Under the pieces are notes generated by a model that saw only the letters and a program-made list of their open reading frames with translations, made no database searches and was not told the DNA's origin. From NCBI GenBank assembly GCA_937124965.1, contig CAKZLB010000043.1:1-64000 (forward strand): DNA of 64,000 nt, given 5' to 3'. Shown here in pieces: positions 1-64,000 of this stretch. The position numbers were made by a program, and so were the translations under genes. Origin of the DNA: an uncultured Bacteroidota bacterium. Lineage in GTDB: Bacteria; Bacteroidota; Bacteroidia; NS11-12g; UBA9320. Within the stretch, counting starts at the first letter, position 1; every line of letters starts with the position of its first letter.

Positions 1-74
1 TTCAATTCTTAAACCACAAAATGAAACGGCCAATTAACCATATAAAAATTAACATTGCCTAAATGCACTACGGG

Positions 75-236
75 TTATATTATAAAAGAAATTACCACTA
101 TGGAGACAACAATACCAGATATTTTCCCACCCAAGGCGATTCCAACCATGACAAGAACAACAAGTAAAAGTGATGAAAATCCAAAATACCTTGAAATGTA
201 ACTTTCTCCTTGCAATTTGATTTGACTACTCTCCAT
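75..236 (-). CDS. small membrane protein, two predicted helices
   Basis: I do not recognise this 53-residue protein. After about 16 polar residues it is almost entirely hydrophobic, with two likely transmembrane segments (about residues 17-32 and 37-53) separated by a short Gly-Lys turn, and it ends inside the second helix. An in-frame ATG ten codons further upstream (266) is possible, but the ATG at 236 is preferred. It follows a purine-rich stretch and overlaps the end of the upstream reading frame (stop at 226-228) by 11 bases, which suggests translational coupling. If the upstream reading frame is a decayed gene, this small protein may be a surviving partner of it. Confidence 0.5.
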   Translation of the reverse strand: MESSQIKLQGESYISRYFGFSSLLLVVLVMVGIALGGKISGIVVSIVVISFII

Positions 237-520
237 TACCCTCTTTTTCAGATTCCAATTTATCACTATTTTCGATTTTTTTCTGTATGTTAATCACTTG
301 GGACGTAACAGAAAACGTATTATATGTTTCATTGAGTACATCGAAGACACCCATAATTTGGCTCCCGTCTGTCAACGTTGCTGTTACATTCACCAACGGT
401 TGCAGCCTCTAGGGAAATCGAACTTGTCTTGCTGATAAGCATAGATTTCTTATTTCTTTTCACTAAATTAACATACCCCACATAATCCGCTTCCTTCCAA
501 AACTGTGTTGCACAACATGT
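226..520 (-). pseudogene. probable frameshifted gene remnant
   Basis: Two consecutive reading frames on the minus strand both read like protein and join through a single frameshift near 391-408. The first (520 to about 391) gives Q-F-W-K-E-A-D-Y-V-G-Y-V-N-L-V-K and then a Lys-rich turn and S-I-S-L-E-A-A. The second (about 408 to the stop at 226) gives V-N-V-T-A-T-L-T-D-G-S-Q and ends in an acidic, Lys-rich tail. Neither half has a convincing start codon, and the first half is closed upstream by TAA at 521-523. The alternating hydrophobic and polar pattern suggests beta strands. I cannot name the family. A sequencing indel could also explain the break. Confidence 0.4.
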
Positions 521-573
521 TTATAAGTACAGTGTTCTCCACAACATAATATATCCTTTGTTTTTTATCTTCG

Positions 574-2463
574 ATGGTTGAATCTTTCACGATAATTCAT
601 TCGATTTTGGCAGAGAACATAGTATATAACGAAGACAGTATTAAATCCCTAGATTGGCGCGAGCATATCCGTTTACGGCCTGGGATGTACATTGGAAAGC
701 TGGGCAATGGCTCGGCGGCTGATGATGGAATTTATGTATTATTAAAAGAAATCCTCGACAACTCTATTGATGAGTTTGTCATGGGTAACGGCAATAAAAT
801 TGAAATTGAAATCGATCAACGCACCGTGCGTGTTAGAGATTATGGTCGTGGAATTCCGCTGGGAAAGTTAATCGACTGTGTATCTAAAATAAATACTGGT
901 GGTAAATACGACTCAAAAGCCTTTCAGAAATCTGTAGGGCTTAACGGTGTTGGAACCAAGGCTGTAAATGCATTGTCTGAATATTTTAAAGTTCAATCAT
1001 TTCGTGATGGACAATCAAAAATTGCAGAATTTGAATACGGCGTTTTAACAAAAGAAGAAGATATAAAAACCGATGAGCCAAATGGTACTTTAACCGAGTT
1101 CGTATCTGATTCTACGGTGTTTAAAAACTATAAATTCATTAATGACTTTGTCGAAAATCAAATTTGGAATTACGTATACTTAAATGCTGGCCTGAGTATC
1201 TGGTTCAATAAAAAGCGTTACTATTCAAAAAATGGGTTACTTGATCTATTAACACGTAAATCAAATGAAGAGCAGCTTAAGTACCCAATAATTCACCTTA
1301 AAGGCGACGATATTGAAATGGCGTTGACACATGATAGTCACTATGGTGAAGACTATTACAGTTTTGTGAACGGACAGCATACAACACAGGGTGGAACCCA
1401 CCTAAACGCTTACAAAGAGAGTATTGTTAAGACGTTACGGGATTTTTATGGTAAGAACTTTGAACCGAGCGACATTCGAGCGTCCATTGTTACAGCAATA
1501 AGTATTCGTGTACAAGAACCTGTGTTTGAGTCTCAGACAAAAACAAAACTGGGTAGTACAGATATGGGTGCAGACGGACCTAGTCTGAAAGTACATATTG
1601 GAGATTTTATTAAAACGGCGTTAGATAATTACCTGCATCGAAACCCTCAAACAGCAGAGGCTCTTTTAAAGCGTATTCAGCAATCAGAGCGCGAGAGAAA
1701 GGATATGGCTGGTGTACGTAAAATTGCTAAGGAACGCGCTAAAAAAGCGAATCTACACAACAAAAAGCTGCGTGACTGTAAAGTTCATTTAGGAGATGAA
1801 AAAAATGATGTTCGATTAGATACCACGCTGTTTATCACGGAGGGTGATTCTGCAAGTGGTTCAATTACAAAAAGTCGGAACGTTTCGACACAAGCAGTTT
1901 TTAGTTTACGGGGAAAGCCGCTTAATAGCTTTGGACTAAGTAAAAAGGTGGTGTATGAAAACGAGGAATTTAACTTGTTACAGCATGCGCTGAATATCGA
2001 AGAAGGTCTTGAAAATTTACGCTATAACAAAGTAGTTATTGCAACGGATGCCGACGTAGATGGAATGCACATTCGGCTGCTGATGTTGACTTTCTTTCTT
2101 CAGTTCTTTCCAGATTTAGTGCGTGATGGGCACGTATACATATTGGATACGCCGCTTTTTAGAGTACGAAACAAAAAAGAAACAATTTATTGTTATTCCG
2201 ATGAAGAGCGAGTAGCTGCAATAGAAAAACTGTCGAATCCAGAAATCACTCGATTTAAAGGGTTAGGGGAAATTTCTCCGAATGAGTTTGGTACATTTAT
2301 CGGAGAAGATATTCGACTCGAACCGATTATCTTAAACGAGGAGACTTCGATTCCTAATTTGTTAGAATATTACATGGGTAAGAATACACCTGAGCGACAA
2401 GAATTTATTATTGGCAACCTAAAAATTGAATTGGATGTTATTGAGGAAGAGTTGGTCGCTTAA
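574..2463 (+). CDS. parE: DNA topoisomerase IV subunit B (ParE)
   Basis: ATPase subunit of the type IIA topoisomerase that decatenates daughter chromosomes in the cytoplasm. The N-terminal GHKL ATPase shows the Mg-binding Glu in KEILDN (residues 58-63), the D-Y-G-R-G-I motif (89-94) and the G-L-N-G-V-G-T-K lid. The C-terminal TOPRIM domain shows E-G-D-S-A (423-427) and D-A-D-V-D-G (492-497). At 629 residues without a large insertion it matches ParE better than GyrB. Its neighbour 151 bases downstream is parC, as usual in Bacteroidota. Start: ATG at 574, but a TTG at 607 gives the family-typical beginning (x-A-E-N followed by the conserved S-L-D-W), so the first 11 residues may not be translated. 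Confidence 0.95.
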
Positions 2464-2614
2464 TGCAATAAAACTTCTCAACAATATTGCTGAAAGGTGG
2501 GTGCATACAATGAACAAATCCACAATTACCCCACATTTTTTTAACGTCTTACTTTCACTTCTATTTAAACTTTATTTTCGCTAACACTTTGCGAATACAT
2601 ATTCCATTGTCTGT

Positions 2615-5323
2615 ATGTCAGAAGAAAACGAAATAGAAGATAACGCACCAGAAGGTTTTGATGGCGCCAGTGAGCGTGCCTTAAAGGGCATGTACAAAGA
2701 TTGGTTTCTTGATTATGCTTCCTATGTAATATTAGAACGTGCCGTTCCAAATATTGAAGATGGGTTAAAACCCGTTCAACGTCGGATTCTACATAGTATG
2801 AAGGAGATGGATGATGGACGTTACAACAAGGTAGCAAACATCATCGGGAACACCATGCAATATCACCCTCATGGTGATGCATCAATTGGAGACGCTATTG
2901 TAAATCTAGGTCAGAAAGATTTATTAATAGACACACAAGGTAACTGGGGCGACATACGAACAGGAGATCGCGCTGCTGCACCAAGGTATATTGAAGCACG
3001 CTTAACAAAGTTTGCCTTAGAAGTTGCTTTCAATAAGCAAACTACGAATTGGCAGAAATCGTATGATGGGCGGAAAAACGAGCCTATAACATTGCCAATG
3101 AAATTTCCTTTACTTCTTGCGCAAGGAGTTGAAGGTATAGCTGTTGGATTATCAACTAAAATAATGCCTCACAACTTCATTGAATTAATCAATGCAAGTA
3201 TTGCGGTGCTTAAAGGAAAAACGACAAAGCTCCTCCCCGATTTTCCAACGGGCGGACTAGCAGATTTTACAGATTATAACTCTGGTCTGCGCGGAAGTAA
3301 AATAAAGGTGCGTGCCCGCATTGAAGAGCAAGATAAAAAAACCATAATCATTCGCGAAATACCTTACGGTCAAACAACTACATCAGTTATCGATAGTATA
3401 ATTAAGGCAAATGATAAAGGTAAAATCAAGATTAAAAAGGTTGTTGACAACACGGCTAAGGAACTTGAAATTGAGGTTCATTTAGCTCCTGGAATTTCTT
3501 CGGATAAAACCATTGACGCTTTGTATGCTTTTACAAACTGTGAGGTGTCAATTAGTCCAAATGCTTGTGTCATTGTAGACAATAAACCCATGTTTTTAAC
3601 GGTCGATGAAATTCTTAGAATTAATACTGAGAATACAAAAGACCTTTTAAAACAAGAACTAGAAATTAAACGCGGGGAACTTGAAGAGAAATGGCACTTT
3701 AGTTCACTGGAGAAGATATTTATAGAAGAAAGAATATACCGAGATATTGAGGAAGAAACTACCTGGGAAGGGGTTTTAGCTGCCATAGACAAAGGATTAG
3801 AGCCATTTAAAAAGTTATTGAAGCGTGAGGTTACCCAAGATGATATTATTCGTCTGACGGAAATTAAAATTAAGCGAATTAGTAAGTTTGATTCATTCAA
3901 AGCTGATGAACTTTTAAAAGGCATTGAAGATGAACTAGAGCAAGTTAATCATCATCTTGAAACACTTACTGATTTTGCAATTAACTACTTTCAGAATTTA
4001 CTAAAAAAGTATGGTAAAGGAAGAGAACGCAAGACGGAAATGCGCGAATTCGGGAGCATACAAGCCGCCGTTGTTGCAGTTGCAAATGAAAAACTATACG
4101 CTAACTTTGAAGAAGGTTTTGTTGGAACAAGCTTAAAGAAAGACACATATATCAGTGATTGTTCTGACCTCGATGATATCATTGTCTTCACTGCTGATGG
4201 AAACTATACAGTCAGTAAAGTCTCGGCAAAAGCGTTCTTTGGCAAGAACATCATACATGTTTCTGTTTGGAGAAAAGGAGACGATCGAAAAGTCTACAAT
4301 TGCGTGTATACGGATGGCGAAAGTATGAAGACTTTTGCCAAGCGGTTTAATGTTAATTCCATAACACGAGATAAACCGTACAACGTCGGAAAAAATGATA
4401 AATCAAAAGTTCAGTATTTCAGCGCAAACCCCAATGGTGAGGCTGAGGTCGTTACCGTATACCTTCATGGTTTAGCGAAAGCCCGAAAAAAGGTGTACGA
4501 TTTTGATTTCTCTGATTTAGCAATTAAAGGTCGAAGTTCTCAAGGAAATACAGTAAGTAAATACCGAATACGCAAAGTAGAGCTTAAGCAAAAAGGAAAA
4601 TCAACGATTGGAGGCAGAGATATTTGGTATGAAAATTCTATTGGTCGACTGAACGTTGATGATCGAGGTGTTCTTTTAGGAAGCTTTCAGACTGATGATT
4701 TAATTCTCGTTATTTATCAGTCAGGTGAGTATCAATTAACAAGTCATGAGCTCACAAATCATTATGAGCCCAAGGATGTGATGCTTATTGAGAAGTTTAA
4801 CCCAAAAAAGGTAATTTCTGCAGTTCATTACGACGCGAAACAAAAAATATATTTCGTAAAACGGTTTATAATCGAGACTACATCAATAGGTAAAAAGTTT
4901 TCATTTATTAATGAAGGCCGCAATTCAAGACTGATGTTTGTTTCCACAAAACCGAATGCTACGGTGCATTTGGTGACTAAAAATTCTCAAAAAGAAAAGG
5001 AAGAAGAAGAGATTGTTCTAAGAGATTTTATTGACGTAAAAGGATGGAAATCAATTGGAAACAAACTAACAAGCGACACTTTCGTGAAGCTAACAGAAGT
5101 AGATGTACCAGTAGAGGAAATTGAAGAGGAAGAAAACACGAATGAGGATGATAATTCTCAAAATGATGAATCTACAGACTCCTCTCCAAATATTCAGGAG
5201 AACGTAAATACCGAAGTTGAAGAAATAAAATCTCCAAAAAATACACCACCATCAGAAGACAACGATACGACCGAGGATAAAGGGAAAACGTTTACATCTG
5301 GCGATCAATTGAATCTTTTATAA
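2615..5323 (+). CDS. parC: DNA topoisomerase IV subunit A (ParC)
   Basis: DNA-cleaving subunit partnering ParE. The N-terminal domain has K-P-V-Q-R-R-I-L-H, the HPHGD region, and the catalytic tyrosine in R-Y-I-E-A-R-L at Tyr125. A coiled coil follows (about 360-470), then a GyrA-like C-terminal propeller region (about 500-810). The last 80 or so residues are a very acidic, Ser/Thr-rich disordered tail ending Q-L-N-L-L, which resembles a beta-clamp-binding peptide (see findings). The 902-residue length is normal for Bacteroidota ParC. The stop overlaps the start of the methyltransferase gene by one base (TAATG), so the two are probably co-translated. Confidence 0.95.
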   Translation: MSEENEIEDNAPEGFDGASERALKGMYKDWFLDYASYVILERAVPNIEDGLKPVQRRILHSMKEMDDGRYNKVANIIGNTMQYHPHGDASIGDAIVNLGQKDLLIDTQGNWGDIRTGDRAAAPRYIEARLTKFALEVAFNKQTTNWQKSYDGRKNEPITLPMKFPLLLAQGVEGIAVGLSTKIMPHNFIELINASIAVLKGKTTKLLPDFPTGGLADFTDYNSGLRGSKIKVRARIEEQDKKTIIIREIPYGQTTTSVIDSIIKANDKGKIKIKKVVDNTAKELEIEVHLAPGISSDKTIDALYAFTNCEVSISPNACVIVDNKPMFLTVDEILRINTENTKDLLKQELEIKRGELEEKWHFSSLEKIFIEERIYRDIEEETTWEGVLAAIDKGLEPFKKLLKREVTQDDIIRLTEIKIKRISKFDSFKADELLKGIEDELEQVNHHLETLTDFAINYFQNLLKKYGKGRERKTEMREFGSIQAAVVAVANEKLYANFEEGFVGTSLKKDTYISDCSDLDDIIVFTADGNYTVSKVSAKAFFGKNIIHVSVWRKGDDRKVYNCVYTDGESMKTFAKRFNVNSITRDKPYNVGKNDKSKVQYFSANPNGEAEVVTVYLHGLAKARKKVYDFDFSDLAIKGRSSQGNTVSKYRIRKVELKQKGKSTIGGRDIWYENSIGRLNVDDRGVLLGSFQTDDLILVIYQSGEYQLTSHELTNHYEPKDVMLIEKFNPKKVISAVHYDAKQKIYFVKRFIIETTSIGKKFSFINEGRNSRLMFVSTKPNATVHLVTKNSQKEKEEEEIVLRDFIDVKGWKSIGNKLTSDTFVKLTEVDVPVEEIEEEENTNEDDNSQNDESTDSSPNIQENVNTEVEEIKSPKNTPPSEDNDTTEDKGKTFTSGDQLNLL

Positions 5324-6015
5324 TGAGTGAAAACAAAATTGTCCCAATTTCAATTCCAGGTATTCATCAGGCGTTTTGGCCATATTTTGTGAATGAAACA
5401 AACGGTGAAAAAATAAAAGTTCTTGACTGTGGCGCTGGTCACGGTGCTTTTACAAAGAAACTTTATGAAGACGGTTATGATGTTTCAGCATGCGATTTAT
5501 TTCCTGAAATATTCTATTACGACAAAGTTGAGTGTAAAAAAGCAGACGTAACAGACAAGCTACCCTTTGAAGATCAAGCCTTTGATGCAATCGTTGCTAT
5601 GGAGATCATGGAACATATCCAAGATCACGAAGTATTTTTTAATGAAAGTAATCGTGTATTGAAGAAAGGTGGTTCAGTATATATCTCCACCCCTAACGTG
5701 TTGAGCCTTAAGTCGCGAATACGATTTTTGTTTACTGGCTTTTTCTATAGTTTTAAACCACTTGAAATTACCAATTACGATGGTTTACAACATGTCGCAT
5801 CATTAACACTAGACCAGTACGACTACTTAGCAGTAAAGCGTGGATTCGCACGAGCTGAATACTCCTACGACAAACGTCAAACTACTTCTATACTGTTAAT
5901 GGCCTTGTATCCAGTGTTGTGGTTGATGTCAAAAATCAAAAAGACTGGTAGCTTTCACAATCAAATTGATTTACTTACGGGCAGAATCATATTTATGAAG
6001 TACACTAAGCTGTAG
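5323..6015 (+). CDS. class I SAM-dependent methyltransferase
   Basis: Methyltransf_11-type enzyme, 230 residues. SAM-binding motif I is V-L-D-C-G-A-G-H-G (33-41), an acidic residue ends beta 2 (Asp58), and the motif P-F-E-D-Q-A-F-D (81-88) is followed by V-A-M-E-I-M-E-H and L-K-K-G-G-S-V-Y-I-S-T-P. A hydrophobic segment near residues 188-205 could be membrane-associating. The substrate cannot be inferred; relatives methylate glycans, lipids or quinones. It overlaps parC by one base. Its 3' end overlaps the convergent acetyltransferase gene by 11 bases, so there is no room for a separate terminator. Confidence 0.85.
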   Translation: MSENKIVPISIPGIHQAFWPYFVNETNGEKIKVLDCGAGHGAFTKKLYEDGYDVSACDLFPEIFYYDKVECKKADVTDKLPFEDQAFDAIVAMEIMEHIQDHEVFFNESNRVLKKGGSVYISTPNVLSLKSRIRFLFTGFFYSFKPLEITNYDGLQHVASLTLDQYDYLAVKRGFARAEYSYDKRQTTSILLMALYPVLWLMSKIKKTGSFHNQIDLLTGRIIFMKYTKL

Positions 6016-6487
6016 GTAACTCAATCTTCGAATCCCAACAAATGTTAATAGCACTAAGATTGGGCAACTCTAAACGTTTATTTGTTGTTACAAACCCGTT
6101 TTTTGTATAAAAGTCTAATGGTGAGAAATATGTTTCACCATTTGCTTTCAATGTAGAATTATGATCAATTACCCAACCATTTAGCAGTGATTTGTGCCCT
6201 TTAGCTATTTTCAGAAGTCTACGACCAATTCCTTGTTTCTGATAACTAGAATCCAGAATCATAGCGAACCAGTCTGCATCATCACGACCAAAAACGGTCA
6301 ACCACCCAATGAACAAATTATTATCGGTTGCAAACCAATGATGAGGTTTTTCTAATCCATCAAGGTAAGACATTGTCTCACTTAAAGATGTATGTCGTAA
6401 CGATTCGGGATACTCGTTATTCCATAAGGCATGAATAAAAGCTACATGCTCAGATTGCAAATCTGTACATTCGAGTATTTGAATCAT
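6005..6487 (-). CDS. GNAT family N-acetyltransferase
   Basis: 160-residue acetyl-CoA-dependent acetyltransferase. Motif A is visible as S-S-Y-Q-K-Q-G-I-G-R-R-L-L (80-92), matching the acetyl-CoA pyrophosphate-binding Q/R-x-x-G-x-G/A loop. The preceding strand W-F-A-M-I-L-D and the late D-F-Y-T-K-N-G-F segment fit the GNAT fold. The substrate is unknown. It lies 11 bases downstream of the small secreted-protein gene at 6499-6903 and is probably co-transcribed with it. Confidence 0.85.
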   Translation of the reverse strand: MIQILECTDLQSEHVAFIHALWNNEYPESLRHTSLSETMSYLDGLEKPHHWFATDNNLFIGWLTVFGRDDADWFAMILDSSYQKQGIGRRLLKIAKGHKSLLNGWVIDHNSTLKANGETYFSPLDFYTKNGFVTTNKRLELPNLSAINICWDSKIELPTA

Positions 6488-6498
6488 GCCGAACAGAG

Positions 6499-6903
6499 CT
6501 ATTTTTTAGCCTTTTCTTTTTTTCGTTCCAGAACAACGACGATTCCTGCTTTGGACTTTAGAACAATAAGGTCGTTTGACGTAGTTACCATCACATCGAA
6601 GCCATACGGTCTTTTGTCTTTCACAAACGTGATATAATTCCCACTTGGTTTCTTCATATACGGAATTTTGTCATCAGAATCGCCAAATGTCACATGTGTG
6701 GAGTCAAACTCAACACTAAAACTATTGATTGTTACAGTTGTGTCGTTTGATGTTTTCGGGCACAATTCGCAAAAACTCACTCGTTGGTTGTTAACTTGTT
6801 CCATGGCACAATGTGCATCCCATTTCCCATATAATTGAGTTTGAGCATTTGTTGAAATTGCAAACGTGCACATTAATGCGAATAGAAGAATTTTAAAGTT
6901 CAT
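6499..6903 (-). CDS. small secreted protein, possibly lipocalin-like
   Basis: 134 residues with a clear signal peptide (hydrophobic core about 5-16, cleavage likely after A-I-S-T-N-A at residue 20). The mature part opens with L-Y-G-K-W-D and is made of short beta-prone stretches with three Cys residues (C-A-M-E, then F-C-E-L-C), ending in a Lys-rich tail. The G-x-W opening is typical of small lipocalin-like or META-like beta barrels in Bacteroidota, but this is resemblance only. It is upstream of and probably co-transcribed with the GNAT gene. The 115 bases between it and the giant surface-protein gene show nothing recognisable. Confidence 0.7.
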   Translation of the reverse strand: MNFKILLFALMCTFAISTNAQTQLYGKWDAHCAMEQVNNQRVSFCELCPKTSNDTTVTINSFSVEFDSTHVTFGDSDDKIPYMKKPSGNYITFVKDKRPYGFDVMVTTSNDLIVLKSKAGIVVVLERKKEKAKK

Positions 6904-7018
6904 AGAATTTATTTAAAGCACGAAAAATACCATATTCTCCAATAAGATGAAATGTTAACGTGGATAAGGGTATAAATATTTAATGAAAATGATAAAAATA
7001 TACGGCTAGATTACATAA

Positions 7019-10000
7019 CTACCGAACTAGTTGAACGATTCCAGAATAGTAATGCGGAACATTTTCAAAGTCACGGATTGTAATTAAATAGAAATAAGCT
7101 CCTTGAATAGCATTTTCACCTGTCCACGGTTTATTTAAGCCATTAAAAATTTGTTCACCCCATCGATTGTAAACTTTTAGTTCATAGTTGCCTATACCTA
7201 ACCCCTGAGGAGAAAAAGTGTTATTGATATTATCATCGTTCGGATGAAATGCATTTGGAATCAAAATATTAACGACAAAATCAATAATAATCTGATCAGA
7301 ATAAACTGATTTACAGCCAAACTGATTTTCGACTTGTTGGTTAATCGTATAGGTCGCTGTATCGGGGAATCGATAGTTAAAGTTTGCTTCATTAGTCGTG
7401 AATCCATTTGAGAATATATAGCTATGCGCAACGACATCAGAAGACGCTGTAGAAGTAAATTGAACATCACTATTCACAACATCTGCTCGTTCTGGATTCA
7501 TAAAAAATCCTGCTTCTGGTAATTCGTGAATCACAACCTGCTTACTTTCCGAATAGTTGCATCCTGCATTTGTTGTAAAACGTAACTCAACATCATAATT
7601 TCCAGATGTTTGATATGCGTATTTAAAACTATCAACTCCAGTACGAATTGTTCCGTCACCCAGTTTCCATGAAATACTAGTAATAGGAGCTTTGATATCG
7701 GTTATTGCTTGTTTGACCAGCGTTGTATCAAAAACACACACGTCCGTAATATCAAAATCAGGATTTACAATTCGTTCTACCATAACATCATGATATGCAG
7801 AATCGAAGCAGTTAAAAGAATTTGTTACAAACAATGATATTGGATAAGTACCAATTGCAGTGAACGTATGACTCGGTGATTTTTCGATACTTGACACACC
7901 ATCACCAAAACTCCATTTCCAATCTGTTAACGTTCCTAATGACGTTGTAGAAGCATCTATGAAATTAGCTGCATTGTCTTCACATGGAAGGTCGGATGTA
8001 AAGTCGGCTACTGGTTTTGGATCAATAGTAAATTGAAAATTAGTATCTGTAGAGCACCCATTGCTAAAATTAGTGGTAATTTTCACAGGATATTGACCTG
8101 GAGCGTTAAATGCTAATGCGTTTAAGTCACCAGTAGTTGTTCGACTAATATTCGGAAACGACCAATTGAAGTCTTGGACAGAGTCCTGTTGAGTGATGAT
8201 AATTTCAAAATCGATTGGGCTCTCAGCACAATTTCCGTCAACAATGAGTGATGGTTTTTCGGTGTATTTAACCCATGCTTGAGCATTCGATGAAGTATCC
8301 ATACAGCCACTATCAGATTGAACGATGAGAGAAGTAGAAAATAACCCTTCTAGCAAAAATTGTTTTGCAAATCGAATTCCTCCAACATATTGCTGCCCAT
8401 CAATAGTCCATGTATTTGAGACGATACTCCCATTCGATATCGAACTCGTTGAATTTAGAATAATTGAATCTCCTTTACATGGATGTTCGACTGAATAGCT
8501 CGATACAGGATTCGGGTTAATAACTACAGTGCTTTTTGCAGTGTCTTTGCAGTTGTTATTCGTTTCCACAATGGTTTCATATTTGAAAGTCCCTGGCTGT
8601 GTGTAAAAATAACTACTATCGTTTGAAGAAATAAACGTAGTCCCATCGTCCATGTTCCAATCATAACGTATGATTGATTGTGTTGGATCGAGCACAATTG
8701 ACGGTTTTAGAATAATGGAATCACCAAAACAAACACTTTGTTTGGGCAATGATATATTTGGCTTGTTATAGACTTCAACAGTGTCTTTAAATACATCAAC
8801 ACACCCCTTGTCTGTTTGTGTGTTCAGTTCAATTTCAATTGCTCCATACGAAAGTGAAGCATGGGATAACTCTCTAGATGTATAGCTAGAATCTTCAATT
8901 AACCAAAGGTGTGATATCGTTCCTCGATCCACCAAAGAAGAATTGACCGCTTTAATAGAGTCAAATTGACAAACATTTACAGAGGTAAAACCAGCCGTTG
9001 GAAGAGGATAAGGAGAAATAAACTGAGTGTCTGCGTCGGAACACCCGAAACTATCTAAAACGAATAATTCAACTTGTACTGATGAATCGAACGTTGGAAT
9101 GAAACCAGGAACCTGATTGATTATTGTATCGCCAAAATCAAAAACGTATCGAACTGTATCGAAACCAATATCACCTAATTTGCTTGCATTTGTTATGGTA
9201 TACCCCTCTCCAACACATGTGTCTCGGAAACTAATATTTGCGATTGGCTTTCGTCTTACCGCAACAAATGTTGAGTCTTCAATAGTACACCCTTGCCCAT
9301 CAGTAATATGTATTTTATACAAAGTTGACTGTATTGGATTTGCCCAAGTCTTAACTCCATTAGAATTTTGTAAACTATCAGTTGGTGTCCATTGGTATGA
9401 CTTAAAACCACTGCCACCACTTGGTACTTCACCAATAATTAAGCGTTCTCCTTCACAAATGTTAAACGTGTCAGCTAAGTCTAGGAACATAGCTGGATAA
9501 AGAGTGACTATAACCGTGTCAACCGAACTACAACTGCCTCGATCTGTTTTGAGAATTAATGGGTAGGTTGCATCATCTTGTGTTGAATTTATAGCATTGA
9601 AATTGGTTAAACTGCTATCATCATTTTCAATATAGTTCGGCGTTAACCACAGATAACTAACACTTTTCATTGGTGGAGTCCCAATTTGCAAATCAGTTCT
9701 GGAACAACCTGCTATGTCCACACCTGCATTTATTAATTGTACGTTTTTGACTTTGGTAAAAGTCTGGTCGCATACACAGTTTGTGCTGTCAATAACTATA
9801 ACCAAATCACAGACATATGCAGACAAAGCGTCAAAAGATCGGGTTCTCATCACCACTTGATTCGTTGAAATTAATTGATAAAGTGTATCCACTGACAATA
9901 ATGGTTCACCTACATCATACCGGCCATTTGTGTTCGTGTCGGCTACAAACTTCACATACAAAGGAATGTTATTCTCTTTTTGAGTACCGATATTCGAAAC

Positions 10001-13000
10001 GTTGAATTGTACAGTTACGTTTTCGACTTGTCCAGCTGGGACACTTTCGGCACCAAGAACTTGAATTCGATATTCTGATTTCTTAATTGAGTCTAACATT
10101 AAGTCGTTGCTTGTACTCACGTTGATGTCACAATATGAACTATCCTTTACACACAGCGCTGGCTGAGAAACTACTGATTGCGCAATTATTTGTGTACTTC
10201 CGCAATTCAATTCTGCACTATTTACATACGTTTTGTAGCTAAACTTAACCGAATCGCCTATTTCTATTCCTGAAGGAATCTTCCAAATGCCAGTATATTT
10301 AAATCCTCTCTCAACAGTAGGCTTTTGTGTGGGAATATTATGTGAACCTGCTAAATACGTCGTATCAAGGTAAATCCCATCAGGCAACAAAAGATGAATA
10401 AAGTCATTGGTTCCAGTTGTATCAGGACCAAGGTTAATTAAACGCATTTCACCTGAGCCATCGTAATTACAAATGTCAATTGGCTTTTTGTTAAACTGTA
10501 AATCACTATAATACGGCTTAACTATTCCTTTAATATCAATTTGTTTACTTGCAGCATAACTGCTTAGTACAGGTTTGCCACATTTCAACACCCCACCTGG
10601 TCGGGCAAGAAAAAAGGATGAGCTCACAAAATTGCAGTTGGTTGTAGTTTTAAACTTTAAATAAAACTCATTGACAAGAGAAGAGGTTACTCCTGCGAGA
10701 CCTTCTTTTTGAAGATAGTTACTAAACTTGCTTAACTCCCATCGGTAGGTACCTGAGCCTAGATTAATTGGGTTCAGTACTCTAAATGAGTCGGTTGAAT
10801 TTCCTAAAAAGCAATATGCAGTATCATTTAATTGAACCCCAGATTGAAGATACAAGTCAACATACAAGTCAAATGCTCGTGCATTCGACAAATTCTTAAC
10901 ATAAACTTCATATGTACCTTCAGAGCACAAGTCAATTAAAGTATCTTGGGCTTGTATGCTTGAAGAAAGCAATGTGTTTTTGGGTCGATACGAAAGCATC
11001 AATTGTTGATCAATACACTTTGCTACAGACAAGCTATCAGGATAACCTTCACAGTCGTTACCCACGTTTATCATAAAACTATCTTGATCGCATGAGGTGT
11101 ATACGGCTTTAACAATAAAACTTTTACTCTTTAATGCGTTTAAGTCACCTAATTGAAAAACACCATTAATCACCGGTACTTTTTTTGAAGTACTAACATC
11201 TACAATTTCAACAAGCTCTGAATTGCCATTAGATGTTGCTGCGACCCATATATTTTCTGAGTTAGAAACAGATGACGAGTTATCAATAACAATTTGCCAT
11301 TCTACAGTGTCTGCATCTGCAATTACAAAATCTGACAGTACATTTAAGCCTATTTGTGGTTTATCGTATTGAATTTGGTCGTTCTGAACAGTACTGTAGT
11401 ACGTTTCTTTTGAGTTCCCGAGATATCCACGTTGTTCAAATTCAAAACCATATTGAACTGGAGATGTCCCGTGCTTAGCTTCACAATTAGGCTTTAAGGT
11501 GCAATACCATACCCCAAAAAAACCATCGTCACTTAATTTAAAACTTCCTCCTTTGTCCTCAAATAATCCCGAAACATCGTATTCTAGTGTGTCACCTCGT
11601 TGCCTTGTAAGCTTTACAGTATCTTGATATTGATATGTGCGTGACCCTGTTCCGCTAGTCCTATAATCATACAACATCGTGTGGACTACGTCAAAACCAG
11701 GAGGTGGAATAATAATCAGTTTAGAAGGTTTTGCCCAGGAGCGATATTCACTTGGAAAAAGATTGCCACCAGCATAATTACTGCAACATTTTCCAATACT
11801 CAAATAATAATTTTGGGTTACCCGAATTGTATTGCAGCTATTCGAAGAATACACTCCTCGTCCGTAGTTTGTAAAATACGACCCTGCTAATAAGAAGTTC
11901 CCAGAAAAACTGTCACACTGATACCTTTGATACGATGCAGGATTCGCAACGGTGTGAAGATAAAAATCACTTGTTACTTTAATCTCCTCGAAAAAGTTAC
12001 CTGGATTTGTGGCAACTACATATTTGACATCTAACTCAACACTATCCGTTGTTGTATATGTAAAACCGCTATAAATAGGGCATCTAGACGCAATTAAACC
12101 AGTTAAGCCAAGATCGAATTTAAATGTTTTGTTGTTACCACTAGTAGTATTTGAATATTTAATACCGGGACAAGAATACAGCAATTTTCCTCTACGATAT
12201 ATACGGATCGTTGCATCTGCAACGTCTAAAAAACGACCATAAGGAAACGTCGTTGTTGCTGTTAATCTAGACCAAGTTGTTATCGACCCACTACGATTAA
12301 TTTTTCCTTTAAACGAAGTCAGTAATGTGTCGCCATACATCAATCGCTCAGTTCGTATCTTATCCAAATCTAGGCTACCAGTTGCATCAGCTATGCCATC
12401 GTTATTATTATCTGGCAAACCATAGCTTATACGTTTTACTTTAAAGTCGTTAAACTTTAATCCTGAATTACAACTGTTATCGCAGTGAACCTTTATTGTT
12501 CCTGTAAAGCAACCGGATTTAAATACACAGGGATTTTTACACGTTGTATTTGGGATATAATTTATGTCAACACTATAGTTTTGGGTGCTATTCGAAGAAG
12601 ATTGCGAGCAGTCACCAATAAGTTTAATGGCCAAATCTGAATTGACTAAGCTAATTTTGGGCACTCCCTTAAATTGAGCATTTAAACTGTCGCCTACCAT
12701 TTTAAGCGAAGTAGGCTGCCAAACAGAACCATCATGCGTGATAAATTGAAAATCTTTCTTTTGTAATGAATGCTTTACACCTGCTGGTAAATCAAAATAA
12801 ATGTCGATTAACGAATTGGCATTATTCCCCACCAAATTGGCTGCAGTGATGGTATATAAAAACTTTAATGTGTCCTTATCTACAATATCCGTTGGAGTAT
12901 AGGACGTTAGGCTTAGATTATGATAATACCCATACGAACCAACGGTTAGCGCTTTTGAAATTGTCTTTTGGCATTGGTCTAGATAAGTAGCAGTATAATA

Positions 13001-14320
13001 CCATCTGTGAGCGTAAAACGATGGTCCACATGATTGCGGACAACAGGTCCGACTATCCCAATTTAAATAAACTGTTTGACCGGCAAGGATAAAAGGTAGT
13101 TCGATATCAATTTGTCCAATTGGGTTTGAGCCAAGGCAACTAAATACTCCGGCTGCCGAAGTCAACTTTGATCTTATGATATTGGCTTTAGTATAACTTC
13201 CATTGTTTCCAATTTTGACAGTTAAGCTAGACGTATCTATCGCTGATAACTGTCCTGCATAATATTGATTAATGGATACTATTGTTTTACGTGCTGTATC
13301 GTTACCAGCATTTACTATTTTTAATTCTTGCGCAGTTGGAATAGATGCATCGAAACAGGCAGAGAGACTAGATGTTGGTGTAAAAACTAAATTGGGAGCT
13401 TTATTAACTAAGCTAACTTGTGTGCTATAGTTTTCTGTATTACAGGTCTTTGAATCACAACCCCATGACAACGCTAAACTTGTTGCGAGATTTTTGCAAC
13501 TCACAATTTTAAACGTATCTCTAACAACTACTGATTCATTGTTGTCGAAAAATGCATCTTTGTTTCCTATTTTTTTTATAATGGATGTGTCAAAAGTTGA
13601 GGTATAAACCGAGCCACTTTTTGAAAGTGAGCCACCTGCGATGCCTATTACTTGGAGTCCTGATTGAACGGTTTCTTTTAGAATAAAACTTTGTATCCCA
13701 CCTTTACCTCCATTTGAAATTGTAATTTCTCGAACAAAAATATCGCCAAGGCTGCCTGTGTGATATTGTTTCGTTATAGTTTTTACATTTATTGAAGGTT
13801 GATTTACTGTTATTGGCCTCGATTTATTACTGACACTTCCTCCAGTATATGAGCACAGTGCAGAGATTGTTGGTATTCCACCGTTTGTAAGAAATGCCGT
13901 AAGACTACAATCACTGGTAATTTCTATTTCAATTTTAACACTTTGAGTTACTGATAAGTTAGGAAGGTTAAACTCAGGCTTTTGTAAGTTCGTGACTGAC
14001 TTTTCAGAGACGCCATTCCCACTTAAAGATCCTTGAACATAGCTAATGCCTGAGGGAAGATCTAATTTTAAACTTATGCCCGAAACCGATCCGTTAATGA
14101 TGTTTCTTACATCCAATGAAACCGTTTCTTTCTTACCACAAATGTCAATTGAAGTGGGCAAAGTGGTGGTAATGTTAACCTTGGATTGACCGCGAGCTGC
14201 AACTGCAAAAAATGCATAAAGCACAAAAGTCATGGCTGTTCTAAACAGGCCATGACTCTTAAACGTTTTTTGCGTATGAAGTTTCTCTAACACTTGTCGC
14301 TCAAAGATACGAAAAGACAA
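7019..14320 (-). CDS. giant cell-surface protein, PKD-like domains, T9SS type B sorting domain
   Basis: A 2433-residue secreted protein. A hydrophobic segment (about residues 27-43) ending A-A-R-G-Q is the signal peptide. Residues 46 to about 1550 are repeated beta-sandwich modules with many Cys and Asn/Thr/Ser residues, resembling DUF11-like repeats. Residues about 1800-2270 contain several PKD-type modules with F-G-D-G or D-D-G-T cores (for example W-K-W-S-F-G-D-G). The last 80 or so residues form a gliding-motility-associated (CHU_C, type B) sorting domain with I-P-N-A-F-H-P-N-D-D and V-Y-N-R-W-G. Type B substrates are exported by T9SS and are often held at the surface; an adhesive or structural role is inferred. 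The start is uncertain: TTG at 14320, GTG at residue 10 or ATG at residue 30 (14233). It follows the M36 gene by 21 bases. Confidence 0.9.
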   Translation of the reverse strand: MSFRIFERQVLEKLHTQKTFKSHGLFRTAMTFVLYAFFAVAARGQSKVNITTTLPTSIDICGKKETVSLDVRNIINGSVSGISLKLDLPSGISYVQGSLSGNGVSEKSVTNLQKPEFNLPNLSVTQSVKIEIEITSDCSLTAFLTNGGIPTISALCSYTGGSVSNKSRPITVNQPSINVKTITKQYHTGSLGDIFVREITISNGGKGGIQSFILKETVQSGLQVIGIAGGSLSKSGSVYTSTFDTSIIKKIGNKDAFFDNNESVVVRDTFKIVSCKNLATSLALSWGCDSKTCNTENYSTQVSLVNKAPNLVFTPTSSLSACFDASIPTAQELKIVNAGNDTARKTIVSINQYYAGQLSAIDTSSLTVKIGNNGSYTKANIIRSKLTSAAGVFSCLGSNPIGQIDIELPFILAGQTVYLNWDSRTCCPQSCGPSFYAHRWYYTATYLDQCQKTISKALTVGSYGYYHNLSLTSYTPTDIVDKDTLKFLYTITAANLVGNNANSLIDIYFDLPAGVKHSLQKKDFQFITHDGSVWQPTSLKMVGDSLNAQFKGVPKISLVNSDLAIKLIGDCSQSSSNSTQNYSVDINYIPNTTCKNPCVFKSGCFTGTIKVHCDNSCNSGLKFNDFKVKRISYGLPDNNNDGIADATGSLDLDKIRTERLMYGDTLLTSFKGKINRSGSITTWSRLTATTTFPYGRFLDVADATIRIYRRGKLLYSCPGIKYSNTTSGNNKTFKFDLGLTGLIASRCPIYSGFTYTTTDSVELDVKYVVATNPGNFFEEIKVTSDFYLHTVANPASYQRYQCDSFSGNFLLAGSYFTNYGRGVYSSNSCNTIRVTQNYYLSIGKCCSNYAGGNLFPSEYRSWAKPSKLIIIPPPGFDVVHTMLYDYRTSGTGSRTYQYQDTVKLTRQRGDTLEYDVSGLFEDKGGSFKLSDDGFFGVWYCTLKPNCEAKHGTSPVQYGFEFEQRGYLGNSKETYYSTVQNDQIQYDKPQIGLNVLSDFVIADADTVEWQIVIDNSSSVSNSENIWVAATSNGNSELVEIVDVSTSKKVPVINGVFQLGDLNALKSKSFIVKAVYTSCDQDSFMINVGNDCEGYPDSLSVAKCIDQQLMLSYRPKNTLLSSSIQAQDTLIDLCSEGTYEVYVKNLSNARAFDLYVDLYLQSGVQLNDTAYCFLGNSTDSFRVLNPINLGSGTYRWELSKFSNYLQKEGLAGVTSSLVNEFYLKFKTTTNCNFVSSSFFLARPGGVLKCGKPVLSSYAASKQIDIKGIVKPYYSDLQFNKKPIDICNYDGSGEMRLINLGPDTTGTNDFIHLLLPDGIYLDTTYLAGSHNIPTQKPTVERGFKYTGIWKIPSGIEIGDSVKFSYKTYVNSAELNCGSTQIIAQSVVSQPALCVKDSSYCDINVSTSNDLMLDSIKKSEYRIQVLGAESVPAGQVENVTVQFNVSNIGTQKENNIPLYVKFVADTNTNGRYDVGEPLLSVDTLYQLISTNQVVMRTRSFDALSAYVCDLVIVIDSTNCVCDQTFTKVKNVQLINAGVDIAGCSRTDLQIGTPPMKSVSYLWLTPNYIENDDSSLTNFNAINSTQDDATYPLILKTDRGSCSSVDTVIVTLYPAMFLDLADTFNICEGERLIIGEVPSGGSGFKSYQWTPTDSLQNSNGVKTWANPIQSTLYKIHITDGQGCTIEDSTFVAVRRKPIANISFRDTCVGEGYTITNASKLGDIGFDTVRYVFDFGDTIINQVPGFIPTFDSSVQVELFVLDSFGCSDADTQFISPYPLPTAGFTSVNVCQFDSIKAVNSSLVDRGTISHLWLIEDSSYTSRELSHASLSYGAIEIELNTQTDKGCVDVFKDTVEVYNKPNISLPKQSVCFGDSIILKPSIVLDPTQSIIRYDWNMDDGTTFISSNDSSYFYTQPGTFKYETIVETNNNCKDTAKSTVVINPNPVSSYSVEHPCKGDSIILNSTSSISNGSIVSNTWTIDGQQYVGGIRFAKQFLLEGLFSTSLIVQSDSGCMDTSSNAQAWVKYTEKPSLIVDGNCAESPIDFEIIITQQDSVQDFNWSFPNISRTTTGDLNALAFNAPGQYPVKITTNFSNGCSTDTNFQFTIDPKPVADFTSDLPCEDNAANFIDASTTSLGTLTDWKWSFGDGVSSIEKSPSHTFTAIGTYPISLFVTNSFNCFDSAYHDVMVERIVNPDFDITDVCVFDTTLVKQAITDIKAPITSISWKLGDGTIRTGVDSFKYAYQTSGNYDVELRFTTNAGCNYSESKQVVIHELPEAGFFMNPERADVVNSDVQFTSTASSDVVAHSYIFSNGFTTNEANFNYRFPDTATYTINQQVENQFGCKSVYSDQIIIDFVVNILIPNAFHPNDDNINNTFSPQGLGIGNYELKVYNRWGEQIFNGLNKPWTGENAIQGAYFYLITIRDFENVPHYYSGIVQLVR

Positions 14321-14341
14321 GCAATGAGGCTAATTCGCAGA

Positions 14342-17300
14342 TTACTCAGATTTTATTAGCTTTTGAATTTTTAATGATTCGCCATCAATCATTTTTAAAA
14401 CATACATACCACTTGCCATTTGCCCCATTGGAATCAAGGTTTCCTCAGTAGAAGAAACACTCCCTTCCCAAACAGCTTTACCCATGGCATCGTACAGCTT
14501 TAAATCCATGCTTCGTTCAATTTTAGAAGTAAACTTCACAATAGCATCCTTAATTACTGGATTTGGGTAAACAACTATAACTTCATTAACGTCAATTTGA
14601 GGAGTAACGGTAGTGTCTTTAAATTCGTCATTAATTACAACTGTAGAAGTAACAGTTGGATCATTAAATCCTTCACCATCATTGCCTTGAATGCTATTTG
14701 TGAGCAATGTATATCTATTCCACAATTCAATATCATCCAAATACCACCCTCTAGCACTTGTGAACGCATCTGTAACTATTCTAAATCGAATAGTCAGAAT
14801 ATTTCCTTGGAAGAAACTCAAGTCGATATTCGTTTGAATAAAACCTTCTGAATCTCCAGTAAAGGCTGATCGTCCAGCAATCTTACTTCCATTTGAAGCG
14901 TTAATTAAGCCGTTATATCCGTTACTAGTCATATAGGCGCCAAGGTCAACCCATTCGCCGTTAACCATTGCTTCTACAACAGCACCATCAAAACCTCCAT
15001 CGGTAATGTAATAATGGTAAAAGGTCAAATTAGGATTTGCTAACTCAGAAAGATCAAGTTCGTACTGAAGCGAACCATCGGTCTCATTTCCTAAGTTTTG
15101 AATAAACCAACTATATAATCCAGAGTTGGTTTCGGTTTTACTTTTTAACCAACGAATTGAACCTTGATCAATTACAGGAGTTGAAGGCACCAATCCTGAT
15201 TCAACGTCGTCAACCCACAATTTCTTTCCACCAGCACTATTTTTTATTCTAACACTATAACCACACTCAACACTATCACCTGGAGCAATATCATTAAAAG
15301 TAATTCTAAACGTATTGCTGGAAGCACTTAATTGAATACCACAATCATCACTTGACTCAACATAGGTTCCTTCATCACCTAAACTATCATATACCTCCAG
15401 GCTTTCAATTGGATTTCCTCCATTATTTACAATTTTAAAAACGTATTTAATGACGTCAGCATTTTCTGCAGATTCGACAGTTGATTTAGTAATAGTATAG
15501 TTGCCTAAATACGGTGGCAAATCAAATGCTTCGTTACCATCGCTTCGGCTCGTTGAAGAACCTTGAGTTGCACTAAAACCTAAACCTCTTTTTGCAAAAG
15601 CGGTCCAAATAAGTTTTTCGTTTTCACCACCATAAAGCAATTCATCCGCTTTTAAAATGGCATCTCTTCCATCAACAAAACCAGGTCCGCAAGGCTGCAA
15701 CTTCATTGCTTCTAATACTATTTGCATCATCATATTATTTCCACCAGTTCCTCGGTAAAGATCTTCGTCATATCCATACTGATCGATAAATGCCCAATGC
15801 AAATCCCATAACATTGTACACCAAACACTTCCCACTCCGTGAGGAACAGTAAACTGATTATTCTTAATATAGTCGTATGTACTTGGGTTTACACTAAAAC
15901 TAGTTGAATACGGGTACGGTCTAATTCCACCACCATTTGTCGATTGTGCACTAACATAAGTACCAATTCCTCTTCTTTTTTCAGGAGTATCGGTAGGTCG
16001 TTGAGTCATTACTAATCCCAAATAATCGCTCCAACCTTCTCCCATTTGTTCAAAATACACGTTTGATCGTAAACATGAACTATTGCTAGGACCTCCTGTC
16101 AGTCGAGTACTGATTCCATGACCATACTCATGAGCAATTACTCCATTATCAAAATCGCTATCTCTAAAATTCCCTTCTACTCTCGAAGAGTCATACAAAG
16201 AGCCAATAACAGTTTCTGTCTCTAATCGTGTTTTGATGGATTCTCCATCAGTTAATCCGATCATAACATTTGGAATGTTAATACCTGCGCTTGAACCTCT
16301 GGGCGCAGTAGGTGCTCCAGATACGTTATTAATAATTATTACTCCAACAGCTCCTGCATTTTGAGCATTTAATATTTTTTGAGCGAATGAACAATCACCT
16401 CTATCAACTAGAGCAATTTTACCATTAACATTGGCTCCATTTATTAAAGTATTACAGCCTCTAGACGACGTTGTAGAACCATCGCTAACCAAAACTAGCT
16501 CTCGCTTCAGCGCTGCTTTGGGTAAATCTGGACTAATTTGCGACAAAGCAACAGTGTACTTTTTTGCAATACTGCTTGGCTCATCAACTTGAAAATAGTC
16601 CGCTATTACGCTCCCATTCCCCCACAAAAACATTTGCATTCGTCCGTTATTACCATCGGTCATTGGGTTGAAGTTTGCATTGTTAAACCCGCTTCCGTCT
16701 TGAGCATCAGCTAAAACATAATCTCCTCCAACTCCTCCGTTACCATAATTGTTTTGCTGATAATTTCCAGCAGCTTCGTCAAAACCATAGTGATACCAAA
16801 CGTCATGCATTAAATTGTTCCAGTAAAACAAGTTAATTATAGACGCATCCAAGAAATTAGCAGCAGATTCTGAAATCTTAAAATCAGCTTGAAAATTCAA
16901 ATTTGAACCTCCTTCAACACTATAACCAGTGCCATTATTAGCATTTAAATCGTCTTGCGCCCAAACATTGTTTCCACGTGTGTAGGTATATTCTGCACCA
17001 GCCAATGCATTAACATCATGCCAGCCATAAGGTGAAGCATCTATGTCATGAGGATCTTCAACTAACGTTCTGTCACCATGAATGGGACTTTCAACTGGTT
17101 CTGCAAAAACTTGATAAGTAGCATCTGCTTGAGTTCTTTCTGTTTGTTGAATTGAAGGTGTAATTGGATTTAATGATTCATGGTCGCAATTTTCATGAGA
17201 GTCGAATGTACATCGCACGATTAAATCACTTTGCTGAATGATTGTACCATCTTGAGCGTTCAAAAATACCATCCACATATTTTCTGGATTGATAGAGAAA

Positions 17301-17827
17301 TACTCTATGCAATATACTGCCTTTAACGTCGCTTCATGAAGGAAATACCCTTTCTTTACTACAACAGGCACTTCAGAAACGGCTTCATTGTTAAGCGTAT
17401 ATTCTTCATCCTTTTTGACAAAGGATAAATCTTCTAAAGCAATCTCATTTTGGCCTAAGGTATTCAAAAGGATACGAAATGATTCTTCAGCGCTTATAGT
17501 AAAACCGTCAATCAGACTGTAGTCGTGGACGTTTTTGATTAATCCTCGAGATACGCTCACTACCGTTTCATTTCTCATCGCAGCATTTGCTACGGCATTA
17601 AAAATAGGCAATTGATTAAATTGTTGACGAACATAGATGTGATTAATGCCAGTACGTTTATCAATATAGTCATCTGTGGTCTCAAGATTTTTTAAGTCGT
17701 TAGTGGTTAATTCCAAGGACTCAATAAAGCTCTGTTTAAGAGTGTTTGTTTTTGAAGAAATTACCTGAGCAAAAGAAGTAATTGAAACAGAAAATAAGAG
17801 TAATAAAGTGTAAAAATTTCTATTCAT
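14342..17827 (-). CDS. secreted M36 (fungalysin) metallopeptidase with PA domain and T9SS type A sorting domain
   Basis: A 1161-residue secreted zinc protease. Signal peptide residues 1-20 (cleavage after S-F-A), then an FTP-like propeptide (about 30-200). The M36 catalytic domain contains H-E-Y-G-H at 566-570 and the third-ligand region M-G-E-G-W-S-D (Glu597). A protease-associated (PA) domain is inserted ahead of the zinc motif, with A-L-V-D-R-G-D-C-S-F followed by A-G-A-V-G-V-I. A beta-sandwich region follows (about 800-1070), and the last 75 residues are a type A sorting domain starting V-V-Y-P-N-P and ending in Lys-rich K-L-I-K-S. It probably degrades extracellular protein. Transcribed just ahead of the giant surface protein. 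Confidence 0.95.
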   Translation of the reverse strand: MNRNFYTLLLLFSVSITSFAQVISSKTNTLKQSFIESLELTTNDLKNLETTDDYIDKRTGINHIYVRQQFNQLPIFNAVANAAMRNETVVSVSRGLIKNVHDYSLIDGFTISAEESFRILLNTLGQNEIALEDLSFVKKDEEYTLNNEAVSEVPVVVKKGYFLHEATLKAVYCIEYFSINPENMWMVFLNAQDGTIIQQSDLIVRCTFDSHENCDHESLNPITPSIQQTERTQADATYQVFAEPVESPIHGDRTLVEDPHDIDASPYGWHDVNALAGAEYTYTRGNNVWAQDDLNANNGTGYSVEGGSNLNFQADFKISESAANFLDASIINLFYWNNLMHDVWYHYGFDEAAGNYQQNNYGNGGVGGDYVLADAQDGSGFNNANFNPMTDGNNGRMQMFLWGNGSVIADYFQVDEPSSIAKKYTVALSQISPDLPKAALKRELVLVSDGSTTSSRGCNTLINGANVNGKIALVDRGDCSFAQKILNAQNAGAVGVIIINNVSGAPTAPRGSSAGINIPNVMIGLTDGESIKTRLETETVIGSLYDSSRVEGNFRDSDFDNGVIAHEYGHGISTRLTGGPSNSSCLRSNVYFEQMGEGWSDYLGLVMTQRPTDTPEKRRGIGTYVSAQSTNGGGIRPYPYSTSFSVNPSTYDYIKNNQFTVPHGVGSVWCTMLWDLHWAFIDQYGYDEDLYRGTGGNNMMMQIVLEAMKLQPCGPGFVDGRDAILKADELLYGGENEKLIWTAFAKRGLGFSATQGSSTSRSDGNEAFDLPPYLGNYTITKSTVESAENADVIKYVFKIVNNGGNPIESLEVYDSLGDEGTYVESSDDCGIQLSASSNTFRITFNDIAPGDSVECGYSVRIKNSAGGKKLWVDDVESGLVPSTPVIDQGSIRWLKSKTETNSGLYSWFIQNLGNETDGSLQYELDLSELANPNLTFYHYYITDGGFDGAVVEAMVNGEWVDLGAYMTSNGYNGLINASNGSKIAGRSAFTGDSEGFIQTNIDLSFFQGNILTIRFRIVTDAFTSARGWYLDDIELWNRYTLLTNSIQGNDGEGFNDPTVTSTVVINDEFKDTTVTPQIDVNEVIVVYPNPVIKDAIVKFTSKIERSMDLKLYDAMGKAVWEGSVSSTEETLIPMGQMASGMYVLKMIDGESLKIQKLIKSE

Positions 17828-17940
17828 AGAGGTGAGTTAAAAACTACAAAATCAAGCAAATATCGCATTTCTGTGATAAGAATACTGTCATAACACAAAT
17901 TCCACGAAGAATGTTTAATCTTCAACGAACATATTTACTT

Positions 17941-17958
17941 AAAGATTAGACAATCTTT
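17941..17958 (-). terminator. short hairpin downstream of the photolyase operon
   Basis: A perfect 7-base inverted repeat (aaagatt / aatcttt) around a 4-base loop lies 18 bases past the DUF2256 stop codon on the minus strand. It is AT-rich and lacks a strong U-tract, so it would be a weak terminator. The rest of 17828-17976 shows nothing recognisable apart from a possible GATATTTG promoter-like element (17857-17864) upstream of the M36 gene. Confidence 0.35.
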
Positions 17959-17976
17959 ACATCTGAATTATTCCAA

Positions 17977-18111
17977 TTATTTTTTTGACAAAGAAGAACA
18001 CTTTTTACTACAGTACTTAACATGCTCCCAATTTTTCTCCCACTTCTTTCGCCAAGAAAAAGGTCTGTCACAAACTGGACATATCTTTGATGCTAAGTGT
18101 TGCTTTTTCAA
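17977..18111 (-). CDS. DUF2256 zinc-ribbon-like small protein
   Basis: A 44-residue gene starting at TTG (18111). The protein begins L-K-K-Q-H-L-A-S-K-I and carries two Cys pairs, C-P-V-C (11-14) and C-S-K-K-C (34-38), on either side of the hallmark R-P-F-S-W-R-K-K-W segment. This pattern is diagnostic of the DUF2256 family of tiny putative zinc-binding proteins. The TTG start overlaps the photolyase stop (TTGA, 4 bases), arguing for translational coupling. Function is unknown; the arrangement suggests a small accessory of the flavoprotein. The alternative, a chance reading frame, is unlikely given the family match. Confidence 0.88.
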   Translation of the reverse strand: MKKQHLASKICPVCDRPFSWRKKWEKNWEHVKYCSKKCSSLSKK

Positions 18112-19199
18112 CTGAATATTTCCTTCTGAGCTTTTTTCCAGAAACCAAAAAAAGAAGGATATGGTTTTTCTACAGTGCTCATCCAGTCTCGCGGTTCTTC
18201 TATTCCTTTGAAATGTTGGTTTGTTGGATGCTGTTTAAAGTACGTTTTTTGATTTTTAACTTGTTTATGCAACGTCTCAAATTCACCGACAAAAAACTGA
18301 ATTCCCGAGATGTTATGAGCAAGTTGTATTGTGAATTCCATGACACGTTCACTAACTGGATATTTTTTAAAAAATGATGGTTCTAAAATCAGTATACGAT
18401 TTAGGTTCTCATCATTTTTCCAAGCTGGATCAAGGTTGTGGGACGTGTAAATCGCAGTTTCCAAACTCTTGTCAATGTTCAGTTTAGGGAAATCAGGCAA
18501 ATTTGTTTTCAGAGTTATCACTTCTCTCTCTTCTAATTGTGCTGGGATTTTCCAATGATTAAAGTCTTCATAAGGTACATCCAAAAAAGTGTTGTGCTGA
18601 GAACTTTTGCTAAACGTATTGATATTCCATTGGTTGGCAAAATATTTTTTGTTGCTATTGCTTCCAGCAACCCATTGCCAACTCAAAGCATTGCTTGCCC
18701 AATCAGCATCAAGCAAGTGGTAATACATCCATTGTGCTGGCTGAAGCCAATGACTACCTGCCAAGTTGGTAGCTATTGATGCAACATACATTCTCATATG
18801 GTTGTGCATATATCCATCGGTATAAAGTGATTTTATTCCTAAATCAATTTGATGAATACCCGTGGAAGCGTTTAGAATTGACTTGGATATTCCTTTTCGA
18901 ACAACTCCAGGTTGAGTATGCTTTAGGTCAGAATCAATCTGATTACCGTGGTGATTCCACAATGTCTGCCAATAATCCCTCCATGCCAGTTCTTGAATGA
19001 ATTTCGTAAATCTCCGAATGTCTTCATGCTTTGACTGAAGCGCGTTAAGGACTTGTTTTGTTGATATAACTCCCCTTGACAGGTAAGGAGATAAGTAAGA
19101 GACATGACCATCTAAATAGTTCCGAGTTTTACTATAATCAGAAGGATCATAACTTTCCAATCGTTCCAATATCGACGCGTAGTTTGTCGGAAAATTCAC
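18108..19199 (-). CDS. photolyase/cryptochrome-like FAD-binding protein with apparently permuted domain order
   Basis: 363 residues. The N-terminal two thirds match the photolyase helical FAD-binding domain: S-P-Y-L-S-R-G (56-62), F-I-Q-E-L-A-W-R-D-Y-W, G-I-H-Q-I-D-L-G, M-H-N-H-M-R-M and W-A-S-N-A-L-S-W-Q-W-V-A-G. There is no alpha/beta antenna domain ahead of it. The C-terminal 120 or so residues, however, look like that domain: a strand and turn with S-H-N-L-D-P-A-W, then R-I-L-I-L-E-P, a helix, G-I-Q-F-F-V-G-E-F-E, and a final P-Y-P-S-F-F-G-F-W-K-K. DNA repair or light signalling is possible but unproven. Start ATG at 19199 overlaps the upstream gene's stop by 4 bases (ATGA); its own stop overlaps the DUF2256 start by 4. 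Confidence 0.88.
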   Translation of the reverse strand: MNFPTNYASILERLESYDPSDYSKTRNYLDGHVSYLSPYLSRGVISTKQVLNALQSKHEDIRRFTKFIQELAWRDYWQTLWNHHGNQIDSDLKHTQPGVVRKGISKSILNASTGIHQIDLGIKSLYTDGYMHNHMRMYVASIATNLAGSHWLQPAQWMYYHLLDADWASNALSWQWVAGSNSNKKYFANQWNINTFSKSSQHNTFLDVPYEDFNHWKIPAQLEEREVITLKTNLPDFPKLNIDKSLETAIYTSHNLDPAWKNDENLNRILILEPSFFKKYPVSERVMEFTIQLAHNISGIQFFVGEFETLHKQVKNQKTYFKQHPTNQHFKGIEEPRDWMSTVEKPYPSFFGFWKKAQKEIFS

Positions 19200-19486
19200 C
19201 GCTTAGATATTTTATTATTTGAGATTGTTCGTTGGCGACTGCATCGAAAACGGTTAATTTCATTTGAACGTCGTTTAAGGTGTTTTAAGCTAACACCAGA
19301 GTTTACTCGTTTCCTCCAACGGTTAAAGCTCTGTCGCTTCAACTGACTGCGCATATGGCGAATCACTTCAGCTTCAGATAGTCCAAACTGCCATTCAATC
19401 GCTTCAAAAGGCGTTCGGTCTTCCCACGCCATTTCGATGATACGATCCGACTCTTCGAGCGATAAAAGTTTTAAATTGTTGGGCAC
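19196..19486 (-). CDS. TIGR03643 / DUF2805 family protein
   Basis: A 96-residue basic protein with the family signature D-R-I-I-E-M-A-W-E-D-R-T-P-F-E-A-I (14-30), then F-G-L-S-E-A-E-V-I and a basic K-R-Q-S-F-N-R-W-R-K-R segment. The central part resembles a helix-turn-helix, so nucleic-acid binding is plausible but not established. The start is GTG at 19486. The C-terminal 30 residues are highly basic and low in complexity. First gene of the overlapping trio with the photolyase-like protein and DUF2256. The 74 bases between it and the flotillin gene show nothing recognisable. Confidence 0.85.
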   Translation of the reverse strand: MPNNLKLLSLEESDRIIEMAWEDRTPFEAIEWQFGLSEAEVIRHMRSQLKRQSFNRWRKRVNSGVSLKHLKRRSNEINRFRCSRQRTISNNKISKR

Positions 19487-19560
19487 TTCTAGATAACTAG
19501 AAACACAATTTAATTGTTCGTTCCAACTAAAAGTTTTTCAACCATGGCAAACGAAATGCT

Positions 19561-20973
19561 CTACTTGCTTTCGTCGTCTTTACTTTCCTCTGCAGCAGTT
19601 TCTACATCTTCACCTTTAAGGTAATTTGGTAACTGCATACCTGCCATGTTAAACATTTCTTGCAATGGTGGCACAGAGCCATACATGCCAGAAATAAAGT
19701 TTGACGTTGCAGTTTTACCATCTTTATTTGAACCATTTTCCCAAACGGTTACTTTATCAATTTTGATGTTTTTAATCGCCTCAGCTTGTGTTTTAACAAG
19801 TTCAGGCAACTTATCTGCAACCAGCAACAACACAGCATCCTTTGAATTATCACCAGCTGCTTTTACGATTTTGTCTAGACCCATTGCCTGTTTGGTGAGT
19901 ATTTCAAAAATACCTTTTGCTTCAGCCTCTTTTTTCATAAAAATTGCATCCGCCTCACCTTTTGCAATTCTTCGTATTTGCTCTGCTTCCGCTTCTGCAT
20001 CAATCTCAATTTTCCTTTTGTCAATTTGCGCTGGAACAATTATATCGGCACCTTGCTCTGCTTCTTTTCTTTTTGCTCTTGCTTCCTCTGCTTCACGTTC
20101 AGCAGCATACGCTTCCTCCAAAGCCTTTGCTGCTGCAACTTTTTCTGCTGCGTTTGCGAGTCTTTCAGCTTCTGCCTCACGAGATCGTCTATCAGCGTCA
20201 GAATTGGCAACTTTAATTTTCGCAGCGTTTTCACCTTCTACTGCTGTTGCGTTAGCTGCTGCAACTTGCGTTCGTTGGTCTTGCAAAGCTTGAGCCTGAC
20301 CAATAGCACCGTCTCTATCTTTTTGAGATACCGATATAATTGCATCGTTAATTGCTTTCGCAGCAGCTTCTTTTCCAAGTGCTTGAATATATCCTGACTC
20401 ATCGTGAATATCCGTTATATTAACGTTTATAAGCTTAAGCCCTACCTTTTTCAATTCGGCTTCAACACTATGGGTAATGTGCGAAAGGAACTGATCTCGG
20501 TCAGTATTTATTTCTTCAATATCCATGGATGCAACAACCAATCTTAGTTGACCAAATATGATTTCTTGAGCAAGTTCTTGAACTGCATCCAACGTCAACC
20601 CTAATAATCTCTCTGCAGCATTTTGCATTATGCTAGGTTCGGTAGATATACCAATCGTAAACCTAGAAGGCACATTTACTCGAATGTTTTGTTTACTAAG
20701 TGCATTCACTAAATTTACCTCTATTGAGATAGGCGTAAGATTTAAAAACGCATAATCTTGTATAATTGGCCAAATAAAAGCGGCACCACCGTGCACACAC
20801 TTTGACGAACCATTTCCTCCCGTTTTACCATAAATAACTAAAATCCTATCGGATGGACAACGTTTGTACCTCCTGAACATCGAGAACAGGAATAACACAA
20901 GAATGATTACCACTGCCCCAATTAAATACACTCCTGTTGGGCCTCCAGTCGATTGTAATAAGATACTATTCAT
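19561..20973 (-). CDS. flotillin-like SPFH/Band 7 protein
   Basis: 470-residue flotillin homologue (YuaG/FloT type). A single N-terminal transmembrane helix (about 15-32) is followed by a short basic segment, the SPFH domain (about 40-210), and a long Ala/Glu/Lys-rich coiled coil (about 205-370) containing repeated E-A-E-A and A-A-A-K type heptads. A conserved C-terminal region (about 370-450) ends in an acidic tail. Flotillins organise membrane microdomains and depend on a partner NfeD protein, encoded 10 bases upstream here. The low-complexity coiled coil generates long antisense reading frames, which are not genes. Confidence 0.93.
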   Translation of the reverse strand: MNSILLQSTGGPTGVYLIGAVVIILVLFLFSMFRRYKRCPSDRILVIYGKTGGNGSSKCVHGGAAFIWPIIQDYAFLNLTPISIEVNLVNALSKQNIRVNVPSRFTIGISTEPSIMQNAAERLLGLTLDAVQELAQEIIFGQLRLVVASMDIEEINTDRDQFLSHITHSVEAELKKVGLKLINVNITDIHDESGYIQALGKEAAAKAINDAIISVSQKDRDGAIGQAQALQDQRTQVAAANATAVEGENAAKIKVANSDADRRSREAEAERLANAAEKVAAAKALEEAYAAEREAEEARAKRKEAEQGADIIVPAQIDKRKIEIDAEAEAEQIRRIAKGEADAIFMKKEAEAKGIFEILTKQAMGLDKIVKAAGDNSKDAVLLLVADKLPELVKTQAEAIKNIKIDKVTVWENGSNKDGKTATSNFISGMYGSVPPLQEMFNMAGMQLPNYLKGEDVETAAEESKDDESK

Positions 20974-20983
20974 TTGTTGATTG

Positions 20984-21562
20984 TTAATTTGCTAATTTTT
21001 CTACAAGTAATAATTCATCACTTACAATAGCGGTTACCTTTACAATTGTTGAAGTTGCAAGTTTAATGTCGCTATCAGTTATGGCTTCTAATTCACGTAA
21101 ACTACCTTGTACTTTTATTTGAACCTTACCAATGGAACTTCTATTTGCACCAATCGGTAGGTACACTTCACCGATTACTCCAATGGCATTTTTCATATTT
21201 AAGGTACCCGACTGCGCTAATTTATTCATCCAGAAAAATAACAAGGAGGTTAACACCATCATTATTAATCCTGCAATTGCAGCTATGAGTATTGATACAC
21301 CGTTGGAGAAGCCGTTGTCTAAACACGTAACACCAGTCCAACCAAAAATGGTAAAAAAAGCAACAACATTTTTAAACGTAAAGAATTGATAACCAGAACC
21401 GCCATCGTCGGAATCAAAGTCTCCAATATCAGTGTCTGCATCAACGTCTCCGCCACCAATAAACGTCGCACCAAAAATAATCACCAAAACAGCAGACGCA
21501 ATAAGTGCTATTACCCAAAAGGTCTGTTCTAATGTGGAGAGATCTTCAAAAAATGAGTTCAT
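20984..21562 (-). CDS. NfeD-family membrane protein, flotillin partner
   Basis: 192 residues. A hydrophobic helix at 14-36 is followed by an acidic Asp/Gly loop (about 37-57), further membrane segments (about 63-80 and 88-111), then a C-terminal soluble domain (about 118-190) with alternating Val/Ile strands typical of the NfeD OB fold. It is the short NfeD class, without an N-terminal ClpP-like protease domain. Gene order NfeD then flotillin with a 10-base gap is the classical pairing and implies a shared membrane complex. Start ATG at 21562. Confidence 0.88.
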   Translation of the reverse strand: MNSFFEDLSTLEQTFWVIALIASAVLVIIFGATFIGGGDVDADTDIGDFDSDDGGSGYQFFTFKNVVAFFTIFGWTGVTCLDNGFSNGVSILIAAIAGLIMMVLTSLLFFWMNKLAQSGTLNMKNAIGVIGEVYLPIGANRSSIGKVQIKVQGSLRELEAITDSDIKLATSTIVKVTAIVSDELLLVEKLAN

Positions 21563-21655
21563 AGATGGTGTTTGTTTTTAGTTAAATCAATCATGGCAAT
21601 TTCGGTTATTTTTTTATTGTATCAAATGCTCGTTGATAATTCTCTATTTTAATTT

Positions 21656-22987
21656 TCAATAATTAATGGACCACACATAACTGCCCATTTTCCAATTAAC
21701 AAACCTGCGATCACTGCTTAAATCTATGTAGTCGTACAAAATGCTTGAAATACAAACGTTTCGATTTACCACACAAAAACTAGTCGTAGCGTAAACTGAT
21801 GAGCTTCCTCCCCCATTTACAAACCATTCAAATTTTAGATTTTTATCAAGTTTAAAAAAAACTGATTCATAGATATAGTCGTTGTGTTTTGGTGCTTTCA
21901 TCACAAACTTTTTTCCAACGATTAAACTATCATAAACTAGTGAATTAACTATGATTCCCCCGTCATTTGTACCATGAATTTCAATGTTCCGTGTACGCGT
22001 GTTAAGCAACGTGTTTCCAGTCAGTTTGCTATTTGTGTTAAATGTAAATAATCCTGTTTCTAAATTATACGCTGGATATTCAATATTGTTACACACCAAC
22101 TTTCCAGCATTTTGAACCAGTACCGCTAATTCAATCTGGTTTTTTCTAACTATTAAACTCGGACTTGTTGATCTTGCTAAGCCAAAAGCAATTGTATCTG
22201 AACTGATGGTTTTGCGAACATTATCAATTCCCATATACGATAAAAAATAACCATCGGATGTGTTATAACGCTGCTTCGACAATTGAACATAATGCAGTAA
22301 CCAGAGCTTGTCGTTATAAAAATGAATATCTCTAACTCCATTCATATTATCCGATAAAACAACCAATTGATTTCCATCAAAATCAATAGACCAAAGATGC
22401 TGATTGTACGAAACATAGCGTTGAGGTTCGCCTAAAAGCAGCAGCTCGGAACCTCTAACATCCATCGCCACACACTTTGTTAATGGAAGCTCTTTTGCTT
22501 TAATTACACTTCCATCGTTTGATAGAATTAACAAAAATGATTTTTGGTTAGACCGAAAGGTATGAATAGTTTTACTCGCATCTTGAATTTCAAAGCCATA
22601 TTTAGTGTACAGGTAAAAGGCTACGTTACCATTTGGGAGTACTTTCATTTTACGGATTTCGGCATAATCCATATTTGACCCTTTAGTCTTTATATGGCAG
22701 ACAAATTCTAATTGACCAAGTGCATTTACTTTTTGTATGTAATTGTGTTTCCAATTTGGACTAGCATAAGCCACTGTACTAGGCCCTAAACTGTCGGCTG
22801 AATTGAACCTACTTTCTCCAGTGTAATTACCAAATGTAAATACATTTCCAAGAGCATCAGGTTCAATACCAATCGCGTTAATTGAGCCACCCGCATCGTT
22901 CAAAACAAACCATTCTGTTTCCTGAGCAATAAGCTTGATACTTGCACTACAAATGATTGAAATTGTTAAAAGAATTGTTTTTGTCAT
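21656..22987 (-). CDS. secreted propeller-like hypothetical protein
   Basis: 443 residues with a signal peptide (cleavage after L-I-A, residue 21). The mature protein starts with an acidic E-T-E-W-F and consists of repeated units of about 45-50 residues with D-x-x-G-N-V-x-x-x-G and L-S-N-D-G-S cores, typical of SBBP or PQQ-like beta propellers in Bacteroidota. No C-terminal T9SS sorting domain is visible. It is divergent from the WG-repeat gene (36 bases apart), and a protein of similar design is encoded beyond that gene. Function unknown. Confidence 0.75.
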   Translation of the reverse strand: MTKTILLTISIICSASIKLIAQETEWFVLNDAGGSINAIGIEPDALGNVFTFGNYTGESRFNSADSLGPSTVAYASPNWKHNYIQKVNALGQLEFVCHIKTKGSNMDYAEIRKMKVLPNGNVAFYLYTKYGFEIQDASKTIHTFRSNQKSFLLILSNDGSVIKAKELPLTKCVAMDVRGSELLLLGEPQRYVSYNQHLWSIDFDGNQLVVLSDNMNGVRDIHFYNDKLWLLHYVQLSKQRYNTSDGYFLSYMGIDNVRKTISSDTIAFGLARSTSPSLIVRKNQIELAVLVQNAGKLVCNNIEYPAYNLETGLFTFNTNSKLTGNTLLNTRTRNIEIHGTNDGGIIVNSLVYDSLIVGKKFVMKAPKHNDYIYESVFFKLDKNLKFEWFVNGGGSSSVYATTSFCVVNRNVCISSILYDYIDLSSDRRFVNWKMGSYVWSINY

Positions 22988-23023
22988 ACTTTAGCCCAAT
23001 GAATCCATATCCATTATAGAATC

Positions 23024-24949
23024 ATGCGTCTGCCACAAATATATTTGATATTGCTTGTGTTTGGGTGTTTCATCAAGACAAACGCTCAGGACCCAATTCT
23101 CAGGAACACGAAGAACGGTTATCTTTTTGAGAATGCATCTGGTAAAGTTTTAGCATCAGAATTAATAAAAGTTGAACCTTTTGTAAACGGTGTTAGTATT
23201 TGTAAAAAGGTAAAAGGTGTTGGCGTTTATAACACCTCAGTTGAAGTAGTCATACCGTTTAAATATGCTTCAGTTGAATTTGTAACAAATGACATTCTGA
23301 AAGCAAAATCCAATGGGCGATACACTCTTTTCAAACTTAATGGAAAGAAGTTTACGTCTAAGTATTATTCAGACGTTAGCCGCTGGCAAAGTACTTCAAG
23401 TAATTTAACATACCGCACCACAAAGGGATCTTACGGAATGATGGACTCACTTGGAAACGACGTTTTAAAACCAATTTACAGCTCTCCACCAAAAATTCTA
23501 ACACCGTCACTTTACGGGATTCATAAATCTGCAGGAAAAAAGCACTTAATGGGTGTTATCGATCAAAATGGAAAAACAGTTGTTTCTTTTAAATACTTGT
23601 TCATTAACACCTATCGCGATAACATTCTGAAATGCATAAAAGACGATGGGTCTATAACTTTCTACAACGAAGAAGGAAAGCATTTATATACAGGAAAAGA
23701 CGGAGAAATTCGTTCAATAAACAACGACTTTCTAGTGTTAGATAATGATGGACGACAAATCCTAAATCACTTTAATACAAAGTCTACGTATGAAGCTGAT
23801 AATTGGATATTACGCGACGACTTCTATTATGGTCATTCCGAAAATAAAACGTTGGTTGTTAATAGAGTAGGAAAATTATTGACTAAAAATGGTTCCATTC
23901 GGTTTCATGATATAAATCACGATTTAGTTAAAGTATCGTACAAAAAAGATAATCAAACCTTTTATGGTTTATGGAACAAATCTCTAAATGAAGTATTACC
24001 ATTTGAGTATTACAGTATAGAATCTTTTAATTCTAAATACGCTTCTGTAATTCTTGATAAAAAGTCACGTTTGCAAAGCATAGTAGACCTTAAAACGAAG
24101 CAAATTTATTTTAAAGAACAATTCATACGCGTTGAGTTTTTGCCTTGTGGAATGCTTGAAGTCACGGATTCGGAGAAAAAGCAGTTATTAGACTCAAACC
24201 TTTTGGATGCCACCGACAAACCGTCTTATGGTGATACCTTTTATACGATATCAGATATTGAGTATCAGAAATTGGCAAGAGATTTTAAATATAAAGGTGG
24301 TGGAGAAATGAATATCGACTCGCTCACAAACATTACTTGCAGTGAACGCCAAGTTATAAATTTACCAAAGCAACAACTCCGACTTATTCTAGATCGATAT
24401 GGTAAAAACCCAATAAACAACAAGATTATCCTTCAATATTACGATGAGTTTCAAAAAGTGAATAAAGTGGCACTAATTGATTTTCGTGGAAAGCTCATTT
24501 TGCCAAGTAAGTATGTTGTTATTTCGAGTCATGATAATGGCTACATACCTGTCGGAATAGTGCACAAGCTTGACTATGGTTCAATGACACTTTATGGTCT
24601 TATGGATAAAAATGGTAATGAAGTTATTAAACCTGCCTATGAAAAAGTAGATCGATGCATAGACGGCGTTGTAACAGTTATGCGCCACGGACTTTGGTCG
24701 ATGATAGATATCGAATCCAAAAAGGTTCTCATTTCGGAGCTTAGTGGAATAAGACCAAATGAAGAAGGTTTTTTTCACATAAGTAAAAGAGGTCTAAATG
24801 GCGTATGTGATAAAACAGGGAAAGTAATAGTGCCAATATTATATAAAAATGTTTCGTACAAACCCAATGAGCAAGGTTTATTTACCGCCGAAAGAGACAA
24901 AGAAAAAGTGTACATAGATTTAGAAGGAAACGAATTTCCAAGAACATGA
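23024..24949 (+). CDS. secreted WG-repeat protein
   Basis: 641 residues with signal peptide residues 1-21 (cleavage after T-N-A). It contains multiple degenerate WG repeats: each has a strand G-x-x-G (for example Y-G-M-M-D, M-G-V-I-D, Y-G-L-M-D, N-G-V-C-D) followed by G-K/N-x-V-I/V-x-P-x-K/Y-Y. At least seven repeats are recognisable, with the clearest ones at about 35-75, 130-190, 470-500 and 520-640. WG repeats form beta-rich modules of unknown ligand. The stop overlaps the start of the next gene by 4 bases (ATGA), so the pair is co-translated. Confidence 0.85.
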   Translation: MRLPQIYLILLVFGCFIKTNAQDPILRNTKNGYLFENASGKVLASELIKVEPFVNGVSICKKVKGVGVYNTSVEVVIPFKYASVEFVTNDILKAKSNGRYTLFKLNGKKFTSKYYSDVSRWQSTSSNLTYRTTKGSYGMMDSLGNDVLKPIYSSPPKILTPSLYGIHKSAGKKHLMGVIDQNGKTVVSFKYLFINTYRDNILKCIKDDGSITFYNEEGKHLYTGKDGEIRSINNDFLVLDNDGRQILNHFNTKSTYEADNWILRDDFYYGHSENKTLVVNRVGKLLTKNGSIRFHDINHDLVKVSYKKDNQTFYGLWNKSLNEVLPFEYYSIESFNSKYASVILDKKSRLQSIVDLKTKQIYFKEQFIRVEFLPCGMLEVTDSEKKQLLDSNLLDATDKPSYGDTFYTISDIEYQKLARDFKYKGGGEMNIDSLTNITCSERQVINLPKQQLRLILDRYGKNPINNKIILQYYDEFQKVNKVALIDFRGKLILPSKYVVISSHDNGYIPVGIVHKLDYGSMTLYGLMDKNGNEVIKPAYEKVDRCIDGVVTVMRHGLWSMIDIESKKVLISELSGIRPNEEGFFHISKRGLNGVCDKTGKVIVPILYKNVSYKPNEQGLFTAERDKEKVYIDLEGNEFPRT

Positions 24950-26400
24950 AAAAACTAGGAATTGTTGTCATTTGCTTATTTACTGTTGCTCAGCTTTACG
25001 GTCAAAATTCGATAGACTGGGCGGTTGCATTTCAAGGTTTAAGTCTAAATGTTACAGATATGGTCGAACATCCAGACGGTGGTGTTGTTGCCATAGGGAT
25101 AAAACAGGAACTCAGTTATAGTAGAATATCTCCAGTCATGAAACATTCTAATGGCGAAACGCATAAATCTAGGGCTTTGTTATCTAATCGATCAGGGTCG
25201 TTTGTTATACGGCTGGATGCAAAAGGTAAGTTACTATACTCAAACGTAATCGGCAAAGACATAGATGTGCTGGGTGTATCCATCGTCTCTAACGGAAACG
25301 CTATATTGCTCTGTGAGCTCTCTTATTACAACAATTATTATCACGACCGAGAGTTTGCTAACTTATTTCCTGAAGAAGATGAGGTAAACGATGGGTTTTA
25401 TTTTGTTACGCTAAATAATTCTGGTCAGTTTATACACCAAAATCAATTATCAGAAATTGACTCAGATGCAGACATCGACGTTACAAGCTTCCAAAAGCAT
25501 CCTGATGGTGGCTTTATCATTGGAGGACATTGTGAATCAGCAAAATTATTAACTGACGATGAAGCCAGTGGATTCAGAGGCGGTGGTGACTTTGTGATGA
25601 TGTGTTCTGTCGAAGGACAAATAAATTGGTCGGATGTGGTCTCTTATCGAACCAACTCTTGTTGCAGTTATGCAGGTGAAGGAAATTGCGTATCAGTGGC
25701 TCCAGACGGAACCATATATATGGGTGGAACTTACTTTGTTGGAGGAATATTCAGCAATGGACTGCATACGTTAGCGGTCTCAGATTTAACTAAAAAGAAT
25801 GATCGTCCTGAAGAAACCTATATCGTTTCATATACTGTTAAAGGAAAAATTAATTGGGTAAAAACGAGTTTAAATTCAGCACGATTTCATCGATTAGCGG
25901 CTACGGACAAAGGTGTTTATGTTGGTTTTAAAACGAACCAAACGATGATTTTTGAACGTCAAATTTCTCAAACCGAAGATTGGAATACCGTTTTAGGTTT
26001 TATCTCAAAAAAAGGCCAAACAAAATGGATGAATGTAGAACAAGTACTGAGGTTTGATCAAATGAAAATAAACAATGATGGTGATTTAGTGGTCTGTGGT
26101 GAAGCAAAGCGTAAATATCCGGATACAAAAGCTAGCCAAATTGCCGGTATGGTTTTAAATGATAAAGACGATACATTTATTGCACAAGTTTCTAAAAATG
26201 GTAAAGGTATATCGCTGGCGTCATTAACCCTTTGGGCTTCAAGCGAAAGAATGCAATTATTATATACCGCGACTGGTGAGATTTATTTCGGTGCAGAGAT
26301 ATGGTGTGGATTATCAATTAGTTTAGAAAAACTCAATACAATGTTTCCGGATGTTACCTGTTACGGTGGATCGCAGATTATTGGCAAACTTGAGCCATAG
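24946..26400 (+). CDS. secreted propeller-like hypothetical protein
   Basis: 484 residues. Signal peptide 1-19 (cleavage after Q-L-Y-G). The mature region begins S-I-D-W-A-V, and contains repeated H-P-D-G-G-V/F-x-x-x-G units (for example near 43-53 and 185-195), again suggesting a beta propeller of SBBP-like blades. A cluster of Cys residues (S-C-C-S-Y-A-G-E-G-N-C, about 236-246) is unusual and may form disulfides. It resembles the 21656-22987 protein in design, including a Trp near the mature N-terminus. It overlaps the WG gene by 4 bases. Confidence 0.75.
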   Translation: MKKLGIVVICLFTVAQLYGQNSIDWAVAFQGLSLNVTDMVEHPDGGVVAIGIKQELSYSRISPVMKHSNGETHKSRALLSNRSGSFVIRLDAKGKLLYSNVIGKDIDVLGVSIVSNGNAILLCELSYYNNYYHDREFANLFPEEDEVNDGFYFVTLNNSGQFIHQNQLSEIDSDADIDVTSFQKHPDGGFIIGGHCESAKLLTDDEASGFRGGGDFVMMCSVEGQINWSDVVSYRTNSCCSYAGEGNCVSVAPDGTIYMGGTYFVGGIFSNGLHTLAVSDLTKKNDRPEETYIVSYTVKGKINWVKTSLNSARFHRLAATDKGVYVGFKTNQTMIFERQISQTEDWNTVLGFISKKGQTKWMNVEQVLRFDQMKINNDGDLVVCGEAKRKYPDTKASQIAGMVLNDKDDTFIAQVSKNGKGISLASLTLWASSERMQLLYTATGEIYFGAEIWCGLSISLEKLNTMFPDVTCYGGSQIIGKLEP

Positions 26401-26510
26401 CAACTTATTGATTTGGTCTATAATCCTATCGAGAGATTGATAAGCACACTTTGTCCACTTTCTAAAACTATTGCGACTGATGATTGTATAATTGCAAAAA
26501 AATAGTTGAA

Positions 26511-27458
26511 ATGTCAGAAAATATTGAAAAAGTAGAATGTCTAATTATCGGAAGTGGACCAGCTGGATATACGGCTGCTATATACGCTGCTAGAGCAGAT
26601 ATGAAGCCGGTTTTATACGAAGGAATGCAACCTGGAGGACAATTAACTATTACTACTGACGTAGAAAATTATCCTGGTTACCCGGATGGAATTATGGGAC
26701 CTGAGATGATGGAGAATTTCAAAAAACAAGCTGTTCGTTTAGGAACTGATGTTCGATTTGGAATGGTTACAAAAGTTGACTTTTCAAAAGGAGCGCCTCA
26801 CACTGTTTGGGTTGATGATAAACACCAAATAGAAGCTGAATCTGTTATTATTTCAACCGGTGCCTCAGCAAAATGGTTGGGAATCGAAAGTGAAACTAGG
26901 TTAAACGGAAGCGGTGTTTCTGCATGTGCTGTTTGTGATGGATTCTTTTACCGAGGAATGGATGTAGCGATTGTTGGAGCAGGTGATACCGCAGCAGAGG
27001 AAGCTAGCTATTTATCTAAAATTTGTAATAAGGTGTATATGATTGTTCGTCGTGATGAAATGCGTGCGTCTAAGGCAATGCAGCATCGTGTAATGAACAC
27101 TCCAAACATTGAAATACTGTTTAATTCTGAAACCGACGAAGTTTTGGGAGACATGGAAGTTGAAGGGGTTCGAATTGTGAACAATCAAACTCAAGAAAAA
27201 TCAGAGTTAGCTGTAAAAGGATTTTTTGTTGCCATAGGGCACACACCAAATACGGCAATATTTAAGGATTTCATTGATATGGACGATCAAGGATATATCA
27301 TTACCAAACCGGATACTGCAAAAACAAATGTAGAAGGTGTTTTTGCATGTGGAGATGCACAAGATAAAATCTATCGTCAAGCGGTAACTGCTGCGGGAAC
27401 TGGTTGTATGGCAGCTTTGGATGCTGAGCGTTATTTAAGCGCTAAGGGTCACTCCTAA
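26511..27458 (+). CDS. trxB: thioredoxin-disulfide reductase
   Basis: 315-residue FAD/NADPH enzyme that keeps cytoplasmic thioredoxin reduced. FAD-binding G-S-G-P-A-G (14-19), redox-active C-A-V-C (Cys139/Cys142), NADPH-binding G-A-G-D-T-A (156-161) and the C-terminal FAD motif G-D-A (around residue 280) are all present. The start is ATG at 26511, giving M-S-E-N; an upstream in-frame TTG at 26484 is unlikely to be used. It stands alone, with 110 bases upstream. No thioredoxin gene is nearby. Confidence 0.96.
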   Translation: MSENIEKVECLIIGSGPAGYTAAIYAARADMKPVLYEGMQPGGQLTITTDVENYPGYPDGIMGPEMMENFKKQAVRLGTDVRFGMVTKVDFSKGAPHTVWVDDKHQIEAESVIISTGASAKWLGIESETRLNGSGVSACAVCDGFFYRGMDVAIVGAGDTAAEEASYLSKICNKVYMIVRRDEMRASKAMQHRVMNTPNIEILFNSETDEVLGDMEVEGVRIVNNQTQEKSELAVKGFFVAIGHTPNTAIFKDFIDMDDQGYIITKPDTAKTNVEGVFACGDAQDKIYRQAVTAAGTGCMAALDAERYLSAKGHS

Positions 27459-27506
27459 TTTCGAAAAAGACTTCACACTTTTTTAGGTTTTATATTGATC
27501 TGTTAG

Positions 27507-27534
27507 TTTGTGTTTGTCAAGAATTTGTAACTTG
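27507..27534 (+). promoter_or_regulatory. possible Bacteroidota promoter for the lipoprotein-DUF5723 operon
   Basis: TTTG (27507-27510), a 17-base spacer, then TAACTTG (27528-27534), close to the TTTG / TAnnTTTG consensus of Bacteroidota sigma factors. It lies about 20 bases upstream of the lipoprotein start. The -7 element matches imperfectly. Confidence 0.35.
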
Positions 27535-27554
27535 CACACCATTAAATAATAGAC

Positions 27555-29204
27555 ATGAATAAGAAGCTAATTTTTAGCGCTTTGATTGGTGTTTCCCTTT
27601 TTTCTGGTTGTATAAGAGACATAGAAGAGAGTTTTAAAACCATACAAAGTGTAAATCAAGTTCAGTGGGATCCAACCATTGCAGCTCCATTGGTTAACAC
27701 TCGCTTAACTATTAATGACTTTTTAAATGAGTCATCCTCTGGATTCATAGAAGTCGACAAAGACAACTTAATTCATGTCATTTATAGAGGTGATTTGGCA
27801 AGTCTAGCGGCTAAAGATCTTGTGAGAATACCAAGGCAAGAGTTCGATGGTTCGTTCACTCTACTTCCCATTTTTATTACCCAGTTTGAAACAAGCGGGT
27901 CTATTGATTTGAATTTTACATCGATTTTTGATTTCGATGTACCTGGTACAGAAATGGACAGTATTTTAATGGGTTCTTGTGGAGTGTTCTCTGAATTAAC
28001 ATCAGAATTTCAACATGATTTAGAAGTTACAATTGAGATCCCTGGAATCAAGAAAAAGGACGGTAGTTCATTCAGCTTAACATACGATATGCCGTACAAT
28101 GGAAGTCCCGTTGTATTAGCTAAAAACGCTGATATTACAGGTTCGTTTTTTGATTTAACAAAAAGTGGTGATAAGAGTTTTGGTCAACTCCTTACTAAAT
28201 TCTCAATCAAAATGACCAAAGTTGGAAATAATCCAATCACCGTAGATGATAAAATAAGCTTTCAGACTAATTTCTTGTATAATGAATACGAAGTTATTCA
28301 TGGTTTAATCGAAAATGCTGACATATCTCCAGGTGAGTCTGATACTTTACGATTAGACATTTTTAAAAATATCGACGCAGATTTAAAAGATCTTAGTTTC
28401 AGGATTGCTGATCCAAAAATTAAAGTAATAATCGCAAACTCTTATGGTATTCCAATTTTTGCCGATATTCAAGAATTCGCGAGTTTCTCAAAGAAAAATG
28501 GAAAAACAGAAGCTACTGGTATTCCAAGTCCATTGCCGATTCCAGTTCCAACGAAATCGCAAATAGGCGAAACACTGAAGGATTCATTTGAACTGAATAC
28601 AACCAATAGTAACATTGACGATGTGATTAGTCAAATCCCAGATTATATGATTTATGGGTATTCGTCAGAAATAAACCCTGGAAACGCAGTGCGAAACTTT
28701 ATCACAAGAAATAGTGCATTAAGCATTACAGTCGACACTGACATTCCTTTATATGGAAGTACTCAAGGATTTGTCCTAAACAAAGAAGTTAATCTTGATA
28801 GTACGTTTAAAAATTTAGAAGATGTTGAAGAATTAGATGAAGTGTCATTGCGATTGTTTTTAGAAAATGATTTCCCAATCGACGTTGATATCCAGTTATA
28901 TTTTCTAGATGAAAATAATGAAGCATTTGATTCCTTACTTAATCCAAACCAATTGATTTTGAAAAGTGCTGTTGTTGGGGCCGACGGACGCATAGAAGCT
29001 CCTAATGTTTACACCGTAGACATTACAATGAACAAAGAGCGGTTTGATAGAATACGAGATGCGAAGCTAGGTAAAGTGGTAGCAAAATTAAATACATATA
29101 GTGATGGATCTGGAAATCCTGACGTGAAGTTTTTTAGTGACTATGGCCTTAGTTTAAAGCTTGGTGTACAAGGCCGAGGTGTGTTTAATATAAAAACTAA
29201 ATAA
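27555..29204 (+). CDS. lipoprotein of unknown function
   Basis: 549 residues with a lipoprotein signal peptide: lipobox L-F-S-G-C with the acylated Cys at 19. The mature protein is beta-rich with no catalytic motif I can identify; it has long stretches of alternating hydrophobic residues and recurring D-S or D-T turns. The DUF5723 outer-membrane protein gene follows after 8 bases, and this lipoprotein-porin pairing suggests a surface or outer-membrane assembly partner. A plausible promoter lies just upstream. Confidence 0.8.
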   Translation: MNKKLIFSALIGVSLFSGCIRDIEESFKTIQSVNQVQWDPTIAAPLVNTRLTINDFLNESSSGFIEVDKDNLIHVIYRGDLASLAAKDLVRIPRQEFDGSFTLLPIFITQFETSGSIDLNFTSIFDFDVPGTEMDSILMGSCGVFSELTSEFQHDLEVTIEIPGIKKKDGSSFSLTYDMPYNGSPVVLAKNADITGSFFDLTKSGDKSFGQLLTKFSIKMTKVGNNPITVDDKISFQTNFLYNEYEVIHGLIENADISPGESDTLRLDIFKNIDADLKDLSFRIADPKIKVIIANSYGIPIFADIQEFASFSKKNGKTEATGIPSPLPIPVPTKSQIGETLKDSFELNTTNSNIDDVISQIPDYMIYGYSSEINPGNAVRNFITRNSALSITVDTDIPLYGSTQGFVLNKEVNLDSTFKNLEDVEELDEVSLRLFLENDFPIDVDIQLYFLDENNEAFDSLLNPNQLILKSAVVGADGRIEAPNVYTVDITMNKERFDRIRDAKLGKVVAKLNTYSDGSGNPDVKFFSDYGLSLKLGVQGRGVFNIKTK

Positions 29205-29212
29205 GCAGAGAA

Positions 29213-30607
29213 ATGAAAAAGAATTTAATACTTACAATAGTTGCTTTGCTTATTGGTGGTTTTGCAATGGCTCAGAATAATTTGACCATTTACAACATGA
29301 AACCAATACCTCAAAAGTTTTATGCAAATCCCGCAAAGCACTCTGATGCAAAAATATTTGTCGGCGTTCCTGGAGTGTCTTCATATTACATGGACTTTGG
29401 TCTTTCTTCCTTTAAACTGAAAGACGTTGTAAACGCAATTTCTACCGAAAATGGAGATACAACGTTTAATTTTGGAGAATTCTCAAAGGGATTTAATGAC
29501 CAGAATTACATTTCAGTTTCTAATGCTACTGATATTTTTAGTCTTGGATTCAAATTCAAACGCAACTACTTCTTTGTTAATGCTACAGTCGTTAACAATG
29601 TGAGAGTAAGTGCACCTGGAGATTTCTTTGAATTCATAGCTCAAGGAAATGGAGGGGAAAATTTAAATAGAACGTTTGATTTTGGGTTCGGAATTGATAT
29701 GTTGTCTTATGGAGAAATAGGGCTTGGATATAGTCGCGAGTTGATAAAAGATAAACTTACTGTAGGAGCTAGATTACATTTAATTAAAGGCCTCGGTGTT
29801 GTAAATACAAACAATAGCACCTTCAAGTTTACCACAGATCAACAAACGTATGATTTCTTATTGCAATCAGATATAGAAGTAAATACCTCAAATTCTTTCA
29901 ATAGTTATAACGGATTTGACCCATTTGATTCAACATCAACGGCTGATTCCCTTGTGGTTCAAGTCGGTGATTTTTTCACCAAAGGAAATCGAGGTCAAGC
30001 TATAGATTTTGGTGTCGTTTTTAAACCATTTAAAAGATTTGAATTTAGTGCAAGTGTATTAAACTTAGGAAAAATTACATGGAACACGAATAACTACAAT
30101 TGGAAATCAGATGACCCAACACGCACCTACAAGTTCACAGGGTTAGATATACAAAATGCATTAGAATTTAATGGCGATGACGTAGAAACTGCTGTGAATG
30201 AATTGGCTGATACATTAGCACAGGTTTTCGACTTAAATGAGAATTCTGATGAATTTACAACTGGTCTGTTCGCGCAAGTTTATTTAGGTGGAAACTTTAT
30301 ACTTACAAAGAATCACAATGCTGGTATATTACTTCATGGCAGTTTTTATAAAAAACGATTGAACCCGGCTTTAACTTTCAGCTGGAATTCTAGATTGACT
30401 AAAGTGTTAGGTGTTTCTGCAACGTACTCCGTAATAAACAACTCTTTTGTGAATGCAGGAGTTGGTCTTAGCTTAAACATGGGACCAATACAAACCTACT
30501 TTGTTTCAGACAATATTATCGGCTTGTTTGCTCATGACAACGTTAATACGTTCAATATGAGAGCAGGATTAAATGTTACTCTTGGACGTAAGAAAAAAGA
30601 AGGATAA
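29213..30607 (+). CDS. DUF5723 outer-membrane protein, PorP-like
   Basis: 464 residues with signal peptide residues 1-20 (cleavage after A-M-A). The early mature segment N-M-K-P-I-P-Q-K-F-Y-A-N-P-A is characteristic of DUF5723 proteins. The remainder alternates short amphipathic strands and turns, and the chain ends V-T-L-G-R-K-K-K-E-G, consistent with an outer-membrane beta barrel. Related PorP-like proteins occur with T9SS cargo, but this one sits with a lipoprotein of unknown role. It is probably cotranscribed with that gene. Its stop abuts the hexamer repeat at 30608. Confidence 0.85.
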   Translation: MKKNLILTIVALLIGGFAMAQNNLTIYNMKPIPQKFYANPAKHSDAKIFVGVPGVSSYYMDFGLSSFKLKDVVNAISTENGDTTFNFGEFSKGFNDQNYISVSNATDIFSLGFKFKRNYFFVNATVVNNVRVSAPGDFFEFIAQGNGGENLNRTFDFGFGIDMLSYGEIGLGYSRELIKDKLTVGARLHLIKGLGVVNTNNSTFKFTTDQQTYDFLLQSDIEVNTSNSFNSYNGFDPFDSTSTADSLVVQVGDFFTKGNRGQAIDFGVVFKPFKRFEFSASVLNLGKITWNTNNYNWKSDDPTRTYKFTGLDIQNALEFNGDDVETAVNELADTLAQVFDLNENSDEFTTGLFAQVYLGGNFILTKNHNAGILLHGSFYKKRLNPALTFSWNSRLTKVLGVSATYSVINNSFVNAGVGLSLNMGPIQTYFVSDNIIGLFAHDNVNTFNMRAGLNVTLGRKKKEG

Positions 30608-30679
30608 GTTAAGCTTAAGTCTAAGGTTAAACTTAAGCTTAATCTTAGACTTAGACTTAGACTTAGACTTAAACTTAAA
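30608..30679. repeat. hexamer tandem repeat with self-complementary arms, likely bidirectional terminator
   Basis: Twelve consecutive six-base units related to cttaga/cttaag: gttaag, cttaag, tctaag, gttaaa, cttaag, cttaat, four cttaga and two cttaaa. The left units (30608-30625) are nearly the reverse complement of the right units (30662-30680), with one gap and one mismatch, so the transcript could form a stem of about 18 pairs. It fills the whole gap between two convergent genes and includes the stop codon of glmM (30675-30677). Confidence 0.8.
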
Positions 30680-32054
30680 CAACGGCTAGTACCTCTGCTT
30701 TTATTTTTTCAGTAAGATTGTGTGCCTTTTCTGCAGACTTACTTTCTGCATAAATTCGAATTATAGGCTCCGTATTCGATGGTCTTAAATGAACCCATTC
30801 TTCGGCAAATTCAATTTTTAACCCGTCGATTGTATTACAGTTTTCGTGTTCATATTTCTCTCCCATTTTAGATAAAATCGAAGGAATATCCATACCTGGT
30901 TTAAGCTCAATTTTGTTTTTCGACATTTCGTAATGAGGATATTGACTCTTTAGTTCTGAGATGCTACAGTTCTTCTGAGCTAAATGTGTTAGAAACAAAG
31001 CAACACCTGCAAGAGCATCTCTACCATAATGCAATCCTGGCCATATTACACCTCCGTTTCCTTCTCCTCCAATTACAGCATTGGTTTCCTTCATTTTTTC
31101 AACCACGTTTACCTCTCCTACTGCACTTGCAGTATACGTTCCTCCATGCTTTTCGGTTACGTCACGCAGAGCACGTGTGCTAGATAAATTTGACACGGTA
31201 TTTCCAGGTGTTAAACCTAATAAGTAGTCAGCAACTGCAACCAACGTATACTCTTCACCAAACATTTCGCCATTTTCCATAACAAAACATAAACGGTCAA
31301 CGTCAGGATCCACGACAATACCTAAGTCGGCTTTATGTTCGCGAACAATTTTTGAAATTTCTGTTAGGTTTTCAGCTAATGGCTCAGGGTTATGAGGAAA
31401 ATGTCCATCCGGGGTACAATACAACTCAACAACGTCTTCAACTCCCAATCGTTTTAGTAGCGACGGAATGGCAATCCCTCCAGTACTATTAACACCATCT
31501 ACAACAACCTTAAACTTCTTTGATTTGATAAGGTCAGCATTTACCTCTTTACAAGCAAGTACAAGGTCAATATGTTTTTCAATCCAACCATCAACCTTTT
31601 TTATAGTACCAAGTTCAGTTACTTCAGAAAAAACCATGGTGTCGCTATCTGCAATTTCAAGCAAATCCTTTCCGTCTTGTGCTGATATAAATTCACCTTT
31701 ATGGTTTAAAAGTTTTAAAGCATTCCATTGTGCAGGATTATGACTAGCAGTAAGGATGATTCCAGCTGCGGCTTTCAAATCAGGAACCGCCATTTCTACA
31801 GTAGGAGTTGTACTTAAACCTAAATCAATTACGTTCATCCCCATTCCAACCAATGTACTTGAAACTAGATTAGAAATCATTTCACCACTTATTCGAGCGT
31901 CTCTACCAATAACAATGGTATTGCCCATATTCTTTTGCTGTAACCAAGTTGCGAACGCAGCAGAAAATTTCACCGTATCTAAAGGAGTCAAATTGTCTCC
32001 TACTTTTCCTCCAATGGTTCCTCTAAACCCTGAAATTGATTTTATTAAAGTCAT
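30675..32054 (-). CDS. glmM: phosphoglucosamine mutase
   Basis: 459-residue alpha-D-phosphohexomutase converting glucosamine-6-phosphate to glucosamine-1-phosphate for UDP-GlcNAc and peptidoglycan synthesis. The phosphoserine loop is T-A-S-H-N-P (102-107, Ser104), the metal loop D-P-D-V-D-R is near residue 245, the sugar-binding loop is G-E-G-N-G-G, and the phosphate-binding R-P-S-N-T-E-P is near the C-terminus. A phosphomannomutase activity cannot be excluded by sequence alone. The start ATG at 32054 lies only 7 bases downstream of a TAGTTTTG element. The stop lies inside the hexamer repeat. Confidence 0.88.
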   Translation of the reverse strand: MTLIKSISGFRGTIGGKVGDNLTPLDTVKFSAAFATWLQQKNMGNTIVIGRDARISGEMISNLVSSTLVGMGMNVIDLGLSTTPTVEMAVPDLKAAAGIILTASHNPAQWNALKLLNHKGEFISAQDGKDLLEIADSDTMVFSEVTELGTIKKVDGWIEKHIDLVLACKEVNADLIKSKKFKVVVDGVNSTGGIAIPSLLKRLGVEDVVELYCTPDGHFPHNPEPLAENLTEISKIVREHKADLGIVVDPDVDRLCFVMENGEMFGEEYTLVAVADYLLGLTPGNTVSNLSSTRALRDVTEKHGGTYTASAVGEVNVVEKMKETNAVIGGEGNGGVIWPGLHYGRDALAGVALFLTHLAQKNCSISELKSQYPHYEMSKNKIELKPGMDIPSILSKMGEKYEHENCNTIDGLKIEFAEEWVHLRPSNTEPIIRIYAESKSAEKAHNLTEKIKAEVLAVV

Positions 32055-32061
32055 AGTATCG

Positions 32062-32069
32062 CAAAACTA
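32062..32069 (-). promoter_or_regulatory. -7 promoter element of glmM
   Basis: TAGTTTTG on the minus strand matches TAnnTTTG and ends 7 bases before the glmM ATG. No convincing TTTG -33 element is seen. Transcription from here would leave almost no leader. Confidence 0.45.
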
Positions 32070-32140
32070 CTATTCACAATGGAAGAATTAAAGGTAATCT
32101 TAAACACAGAAATTTAATCGACTAATATCATTGACAATTG

Positions 32141-32148
32141 TAATTTTG
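32141..32148 (+). promoter_or_regulatory. -7 promoter element of the EEP lipoprotein gene
   Basis: TAATTTTG matches TAnnTTTG and ends 4 bases before the ATG at 32153. This predicts a leaderless or nearly leaderless mRNA. It is divergent from the glmM promoter, about 70 bases away. Confidence 0.45.
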
Positions 32149-32152
32149 ACCC

Positions 32153-33175
32153 ATGTCTAAAAATGTTACATGGATTATACTAATCCTAGGAGTTTGTGCG
32201 ATTTATACTTCTTGTAAAAAAACGGAATACCTTGGTGTTGGGTTTTACAACGTTGAGAACCTATTCGATACAATTGATGATCCTCGCACGTTCGATGGAG
32301 AATATTTACCTGACTCATTCAGACAATGGAATACGGACAGATATTTCAACAAGCTAAACCAATTGGCAAAGGTTATAACGTCGTTTGAAAATGAAAAGAC
32401 TCCTGACTTTTTGGGTCTCTGTGAAGTTGAAAACAGGCTAGTTATTGAGGACTTACTAAAAACAGATGCATTAAAAGATAAAGGCTATGAAATAGTCCAT
32501 TACGAGAGTAGTGATGTCAGAGGCATTGACGTTGCAGGAATTTACAAGCCCTCAAAACTGACTTTAATAGAAAGTGGTAAGCAATGGGTTAATTTATCTG
32601 AATACGGTGAAATTACCCGAGACATTTTATGGGTTAAAATGAAATCAAATGATGGTTCCATTTTCTATTTTTTAGTTAATCATTGGCCGTCAAGACGCGG
32701 CGGACTCGCCGAAAGCGAACCAAAGCGAATGATTGCAGCTACAGCATTAAAAATGCTTAAAGACAGTTTATTAGAATTGGAACCTACAGCAAACTTGGTT
32801 GTTATGGGAGATTTTAATGATGAACCAGACAACAAAAGCATCTTGGAGACACTTGGTACTTCAGGAGACGCAAACAAAATTAGTAATACACAACTTTTCA
32901 ACGCAATGTCTGCGTTAAATGATGCACAAAAAGGAAGTTATTGTTTCCGAGGTACTTGGAATATGTTGGATCAAATCATGATAAACGATCAATTGCTTGA
33001 CAACAAATCATGGGAATACACCCGAAATTCTGCAAAAATCATGGACTATGACTGGTTGAAACAACAAGATGGAAACTATAAAGGATTTCCGTTACGAACG
33101 TTTGGTGGTAAAAACTATCTAGCTGGATATAGTGACCACTTTCCGGTTTCCGTTGTATTGCAGTATCAGCAATAA
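32153..33175 (+). CDS. endonuclease/exonuclease/phosphatase (EEP) family lipoprotein
   Basis: 340 residues. The N-terminal signal ends in a lipobox I-Y-T-S-C (Cys21), so it is probably an outer-membrane or periplasmic lipoprotein. EEP catalytic motifs are present: F-Y-N-V-E-N-L-F-D near residue 31 (metal-binding Glu), L-G-L-C-E-V-E-N, V-N-H-W-P-S-R, V-M-G-D-F-N-D-E-P and the terminal S-D-H-F-P-V. Relatives include extracellular nucleases and sphingomyelinase-like phosphodiesterases. The W-P-S-R-R-G-G segment is common in Bacteroidota EEP proteins of unknown substrate. Confidence 0.88.
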   Translation: MSKNVTWIILILGVCAIYTSCKKTEYLGVGFYNVENLFDTIDDPRTFDGEYLPDSFRQWNTDRYFNKLNQLAKVITSFENEKTPDFLGLCEVENRLVIEDLLKTDALKDKGYEIVHYESSDVRGIDVAGIYKPSKLTLIESGKQWVNLSEYGEITRDILWVKMKSNDGSIFYFLVNHWPSRRGGLAESEPKRMIAATALKMLKDSLLELEPTANLVVMGDFNDEPDNKSILETLGTSGDANKISNTQLFNAMSALNDAQKGSYCFRGTWNMLDQIMINDQLLDNKSWEYTRNSAKIMDYDWLKQQDGNYKGFPLRTFGGKNYLAGYSDHFPVSVVLQYQQ

Positions 33176-33206
33176 TCAGCGTCAAATATTATGTACATAA
33201 ATTAAT

Positions 33207-33214
33207 TACATTTG
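33207..33214 (+). promoter_or_regulatory. -7 promoter element of rnpB
   Basis: TACATTTG fits TAnnTTTG and ends 3 bases before the predicted RNase P RNA 5' end (about 33218), a suitable position for the -7 element. No clear TTTG is seen at the -33 position. Confidence 0.5.
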
Positions 33215-33217
33215 TCT

Positions 33218-33604
33218 TGGACAAACTGGTCTATCGCATCCGTCAGTGGACGGATGAGGAAAGTCCGGGCAACGCAGGGCAATGCACCCCGATAACTTCG
33301 GGGGATTGAAGTTGAGAAATTTCAAGACAGCAAGTGTAGCAGAAAATAACATCTAGTCTGCCAGTTGGCGGAGTAGGAATGGTGAAAACGCGGTGTAAGA
33401 GACCACGCTTTCTAATGGCAACATTAGAACGGTACAAACCTTGCATGTTGAAAGACCAAGTAAACCTTAGTTTAGAGTTGCCCGCTCAATGCTTCGGCAA
33501 CTAAGGAGGGTAGGTTGATTGATTCTAATAGTAATATTAGAACTAGATAAATGATAGACGTTCGTCTTTTGACGGATACAGAACCCGGCTTATAGGTTTG
33601 TCCA
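33218..33604 (+). ncRNA. rnpB: RNase P RNA, bacterial type A
   Basis: Catalytic RNA of RNase P, which matures tRNA 5' ends. The universally conserved CR-I segment gaggaaagtccgggc lies at 33256-33270, and the conserved 3' segment acagaacccggcttatag at 33578-33595. The two ends pair (tggacaaac at 33218-33226 with gtttgtcca at 33596-33604), closing helix P1. The length of about 387 nt fits. Ends are approximate. It sits between the EEP lipoprotein and the regulator gene; a short antisense reading frame here is not a gene. Confidence 0.95.
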
Positions 33605-33625
33605 TTTTTAATAAATTAAAAAAGT

Positions 33626-34987
33626 ATGCCACGAGTATTAATTGTTGATGACGAAAAAAGTATCAGAGAAACTCTAAAAGAGATTCTTCTTTACGAAGGT
33701 TATGAGGTTGAAGAAGCCGAAGACGGTAAGAAAGCATTTGACTTAATCAAAAAGTTTAATTACGACGCTGTTCTTTGTGATATCAAAATGCCAGGGATGG
33801 ATGGCATTGAGCTTTTAGACAAAGCCAATAACATTGTACCTGAACTACCTTTTATAATGATCTCAGGTCATGGTACCATTGAAACAGCACTTGAAGCAAC
33901 GAAAAAAGGTGCGTTCGATTTTATTTCTAAACCACCAGACCTCAATAAACTGTTAATCACTGTTCGAAACGCAACCGAAAAGAACAGTCTGGTAATTGAG
34001 ACCAAAGTCTTAAAACGAAAAATTACCAAAACGCGTGAAATGGTAGGTGAAAGTCCATCTATCAAAAAAATCAAAGACACTATTGAAAAAGTTGCTCCAA
34101 CAGATGCTCGAGTATTAATCACCGGGCAAAATGGTACGGGTAAAGAGCTAGTAGCTCGGTGGATTCACGAAAAAGGCAACAGACATCAAGAAGCTTTTAT
34201 TGAAGTAAACTGTGCAGCAATTCCGTCGGAACTTATTGAAAGTGAATTATTTGGTCACGAAAAAGGTTCCTTTACATCTGCTCACAAACAACGCATAGGT
34301 AAATTTGAAAAAGCACATAAAGGCACCTTATTCCTTGACGAAATTGGTGACATGAGCTTATCAGCTCAGGCCAAAGTACTTCGAGCGTTACAAGAAAATA
34401 AGATTACTCGTGTAGGTGGTGATAAAGATTTAGATGTTGATGTACGAATTGTCGCTGCAACCAACAAAGACTTAAGAAAGGAAATTGACGACGGAAACTT
34501 TAGAGAAGATTTATATCATCGTATCAGTGTTATCTTAATTCATGTTCCCTCCTTAAACGACCGGACAGATGATATTCCTTTACTTGCAGAAAAATTTATC
34601 AATGAAGTGTGTGAGGATAATGGAATGCCTCGAAAAGTATTAACTGCCTCAGCAATGCAAGAATTAAAAAAGATTAGCTGGTCAGGTAATATTCGAGAGT
34701 TACGCAACGTAATTGAACGACTAACAATTCTGTGTGATGATAAAATATCTGGTGATGACGTACTCAACTTTTCAAATGCCGCAAGTAGAAGAACAAGTAG
34801 CTTAGATGTTGTTGAGCAATTTGACAAATTTCAAGACTTTAAAGACTACGCAGAAAAGGTTTTTATTGACGCAAAACTTAAAAAGAATAAATGGAATGTG
34901 GCCAAAACTGCTGCTGAAATAGATATTCAACGAAGTCACCTGTACAACAAAATTGATAAGTACGGTTTAAAGCGAACTAAGAAATAA
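33626..34987 (+). CDS. NtrC-family sigma-54 response regulator with GSFTSA loop
   Basis: 453 residues: a receiver domain (1-120, phospho-acceptor Asp in L-C-D-I-K-M-P, about 53), an AAA+ domain (about 135-370) with Walker A G-Q-N-G-T-G-K-E and Walker B G-T-L-F-L-D-E-I, and a C-terminal Fis-type helix-turn-helix (about 420-450, T-A-A-E-I-D-I-Q-R-S-H-L). The sigma-54-contacting loop, normally GAFTGA, reads G-S-F-T-S-A (214-219). No histidine kinase gene is adjacent, so it is an orphan here. Located just after rnpB and 3 bases before the Sua5 gene. Confidence 0.92.
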   Translation: MPRVLIVDDEKSIRETLKEILLYEGYEVEEAEDGKKAFDLIKKFNYDAVLCDIKMPGMDGIELLDKANNIVPELPFIMISGHGTIETALEATKKGAFDFISKPPDLNKLLITVRNATEKNSLVIETKVLKRKITKTREMVGESPSIKKIKDTIEKVAPTDARVLITGQNGTGKELVARWIHEKGNRHQEAFIEVNCAAIPSELIESELFGHEKGSFTSAHKQRIGKFEKAHKGTLFLDEIGDMSLSAQAKVLRALQENKITRVGGDKDLDVDVRIVAATNKDLRKEIDDGNFREDLYHRISVILIHVPSLNDRTDDIPLLAEKFINEVCEDNGMPRKVLTASAMQELKKISWSGNIRELRNVIERLTILCDDKISGDDVLNFSNAASRRTSSLDVVEQFDKFQDFKDYAEKVFIDAKLKKNKWNVAKTAAEIDIQRSHLYNKIDKYGLKRTKK

Positions 34988-34990
34988 CCA

Positions 34991-35920
34991 ATGATTGGAA
35001 CCGATGTGTCGGTTGCTAAGAAGTTTCTTAACTCCGGCCAACTAGTTGCAATTCCTACTGAAACTGTATATGGTTTGGCTGGAAATGCTTTGCAGGAATC
35101 AACTGTTCTTTCTATTTTTAAGGCTAAAAATCGTCCAAGTTTTGACCCGTTAATCGTTCATATTTCGTCAACGGATTGGTTGACAAAACTAGCTTCAGAG
35201 GTTCCAACAAAAGCAAAAGTATTGATGGATGCTATATGGCCTGGTCCTTTGACCTTTATTCTTCCAAAGACCGATTTAGTGCCAGATATTGTAACCTCAG
35301 GGCTAAGCTATGTTGGAATTCGTATGCCTAGGCATCCAGTAACTCTTTCTTTACTCAAAAATCTTGATTACCCTTTAGCTGCACCAAGTGCAAATCCATT
35401 CAGTTATGTCAGTCCAACAACGGCACAACATGTCGAAGATCAACTCGGTAAAAAAATACCGTACATTCTTGATGGAGGTGATTCAACCATCGGCTTAGAA
35501 TCTACCATTATCTCTTTTGAGAATCCTCAGAAACCAAGTATCCTAAGATTTGGAGGTATTACTCAAAATGAAATTGAAAGCCTTATTGGACCTGTTTCAA
35601 TCTCCTTATCTAACAACTCAAATCCAAGCGCTCCTGGTCAGTTAGACAAACACTACGCAACTACTAAAAAAACGTATTTGGTAAATCAGCCTTACGAGTT
35701 GCTTCGGTTTAATGTTAATGTGTTCTGCATTGGTTATGGAGAAGCACTGTTTGAATACAACCTCTCTCCCACTGAAAACCTCGACGAAATGGCGCAACAA
35801 CTGTTTAAAGCGTTGCGGTTAGCTGATGATTCGGACAAAACTGAAGTAGCAATTTCGTTGGTTCCTGATGATGGCATTGGCAAGGCAATTAACGATAGAA
35901 TACGAAGGGCCTGTCATTAG
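34991..35920 (+). CDS. L-threonylcarbamoyladenylate synthase (Sua5/YrdC)
   Basis: 309 residues. The N-terminal YrdC domain (about 5-190) shows I-P-T-E-T-V-Y-G-L-A, K-A-K-N-R-P-S-F-D-P-L and the P-S-A-N-P-F-S-Y-V-S-P-T region. The C-terminal Sua5 domain starts at about 205 after the linker with S-A-P-G-Q-L-D-K-H-Y. It makes threonylcarbamoyl-AMP from Thr, bicarbonate and ATP for t6A37 tRNA modification. The long Sua5 form rather than the short TsaC form. Starts 3 bases after the regulator stop; convergent with a membrane-protein gene 2 bases away. Confidence 0.93.
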   Translation: MIGTDVSVAKKFLNSGQLVAIPTETVYGLAGNALQESTVLSIFKAKNRPSFDPLIVHISSTDWLTKLASEVPTKAKVLMDAIWPGPLTFILPKTDLVPDIVTSGLSYVGIRMPRHPVTLSLLKNLDYPLAAPSANPFSYVSPTTAQHVEDQLGKKIPYILDGGDSTIGLESTIISFENPQKPSILRFGGITQNEIESLIGPVSISLSNNSNPSAPGQLDKHYATTKKTYLVNQPYELLRFNVNVFCIGYGEALFEYNLSPTENLDEMAQQLFKALRLADDSDKTEVAISLVPDDGIGKAINDRIRRACH

Positions 35921-35922
35921 CA

Positions 35923-36579
35923 TCAGTCAAAAAGCAACGGCCCCATTAAAAACATCCACAAAGCCAACCCAATAACACTTCCCACAGCTCCTGAAACAAT
36001 GACACGCATTTTATACCTTTTTGGTATTTTACGAATAATAGCACCAAGACATAATAAACCTATGCCTAGTATCACGATTTGAAAAATGGTTGGATTTACT
36101 CCATAATGTGTTATGGCTTTTGCCTCGCCACAAGGGTATGCTAAAGTCAGATTTACTAGTGCCAATACAACTGTTCTCATAAAAAACAGTGACAAGAATA
36201 ACGTTAGATAGTGTTCTATAGCAAAACGTTTCGATTTTCGTAAAAGTAAAATGAACAGAATGAACCCAACAACACTGATACTCCAAACAGCTACCATCGT
36301 AAATATTTCAAAGCTTGCATGACCGTGGTAATCTCTACGTGCAAACTCTTTATACTCAGGAAGCATTTTAGCTATGTCATATGAACCAGCATTTTCAACA
36401 ATTTTGTCATACTCTACTCCCCTTTCTGTGCTATTAAAAATATTCCTGCCTAGTCCTTTCGAATATCTGGCAGTATATCCGGCTTTTTCAGCTTTATAAA
36501 TCTTGACAGATTCCGTAAACCATGCTCCAAAAAGAATAGTGAAGATAAATGCTCCAATAAGAAGTAGATATTTTTTCAT
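35923..36579 (-). CDS. hypothetical membrane protein, five predicted helices
   Basis: 218 residues from the ATG at 36579 (an upstream in-frame TTG at 36594 is less likely). Predicted transmembrane segments lie near residues 4-21, 90-112, 123-145, 157-174 and 186-210. A soluble, charged loop of about 65 residues between the first two contains several Tyr and Glu residues, and a conserved-looking P-C-G-E-A-K follows helix three. I do not recognise the family. The start is 15 bases past the stop of the upstream T9SS-cargo gene, so the two are likely cotranscribed. Confidence 0.7.
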   Translation of the reverse strand: MKKYLLLIGAFIFTILFGAWFTESVKIYKAEKAGYTARYSKGLGRNIFNSTERGVEYDKIVENAGSYDIAKMLPEYKEFARRDYHGHASFEIFTMVAVWSISVVGFILFILLLRKSKRFAIEHYLTLFLSLFFMRTVVLALVNLTLAYPCGEAKAITHYGVNPTIFQIVILGIGLLCLGAIIRKIPKRYKMRVIVSGAVGSVIGLALWMFLMGPLLFD

Positions 36580-36594
36580 ATTAATTAGAAACAA

Positions 36595-38472
36595 TTACTC
36601 TTTAATCAACTTTTGAGTAATCAGTCCATCTTTCGTATGAATTGTCAATGTGTAAACTCCTTGTTTCAACGTCTCGTCGATATGAATAATAGATGATTCT
36701 GAAGTACCCGTTTGAATGATTTGACCAGACAAATCAACTAAATCATATGTAAAATCTTGTTGTGATAATCCATCAACTGTAACTGTTGTCGTAAACGGAT
36801 TAGGATAGACCGAAATTGTTGGTTGAGTTTGATTTTTGGGAACGCTTACTGGGTGATTAAATTGACTAAGACCTTTTGTATGAGTAACATACAATAGGCT
36901 ATCTGATAAATAGTCTAACGAAAATATTTCTCCAGGGCCACTTGTTGGTGAGATCGCATTATCATGGTCAACCAAAACTCTAATTAAATTACTCGCAGAT
37001 GCAAAACCTTTTGACATTCTAAAAATACCACCAACCATTAACTGAGTGTTGTTGTAAAGTGAGAGTGAATTTGCGCGAAATGCGCCATGTTCCCTGCTGT
37101 CAGTTCCCTCCCACAATAAATCTGATCGGTCAACTATAGAGCGTATTTTATTACTATTTGAGTTTGCGAAACCAACCAAGCACATACTGCGTTTAGTATC
37201 ATTAATGTAATCAGCTTTAAACCCTAAGTAACATCCAGAATCAGAAGTCAGAATTGCATTTACTTCTTCATAAACTGATTCGACAAAACGCACATGTTCC
37301 GTTAATTGGTTGTTTGAATATTTCAACACAATGGCTTCATTTGAAGGAATTGTATCACTTTCACTGTAGAAGTTTCCTGAAAGGAAACTCCCACCAATTA
37401 ATATTCCATCACTTGTGTTTGCAAATTGGCTTACTAATCCTATGAAATCACATTTTTTCGTTGTTGAGTTGTCTTTAAGATTCCAGATCCATAATTCGCT
37501 TTTGGATGCGATTGAATCGGTTTCTGAGAGGACAACAAACGCTTCGTTATCATTTATTCTAAATATTTTTCGAGCATAAGGTAGATTTGGATTTGGCGAT
37601 GATAAACCTGTCCAGTTTCCATTTTTTAAATGACCAAAGGCCATCGACATACTCAACGTCTTGATATCACCACAAAACAGTAAATCATCTATAGTACCGT
37701 GCACATCATATATGTCACCCTTAATATCCTCTGACAAAACTGATTGTGTATTATTTTTTGTAACAACAATGCCAGTATAGCTTTTGGAATCAATCGACTT
37801 AAAGCTTCCATACGTAATAATTAAATTGCTCTTGTCGTCAACAATAGACCCACGAACCTTTCCATCATCTACTTTAAAAATGGAATTGATTATAACATTG
37901 TCACTATACCCTGGTTGTATCCACTTCAACTCATCGATTGTAAAGCCAAACTCATTGGTCCATTCGGCAATACCTTCTGTTTTAATATCAGCTATGTATT
38001 CATAGTTATGTTCTTTACTTATTTGTAATGCCAACTCCTCATGACCCGATATTTTTATTAAATAACCAACAGCGCAATGAACACCGTAATCATCAATAAA
38101 ATAAGGAGTTCTTTCGGAATGATATATATTGGTTGGAAAGACTTTTCTGTTAGAGTACTCTTGTAGTTCACCAAGTAATGCATTTCGTTTGTCAATCTGA
38201 TTGGATCCAAAACTATTTGGTGGATTTGTTGAAAGTTCCGATATGACCAAATCTAAGTGATATTGTATCCTATCTAAATCATTGGTAAACTGAATGCTTT
38301 GATTTCCAGGTAAAGCGTCTTTATGATGTTTCCACTGCTCGTTGATTTCAAGTAAATGTTCCAATGGAGCACGTTCTGCATTAGCAGACAACTGGGCTTT
38401 CACTGTAAATCCATAAAGAAAAGAACAGACTAGAAAAACTGTTCTGAATTGTTGAACAAATTGATTTTTCAT
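36595..38472 (-). CDS. secreted protein with T9SS type A sorting domain
   Basis: 625 residues from ATG 38472, which gives a normal signal peptide (M-K-N-Q-F-V-Q-Q-F then a hydrophobic core ending V-K-A-Q). An upstream start at 38547 would bury the signal peptide. Residues about 30-185 contain a recurring Bacteroidota segment around Y-F-I-D-D-Y-G-V-H-C-A-V-G-Y-L-I and E-W-T-N-E-F-G-F-T-I-D-E-L, followed by propeller-like repeats (about 200-540). The last 75 residues form a type A sorting domain (I-S-V-Y-P-N-P-F-T-T, ending K-L-I-K-E), so the protein is exported by T9SS. Function unknown. Confidence 0.88.
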   Translation of the reverse strand: MKNQFVQQFRTVFLVCSFLYGFTVKAQLSANAERAPLEHLLEINEQWKHHKDALPGNQSIQFTNDLDRIQYHLDLVISELSTNPPNSFGSNQIDKRNALLGELQEYSNRKVFPTNIYHSERTPYFIDDYGVHCAVGYLIKISGHEELALQISKEHNYEYIADIKTEGIAEWTNEFGFTIDELKWIQPGYSDNVIINSIFKVDDGKVRGSIVDDKSNLIITYGSFKSIDSKSYTGIVVTKNNTQSVLSEDIKGDIYDVHGTIDDLLFCGDIKTLSMSMAFGHLKNGNWTGLSSPNPNLPYARKIFRINDNEAFVVLSETDSIASKSELWIWNLKDNSTTKKCDFIGLVSQFANTSDGILIGGSFLSGNFYSESDTIPSNEAIVLKYSNNQLTEHVRFVESVYEEVNAILTSDSGCYLGFKADYINDTKRSMCLVGFANSNSNKIRSIVDRSDLLWEGTDSREHGAFRANSLSLYNNTQLMVGGIFRMSKGFASASNLIRVLVDHDNAISPTSGPGEIFSLDYLSDSLLYVTHTKGLSQFNHPVSVPKNQTQPTISVYPNPFTTTVTVDGLSQQDFTYDLVDLSGQIIQTGTSESSIIHIDETLKQGVYTLTIHTKDGLITQKLIKE

Positions 38473-38799
38473 ATTTGATTTAGTGTTTGACGCAAGCAAA
38501 TTAGTATTTATACAGGAAAAACGTGTCATCGTCAGAACATTTGACAAATTTCGAAGTAGAAACCTACTAAAGTAGAATCAAATTTAGGTTAGAAAGCCCG
38601 AGAGGTGCAGTAGTTGAATGTTTGGTTTGGTCTTAGTGTTTGGTTAGATGGTTATTTGCCACAAAATCACACCTCTCGATTTCTTTCAATGGTTAAGTAG
38701 GCGCAATTTATATTCTAAATACGGATCAAAAAGGTTTCATCTCTGAAGTGACACATTGAACCTCCATACGCGGTTTGCTTGTAGTAAAATGAACAATCA
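38473..38799. other. intergenic region with a long-range inverted repeat
   Basis: No convincing gene. The main feature is a perfect 9-base inverted repeat (38599-38607 with 38670-38678), extended by gaaag/ctttc (38592-38596 with 38683-38687). It encloses about 62 bases that are G/T-rich on the plus strand with repeated tttggt units. This could be a structured untranslated region, a small RNA or a terminator of the minus-strand gene ending at 38800. Confidence 0.35.
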
Positions 38800-39609
38800 C
38801 TAGCGTTTGATGACAAGAAAATCATAAAGTAGTTTAAAGTCCTCAATGGGCATTATGGTATCGTATGCGAGAATCAAATGGTTACCGATAAACTCGATAA
38901 TTAATTTATCAGTGACAGGAATCTCTTTTAAAATAGCTTGCATAACTCCTACTTTATGTGATCTACCAAATTCAAAGCACGTAAACCCATCGAGCACTAA
39001 ATCGTTAGTTTCATTCACCTCCGAAAAGTATTTTTCTATAAAGTTCGTTTTTCGTAATACATAGTTGCCACATTCAAACGGTAGCACTATATCTATAAGC
39101 ATTGCTTCGTTAGCAAATGGAAAATTCTGAGTACTTGAATCATAACTTTGGCTTGATTTACTTTCAATGTACACATGACTAATTTTAATAGACTCTTTGG
39201 TCACGTACCAGTCGTATGACCAATTTAAACTATCGCCAAAAATTTTTAACGCATCCCATAATTCAGCGCATTCCGTAGACGGTTCTGACAGCTTAAATCC
39301 ATTTTCGAAAAGAAAATTCTTAATAAACAGCTCGTTATGCTCTGAAGGGTAATAGTTTTTACGAATAACGTCCTCAGGTATTACACCAGAATCATTATAA
39401 ACGTCCCAATTCCCTGACTCTGCTTCTTCAATCGTTATCACTCGTCCTGTAATTGGGTCAAACAACTCCTCGTCTTTTAACTGACGAATGGTTTCAAATG
39501 ACTCGTCTGATTTGGTATTAGGTTTACTTGGTTTATCACCTTTCATAAAAAAGATTAAATAGACGAAAAAGCAAACGACAAGAATCGTTAAAACGTAACC
39601 TTCAATCAT
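38800..39609 (-). CDS. membrane-anchored hypothetical protein
   Basis: 269 residues. A single N-terminal transmembrane helix (about 4-22) is followed by a charged linker and then a soluble domain of about 220 residues; by topology this would face the cytoplasm or periplasm as a bitopic protein. A D-P-I-T-G-R-V-I-T-I-E-E-A segment near residue 50 is distinctive, but I do not recognise the family. The start overlaps the stop of the ABC-F gene by 4 bases (ATGA), so it is probably translationally coupled to it. Confidence 0.7.
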   Translation of the reverse strand: MIEGYVLTILVVCFFVYLIFFMKGDKPSKPNTKSDESFETIRQLKDEELFDPITGRVITIEEAESGNWDVYNDSGVIPEDVIRKNYYPSEHNELFIKNFLFENGFKLSEPSTECAELWDALKIFGDSLNWSYDWYVTKESIKISHVYIESKSSQSYDSSTQNFPFANEAMLIDIVLPFECGNYVLRKTNFIEKYFSEVNETNDLVLDGFTCFEFGRSHKVGVMQAILKEIPVTDKLIIEFIGNHLILAYDTIMPIEDFKLLYDFLVIKR

Positions 39610-41489
39610 GCGTATTCTGATAACTCTAGCCAGCGCATTTCTTTCTCATCAAGTAACTCATTTATAATTTCTAATCGTTGGGCTTTTTCTTGCAACTTGT
39701 TATAGTCGGTTTCACCGCTTGCCATAAAACTCTCTATTTCAGATTTTTCTGTATTTAGTTTATCCATCTCTTTTTCTAACCCTTCGAACTCGTAGCGCTC
39801 TTTAAACGTTAATTTGGTTTTAACTTCCTCTTTTTTCTGATCCTTTTTCCAATCAGTTTTGTCTTCAACAACTTCTTTGGCTGTGGAGTTTTCTTCTTCC
39901 AGATAGTCTTGATAATCCTGATATGTACCGTTGAAATCCTTGATTTCTCCATTTCCTTTAAACAGAAAAAGATGGTCTACAAGGGTATCCATAAAGTACC
40001 TATCGTGCGATACAATCAATAAACATCCTCCAAATTGAAGTAAAAAGTCTTCTAGTTTGTTTAATGTCAAAAGGTCCAAATCATTCGTAGGCTCATCGAG
40101 AATTAAAAAATTGGGATTTTTAATTAATACCGTCATAAGGTGTAAACGACGTTTTTCCCCACCACTCAACTTGCGCACAGGATTGTGTTGCACCGACGGC
40201 GGGAACATAAAATGATTCAGAAACTGGGAAGCAGATAGTTTTGTACCATCGCCTAGTTCAATCACATCTGCATATTCACGCAAAATGTCGATCACTTTCA
40301 TTTCTGGTTCAAACTCCAAGCCTTTCTGATTGTAATAGCCAAAAACAACGGTATCTCCAGTATTGATTTTTCCTGAATCAGGCTCTTCTAATCCACAGAG
40401 CATATTTAAAAATGTTGATTTACCTACACCATTAGGCCCAACAATACCAATCCTCTCCCCTCTTTTAAACGTATAATCAAAGCCTTTGATAATTTCTAAA
40501 TCACCGTACGATTTATAGACTTTTTTTAATTCTAAGATCTTGCCACCTTGGCGGCTCATTTTTACCTGCAGAGTTAACTCCTGATCATGCACGCCACTTT
40601 TGGATACTGCTTCAGTCTCATGAAATCGTTGAATTCGAGCCTTCGATTTTGTGCCTCGTGCCTTTGGCATTCTCCGAATCCAGTCAATTTCAGTTTTTAC
40701 TTTTTTTCCGGCTTTTTCGATTTCTATTCGATGCACCTCTTCTCGCTCTGCTCGTTTCTGAAGGAAAAAAGAATAGTTCCCGTGGTGTGTATATAGTTTA
40801 CCCTGATGTAATTCCAGAATAACGTTACACACATTTTCAAGAAAGTAACGATCGTGAGTAACCATAAATAATGTGAGACCTGATCGCGTTAAATATTGCT
40901 CCAACCATTCAATCATTGCAACATCCAAGTGGTTGGTAGGCTCATCGAGGATAAGAACATCAGGTTCATCGAGCAACGCGAGAGCCAAGGCTAATCGCTT
41001 TTTCTGTCCACCTGATAGCGTTCCAACTTGTTGTGTTTGATCTTCAATTTCGAACTTGGTTAGGATTTCATTTAATCGTCGCTCGTAATCCCATGCTCCA
41101 AATTCATCCATTTTACTCATAGCTTGGTCTAGAGCATTTTGGTTTTGCTGACTATATTCTTCAGACTGCTGTTCTAACACGTTGTGGTATGTGGATATTA
41201 CCTCAAGCATTTCAGAGTTTGCAGTACGAATCAATTCTGCAATAGATACATCCTCATTAAAATCCGGCTCTTGTTCTAAGTACCCAAATCGAACGCCATT
41301 GCGAAAAACTACTCGTCCTTCGCTGGGAATATCCTTGTCGGCTAAAATTTTTAATAAACTGGATTTGCCAGTACCATTATTGGCAACCAAGGCCATTTTG
41401 TCGCCTTTGCTAAGACCAAAGTTTAATCCAGAAAATAAAACACGCTCTCCTAAGTTTTTCTCAAGATTTTCAACCGATAGATAATTCAC
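39606..41489 (-). CDS. ABC-F family ATPase, Uup-like
   Basis: 627 residues with two ABC ATPase domains and no membrane segments. Domain 1 has Walker A A-N-N-G-T-G-K-S (the first Gly replaced by Ala), signature L-S-G-G-Q-K-K-R and Walker B L-I-L-D-E-P-T-N-H-L-D. Domain 2 has G-P-N-G-V-G-K-S, L-S-G-G-E-K-R-R and L-I-L-D-E-P-T-N-D-L-D. A linker (about 240-300) joins them and a C-terminal coiled coil (about 555-625) matches the Uup subfamily, which acts on ribosomes or nucleic acids. The start is GTG at 41489, four bases after a TACCTTTG element. Confidence 0.93.
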   Translation of the reverse strand: MNYLSVENLEKNLGERVLFSGLNFGLSKGDKMALVANNGTGKSSLLKILADKDIPSEGRVVFRNGVRFGYLEQEPDFNEDVSIAELIRTANSEMLEVISTYHNVLEQQSEEYSQQNQNALDQAMSKMDEFGAWDYERRLNEILTKFEIEDQTQQVGTLSGGQKKRLALALALLDEPDVLILDEPTNHLDVAMIEWLEQYLTRSGLTLFMVTHDRYFLENVCNVILELHQGKLYTHHGNYSFFLQKRAEREEVHRIEIEKAGKKVKTEIDWIRRMPKARGTKSKARIQRFHETEAVSKSGVHDQELTLQVKMSRQGGKILELKKVYKSYGDLEIIKGFDYTFKRGERIGIVGPNGVGKSTFLNMLCGLEEPDSGKINTGDTVVFGYYNQKGLEFEPEMKVIDILREYADVIELGDGTKLSASQFLNHFMFPPSVQHNPVRKLSGGEKRRLHLMTVLIKNPNFLILDEPTNDLDLLTLNKLEDFLLQFGGCLLIVSHDRYFMDTLVDHLFLFKGNGEIKDFNGTYQDYQDYLEEENSTAKEVVEDKTDWKKDQKKEEVKTKLTFKERYEFEGLEKEMDKLNTEKSEIESFMASGETDYNKLQEKAQRLEIINELLDEKEMRWLELSEYA

Positions 41490-41493
41490 GTTT

Positions 41494-41501
41494 CAAAGGT
41501 A
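41494..41501 (-). promoter_or_regulatory. -7 promoter element of the ABC-F gene
   Basis: TACCTTTG on the minus strand fits TAnnTTTG and ends 4 bases before the GTG start at 41489, predicting a leaderless or very short leader mRNA. A TTTG lies further upstream but with too short a spacer. Confidence 0.45.
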
Positions 41502-41560
41502 GTATGGAAATACAAATGATTGATAGTCATTCGTTTTATTTGAGATTATGTAACGGTCGG

Positions 41561-42019
41561 TTACGATCTCAGTTTCATGGATAACTCCATGGTAAACCGA
41601 GCAACCTCATCGTTATTACACATAGCGGAAACCACAACCATGCGATTAACTCGCTCCTTGGTTTGTTCCATTTTGTCTAACATTTCTGCAATCCTGTCTC
41701 CATCGCCGCACACGAAATTGACATCATCTTCTGCTCGTTTAAAATACTCTGCCTGCATTGATTTAAAAACGGGTGCAGCTTTTAATCCGCGTAATTCAAG
41801 AAGATAAAACGCTAAAAATCCTGAAGCCAAATCCGCTCCAACCGTCATAACTCCAAGATACATGCTTCCAACGTGATTGCGTGTTTTACGTCGCAATGGA
41901 ATCTTAACTGATATCGCTTTTTCTGATATGGCTGTAACTTTAGGACGGCAAAAACCAATTGCGGGAATTTTAGCAAATCCAAATAGAAATAATTTCCAAT
42001 TTAAGTTTTGTAAAGTCAT
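41561..42019 (-). CDS. DUF4442 hotdog-fold, thioesterase-like protein
   Basis: 152 residues matching DUF4442, a hotdog-fold family related to acyl-CoA thioesterases. Visible features are the N-terminal F-G-F-A-K-I-P segment, the core R-N-H-V-G-S-M-Y-L-G-V-M, the helix A-D-L-A-S-G-F-L-A-F, and a terminal beta strand with E-V-A-R-F-T-M-E-L. No catalytic residue can be assigned with confidence. The ATG overlaps the stop of the NMO-like gene by 4 bases (ATGA), linking the two in an operon possibly concerned with acyl or nitroalkane metabolism. Confidence 0.82.
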   Translation of the reverse strand: MTLQNLNWKLFLFGFAKIPAIGFCRPKVTAISEKAISVKIPLRRKTRNHVGSMYLGVMTVGADLASGFLAFYLLELRGLKAAPVFKSMQAEYFKRAEDDVNFVCGDGDRIAEMLDKMEQTKERVNRMVVVSAMCNNDEVARFTMELSMKLRS

Positions 42020-42981
42020 GTTGTTTTTGAAGTTACTAGCTTATTCACTACATCCTTGACCTTCGCTATTTTGTCGACGTACTCTATACTCGGGCCAGCA
42101 CACCATACAGACTTGTATGTTGCTCCAAAAGCTGCTTTTTCGAGACTTTTCATTCCTTTTACAAATGTGAACGCTTTCATCCACTTTTTCAGTTTTTTAT
42201 TTTTATTCAAAACCTTCTCAAGCCAATTTTGGTCAGTGCCAATTTCTTGTACGTACGGTGTGTTAATGACCGAACATGGAGTTCCCGATAATTTAGTGGT
42301 CATTACAATATCCTTAGCATTAAAATCGACAATTGCTTGTTTGTAATCTTGGTGGACAGGAGCCTCTTCGGTAGCTATAAAAACACTTCCAACAGATACA
42401 CCATCAGCACCGAGTTCAAGCACTTTTTTCAAACTATCGTAATCACCCACTCCACCTGCAGAAATCACTGGAACTTTACACGTCTTTTTTAGCAACGGAA
42501 TTAATTCAGCCGCTGGAATATTTCCTGCATGACCTCCAGCTTCTTTATTTACAGCGATAATAGCATCACACCCTAAGTCTTCGACCTTTTTTGCGTAAAC
42601 AGCATCAGTTACATCACAAAACACTTTAACTCCCGCACTATGGGCTTTTTCAATCGTCTCTTTTGGATTTCCCAGACTAGTAATCAGGTAGTCTACTTTC
42701 AGCTCACAACATACATCTAGTTGTTCCTTGTATTTGAAATTTGATTTGTTAACGATTAAATTTATACCAAATGGCCCAGGACACTGCTTCTTCAATTCTT
42801 GAATGGCAGCACGTAATTCGTCGATAGTCCGATAATTAAGAGCTGGAATTGCTCCTGTTATACCTGCTTTACCAGCTTCCACAACCATAGCAGTGTTGCT
42901 TACTAAAAACATGGGAGCTTGAATTATCGGGTATTTAATTCCGAGCATTTTGGTCAAAGACGTATCAAACAATTGGTGCAT
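42016..42981 (-). CDS. nitronate monooxygenase (NMO)-like flavoprotein
   Basis: 321-residue TIM-barrel FMN protein of the NMO/2-nitropropane dioxygenase family. Typical motifs are Y-P-I-I-Q-A-P-M-F (16-24), A-G-G-H-A-G and the phosphate-binding G-A-D-G-V-S-V-G-S-V-F. Such enzymes oxidise alkyl nitronates, while some homologues are enoyl-ACP reductases (FabK-like), which this sequence alone cannot exclude. Start ATG at 42981 (a TTG two codons upstream is less likely); a TAACTTTG element lies 3 bases before it. Co-transcribed with the DUF4442 gene. Confidence 0.85.
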   Translation of the reverse strand: MHQLFDTSLTKMLGIKYPIIQAPMFLVSNTAMVVEAGKAGITGAIPALNYRTIDELRAAIQELKKQCPGPFGINLIVNKSNFKYKEQLDVCCELKVDYLITSLGNPKETIEKAHSAGVKVFCDVTDAVYAKKVEDLGCDAIIAVNKEAGGHAGNIPAAELIPLLKKTCKVPVISAGGVGDYDSLKKVLELGADGVSVGSVFIATEEAPVHQDYKQAIVDFNAKDIVMTTKLSGTPCSVINTPYVQEIGTDQNWLEKVLNKNKKLKKWMKAFTFVKGMKSLEKAAFGATYKSVWCAGPSIEYVDKIAKVKDVVNKLVTSKTT

Positions 42982-42984
42982 AAA

Positions 42985-42992
42985 CAAAGTTA
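42985..42992 (-). promoter_or_regulatory. -7 promoter element of the NMO-DUF4442 operon
   Basis: TAACTTTG on the minus strand is a full match to TAnnTTTG and ends 3 bases before the ATG at 42981, implying a leaderless transcript. Confidence 0.45.
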
Positions 42993-43077
42993 ATGAATGT
43001 TTTCATGACGTGGAGAAGGAAAGTTGAAGGTATGTTATGACCTTTAAATAACGCCAGTATTTAGTGTATAACTAAAA

Positions 43078-43674
43078 TCACGACTCAATTGTTCGGAATG
43101 TTAAATTTATTCGTGCCGAATGAACTTTTTTCGTAGGTGGTAATCGATGCTTCCAATACTTTTGGGTTTCTCCTTTCATAACTAACAAACTGCCTCTTTC
43201 CAATACAATAGATACCCTTTCTTTAGTTGAGTTGTGTTTAAAAGAAAACAAACGTTCAGCACCTAAACTCAAAGAGGCAATGGTTCCATTCTTTTTTAAA
43301 TCTTTTTCGCCGTCACTGTGATAGGCCATTCCTTCTTCGCCTGAGTGATAAAGGTTGAGTAGACATGAATTATATGTTTCATTAGTTTTCTCTTCAACTA
43401 ACGACTTTAAATCGAGTAGTTCACTGGTCCATGGCAGTGCAGATTTAGTTGTATTGGAATACGTGTATGAAAACGGGCGATCTCCGTACCAAGCCACTTT
43501 TCGTTTTGTGATAATTACTTTGCCAAACATTCGAGATTGATCGTGTGACCATTCTATATAGTCAAGGAGCTTCGCGAAATAATGTTGCGCTTTATCTACT
43601 GGAAGTATCGGACCATGGTACAGGACATCTCCATCATAGGGCAATAATTTTTTGGTTGTGTTGAATAGGTCCAT
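43078..43674 (-). CDS. AlkB-like 2-oxoglutarate/Fe(II)-dependent dioxygenase
   Basis: 198 residues (start ATG 43674; a TTG at 43683 is also in frame). The iron-binding H-x-D is in M-A-Y-H-S-D-G-E, the second His is in Y-W-K-H-R-L-P-P, and the 2-oxoglutarate-binding arginines are in S-A-R-I-N-L-T-F-R near the C-terminus. N-L-Y-H-S-G-E-E-G is also typical. AlkB enzymes oxidatively demethylate alkylated bases in DNA or RNA, or modify tRNA. It is followed by a TATTATTG element resembling a promoter. It stands alone. Confidence 0.93.
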   Translation of the reverse strand: MDLFNTTKKLLPYDGDVLYHGPILPVDKAQHYFAKLLDYIEWSHDQSRMFGKVIITKRKVAWYGDRPFSYTYSNTTKSALPWTSELLDLKSLVEEKTNETYNSCLLNLYHSGEEGMAYHSDGEKDLKKNGTIASLSLGAERLFSFKHNSTKERVSIVLERGSLLVMKGETQKYWKHRLPPTKKVHSARINLTFRTIES

Positions 43675-43728
43675 ATGCGGCAATAATAGTACAACCGTTT
43701 TCTAAACTCGCTTTCGCTACTTAAAGAA

Positions 43729-43976
43729 TCATTTTTCAACAATATTGAATCTAAACTCGCTGTGTACATACACAGCAGTCTCTTTTACTCCGTTAATAAT
43801 GCTGTATTTGTAGTTCCAATTCTCAACCCTGAAATCCCCATTCCATTTCACTTTTGAAATTAGGAGGCCATTTTTTAGATTAGAGCTTGATTTGAGGAAT
43901 CAGAGAAATACTTCTCTTTGGATTGAGTTGCGTTAGAGGTTACAATGATTTTGGTTAACAATTTATTACTACCGTT
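43729..43976 (-). pseudogene. probable frameshifted gene remnant
   Basis: Two minus-strand frames read as continuous protein if a single frameshift near 43875-43905 is repaired. The upstream part (from 43976, directly after a TAA at 43977-43979) gives N-G-S-N-K-L-L-T-K-I-I-V-T-S-N and then Y-F-S-D-S-S-N. The downstream part gives L-K-N-G-L-L-I-S-K-V-K-W-N-G-D-F and ends I-V-E-K at the stop 43729. It looks like the C-terminal end of a secreted beta-rich protein. There is no start codon. The rest of 43684-44152 shows no gene. A sequencing indel remains possible. Confidence 0.4.
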
Positions 43977-44152
43977 TTATACCAGACTAAAAATGCGTTA
44001 AATTAGCATCTTTATCTTGCAACCAGTTAGGTAGTTAACTGCACAATTTTGACCTAACATCACACCTTTTATTCATTCATTGTTACAAAAAATTAAACTA
44101 ACTCCTTAGCGAATTTTCTATTTTCGTCGAGACAAATTTTTACTCAAACATC

Positions 44153-45688
44153 ATGAAACATCTACATATCACACTTTTTATCGTATCGCTGCTAAGTGTT
44201 TGCAACGTTTCTAAAGCGCAGCAGTTAGACACAGAAGACATCACGTTAACTGAGATTGATGCGCTTAACCAAGGCTCATTTATGTTTGCTCCAGTACCTG
44301 TGATGGACTCATTAATCCTTGGATTAGTTTGGAATTATAATCCTGGTATTTCGAATTCTATGGTTTTTGCTACATACAATTCAAACATGGAAATAAAGTC
44401 GAACTTGACTGTCGCTGACTTTCAAATTGATAGTAATCAATACATATACTATATAACAAGGCTCAAAGACAGGGTGCTCATTTTCCATGCGAAATTGCCG
44501 CAAAAAAAATCAGTAGCGTCAACTTTATTTGTTTCCTCTTACAAGGCGGAAGACTTATCCCCCATACAAACTTACGTGCCTGTTATTGAGAACGAATATT
44601 ACAGAAAAACGCAATTTCGATTTGCTATGACATCCGACGGGGCTAATATTGGTGTTATTTTCAATAATTTCTTAGTCAAAAAACATCCTGACATCAGCCA
44701 AATAAAAGTAGTTAATTCGGACTTACAATTAATCAGAAACTACCAGTACGAACTTGATACAGAGAAAGGAACACATAAATTACACAAAATAACTATAGAC
44801 GAAGAAAATGCGTATTTCTTTATAAGGACGTACGGGGCAAAAAGCAAATCAAAAAGAGTATATGATAGCAATCGTTTTCGTGTAGTAAAAATAACAAAAG
44901 AGGGTATTCAAACACAGTATCAGGTGCGGTATAAAAATGCACGTATGAAGGAAGCCAGTTTGGTAAGTATGCCTGACGGCTCCTTAGCTTGTCAAGGCAT
45001 TGTATATTCATTTGAGCATGAAAAATACTATAGTTTCCATAAATCTTTGGATGACATGGTTGAATACCCGTTAGACAAACCAGTAAAAGAAACGGAATAT
45101 TTGGAGCTGAGTAAAGAAGAATTACATTATCCATTAGACTATTCTACTCCTACCTTTAGTACAGCGTTTTCCCATGCCGAACCTTATGGAATCTCGTATA
45201 GCTTCTGGGGCCTTTTTTATTATCAATCGTTTTTTGCAGTAAGGGCAGAATCTTCACCAAACGGTGATTTGGTCGCTGTTCAAAGGAGATATGAAAGTGT
45301 AGGTCAGGCAAACCCGACAGATGCATGTGATGTAATATTAATGAATTATATTGATGGAGAACTGCAATGGGCAACTACCATAAAAACAGATTCCGAATTC
45401 TCGAACTATATGATATTAACAATCGACGGAAAAATACATGTTTTTGCAACCCAGAGTGGATCATCACTCAATGAGATATCAGAAAAATTCAGTTTTGAGG
45501 ATGATTCAAAACAGTTGTGTCAGATTATCGTTGATGAAGATACAGGCGAATTAGACTATATCCCATTGCTAGATTTGAAGAACGCAGAAGATGGAAGGAT
45601 TTCTCAAATCGTATTTCCGAACCAAAAAAGTTTGGTACAGATAACATTAGAAAACAAGCGAAAATTGTATAGAATTAGCAGCAACTAG
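44153..45688 (+). CDS. secreted hypothetical protein
   Basis: 511 residues with a signal peptide (1-22, cleavage after S-K-A). The mature protein is beta-rich with repeated aromatic/hydrophobic strands, Tyr-rich turns and no sorting domain at the C-terminus. Segments like D-G-A-N-I-G-V-I and M-P-D-G-S-L-A suggest propeller-type blades, as in other secreted proteins of this window, but there is no catalytic motif and I do not recognise a family. A TATTTTCG element 26 bases before the ATG is a partial match to the Bacteroidota -7 consensus. Confidence 0.75.
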   Translation: MKHLHITLFIVSLLSVCNVSKAQQLDTEDITLTEIDALNQGSFMFAPVPVMDSLILGLVWNYNPGISNSMVFATYNSNMEIKSNLTVADFQIDSNQYIYYITRLKDRVLIFHAKLPQKKSVASTLFVSSYKAEDLSPIQTYVPVIENEYYRKTQFRFAMTSDGANIGVIFNNFLVKKHPDISQIKVVNSDLQLIRNYQYELDTEKGTHKLHKITIDEENAYFFIRTYGAKSKSKRVYDSNRFRVVKITKEGIQTQYQVRYKNARMKEASLVSMPDGSLACQGIVYSFEHEKYYSFHKSLDDMVEYPLDKPVKETEYLELSKEELHYPLDYSTPTFSTAFSHAEPYGISYSFWGLFYYQSFFAVRAESSPNGDLVAVQRRYESVGQANPTDACDVILMNYIDGELQWATTIKTDSEFSNYMILTIDGKIHVFATQSGSSLNEISEKFSFEDDSKQLCQIIVDEDTGELDYIPLLDLKNAEDGRISQIVFPNQKSLVQITLENKRKLYRISSN

Positions 45689-45784
45689 TACAACACATGC
45701 TCTGAAAAAATGTACCTCATAGCATAGTTATTCCCATTTCTCAATTCAATTTAAACAATCCTTTAGTCGTGCTGTTGTATTTCT

Positions 45785-45792
45785 TAATTTTG
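45785..45792 (+). promoter_or_regulatory. -7 promoter element of hutU
   Basis: TAATTTTG fits TAnnTTTG and lies 19 bases before the hutU ATG. A near-match -33 (TTTA at 45762-45765) is separated from it by 19 bases, the usual spacing. Confidence 0.5.
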
Positions 45793-45811
45793 TTCACCAT
45801 TTATAATTGTT

Positions 45812-47461
45812 ATGACAACATCAAAAAGTAGAGTCGTTCGTTCGCCTAGAGGTAACACATTAAACTGTAAAGGTTGGGTTCAAGAAGCTGCCTATCGAAT
45901 GATCCAAAATAACTTAGATCCAGAAGTCGCTGAACGCCCAGAAGATTTAATTGTATATGGTGGTCGTGGAAAAGCCGCACGTAACTGGGAAAGTTTTGAC
46001 GGAATATTAAACGCCCTTAAGACGCTTGAAGAAGATGAAACCTTATTAGTTCAGTCTGGAAAGCCAGTTGGTGTATTGCGTTCTCATAAAAATGCACCAC
46101 GTGTATTAATTGCCAATTCGAACTTAGTTGGAAACTGGGCAAATTGGGATCATTTCAATGAGTTAGAGAAAAAAGGCCTAATGATGTATGGCCAAATGAC
46201 TGCAGGAAGTTGGATTTACATTGGTTCTCAAGGAATTGTACAAGGAACTTATGAAACGTACTTGTCTCTTGCAAACAAACATTACAACGGCACACTTAAA
46301 GGTAAGCTAAATGTAACAGCAGGTTTAGGTGGAATGGGTGGCGCTCAACCACTCGCAATAGCCATGAATGAAGGGGTTTGTTTAGCAGCAGAGATTGAAG
46401 AATGGCGTGTTCAAAAGCGTTTGGAAACGAAATACTTAGACAAAATGACCCATGACATTGACGAAGCAATTGATTGGTCTGTTGAAGCGGCCAAAAATGG
46501 TGAAGCAATTTCTATTGGAGTAGTTTGTAATGCTATTGACTTATTACAACGTTTAGTAGATCGAAATATAACCCCTGATACGCTGACAGATCAGACATCA
46601 GCCCATGACGAATTAGTTGGGTACTTTCCAGAAAATATGACTGTTGAAGAAGCAAACGCTCTACGCGAGGCTAGCCCAAAACAATACTGCGAAAAGTCAA
46701 TCGCAACCATGTGTCATCATGTGAAGCTTATGTTAGAACTTCAAAAAAGAGGAGCTATCACTTTTGATTATGGAAACAATTTAAGAGGACAAGCTTTCGC
46801 ACACGGGGTTGAAAATGCTTTCGACTTTCCAGGTTTTGTTCCTGCCTACATTAGACCATTGTTTTGTGAAGGATCCGGACCATTCAGATTTGTTGCATTA
46901 AGCGGTAATGAAGAAGATATTTTTAAATTAGACGAGAAACTAAAGGAATTGTTTCCTAAAAACAAAGGATTGTTGAGATGGTTAAAAATGGCTAAAGAAC
47001 GAATTGCATTCCAAGGATTACCATCTAGAATTTGTTGGTTAAAAATGGGAGAACGAGAAAAAGCAGCCTTAGCTTTTAACGAAATGGTTAAAAATGGCGA
47101 AGTCTCTGCTCCAATAGTTATTGGTCGTGATCACTTAGATACTGGTTCGGTTGCATCACCAAATAGAGAAACTGAAGCGATGAAAGATGGAAGTGACGCG
47201 GTTGGAGACTGGCCAATCTTAAATGCGCTAATTAATACTGCAGGTGGAGCAAGTTGGGTCAGCTTCCATCATGGTGGCGGTGTTGGAATGGGTTATAGCT
47301 TACACGCAGGAATGGTTATCGTTGCTGACGGTACAGATGATGCACATGAAAGAATTGGTAGAGTATTACACAACGACCCAGCAATGGGTGTTATTCGTCA
47401 TGCAGATGCTGGGTACGAAATTGCTCAAAAAACGAGTGATGAACATGGTTTGACGCTTTAG
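45812..47461 (+). CDS. hutU: urocanate hydratase
   Basis: 549-residue NAD-dependent enzyme converting urocanate to imidazolone propionate in histidine degradation. Typical segments are [10 protein letters not shown], the dinucleotide-binding [14 protein letters not shown] with the conserved Cys at about 408, and [13 protein letters not shown] near the C-terminus. Full length matches the standard enzyme. No other histidine-utilisation genes (hutH, hutI, hutG) are in the window, so it is isolated from the rest of the pathway. A strong hairpin follows the gene. Confidence 0.97.
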
Positions 47462-47490
47462 ATAAGGAATTAGAAAAAGGCATATAACAC

Positions 47491-47517
47491 GAAAGCACGA
47501 CATCCCGTCGTGCTTTC
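47491..47517 (+). terminator. intrinsic terminator-like hairpin after hutU
   Basis: Perfect 11-base stem (gaaagcacgac / gtcgtgctttc) with a 5-base loop (atccc). It lies between hutU and the convergent T9SS-cargo gene. No long U-run follows in either direction, so it may act as a bidirectional or processing hairpin. Confidence 0.75.
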
Positions 47518-47582
47518 AACTACTTATAAAAATTGAGATCCTTACTTCTCGATTTCTACTTATTATTACTAAATAATACTAC

Positions 47583-49691
47583 TTATTTACTCTTTATTAA
47601 TTTCTGTGTGGTAGTGCTTCCTCCTGAAGACACAGTGAAAAAGTATATACCTGTTGGCCAATCGATTGTTTCAATGTTGATCAACGAATTTGTTTGGTTT
47701 GAACCCGTTTCATTTACAAAAACGCGGCCTGTCATATCTTGTACAGTCACTCTTTCAAAACCAGGAGTGTTTATGTTTATTTCAACATTACCTGCAAAAG
47801 GATTTGGGTACATTGATATTTTCTTCGCATTGTCGCTCAAGTCAACAGCAACGGTGTTTGTTTCGCTTGACTTCCCGTCGAAATCAACTTGCTTAACCTT
47901 ATAGTAGTAAGTATTACCTTCTACAATTGTGTAATCATTGATTTCATAACGAGTTATTCCAACATAATCACCTTGACCATTCTCCGTTGTAATTTCTTCG
48001 AAATCAATACCGTTATCAGATCTTAAAACAACGAAGTGGCTGTTGTTTAACTCTTGTGCTGTTGCCCATTTTACTTTTACCATTGACTCTGAGGCGATGA
48101 ACTGAGCACCAAACCCTAACCATTCCACTGGCAATGCTCCTGTCCAATTAATGTTGTACGTAGCTGGAGTCAAATCGTCTAAACCTGCAGCATCTTTAAA
48201 GAAATAACTGAAGGCAAAGTTGGATGAATTTAATCCGTCATATTTCACCTCAAGTAACGTAGGATCAAAGTTGTTTATCGTTTGATTTGGAACTACAATC
48301 ACTCCGTTGTAGAACAACTTGTTGCCATTCATTCCAGCTGTATCAGTTACAACTAAATTGTTACCTGAACCTTGAACACCATCTTCATTGTCTGTTCCAG
48401 CCAATTGTGGGTAAGCATTAGCACTAGACAAAGCCACTGTAGATTGAAATACTGGCATATCAATTAACTTGCTTTTACTTTCTGAATCAGGTCGTTTTTC
48501 AATTCCAAAGTTTGCATTCTCTACAAACGTGCCATTTACAGTAATGTTAAGAAGAATTCCGTTGGTAGTACCATCTGATCCAGATCCTGTTCCTAAATTC
48601 TCTCCTGTAAATGCCCAGTTCGTTGGAACCGTAACTGTTGGAGCTGATTGACCAACGGTTCCTTCAGTTGTGCTTAAAACAACATCGTATGCGTCAGATT
48701 CTAAGTTTAAAAATTCATAGTGTCCATCTGCCCCTATTTCAGTGATAGCAACAACAACATTAGAAGAGTTTACTAAATGAGCGAACATGAAGTTACCATC
48801 TGGACTTTCAAGTCCTATTCCGTCTACAGTATTGTCAACTAATCCATCAGCATCATTAAATAATGTTCCAGAAACTCCGCCCATCATTGGGTTATTCGGG
48901 TTGTCTTCAAACGTTACATCAGATAAACCAAAGAATTTTGGATCAGCATCACCTGTGTTATCTATTCTAAACCCAAAGATTATATTACTTGTATTAAATT
49001 CACTAACACGAATCACTGTAAAAACCATAGGCTGATTTGTGATATTTGTTGGTGCATACCCTATGTTCCAGTCATATTCTGAACGAACTGACCCGTTACA
49101 TTTTCCAAATTGCAATTTGTATGCAGCCGAGATAACATCTCCGTTAGAATCAAGCGGTGTAAGAGCAAAACATGTATTACCGTTTCTCTCAGCCACTAGC
49201 AAAAAATCAGTGCTTTCCCAACCTTTTGTCCAAATCATATCAAAATCTGAACCTGATGGCACGTTACGCGCTCCATCATAATAAAGGTAGTTTAAAACAT
49301 TGCCATTCGATCCTGACTCAACCATAGCTGCTTCCCAGCTCGATTGGTTATCGGCCTTTACTGTAGAACCTTCATTATAAACACCAACTCCACTTACTGA
49401 ACCACTAAAGTTGTTGTTAACGATTGCAGCACCCAATGAGTTAAAGTTACTTAATGTTTTGATAGTTCCATCATCATCAATTTTAACATAGTTTAAATCA
49501 ACTGCTTTGTTGGTATTAACCAGCGTACCAGATGCTTCTGAAGTCTGTGTGATTGTTGAACCGTTGTGAGTGAATTGTACCTCCGTGATTGGTACATTGT
49601 AGCTGCCTGGTCGTACAACTCTTGTAGATTGGGCAAACGAATTTAAAGACAGTAATAATACTGTTAAAGTAGTAGTAGTAATAATTTTCAT
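47583..49691 (-). CDS. secreted protein with SdrD B-like module and T9SS type A sorting domain
   Basis: 702 residues. Signal peptide 1-20 (cleavage after S-F-A). Residues about 30-270 are beta-sandwich. A module at about 270-350 (G-T-L-F-N-D-A-D-G, then G-A-D-G-H-Y-E-F) resembles prealbumin-like SdrD B domains. Residues about 535-620 look like a fibronectin-like domain (W-A-T-A-Q-E-L-N-N-S-H-F, Y-Y-Y-K-V-K-Q-V-D-F-D-G) found next to sorting domains. The last 75 residues are type A (S-M-Y-P-N-P-F-A-G, ending K-L-I-K-S-K). It is secreted by T9SS; the function is unknown. The 209 bases upstream hold nothing else. Confidence 0.9.
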   Translation of the reverse strand: MKIITTTTLTVLLLSLNSFAQSTRVVRPGSYNVPITEVQFTHNGSTITQTSEASGTLVNTNKAVDLNYVKIDDDGTIKTLSNFNSLGAAIVNNNFSGSVSGVGVYNEGSTVKADNQSSWEAAMVESGSNGNVLNYLYYDGARNVPSGSDFDMIWTKGWESTDFLLVAERNGNTCFALTPLDSNGDVISAAYKLQFGKCNGSVRSEYDWNIGYAPTNITNQPMVFTVIRVSEFNTSNIIFGFRIDNTGDADPKFFGLSDVTFEDNPNNPMMGGVSGTLFNDADGLVDNTVDGIGLESPDGNFMFAHLVNSSNVVVAITEIGADGHYEFLNLESDAYDVVLSTTEGTVGQSAPTVTVPTNWAFTGENLGTGSGSDGTTNGILLNITVNGTFVENANFGIEKRPDSESKSKLIDMPVFQSTVALSSANAYPQLAGTDNEDGVQGSGNNLVVTDTAGMNGNKLFYNGVIVVPNQTINNFDPTLLEVKYDGLNSSNFAFSYFFKDAAGLDDLTPATYNINWTGALPVEWLGFGAQFIASESMVKVKWATAQELNNSHFVVLRSDNGIDFEEITTENGQGDYVGITRYEINDYTIVEGNTYYYKVKQVDFDGKSSETNTVAVDLSDNAKKISMYPNPFAGNVEININTPGFERVTVQDMTGRVFVNETGSNQTNSLINIETIDWPTGIYFFTVSSGGSTTTQKLIKSK

Positions 49692-49884
49692 AACATGCGA
49701 ACTTGTTATCTAATAATTCAAAAACGTGCCACAAATCTTTTTAACTTTAAACCACTAAATATCAGTTATTTATAAACGGAGGTTGATAAAACATAGGTTG
49801 AACACTCTCCCTCCATGAGATTTTTCTCTAATATTGGGACAACATTACATTGCAATACAACCTATCTATCCTAGATATATAGTT

Positions 49885-49892
49885 TAAATTTG
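49885..49892 (+). promoter_or_regulatory. -7 promoter element of map
   Basis: TAAATTTG is a full match to TAnnTTTG, ending 8 bases before the map ATG at 49901. No clear -33 element was found. Confidence 0.45.
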
Positions 49893-49900
49893 CCCCGTAT

Positions 49901-50680
49901 ATGGCAATCAAAATAAAAACACCTGCTCAGATTGAAGGAATTCGCAAAAGTTCGCATTTGGCATCAAAATGTTTGAAGCACTTAGAGCAATATGTAAAAC
50001 CGGGAATAACCACTAAAGAGCTAGACACCATTGCTGCCGAATTTATCAAGCAACATGAAGCGACGTCTGCAACGATTGGGTATAAAGGTCACGGTGCACC
50101 ACCTTTTTCTGGTCATATATGCACATCGGTAAACGATGTTATTTGCCATGGAGTTCCGAATTCTTACACATTAAAGGATGGCGACATACTAAACATAGAC
50201 GTTACAACTATATTGGATGGATATTTTGGAGATACGTGTAGAATGTATGAAGTTGGTAAAGTTTCAGAAGAAGCTAAGACTTTGATGGAAGTAACCAATG
50301 AATGTTTAAAAATCGGACTAAGAGAGTGTTATCCTGGAAATCGTTTTGGCAATATTGGCTATGAAATATCAGAATATGCACACAATCATGGGTACAGTGT
50401 TGTATATGAATTTTGTGGTCATGGTGTAGGTTTACAATTTCATGAAGACCCTGAAGTTAGTCATATAGCTTCTAAAAATACGGGGAAGCGAATGCGTCCT
50501 GGAATGATCTTCACTATTGAGCCAATGATTAACACTGGAAAAGCACGCTGTAAAGTCGACAAAGAAGATGGTTGGACGGCTCGTACTATTGATGGCGGGC
50601 TCTCGGCACAATATGAACATACCATATTAATAACGGAAAGTGGTCATGAAGCTCTTACCGATGTATTCGGAGATTATTAA
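49901..50680 (+). CDS. map: type I methionine aminopeptidase
   Basis: 259-residue dinuclear metalloenzyme removing the initiator Met from nascent proteins. The substrate His lies in G-A-P-P-F-S-G-H, and metal ligands are in N-I-D-V-T-T-I-L-D-G-Y-F-G-D-T (two Asp), C-G-H-G-V-G (His), F-T-I-E-P-M (Glu) and Y-E-H-T-I (Glu). The length matches the short bacterial form with no N-terminal zinc extension. The stop overlaps the next gene's start by one base (TAATG), pairing it with an RqcH-like gene. Confidence 0.96.
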   Translation: MAIKIKTPAQIEGIRKSSHLASKCLKHLEQYVKPGITTKELDTIAAEFIKQHEATSATIGYKGHGAPPFSGHICTSVNDVICHGVPNSYTLKDGDILNIDVTTILDGYFGDTCRMYEVGKVSEEAKTLMEVTNECLKIGLRECYPGNRFGNIGYEISEYAHNHGYSVVYEFCGHGVGLQFHEDPEVSHIASKNTGKRMRPGMIFTIEPMINTGKARCKVDKEDGWTARTIDGGLSAQYEHTILITESGHEALTDVFGDY

Positions 50681-52191
50681 TGCATAACAATGCATTTATA
50701 CTTAAAAGATACGGTGACTTCCTTAGAGATCATATTAAAGGTAGTTCGTTGTGCGAATGTGTGAGTACATCACTAACAGATATTCACTTATTATTTTCAA
50801 ACGACGTATACCTAAGTATAAAGTTTTATAAGCAACACTCATTTTTCCTGCTTCCTGACGCGAGTAATTTTCCTAAAAAGAATGTACTTCCACAGTTCAA
50901 GAGTGTTGTTGGTAAAGAGGTTACCGATGTTCGAGGGTATGTAAACGATCGAGGAATACAACTATCATTTAGTAATTACTCCTTAGATATTCAATGTTTT
51001 GGTCGAAGAAGTGGTATTCTTTTTTCAAAAGATAACTTCGTTTTGGAACATTTTAAAACGGTTCAACCTCCAACACAAATTGAAAGGTTACCACGAGATA
51101 TTATTTTTTCAAGGTCTTCTGACGACTTTCAAAAACAAAACCCTTTCATCACTAAAGAGATTATTGACGAATTAGCCTCAAAGAACTTTTTTGAAAGTTC
51201 AAACCAAGGAGTTGTTTGGTCTACCTACATTAACAGTTTTCAAACGCAAAAGTTACACATAGTAAAACGAGATAATGAATTGCCAAAGCTTACAGTTTTT
51301 GCCGAGCAAGATATACTGGAGACCTATGCTAACATTGGCACGGCATTCCATGATTTTGCAAAGCTTTATATGGCAAATGACCGATTTGAGACGTTGCAGT
51401 CTAAACTATTGGTTGGATTTAGAAAAGAGTTAAAAAAGCAAAATAACCGTTTAAAGAAACTTAAATCGCATTATACCAAATTGACTCAAGGTCAAAATTT
51501 AAAAGAAATTGGAGATATCATAATGGCTAATCTGTACAACATACCAGATAAGTCAACTTCTGTCACTTTATTTAACTTTTATTCAAATCAAGATATTGAA
51601 ATCACATTAAAAGAAAACCTAAGCCCACAAAAAAATGCAGAACGTTATTATCAGAAATCTAAAAATATTCATGTGGAGGTTGCGCATACTGAAAAATTAA
51701 TAAAGGCGGTATTAAATTCTATAGAAGCGCTCGAAAATCAAATAGACTTTGTAATGAACGCTCAATCGTATCGAGATATTCAAAAACTTGACAAATCAAT
51801 AAACAAAGAAGAAGTTGCGACTACTGCTGCCAAACAGCTCCCATATCGTGAGTTTGAGTACAAGGGTTACGACATATGGGTTGGAAAAAGTGCAAAAAAC
51901 AACGACGATTTACTGAAGAAAACACATAAAACAGATATCTGGTTTCATGCCCGAGGAGTGGCAGGCAGCCATGTATTGTTAAAGAATCCATCAGGAGAAA
52001 AAATTCCAGAAGATGTACTAGAATATGCTGCATCTTTAGCGGCAAAGTTTTCAAAAAACCAACACGACACGCTTGCGGCTGTAATTTACACTGAACCAAA
52101 ATATGTTCGAAAGTTTAAAGGAGCTCTACCAGGTCAGGTGCGGGTAGACAGAGAGGAAGTTATTTTGGTAAAACCTTTTGATCGTAGGTAA
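50680..52191 (+). CDS. NFACT-domain protein, RqcH-like
   Basis: 503-residue cytoplasmic protein of the Rqc2/RqcH family, which binds stalled 50S-peptidyl-tRNA complexes and in Bacillus adds Ala tails. The NFACT-N region is divergent but keeps N-D-R (Asp90-Arg91, the D-R pair essential for tailing in B. subtilis RqcH) and G-R-R-S-G-I-L-F. A long coiled coil follows (about 240-380). The C-terminal NFACT-R domain has G-Y-D-I-W-V-G-K, D-I-W-F-H-A-R-G and G-S-H-V. It lacks the extra C-terminal NFACT-C extension. Whether it tails proteins with Ala is an inference from the family. Overlaps map by one base. Confidence 0.88.
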   Translation: MHNNAFILKRYGDFLRDHIKGSSLCECVSTSLTDIHLLFSNDVYLSIKFYKQHSFFLLPDASNFPKKNVLPQFKSVVGKEVTDVRGYVNDRGIQLSFSNYSLDIQCFGRRSGILFSKDNFVLEHFKTVQPPTQIERLPRDIIFSRSSDDFQKQNPFITKEIIDELASKNFFESSNQGVVWSTYINSFQTQKLHIVKRDNELPKLTVFAEQDILETYANIGTAFHDFAKLYMANDRFETLQSKLLVGFRKELKKQNNRLKKLKSHYTKLTQGQNLKEIGDIIMANLYNIPDKSTSVTLFNFYSNQDIEITLKENLSPQKNAERYYQKSKNIHVEVAHTEKLIKAVLNSIEALENQIDFVMNAQSYRDIQKLDKSINKEEVATTAAKQLPYREFEYKGYDIWVGKSAKNNDDLLKKTHKTDIWFHARGVAGSHVLLKNPSGEKIPEDVLEYAASLAAKFSKNQHDTLAAVIYTEPKYVRKFKGALPGQVRVDREEVILVKPFDRR

Positions 52192-52261
52192 AACCTCCCA
52201 ACGTCAGCTACTTGATGGGAATCTGACATTACTATTCCAAATATTTTGTTAACTTTCGGAT

Positions 52262-55200
52262 ATGAAGGCATCAACGCTTTTTCTTGCTGTATTTGTGTGT
52301 TTGGGGCTACATCTTCCAACAACAAATGCACAGACTAAGCAACTAACCTTCACATCCTCAACATTTCATCCGACCTATCAAATTCCATGGTATGGTGAGT
52401 TAGAACCAACAACTCATTTTAATGAAACTGAGTTTATCTCAACCTACACTCGTCAGTATTTGTCCAGCAATGTAACCTTCCAGGAAATAAAGCGCTCTTC
52501 AGATGATATAGGGTTTACACATATTCGCTATCAGCAGTTTATTGATACCATCAAAGTACAACACGGTGTCTTGATACTGCATCTAAAAGAAAACGTGGTT
52601 GAATCATTTAATGGTGAGTTATACATCACGCAGCGAAAATCACAAGACGTTCTCTCGTATGAAGAAATATTATCAGAAATTAAACCAGGCAAGTATCCGT
52701 TTCCCAAAGAATTTAAGATTGATTCAACGCACTTTGAAAAATCATTAATTTATTGTCCGAGTATGGATGGTAATTCGATTGAACTAGGTTACCAATACTT
52801 TTTGAAATCCGTCAATCCAGCAAAAGAAGATTTATTTTATATTGATGCTACAAAAGCTAATATCATCCGCATAGAGCCTCAACTGATTCATTCTGATTCT
52901 GTTGGAAAAGCAAGAACTTATTATCGAGGAACTCAAACTATAACGACTGACTTTGTTGGAACTAATTCATTTAGAATGAAAGAGAATGCAAGGCCAATTA
53001 ACACCTATGAAACAAGTCTTGGCAATTATGTAACTGATGCTGATAATTACTGGACCACTTCTGGGAAAGAGATAGCGGGAGATGTTCATTATGGTGCTGA
53101 GAAAGTCTACGAGTTCATGGACTCAATGTTTAACTGGAATAGTTATGCAAACAATGCAGATTCCATTTCTAGTGTGCTCAATTATTCTGGCGGTGCCAAT
53201 GCATTTTGGAATTTAGCTGACAATTATGCTACTTTTTTGGTGGCGAAATCTGGTAATGTATTACCGTGCGCTTCATTAGATGTTGTTGGCCATGAGTTTG
53301 GTCATGGTATTGCAGACGAAAACGCTGGTCTTGTATATTCCGGAGAAGCGTGTATGCTACATGAATCATTCGCGGACATAACCGGGGCTGCAATAGAATT
53401 TTTTGAAGACAGTGCAAAATCAAATTGGTTATTAGGAGAGCAAGTTTGGGTATCATCAAGCGGGATTCGAAACATGAGCAACCCAAAAGCATTTAATCAT
53501 CCTGACACATATAAAGGAACTTTTTGGGGAAGCGGTTGCCATGGAAATGGCGGAGTACTAAACTATTGGTTCTATTTAATGGTTGCTGGAGATACTGGCA
53601 CCAACGACAATAACGTGCAGTATTCGATAAACGGGCTGGGACGTGACTCTGCAATACAGGTTATGTATCGGGCAATGTTTTACTACGTAACACCTAATAC
53701 TAAGTTTAAAGACATGGCCACCTACACACTCAAAGCAGCTAAAGACTTATACGGTAGTTGTGGACATGAGTTGCAAGAAACTTGGGACGCATGGGAAGCT
53801 GTGGGAATAGTTGACACATCAGTTAATTTAATCAACTTAGAACACGGAATAATTGCACCGAAACTTCGATGTACAAGTTTGCCCGCAGACCAATTTTTTG
53901 AGTCGAAAGGTGATCCTAGTCGTATTGTCAGGTGGGATATTGGTGGCATTGACACTGCAAACACACATTCGGTTAAAATGAAGTTTACCGAATACGACCA
54001 ATACACCGTACTTCTCTTAACCAATGTTTGTGATCAGGTATTTTATGATACGCTGAAATACCGAATTAATCCCCAACCAGAAGCATCTTTCGACTTAAAT
54101 AGACTTGAATTTTGTAAAGGATTCGAAGATTCTCTAGTTGCAACAAATACAACAATCGATTTAGATAAAAAACAACAATTACTGCACAAATGGAGAGTGG
54201 AACCATATGACATTGAAGCAACCAGCCGAGACTTTACCTTGTCTCTGAAAGACAAGTCATACTTCTTTAGTATTGAGTTGGAATCTTATTATAAAACAGG
54301 ATGTTCATCTAAATTAAAGGAATTTGTTACTCCTGTTGAAGTTGCAATGGCACAGTTTAGTGCTAAATCTGTTTGTAAAGATGAGCCGATACCGTTAAGA
54401 AACCTAACCGATACAACAAGAGGTGTTCGATTCATTTGGACATTTACTGGACTGAACAGTGGTGACAAACAAACGTCAGTGGACTATGAACCTAACGAAG
54501 AGCAAACCAATCTGGAGGATATTGAAGTCCGATTAACAGTAACGGATACTGCTACAAAATGTGTTTCAACTGTTAAAGATACAATCACAGTCAATGCTCT
54601 TCCGAACCCTACTTTTGACTACAACAAAGCATGTTATAAGGACACAATCACCTTAATTAATACAACATCACATAATGCAAAAGTTACTTGGTTCAAATGG
54701 GATTTTGGATTTTATGAACCGTTCAACAAGGATACTGTAACTTATGTAATTACAAGTCAAGATTCCTTAATCGTGGGTTTAGAGGTTCGAGACGACAATC
54801 AGTGTAAGGTAAAAGCATTTAAAACCATCCCAATCGAAACAATTCAAGTATATTTTAGCGATTCAATCGCATGTCAAAATGCGGAGTTGGCATTTAACAA
54901 TACAACTGTTGGAAGTGATTTATTCTTTCAATGGACGTTTGAAGATGGAACAACAATAAACGAAAAAGACGCTTTCAAAACCTTTGATACACATGGAAAA
55001 ACTGAAGTTACCTTAAGTGCATTCAGCAGTCATTGTCAAAGTACTTTTAGCAAAGAACTAGACATACTTCCTGCCCCAGAGATCATATTTGACTATGACG
55101 GTACGTGTGTTGGGTCTCCTACTTCATTTATCAATAATACCAATTACGCAGACACCTTAAGTACGTATAACTGGAATTTCGCTGATGGCACTACCTCAAA

Positions 55201-55816
55201 TGAAAAAAGCCCCTCACACCAATATACTTCCACCACAACTGAAACTTATTTCGTTCAGCTAGAAGTTGAGAACAGTGACGGGTGTAAAAGTTCTAAAAAC
55301 AAACCAGTAACCATAAACTCCTTGCCTCACTGTGGTTTTACATGGTCTTATTCATGGCCAACTCGCTCGGTACTATTTGTACCTGACAGCTCAGAATACA
55401 AAGAGTATTTATGGAATTTTGATAGTGATAATTCCTCACAGCTTAAAACTCCAGAACATACCTTTGACAATGATGCTAGTTATAACGTTCAATTAACCAT
55501 TGTCGACAAGTATGGTTGTAGTTGTAGCCAAACAGAAAAAGTTGATGGTTCCAATCTATCGTTAAATAAAGTAGTAGATGCAACAAGCATTCATCTATAC
55601 CCGAACCCTAACATTGGTAGTTTCAAAATAACATCGGACTTATCTAAGATTACGACTCTAAGAATTGTTGATATACATGGACGAGAAGTCTTTACAGTTT
55701 CTTCACCATCATCAAACATGATTGAAACGAGTATACAAGCATCTGGTGTCTATTTTGCTCAGATCCAATTAGAAGATGATTTTGTGACAGTGCCATTCAT
55801 AGTCAAAGTGCCTTAA
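52262..55816 (+). CDS. secreted M4 (thermolysin) metallopeptidase with PKD-like modules and T9SS type A sorting domain
   Basis: 1184 residues. Signal peptide about 1-23 (T-N-A), then an FTP/PepSY-like propeptide (about 60-200). The M4 catalytic domain has H-E-F-G-H at 344-348 and the third zinc ligand in H-E-S-F-A-D (Glu368), 24 residues later as in thermolysin. After about residue 520 come several PKD-type modules (for example W-D-F-G-F-Y and W-N-F-A-D-G-T), and a C-terminal type A sorting domain (H-L-Y-P-N-P-N-I-G). A secreted protease. The TAACTTTC element 4 bases before the ATG at 52262 is a near-match promoter. Confidence 0.95.
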   Translation: MKASTLFLAVFVCLGLHLPTTNAQTKQLTFTSSTFHPTYQIPWYGELEPTTHFNETEFISTYTRQYLSSNVTFQEIKRSSDDIGFTHIRYQQFIDTIKVQHGVLILHLKENVVESFNGELYITQRKSQDVLSYEEILSEIKPGKYPFPKEFKIDSTHFEKSLIYCPSMDGNSIELGYQYFLKSVNPAKEDLFYIDATKANIIRIEPQLIHSDSVGKARTYYRGTQTITTDFVGTNSFRMKENARPINTYETSLGNYVTDADNYWTTSGKEIAGDVHYGAEKVYEFMDSMFNWNSYANNADSISSVLNYSGGANAFWNLADNYATFLVAKSGNVLPCASLDVVGHEFGHGIADENAGLVYSGEACMLHESFADITGAAIEFFEDSAKSNWLLGEQVWVSSSGIRNMSNPKAFNHPDTYKGTFWGSGCHGNGGVLNYWFYLMVAGDTGTNDNNVQYSINGLGRDSAIQVMYRAMFYYVTPNTKFKDMATYTLKAAKDLYGSCGHELQETWDAWEAVGIVDTSVNLINLEHGIIAPKLRCTSLPADQFFESKGDPSRIVRWDIGGIDTANTHSVKMKFTEYDQYTVLLLTNVCDQVFYDTLKYRINPQPEASFDLNRLEFCKGFEDSLVATNTTIDLDKKQQLLHKWRVEPYDIEATSRDFTLSLKDKSYFFSIELESYYKTGCSSKLKEFVTPVEVAMAQFSAKSVCKDEPIPLRNLTDTTRGVRFIWTFTGLNSGDKQTSVDYEPNEEQTNLEDIEVRLTVTDTATKCVSTVKDTITVNALPNPTFDYNKACYKDTITLINTTSHNAKVTWFKWDFGFYEPFNKDTVTYVITSQDSLIVGLEVRDDNQCKVKAFKTIPIETIQVYFSDSIACQNAELAFNNTTVGSDLFFQWTFEDGTTINEKDAFKTFDTHGKTEVTLSAFSSHCQSTFSKELDILPAPEIIFDYDGTCVGSPTSFINNTNYADTLSTYNWNFADGTTSNEKSPSHQYTSTTTETYFVQLEVENSDGCKSSKNKPVTINSLPHCGFTWSYSWPTRSVLFVPDSSEYKEYLWNFDSDNSSQLKTPEHTFDNDASYNVQLTIVDKYGCSCSQTEKVDGSNLSLNKVVDATSIHLYPNPNIGSFKITSDLSKITTLRIVDIHGREVFTVSSPSSNMIETSIQASGVYFAQIQLEDDFVTVPFIVKVP

Positions 55817-55825
55817 CATTTCTGT

Positions 55826-56890
55826 CTAAAGCCATTTTTTTCTGCGGAAGAAAATAAGCATCAGAATAAATATCACACCCATCAACCCCCAAACTGCTTG
55901 ATAACCATATTTCCAGTGTAGTTCCGGCATCTCATCGAAATTCATACCATAGATTCCGGCTACAAAAGTTAATGGAATAAATATCGTTGCAATAATGGTT
56001 AAAACCTGCATCGTTTTATTCATCTTGTTACTTTCCCCAGACAGATACAAATCCATAACACTTGCAATAAGATCTCTGTGTGATTCGATAATTTCAGTGA
56101 GTTGTAGTAAATGTTCGTAAACATCACGGAGGTATCTCGTAGTAGAACTTTTAACCAGAACTGACTCTTCCTTTTGAATGGAAGAAATTGCCTCCCGAAG
56201 TGGCGTTATCGATTTACGAAAATTTAGAAGTAGTTTCTTTTGTTGTTGAATTTCTTGTAAAATCAGTGTATTGGTTTCAATAAGCACTTTTTCTTCTAGT
56301 TTTTCGATTGAATCACTGAAGTATTCTGATACAAAAAAGTAATTATCGACTATCGTATCAATTAAGCTGTAGAGTAAATAATCTGCCCCTTGCTTTCGTA
56401 TTATTCCCTTATTTTCCGATAGTCTTGAGCGAACCGACTCCAACACATCTCCTTCTCTTTCCTGAAAAGAGATTAACCAATTGTCGCCAAGAATAAAACT
56501 AACCTGTTCTGAAATAATTGATTTTCGTGAAGCTCCAATTCCCAACATTTTAAGCGTTAAATAAATATGATCGTCATATTCTTCAACTTTAGGTCGATGT
56601 GTTGTGTTGACAACATCTTCAAGTAACAAACCATGAAGTTCAAATTGCTCCCCAATACTTTTAATTATTTCTAAATCATGCAATCCATTAATATCAATCC
56701 ACGTAATGGTATCTGCGTTTTGGAAGGAACTTAACTCTTGAACAGGTACTGACTCTGAGACTTCATACACCTCAGCATTGTAATCAATGACGTTTATCTT
56801 GACTTGCGTGCTCCTTTTTTTACCAACATGAACCAAGGTACCTGGAGGCAAACCAGCTTTAGATGATTGCTTTTTAGAACTTTTACCCAT
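55826..56890 (-). CDS. corA: CorA-family magnesium/cobalt transporter
   Basis: 354 residues. Large N-terminal cytoplasmic alpha/beta domain and long helical bundle, then two C-terminal transmembrane helices with the signature Y-G-M-N-F-D-E-M-P-E between them, at about residues 320-330. A Lys/Ser-rich start of 20 residues is typical of this subfamily (M-G-K-S-S-K-K). It mediates divalent cation uptake or efflux. The start overlaps the MscS stop by one base (TAATG), so both are translated from one mRNA. It is convergent with the M4 protease gene 9 bases away. Confidence 0.95.
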   Translation of the reverse strand: MGKSSKKQSSKAGLPPGTLVHVGKKRSTQVKINVIDYNAEVYEVSESVPVQELSSFQNADTITWIDINGLHDLEIIKSIGEQFELHGLLLEDVVNTTHRPKVEEYDDHIYLTLKMLGIGASRKSIISEQVSFILGDNWLISFQEREGDVLESVRSRLSENKGIIRKQGADYLLYSLIDTIVDNYFFVSEYFSDSIEKLEEKVLIETNTLILQEIQQQKKLLLNFRKSITPLREAISSIQKEESVLVKSSTTRYLRDVYEHLLQLTEIIESHRDLIASVMDLYLSGESNKMNKTMQVLTIIATIFIPLTFVAGIYGMNFDEMPELHWKYGYQAVWGLMGVIFILMLIFFRRKKWL

Positions 56891-57768
56891 TACTGTTTTG
56901 TTGGTGTATTGGGAGGTAGATCGTTTTTGTAAACTATGGTGCGATAAGGAAAAGGTATTTCAATGCCTTTTTCGTCAAATTTGAGCTTTAATGAATGATT
57001 AATGTCGCAATGCATTTGGTGTGCGAGCATCGGATCGTCCGTCCACACATACGCTTTCAAGTTGATGCTATATTCACCCAACTGAGTAACACGAACCTCA
57101 ACGATTGGATCACCATTAGCAATTTGTTCAGGTGATCGATTGTCAATAGAAAAAGGATGGTTCATTGCAATCTCCTGAATTATTTCAATTGCCATGGCAA
57201 TGTTGCTATCGTAACTAATCCCAACTTCAACCCATCTACAAATCTTTGCATCTCCTATGCTGTCATTTATAATTACATCTGTACTTATTACTGAATTGGG
57301 AATAATAATTCGTTTGTTTTCAAAATTGATTATCACAGTGTGGCGAAGGGTAATATCTTCCACGATACCAGACTGTAGAGAACCTACCGTAATTTTATCT
57401 CCTACTCGAAACGGACGAAATATAACGATAAAAATTCCACTAACGATATTGGAAAACGCCTGTTGTGCAGCAAACCCCATAAGTGCCACAAGTATACCAG
57501 CGCCGGCAAAAAGTGTAACTGCCATTGCTCGAAGAGCGGGTATGAACGAAACAATCGCACCCAATGACATTAGCCAAATAACCATTGTCGTTGCATGCTT
57601 CAAGAAACGATAGCGTGTAGCATCTACTTTAAGTTTTTTGGATGCAGCTACATAAGATCGTTGAATTAACCAACTGACTACTCGCGTAAAAATTACCGTC
57701 AAGACAATAATGACAATAATTATTATAACAATTTCTAAAGTCTCTTTATCGCGGAAATACTTATTCAT
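56890..57768 (-). CDS. mscS: small-conductance mechanosensitive channel (MscS family)
   Basis: 292 residues with a short N-terminus, three predicted transmembrane helices (about 10-32, 52-72 and 80-110) and a conserved TM3 and beta-domain region: A-A-Q-Q-A-F-S-N-I-V-S-G, then F-R-V-G-D-K-I-T-V-G. The C-terminal cytoplasmic cage domain follows (about 180-285). Opens under hypo-osmotic stress to release solutes. It shares an operon with CorA. Gene symbol by family, not proven orthology. Confidence 0.9.
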   Translation of the reverse strand: MNKYFRDKETLEIVIIIIVIIVLTVIFTRVVSWLIQRSYVAASKKLKVDATRYRFLKHATTMVIWLMSLGAIVSFIPALRAMAVTLFAGAGILVALMGFAAQQAFSNIVSGIFIVIFRPFRVGDKITVGSLQSGIVEDITLRHTVIINFENKRIIIPNSVISTDVIINDSIGDAKICRWVEVGISYDSNIAMAIEIIQEIAMNHPFSIDNRSPEQIANGDPIVEVRVTQLGEYSINLKAYVWTDDPMLAHQMHCDINHSLKLKFDEKGIEIPFPYRTIVYKNDLPPNTPTKQ

Positions 57769-57846
57769 TCTTCTACAATATTACACTATGAAGAAGAGAC
57801 ATCAGTTTTTATTTAAATCGAATTTTCGTGATAATGCACAAAACTT

Positions 57847-60315
57847 TTATGGGTCGACATCAACAATTACCCGAGTTTGTTTATAGTCTTTATTGATCTT
57901 AAATATTGTTAGTTTTTCAGCTAAGTATTTTTTTACTCCACGCAAAGGCATTGGAGGAACAATTTTTATTAGAATTTGGCGGATGAACAGCCCTCGAATT
58001 TTGGTGACATATGGTTCTTCCGGTCCCAACATCATAACACCTAGTTGAGGCCTTAACAGATGTGCTAACATATCGCTGGCTTTTTCACAGTGAAGGTAAT
58101 CTTTATGCTTAACCGTAATCTTAATTAACCGGCCAAACGGTGGATAGTTGAACTTTTCTCGATCCGCTATTTCCTTTTCATAAAATCCAGCATAATCAGC
58201 CTCAGTTACTTGTTGAATAATCGAGTGTTCTGGTTGATTCGCTTGAATTATCACTTCACCTTGTTTGTTACGCCGACCTGCCCGACCACCTACTTGTGTA
58301 AACAGCTGAAAACTGCGCTCAAACGCTCTGAAGTCAGGAAAATTAAGAGCATGGTCAGCATCTAAAATACCAACTAACGAAAGGTTTTCAAAATCTAGCC
58401 CTTTTGTCAGCATCTGCGTTCCGATTAATACGTCAATTTCTCTTTTTTCAAACCCGGTAATTATATTTTCAAACGCAGATTTTGTTCTAGTTGTTTCGTA
58501 GTCTAATCGCTGAATTCGTAAATCTGGATACAAAAGTCCAAGCTCTGATTCTATTCTCTCTGTACCATACCCCAACATTTTCATGGCAACATTTCCACAT
58601 GCAGGACATTGAGAAACTGGAGGTACTTTGTAACCACAAAAATGACATCTCAGCTTATTCTCTTTTCTATAATATGTTAAGGTTATATCACAATTAATGC
58701 ATCTAGGAGACCATGAGCACTCATTACATTCAGTTATTGGGACGTAACCCTTTCTGTTCAGAAATAATATTACTTGTTCTTTATTATTGACTGCTGCGAT
58801 AATTTTTTCGAGAAGCACACTGCTAAAAAGGCCCTTATTCTTTTTTTTCTTCTTCTCGTCACGCATATCCACGATTGTAAATTGTGGAGGAGTTACATTG
58901 CTAAATCTATTTGAAAGTTCTACAAATCCATACTTTTCTCTTTTAGCATTATGCATGCTTTCTACGGATGGTGTAGCACTACCAAGCAAAACTTTGGCTC
59001 CTGTAATTTGACCTAATATTATCGAGCAATCTCTAGCTTGATATCTTGGATTTGGTTCTGATTGCTTATAGGTATTCTCATGTTCTTCATCAACGATGAT
59101 TAGCCCTAAACGTTTAAATGGCGCAAATATACCGGAGCGAGGAGCCAGAAGTATCTGTGCCTGATTGTTGTTAAATTTTTGCCAAATTTCTAATCGTTCG
59201 TTGTTGTTAAACTTACTATGACTGACCAAAACCTGATCTCCAAAGTATGTTTGTATTCGTTTTATTAATTGAGTTGTTAGGGAAATTTCAGGGAGTAAAT
59301 AAAGAACTTGTTGCTCTTTTTTTAAACAGTCTTCGATTAATTGAATGTAAACATGTGTTTTTCCACTTGAGGTAACACCGTTTAACAGCACAACTTCTTT
59401 TGACGTAAACCATTTACTTATTTGCTCATAAACACTTTGCTGTTCTGGCGTCAGTTGGTTTTCCTTGTGAACCTCATCTCCTTCATAAACAACACGATCG
59501 ACAGCTACTTTATATTCTTCAATAACACCGTTTTTAATTAGTGTTCTTACAGAAGATGGACTTAACTTATTTCTTGAAATAAATTCCAATTTATCGACAC
59601 CTTCTTCAACTTGTTTTATTTCAGACACCAAGCGCATTACTACATTTAGCTGTTGTGTTTTACCCTTTTCGAGTTTTTTGAATAAAGATTCAAGTTGGTT
59701 ATCTGATTGATACGCTTCCGTTAAACCAATAAAACTTCTAAGTTTAGGTTTATAGCGCTCATGAAGCTCTTCCTTAATATGAATAACTTCCTTTTCATAT
59801 AGCGAATGAACTTGTTTGAAACTAGATTTCGACTTAAGCACATCTGCAACCTGATCTAAGGTTAAACTACCAGATATTTTCAGATGCTCTACAATAGGTA
59901 TTTCGCTAGCATCGAGTTCTATTTCATCGATGTTGGTGTCAAGGTTTAATTCGATTAATGTTTCACTTTGCAACTTCATTGCACTAGGCAAGGCGGCGTT
60001 CATAACTTCTCCCCAAGTACACATATAATATCTTGAGATCCAAGCCCAAAACTCTAGTTGCTTTTCAGAAACTACTGGCAAGTCGTCTAACACCGATAAA
60101 ACGTACTTTGCCTGGTATTTTTCTGGAGGCTTCTCATCTATCCCGACTATCAGCGCAGCGTATATTTTTTTCTTGCCAAACTGAACAACCACTCGTTTGC
60201 CAATAGCTACCTCTTCGTTAAACTCTTGAGGGATACGGTACGTATACTCCTGCGGAAGTGCGAGAGGCAGTAAAACCTGAACATACAGGCTGGTATAGTC
60301 GTTAAAAAGGCTCAA
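57847..60315 (-). CDS. priA: primosomal protein N' (PriA helicase)
   Basis: 822-residue superfamily 2 helicase that restarts stalled replication forks. N-terminal 3'BD (about 1-110), winged helix (about 125-190), Walker A L-N-G-V-T-S-S-G-K-T-H (near 320), D-E-E-H box, and a zinc-binding segment of eight Cys in four C-x2-C pairs (about 540-580), then helicase motifs G-G-R-A-G-R. Start: TTG at 60315 giving M-S-L-F-N-D; no ATG is better placed. The 94 bases to the divergent gene at 60410 hold its promoter. Confidence 0.95.
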   Translation of the reverse strand: MSLFNDYTSLYVQVLLPLALPQEYTYRIPQEFNEEVAIGKRVVVQFGKKKIYAALIVGIDEKPPEKYQAKYVLSVLDDLPVVSEKQLEFWAWISRYYMCTWGEVMNAALPSAMKLQSETLIELNLDTNIDEIELDASEIPIVEHLKISGSLTLDQVADVLKSKSSFKQVHSLYEKEVIHIKEELHERYKPKLRSFIGLTEAYQSDNQLESLFKKLEKGKTQQLNVVMRLVSEIKQVEEGVDKLEFISRNKLSPSSVRTLIKNGVIEEYKVAVDRVVYEGDEVHKENQLTPEQQSVYEQISKWFTSKEVVLLNGVTSSGKTHVYIQLIEDCLKKEQQVLYLLPEISLTTQLIKRIQTYFGDQVLVSHSKFNNNERLEIWQKFNNNQAQILLAPRSGIFAPFKRLGLIIVDEEHENTYKQSEPNPRYQARDCSIILGQITGAKVLLGSATPSVESMHNAKREKYGFVELSNRFSNVTPPQFTIVDMRDEKKKKKNKGLFSSVLLEKIIAAVNNKEQVILFLNRKGYVPITECNECSWSPRCINCDITLTYYRKENKLRCHFCGYKVPPVSQCPACGNVAMKMLGYGTERIESELGLLYPDLRIQRLDYETTRTKSAFENIITGFEKREIDVLIGTQMLTKGLDFENLSLVGILDADHALNFPDFRAFERSFQLFTQVGGRAGRRNKQGEVIIQANQPEHSIIQQVTEADYAGFYEKEIADREKFNYPPFGRLIKITVKHKDYLHCEKASDMLAHLLRPQLGVMMLGPEEPYVTKIRGLFIRQILIKIVPPMPLRGVKKYLAEKLTIFKINKDYKQTRVIVDVDP

Positions 60316-60354
60316 TACATTATAATGATTAGCAATTTACAAATCTGTGAAAAT

Positions 60355-60381
60355 TTTGAGGAACTATTCCCGTTATATTTG
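60355..60381 (+). promoter_or_regulatory. promoter of the lipoprotein gene at 60410
   Basis: TTTG (60355-60358), 15-base spacer, then TATATTTG (60374-60381), which fully matches TAnnTTTG. The spacer is slightly short compared with the usual 17-23. The start codon lies 28 bases downstream. Confidence 0.5.
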
Positions 60382-60409
60382 CACAACAATTAGAGAAATC
60401 TCCAACTGA

Positions 60410-61273
60410 ATGAAAAAACTACTTTTAGTTTTAACTACTTCACTACTTCTTATTCTTACAAACTGCAACGAACAACTTCCAGAAGTAAAAGAGAATATAT
60501 ATTCTGCTGAAGAGAATGCTCAGGCAGAGACACATTTCTTTGCAACGTTTGATGCTGCATATGACATAATCGCAACAGATAAAAAGTTTCAAAAATCAGA
60601 AACAACCATTATCCCAAGCAACACCACAATTATATTTTTAGATTCTACCTTCGATGACGGAGATGGTGTTGATGTTATAGTTGATTTTGGAAGTCAAGGA
60701 GAATCAGAACCCAAAGGTACTCTTTGTCAAGATGGTAGATATCGCGCTGGAAAAATGCGAATTCAAGTAAACCAATCTATACGGTCTGCAGAATTTCGAG
60801 CCACGGTGGTCAGTACTGAGGAAGATTCGTTCTACAGTGGCAACGGTGTTGATATGGTTCAATTGGTCGGTAAAACTGCTATCAGTCTTGCTGGTTCAAA
60901 TGGCATCAAAGTAGTTGTTTCTGACGCTACAATAAAGTCCAAAAACATAGAATACACGTGGAACAGCGATCGGGTAATCCTTCAATTAACGAACAATGGC
61001 AATGGTATCTGGGGAGACGAGTATGAGGTTACAGGTAAATCAACTGGAACCAATCGGGAGGGAAAGTCATTCAATGTCGAAATAATCGAGCCATTGGTTA
61101 AAAAAATGGAGCTTGATTGTGCAACGACTTTTGTTTCTGGTTCTGTAAAAGTTACTTCATCAGAAAGTTCTCAAGAAATATCAATTGATTATGATCCATA
61201 TCAAAACCAAGCATGTGATCAATATGCTGAAGCAAATTTAAATGGTAGAAAAACCATTTTTAAGATCAAATAG
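60410..61273 (+). CDS. lipoprotein of unknown function
   Basis: 287 residues. Lipobox I-L-T-N-C (Cys19) after a Leu-rich signal peptide, so membrane-anchored. The mature protein contains acidic N-terminal sequence, a Gly-Asp-rich segment (F-D-D-G-D-G-V-D), four further Cys (among them L-C-Q-D-G and D-C-A-T), and a beta-rich region (about 100-270). No enzymatic motif is recognisable. It is convergent with SixA, 10 bases away. Family not recognised. Confidence 0.75.
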   Translation: MKKLLLVLTTSLLLILTNCNEQLPEVKENIYSAEENAQAETHFFATFDAAYDIIATDKKFQKSETTIIPSNTTIIFLDSTFDDGDGVDVIVDFGSQGESEPKGTLCQDGRYRAGKMRIQVNQSIRSAEFRATVVSTEEDSFYSGNGVDMVQLVGKTAISLAGSNGIKVVVSDATIKSKNIEYTWNSDRVILQLTNNGNGIWGDEYEVTGKSTGTNREGKSFNVEIIEPLVKKMELDCATTFVSGSVKVTSSESSQEISIDYDPYQNQACDQYAEANLNGRKTIFKIK

Positions 61274-61283
61274 AATGTAGTAA

Positions 61284-61772
61284 TTATCTGAGTTTCTTAG
61301 GATATTCTAAAAAGTTTAACTCTCCATCTACACTTTCGATGTCGCTCCAATATGCGATATCAAACGTTAGCTGGGCAAACCCACATGTTGGCAAATTATC
61401 GAGTCTAACTTGACTCAAACGATTGATCAGTTCGGTAAGTCCGGGATTGTGACCCACAATCATTATATGCTTTTTATACTTATCAATTTCTTTTAAAAAA
61501 TTAATTATGTCCATTGCGTCAAATGAATAAAGCAAATCGCTTTCTTGGCGTTGTGCATCAATCTTCATCACGTCCAATAGTCCGTTTGCAGTGTCTGTCG
61601 CTCGTTTTGCTGTACTATAAAAACAAATCTCTGGAGTACAATTTAACTCTTTTAGTCTTGCTGCAACTTTGGGTACATCTGACTTCCCACGTTCATTTAG
61701 TGGTCTATCGTGATCTGGTAAGTCAAACGTCCAATCTGATTTTGCATGTCGGACAATCGTAAGCGTTTTCAT
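61284..61772 (-). CDS. sixA: SixA-type histidine phosphatase
   Basis: 162-residue histidine phosphatase of the phosphoglycerate mutase-like (branch 1) superfamily. The catalytic R-H-A-K-S-D-W (8-14) is at the N-terminus, with F-Y-S-T-A-K-R-A-T-D-T-A and G-H-N-P-G-L-T-E motifs later. The SixA family dephosphorylates histidine phosphotransfer proteins in some bacteria; the target here is unknown. Starts ATG 61772. Confidence 0.85.
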   Translation of the reverse strand: MKTLTIVRHAKSDWTFDLPDHDRPLNERGKSDVPKVAARLKELNCTPEICFYSTAKRATDTANGLLDVMKIDAQRQESDLLYSFDAMDIINFLKEIDKYKKHIMIVGHNPGLTELINRLSQVRLDNLPTCGFAQLTFDIAYWSDIESVDGELNFLEYPKKLR

Positions 61773-61861
61773 GTAATACGAAGTTAATTATAAAATGATT
61801 GTAAATTTAATCCAAGTTCGTCGTGCATATCGCTACAACTAATCCGTAAATCTGCTAAAAT

Positions 61862-62671
61862 CTAATGAATTTGTACATGAATATGATCATCGTGTCTCAC
61901 TGCATGACAGCCATGAAAGCGTATTTTGTCTGAGTTCAATTTTAGTCTACTTTTCAAATTTGGCTCGATAAATATTTTGGATACTTCCGAGGAAATCAGC
62001 AACTGCATTAATCGTTTTGTCTCTGATTCATCAAACGACAACCATGAATTAGTGGGAATACCAATATATTTAGTAACATCATAAAACCACGATCTTTCCT
62101 TACAAATGGTTGTCTGATTTACCTCGCCGCTAGTTGGTTCCACATAAACTCCATACCCAAAAAGTGACATTGTTTTATTCCTAGAAACAAGATCATTCTT
62201 TTTATAATATCGAAACGCCAGATCTAGTTTCTTTCCATCGTTATGACTTAAATGAGGTATCAATGGGAAACCATCAATAAACGGGAAGTTCGCATCTAAA
62301 TAATTTAATTTCAATCCTTTATTCTTCGATTGATTGTTATAATTAACAGCAACATCATTGATCAAATCACACAAATCAGTTGTAACATAATGACGATTAG
62401 CCGCAACCGTAAACCAGTTTTGTGGCTGAATAACCTTAGAAGATAAAACGGGCAGTGGTTTCCGATTATTGAGCAACGCTAAGGGTGGAATTAAAAATAT
62501 ACTAACCAACGCATAAACTGTAATAAAACTTGCTTGTCGCTTGAACCATTTATATTTTTTAAATCTAATGAACTTGATAGCCGTATATCGGTTTACCACA
62601 TATAACAGTCCCCCGAATTGGGTTATTATCGTCAATATAAGAAAAACGAAAAGGACTTTAATCGTTTTCAT
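61862..62671 (-). CDS. membrane-anchored LAS-type metallopeptidase-like protein
   Basis: 269 residues from the ATG at 62671. Two hydrophobic helices (about 2-25 and 46-66) anchor the protein. The soluble part has a metal-site pattern like LAS peptidases (MepA, VanY): S-H-N-D-G-K-K-L-D at His143/Asp150 (H-x6-D) and H-D-D-H-I-H-V at 260-266 (H-x-H), with an additional region near 175-185. LAS enzymes cleave peptidoglycan cross-links or D-amino-acid bonds. Activity is inferred. The start overlaps the CAP gene's stop by 14 bases, so these are translated together. Confidence 0.65.
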   Translation of the reverse strand: MKTIKVLFVFLILTIITQFGGLLYVVNRYTAIKFIRFKKYKWFKRQASFITVYALVSIFLIPPLALLNNRKPLPVLSSKVIQPQNWFTVAANRHYVTTDLCDLINDVAVNYNNQSKNKGLKLNYLDANFPFIDGFPLIPHLSHNDGKKLDLAFRYYKKNDLVSRNKTMSLFGYGVYVEPTSGEVNQTTICKERSWFYDVTKYIGIPTNSWLSFDESETKRLMQLLISSEVSKIFIEPNLKSRLKLNSDKIRFHGCHAVRHDDHIHVQIH

Positions 62672-63230
62672 TCTTATACGGAAAAGCAAAAACCTGAACA
62701 GCAAACAAACTTCGATGTCTCTCGCTATATTTCACTTTTATTCCAGTGAATACATAATCAGAATAAACAATATTCTCTTTATGGTGAGGACTATTCATCC
62801 AAGCATACGTCATGTAATCAGCTGCTTGCTCATACGTCGAAATCGAAACCGTGTCAATCTGCCCATTCTCCCCTTTGTAAAGTGCTGGGTCTCGAACACG
62901 TATGTACGCCGTATTTTCCCCTACTCCTTGCATTTTGCCACCGTAAAACTCTACTCTTTGTCGTGCCTTAGCTTTGTTTGCCGAAGGTTGTTTATGAGAT
63001 AACGTTCCTAATTTGGAAATATAGTTAACATGATCTTGTGCCGCTTTTTCAAGTGAATGATTTCTTTTTAATTCTGGAATGCCATTTTTTACACGTATTT
63101 CATTCATTCGTTGAAGAATAAGTGAAGCAACTTTTTCATTATCAATGGTATCGCCAAACTCTTCATTTGCATGATGCTTCACAGAGCACAAAACGAACAA
63201 TAGAAATATGGAAATAACTGGTTTTGTCAT
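62658..63230 (-). CDS. CAP-domain (SCP/PR-1-like) secreted protein
   Basis: 190 residues. A hydrophobic N-terminal segment with Cys15 (L-L-F-V-L-C-S) could be a signal peptide or lipoprotein signal. The CAP domain (about 35-185) shows L-E-K-A-A-Q-D-H, G-V-G-E-N-T-A-Y, W-M-N-S-P-H-H-K-E-N-I and the V-K-Y-S-x-R-x-x-S-L-F-A-V-Q-V-F strand. CAP proteins are extracellular and of diverse or unknown function. Starts 3 bases after the upstream gene stop and overlaps the LAS-like gene by 14 bases. Confidence 0.88.
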   Translation of the reverse strand: MTKPVISIFLLFVLCSVKHHANEEFGDTIDNEKVASLILQRMNEIRVKNGIPELKRNHSLEKAAQDHVNYISKLGTLSHKQPSANKAKARQRVEFYGGKMQGVGENTAYIRVRDPALYKGENGQIDTVSISTYEQAADYMTYAWMNSPHHKENIVYSDYVFTGIKVKYSERHRSLFAVQVFAFPYKNEND

Positions 63231-63233
63231 GTA

Positions 63234-64000
63234 TTACTGAATTTCAACAATTCTTATAGAGTCTTGTTTTTCAAATTTTAGGTTAAGCCATGAATTCATT
63301 TTTTCTCGCTGATCTTGTTTATTAGTGCCTCGCAGTTTTTTATCCCAATCCACAAGAACTACCAACGATATTGAATGTAAACTGTCATCTAATGGTTTTA
63401 CAGCATAATCAAAAGAATTCAAATCTGGAAATAAAACGTTTGCTTCAACGGCAATATTATCAAGTGCCTCACAACTTTGGGTAACGTGTTTTATTTTAGA
63501 TTCTAGTTGCGTATTAATCTCATGTTTTCGAAAAATTTCTAATCGCATATTATCTGTCAGCACCTGTTTCTCACCAATTATTTCATCTTTTTGTTGAGTG
63601 ATGCTTTTAAACGCATCAAACGTACCCATGTTATGAATTTCTAATTGTGTATTTTGTAACCGATAGTTATTCATTAAAAGTGTTAATGAATCCTTTTCTG
63701 ATGGTGAATACTCATCTCCGTAAACAAATAGTTTTATTTTATTAATTGAGTCTCCATAATTTAAGACTGGATTAATTACAACATGGTTATCTGTATTTAT
63801 TCGCTCATTAATAAAACTCCTTGCCTCAGTCTTAAAAATTGACTCTTTCATTGCTGAGATATAGATAAACACACTTGGCACAGCAACGAGAATCACAAAA
63901 ATGGTAATTCCTGTTTTAGTTCGAAAAAGAACTTTAGGATTGACATAACTAGCAATCGGAAAACGCAAGTATCTCACCACCAAAAGGGCTGAAAGACTTA
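63234..64000 (-). CDS. C-terminal part of a DUF389-like membrane protein (cut by window end)
   Basis: The reading frame runs open to the window edge at 64000, so the gene is incomplete at its 5' end. The visible 255 residues begin S-L-S-A-L-L-V-V-R-Y-L-R-F-P, then one membrane helix (about residues 32-50), then a long soluble tail. The R-Y-L-R-F-P and V-P-S-V-F-I-Y sequences resemble the region after the hydrophobic bundle in DUF389 proteins, a family of unknown function. Family assignment is tentative. It heads the DUF389-CAP-LAS operon. Confidence 0.6.
   Translation of the reverse strand, partial: SLSALLVVRYLRFPIASYVNPKVLFRTKTGITIFVILVAVPSVFIYISAMKESIFKTEARSFINERINTDNHVVINPVLNYGDSINKIKLFVYGDEYSPSEKDSLTLLMNNYRLQNTQLEIHNMGTFDAFKSITQQKDEIIGEKQVLTDNMRLEIFRKHEINTQLESKIKHVTQSCEALDNIAVEANVLFPDLNSFDYAVKPLDDSLHSISLVVLVDWDKKLRGTNKQDQREKMNSWLNLKFEKQDSIRIVEIQ

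Follow-up and report, generated by a model that had tools for sequence, protein, structure and literature searches.

Among the described systems closest to the protein analysed here are two peptidases of the LAS type. MepA carries H-x(3-6)-D and H-x-H motifs, according to the passage cited (PMC3927764). TagX of Acinetobacter is described, in the sections cited, as an inner-membrane peptidoglycan peptidase, an L,D-endopeptidase that cuts between L-Ala and D-Glu. It has two predicted membrane helices, the first of them followed by a positively charged segment, and its LAS domain, assigned to pfam13539, is periplasmic; its shorter form alone was active, and the authors suggest an autoinhibitory N-terminus (PMC5061870).

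The 269-aa protein of the present locus has traits of each. It shares with TagX the layout of two helices, a positive loop and a LAS domain, but the LAS domain of TagX is of the M15 type, and TagX belongs to a T6SS, whereas no T6SS cluster appears among the neighbour clusters and the Pfam families listed for the family studied here. The comparison draws on the published description of TagX. MepA (M74) is the top fold match (Z 14.0), with the same H-x2-H-x6-D and H-x2-H-x-H spacing. However, the two proteins are ~20% identical in the structural alignment, and the protein scores under the M74 cut-off; it has two N-terminal membrane helices, whereas E. coli MepA, by our reading, starts with a signal-like stretch, and its family has other conserved blocks (N-R-x-Y-V and A-N-F-P-F). 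With a probability of roughly 0.65, we consider the protein to be a LAS-type zinc peptidase anchored in the inner membrane, from a divergent branch without a name and nearest to MepA, whose periplasmic domain would cut peptide bonds of the peptidoglycan stem or of its cross-links where the membrane tether lets it reach them.

The gene lies in the window, by which we mean the whole stretch of DNA that was analysed: bases 1-64000 (64,000 nucleotides) of a 106-kb contig (G000:C43) in a genome of 4.09 Mb. The relevant features are listed below.

61862-62671, minus strand: MepA-like LAS peptidase, predicted to be membrane-anchored, 269 aa, ATG start (ORF; AlphaFold pLDDT 94.2; MepA top fold match; M74 score below threshold)
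62474-62668, minus strand: predicted membrane hairpin, codons 2-66 (helices 2-17, 20-33, 41-66), with a positively charged loop (model; loop charge in 81 sequences)
62222-62254, minus strand: first metal-site segment, H140-x2-H143-x6-D150 (81/81 aligned sequences; spacing identical to H110/H113/D120 of MepA)
61877-61894, minus strand: second metal-site segment, H260-x2-H263-x-H265 (81/81 aligned sequences; spacing identical to H206/H209/H211 of MepA)
62658-62671, no strand given: CAP/peptidase frame overlap, 14 bases (from coordinates; 4 bases in the three congeners that have the gene)
62658-63230, minus strand: CAP-domain protein, 190 aa, hydrophobic N-terminus (PF00188; H79, E105 and H150 invariant in 15 related CAP proteins)
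63234-64000, minus strand: DUF389 membrane protein, C-terminal part (PF04087 on the full 471 aa; the gene reaches contig position 64649)
61284-61772, minus strand: SixA-like histidine phosphatase, a neighbour 89 bases downstream of the peptidase (PF00300; same position in L014-L016)

Read past the window edge, the minus strand carries, in reading order, ruvB, queG, DUF389 (471 aa), CAP (190 aa) and the 269-aa peptidase-like protein. By the listed starts, the overlap is 4 bases at ruvB/queG and 1 base at queG/DUF389; the ORF coordinates give a 3-base gap between DUF389 and CAP and a 14-base overlap between CAP and the peptidase. RuvB (506 bits) and QueG (358.9 bits) both scored above their NCBIfam cut-offs. 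The CAP ORF passes Pfam PF00188 (56.8 bits, cut-off 21.1), and the full-length DUF389 gene passes PF04087 (149.4 bits, cut-off 23.9), with TIGR00271 and TIGR00341 matches below their cut-offs; the window's fragment of this gene alone matched no relevant family in Pfam and NCBIfam-type profile scans. The preliminary description had reported three minus-strand genes separated by a 3-base gap and a 14-base overlap, the first DUF389-like and the second encoding a CAP domain, with the upstream part cut off at the window end. Its coordinates are correct and both family assignments hold at the scores given above; extension past 64000 completed the DUF389 frame and added queG and ruvB. The predicted DUF389 model was poor (10 sequences; pLDDT 63.7, pTM 0.35), and no role is proposed for this protein. 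A promoter and terminator scan returned sites no more frequently than in shuffled sequences. Downstream, the SixA-like gene, whose position is kept within the genus, passes PF00300 (39 bits, cut-off 21.7) and reached 49 bits with the sixA model TIGR00249, under the cut-off of 74.5. Between priA and the SixA-like gene, a 287-aa lipoprotein-like gene on the plus strand (window 60410-61273) keeps its place in three congeners; it matched no Pfam family above cut-off.

The metal-site residues of the peptidase lie in two segments, H140-x2-H143-x6-D150 and H260-x2-H263-x-H265, in which H143/D150 and H263/H265 form the LAS metal-site motifs H-x(6)-D and H-x-H. MepA as encoded in the E. coli K-12 genome has H110-x2-H113-x6-D120 and H206-x2-H209-x-H211, equal in residues and spacing; we take H113, D120 and H211 of MepA to be zinc ligands. 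Because all six site residues are invariant in the 81 aligned sequences (80 relatives and the window protein), they are not a product of chance. They belong to 34 invariant positions, which also include C190 and C255. The family has conserved blocks of its own, N-R-x-Y-V and A-N-F-P-F (extending to A-N-F-P-F-x-D-G-F-P-L), and in the M74 profile alignment a shared K-x-F-x-x-P-like stretch precedes the second motif.

Against Pfam M74 (PF03411), the window protein scored 17.3 bits, under the cut-off of 25, and against NF006947, the equivalog model for penicillin-insensitive murein endopeptidase, it scored 16.4 bits, far under the cut-off of 272. PF03411 was matched by 27 of 67 members at E<=0.01 and NF006947 by 14 of 67 at E<=0.001; one of 20 relatives scanned singly passes the PF03411 cut-off (28.1 bits). 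No member (0/67) matched PF13539 (Peptidase_M15_4) at E<=0.01, and the window's own genome has no PF13539 match. Profile-profile comparison gave 95.4% (E 2e-8) against a five-member M74 alignment and a weak 21.3% (E 0.001) against MepA alone. Searches of PDB sequences, by phmmer with the window protein and with the 67-sequence profile, returned nothing meaningful; the profile search found no MepA. The protein is nearest to M74 but is not filed as an M74 member, and the Pfam and NCBIfam models scanned include none for its family.

AlphaFold prediction with 67 sequences yielded a model with a pLDDT of 94.2 and a pTM of 0.89. Five MepA chains headed the Foldseek results (E 1.0e-7 to 5.5e-6), and the following match had an E value of 0.02. 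In VIA-align, MepA structures again ranked first (1tzp, Z 14.0, rmsd 3.3, 165 aligned; 1u10, Z 13.8). Hedgehog N-terminal domains (Z 8.8 and less), LdcB (7.1) and the VanXY-type peptidase VanXYg (6.5) share the LAS core, but their fold match is far weaker; 1lbu reached 5.9. The predicted model thus has a LAS fold (MepA Z 14.0). Judged from motif and model, the protein probably works like a LAS peptidase.

The N-terminal helices of the model (2-17, 20-33 and 41-66) were read as a kinked membrane helix and a straight one. Their connecting loop holds on average 5.43 K/R and 0.35 D/E (81 sequences); compared with the segment that follows helix 2, it has the higher net charge in 78 of the 81 sequences and an equal one in two. 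Both the model and the charge counts therefore place two membrane helices and a positive loop ahead of the LAS domain, as in TagX. By the positive-inside rule, the loop would be cytoplasmic and the enzyme domain periplasmic. The two cysteines invariant in 81/81 sequences, C190 and C255, could form a disulfide, which would likewise fit a periplasmic domain. In the preliminary description, H-x6-D and H-x-H motifs like those of MepA had been noticed on a two-helix membrane anchor. The motifs proved to be part of the larger six-residue motif, the anchor is supported by the modelled hairpin and by a loop that is more positive than the segment after helix 2 in 78/81 sequences, and the predicted structure, compared with MepA, has a MepA-like LAS fold with MepA closest; model and alignment contain neither a loss of this fold nor a break in the metal-site motif.

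Positions G20, G21, Y53 and P62 are invariant in the alignment, and L13, T14, T17, Q18 and F49 nearly so. On average the two helices are much less conserved (0.55 and 0.51) than the site segments (0.81 and 0.78). We regard it as unlikely, though conceivable, that the hairpin does more than anchor the protein passively and is itself a functional element. The kinked T-x2-T-Q-x-G-G segment, Y53, P62, N-R-x-Y-V and A-N-F-P-F-x-D-G-F-P-L would then bring a substrate linked to the membrane (a lipid-linked precursor or nascent peptidoglycan), or else a partner in the membrane, to the MepA-type zinc site, and the proteins would form a separate peptidase family editing the wall at the membrane face. 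As a plain membrane-anchored LAS peptidase, the protein would be tethered to the inner membrane by the hairpin, and its periplasmic catalytic domain would cut peptidoglycan peptides within reach of the membrane. For zinc binding, peptidase activity, the peptidoglycan substrate and the bond cut, we infer from MepA and other active LAS enzymes.

The same genome holds a second MepA-like (M74), lipoprotein-like gene (L124:1339-2115; G000:C46:141434-142036), unlinked to the first on contig C46. It has the H-x2-H-x6-D and H-x2-H-x-H pattern of the window protein but passes PF03411 (33.5 bits, cut-off 25), and its sequence shows no visible membrane hairpin. Related genes occur in 4 of 57 other genomes searched. 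Since this gene is over the Pfam cut-off, the 269-aa protein is not the genome's sole MepA-like one.

To chart the family, species genomes were scanned with six aligned relatives, which gave 423 stretches with a pattern, 316 of them confirmed; the best 80 of these were retained. Labels among these best 80 of 316 are nearly all Bacteroidota and include Flavobacteriaceae, Saprospiraceae, Chitinophagaceae, Mucilaginibacter, Cytophagaceae and Marinilabiliaceae. Of 395 genomes drawn evenly from the phylum, eight have a match (E<=1e-10), including the window's own and one whose match is partial and contains a stop codon. Occurrence in the phylum is patchy, and the protein is therefore not a core wall enzyme. 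Within the order, a search at E<=0.001 found 12 genomes, of which 8/97 stand once four doubtful rows are removed, two of them partial at contig ends (G093, G033). The match dropped from G018 was a frame with stops, and those dropped from G013, G087 and G003 were long PurF-like frames, which we take to encode amidophosphoribosyltransferase (PurF).

In a tree, the four genus sequences group together (100/100). With group labels drawn from record titles, Flavobacteriaceae require 9 changes, Saprospiraceae 4 and Cytophagales 5, a pattern consistent with transfer of the gene or with its repeated loss. Copies from two bins labelled Limnohabitans and Campylobacterota (L043, L044) fall among Bacteroidota rows, and these contigs are possibly mis-binned. 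Three plasmids of Alphaproteobacteria (Rhodobacter, Rhodovulum and Agrobacterium) carry relatives, annotated 'hypothetical protein', that have the full motif and are 33-34% identical across 96-100% of the length. On Rhodobacter capsulatus plasmid pRCB133 (L136:3336-4708), the relative and an 'RNA ligase family protein' gene share 4 bases. Two scans of viral contigs, a search of a phage collection and a PHROGs comparison with 67 members found no viral or phage relative.

Neighbours of the relatives were clustered (568 genes at 80 loci, 25 of which have <8 neighbours), with the ORFs picked by a simple script. No partner is common beyond small groups, and the largest clusters, from 9 and 6 of the 80 loci, are common-looking families. 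A Pfam tally covered 55 close neighbours on the same strand that were complete, free of N, no longer than 700 aa and separated by a gap of at most 80. Among the 25 of 58 families listed, no wall gene recurs besides the three CAP genes of the window's genus; neither these families nor the neighbour clusters contain secretion-system genes as a shared partner. Singly, the L017 relative adjoins an L,D-transpeptidase gene and the L138 relative an SLT lytic transglycosylase.

The link to CAP is close within the genus, where the peptidase gene ends the ruvB-queG-DUF389-CAP unit. It lies directly behind CAP in four of the five genus genomes (the window's, G001, G002 and G004). In the three other than the window's, the CAP/peptidase overlap is 4 bases and the peptidases are 58-62% identical to that of the window. 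Because an overlap has been kept while the peptidases are 58-77% identical among themselves, CAP and peptidase are probably expressed together in this genus. In the fifth genome, G003 (84% complete), DUF389-CAP is present and the peptidase was not found.

Across the 80 loci, of which 25 have <8 neighbours, CAP lies within four genes of the peptidase in three, all of the window's genus. CAP matches occur in 19 of 97 genomes of the order. Four of these have the peptidase directly behind CAP; of the other 15, the CAP loci of 13 were fetched (all but G081 and G032), with RuvB 77-84% and QueG 54-74% identical to the window's. CAP follows DUF389 in eight (L109, L110, L111, L113, L114, L117, L118 and L119; the L111 match is partial and weak, and the L119 DUF389 is in two pieces), directly follows queG in four (L112, L115, L116 and L120) and follows neither in one (L121). 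None of the 13 has a peptidase beside CAP. From these 13 loci and the 3/80 peptidase loci with CAP, the older order is ruvB-queG-(DUF389)-CAP; in the window's genus the peptidase most likely joined it later, behind CAP. The tight packing is a feature of one genus and not of a general CAP-peptidase module. The ruvB-queG-DUF389-CAP order itself is seen at L002:2659-6601 (window 62658-64000 and beyond) and at L110, L113, L114, L117, L118 and L119, with DUF1573 and degQ-like genes opposite in several; CAP thereby keeps its place among genes of DNA repair and tRNA modification. In the open-licence literature, no paper was found that contains both 'DUF389' and 'CAP domain'.

The preliminary description had further suggested a unit for cell-wall remodelling, made up of CAP and the peptidase translated together behind an unknown membrane protein. 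The adjacency and overlap on which it drew stand, being kept in 4/5 genus genomes while the peptidases diverged (58-77%), but the pairing is not general: CAP is near the peptidase at 3/80 loci, all of one genus, and stands without one beside it in 13/13 fetched loci of the order. Against it count also G033 and G035, in which a peptidase relative and CAP lie on separate contigs, and the 84% complete G003, in which no peptidase was found. We consider such a unit rather improbable. For the membrane-anchored LAS peptidase, the computed support consists of the predicted fold, the full MepA-type motif, which is invariant in the family, and the positive loop between the helices, and the TagX precedent and the neighbours of single relatives (L017, L138) also count for it; against it stand the scores under the M74 and NF006947 cut-offs, the weak profile match to MepA alone, the PDB profile search that found no MepA, the lack of a general peptidoglycan-gene context at the loci, the patchy occurrence and the other M74 gene in the same genome.

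An identical hairpin layout makes a TagX-like role worth weighing, that of a two-helix LAS enzyme opening the wall locally for an envelope machine; the bond would then be L-Ala-D-Glu, the one TagX cuts in the sections cited (PMC5061870), and not that of MepA. However, no member matches PF13539 at E<=0.01 (0/67), the predicted fold matches MepA far better than the M15-type chains listed (Z 14.0 versus 7.1 and less), and secretion-system genes are not a shared partner in the neighbour clusters or the 25/58 families listed, so that we hold this role to be quite improbable. The domain may also bind metal without being a wall enzyme, either in a binding or signalling role such as has been argued for Hedgehog, or as a protease of periplasmic proteins. 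In fold, Hedgehog domains do rank second (Z up to 8.8), and the patchy occurrence is unlike that of a core wall enzyme. Yet the six MepA site residues are invariant in 81/81 sequences, which is unexpected after a loss of catalysis, and besides Hedgehog the proteins with such a centre are all enzymes, mostly peptidases, in the account cited (PMC4102407); we judge a domain of this kind quite improbable.

The predicted membrane-anchored LAS peptidases make up a sizeable family (316 confirmed stretches in one scan of species genomes) without a name, in which the MepA-type site is complete and attachment to the membrane is predicted; no paper on a membrane-anchored M74-like family was found in the open-licence literature. 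The family is easily tested, though the expected chemistry is ordinary, and an assay of one purified domain would give a function to the whole family. In six Aquimarina genomes (L052, L059, L092, L096, L098 and L099), the gene directly behind the peptidase relative encodes a carboxylesterase-like protein of 219 aa.
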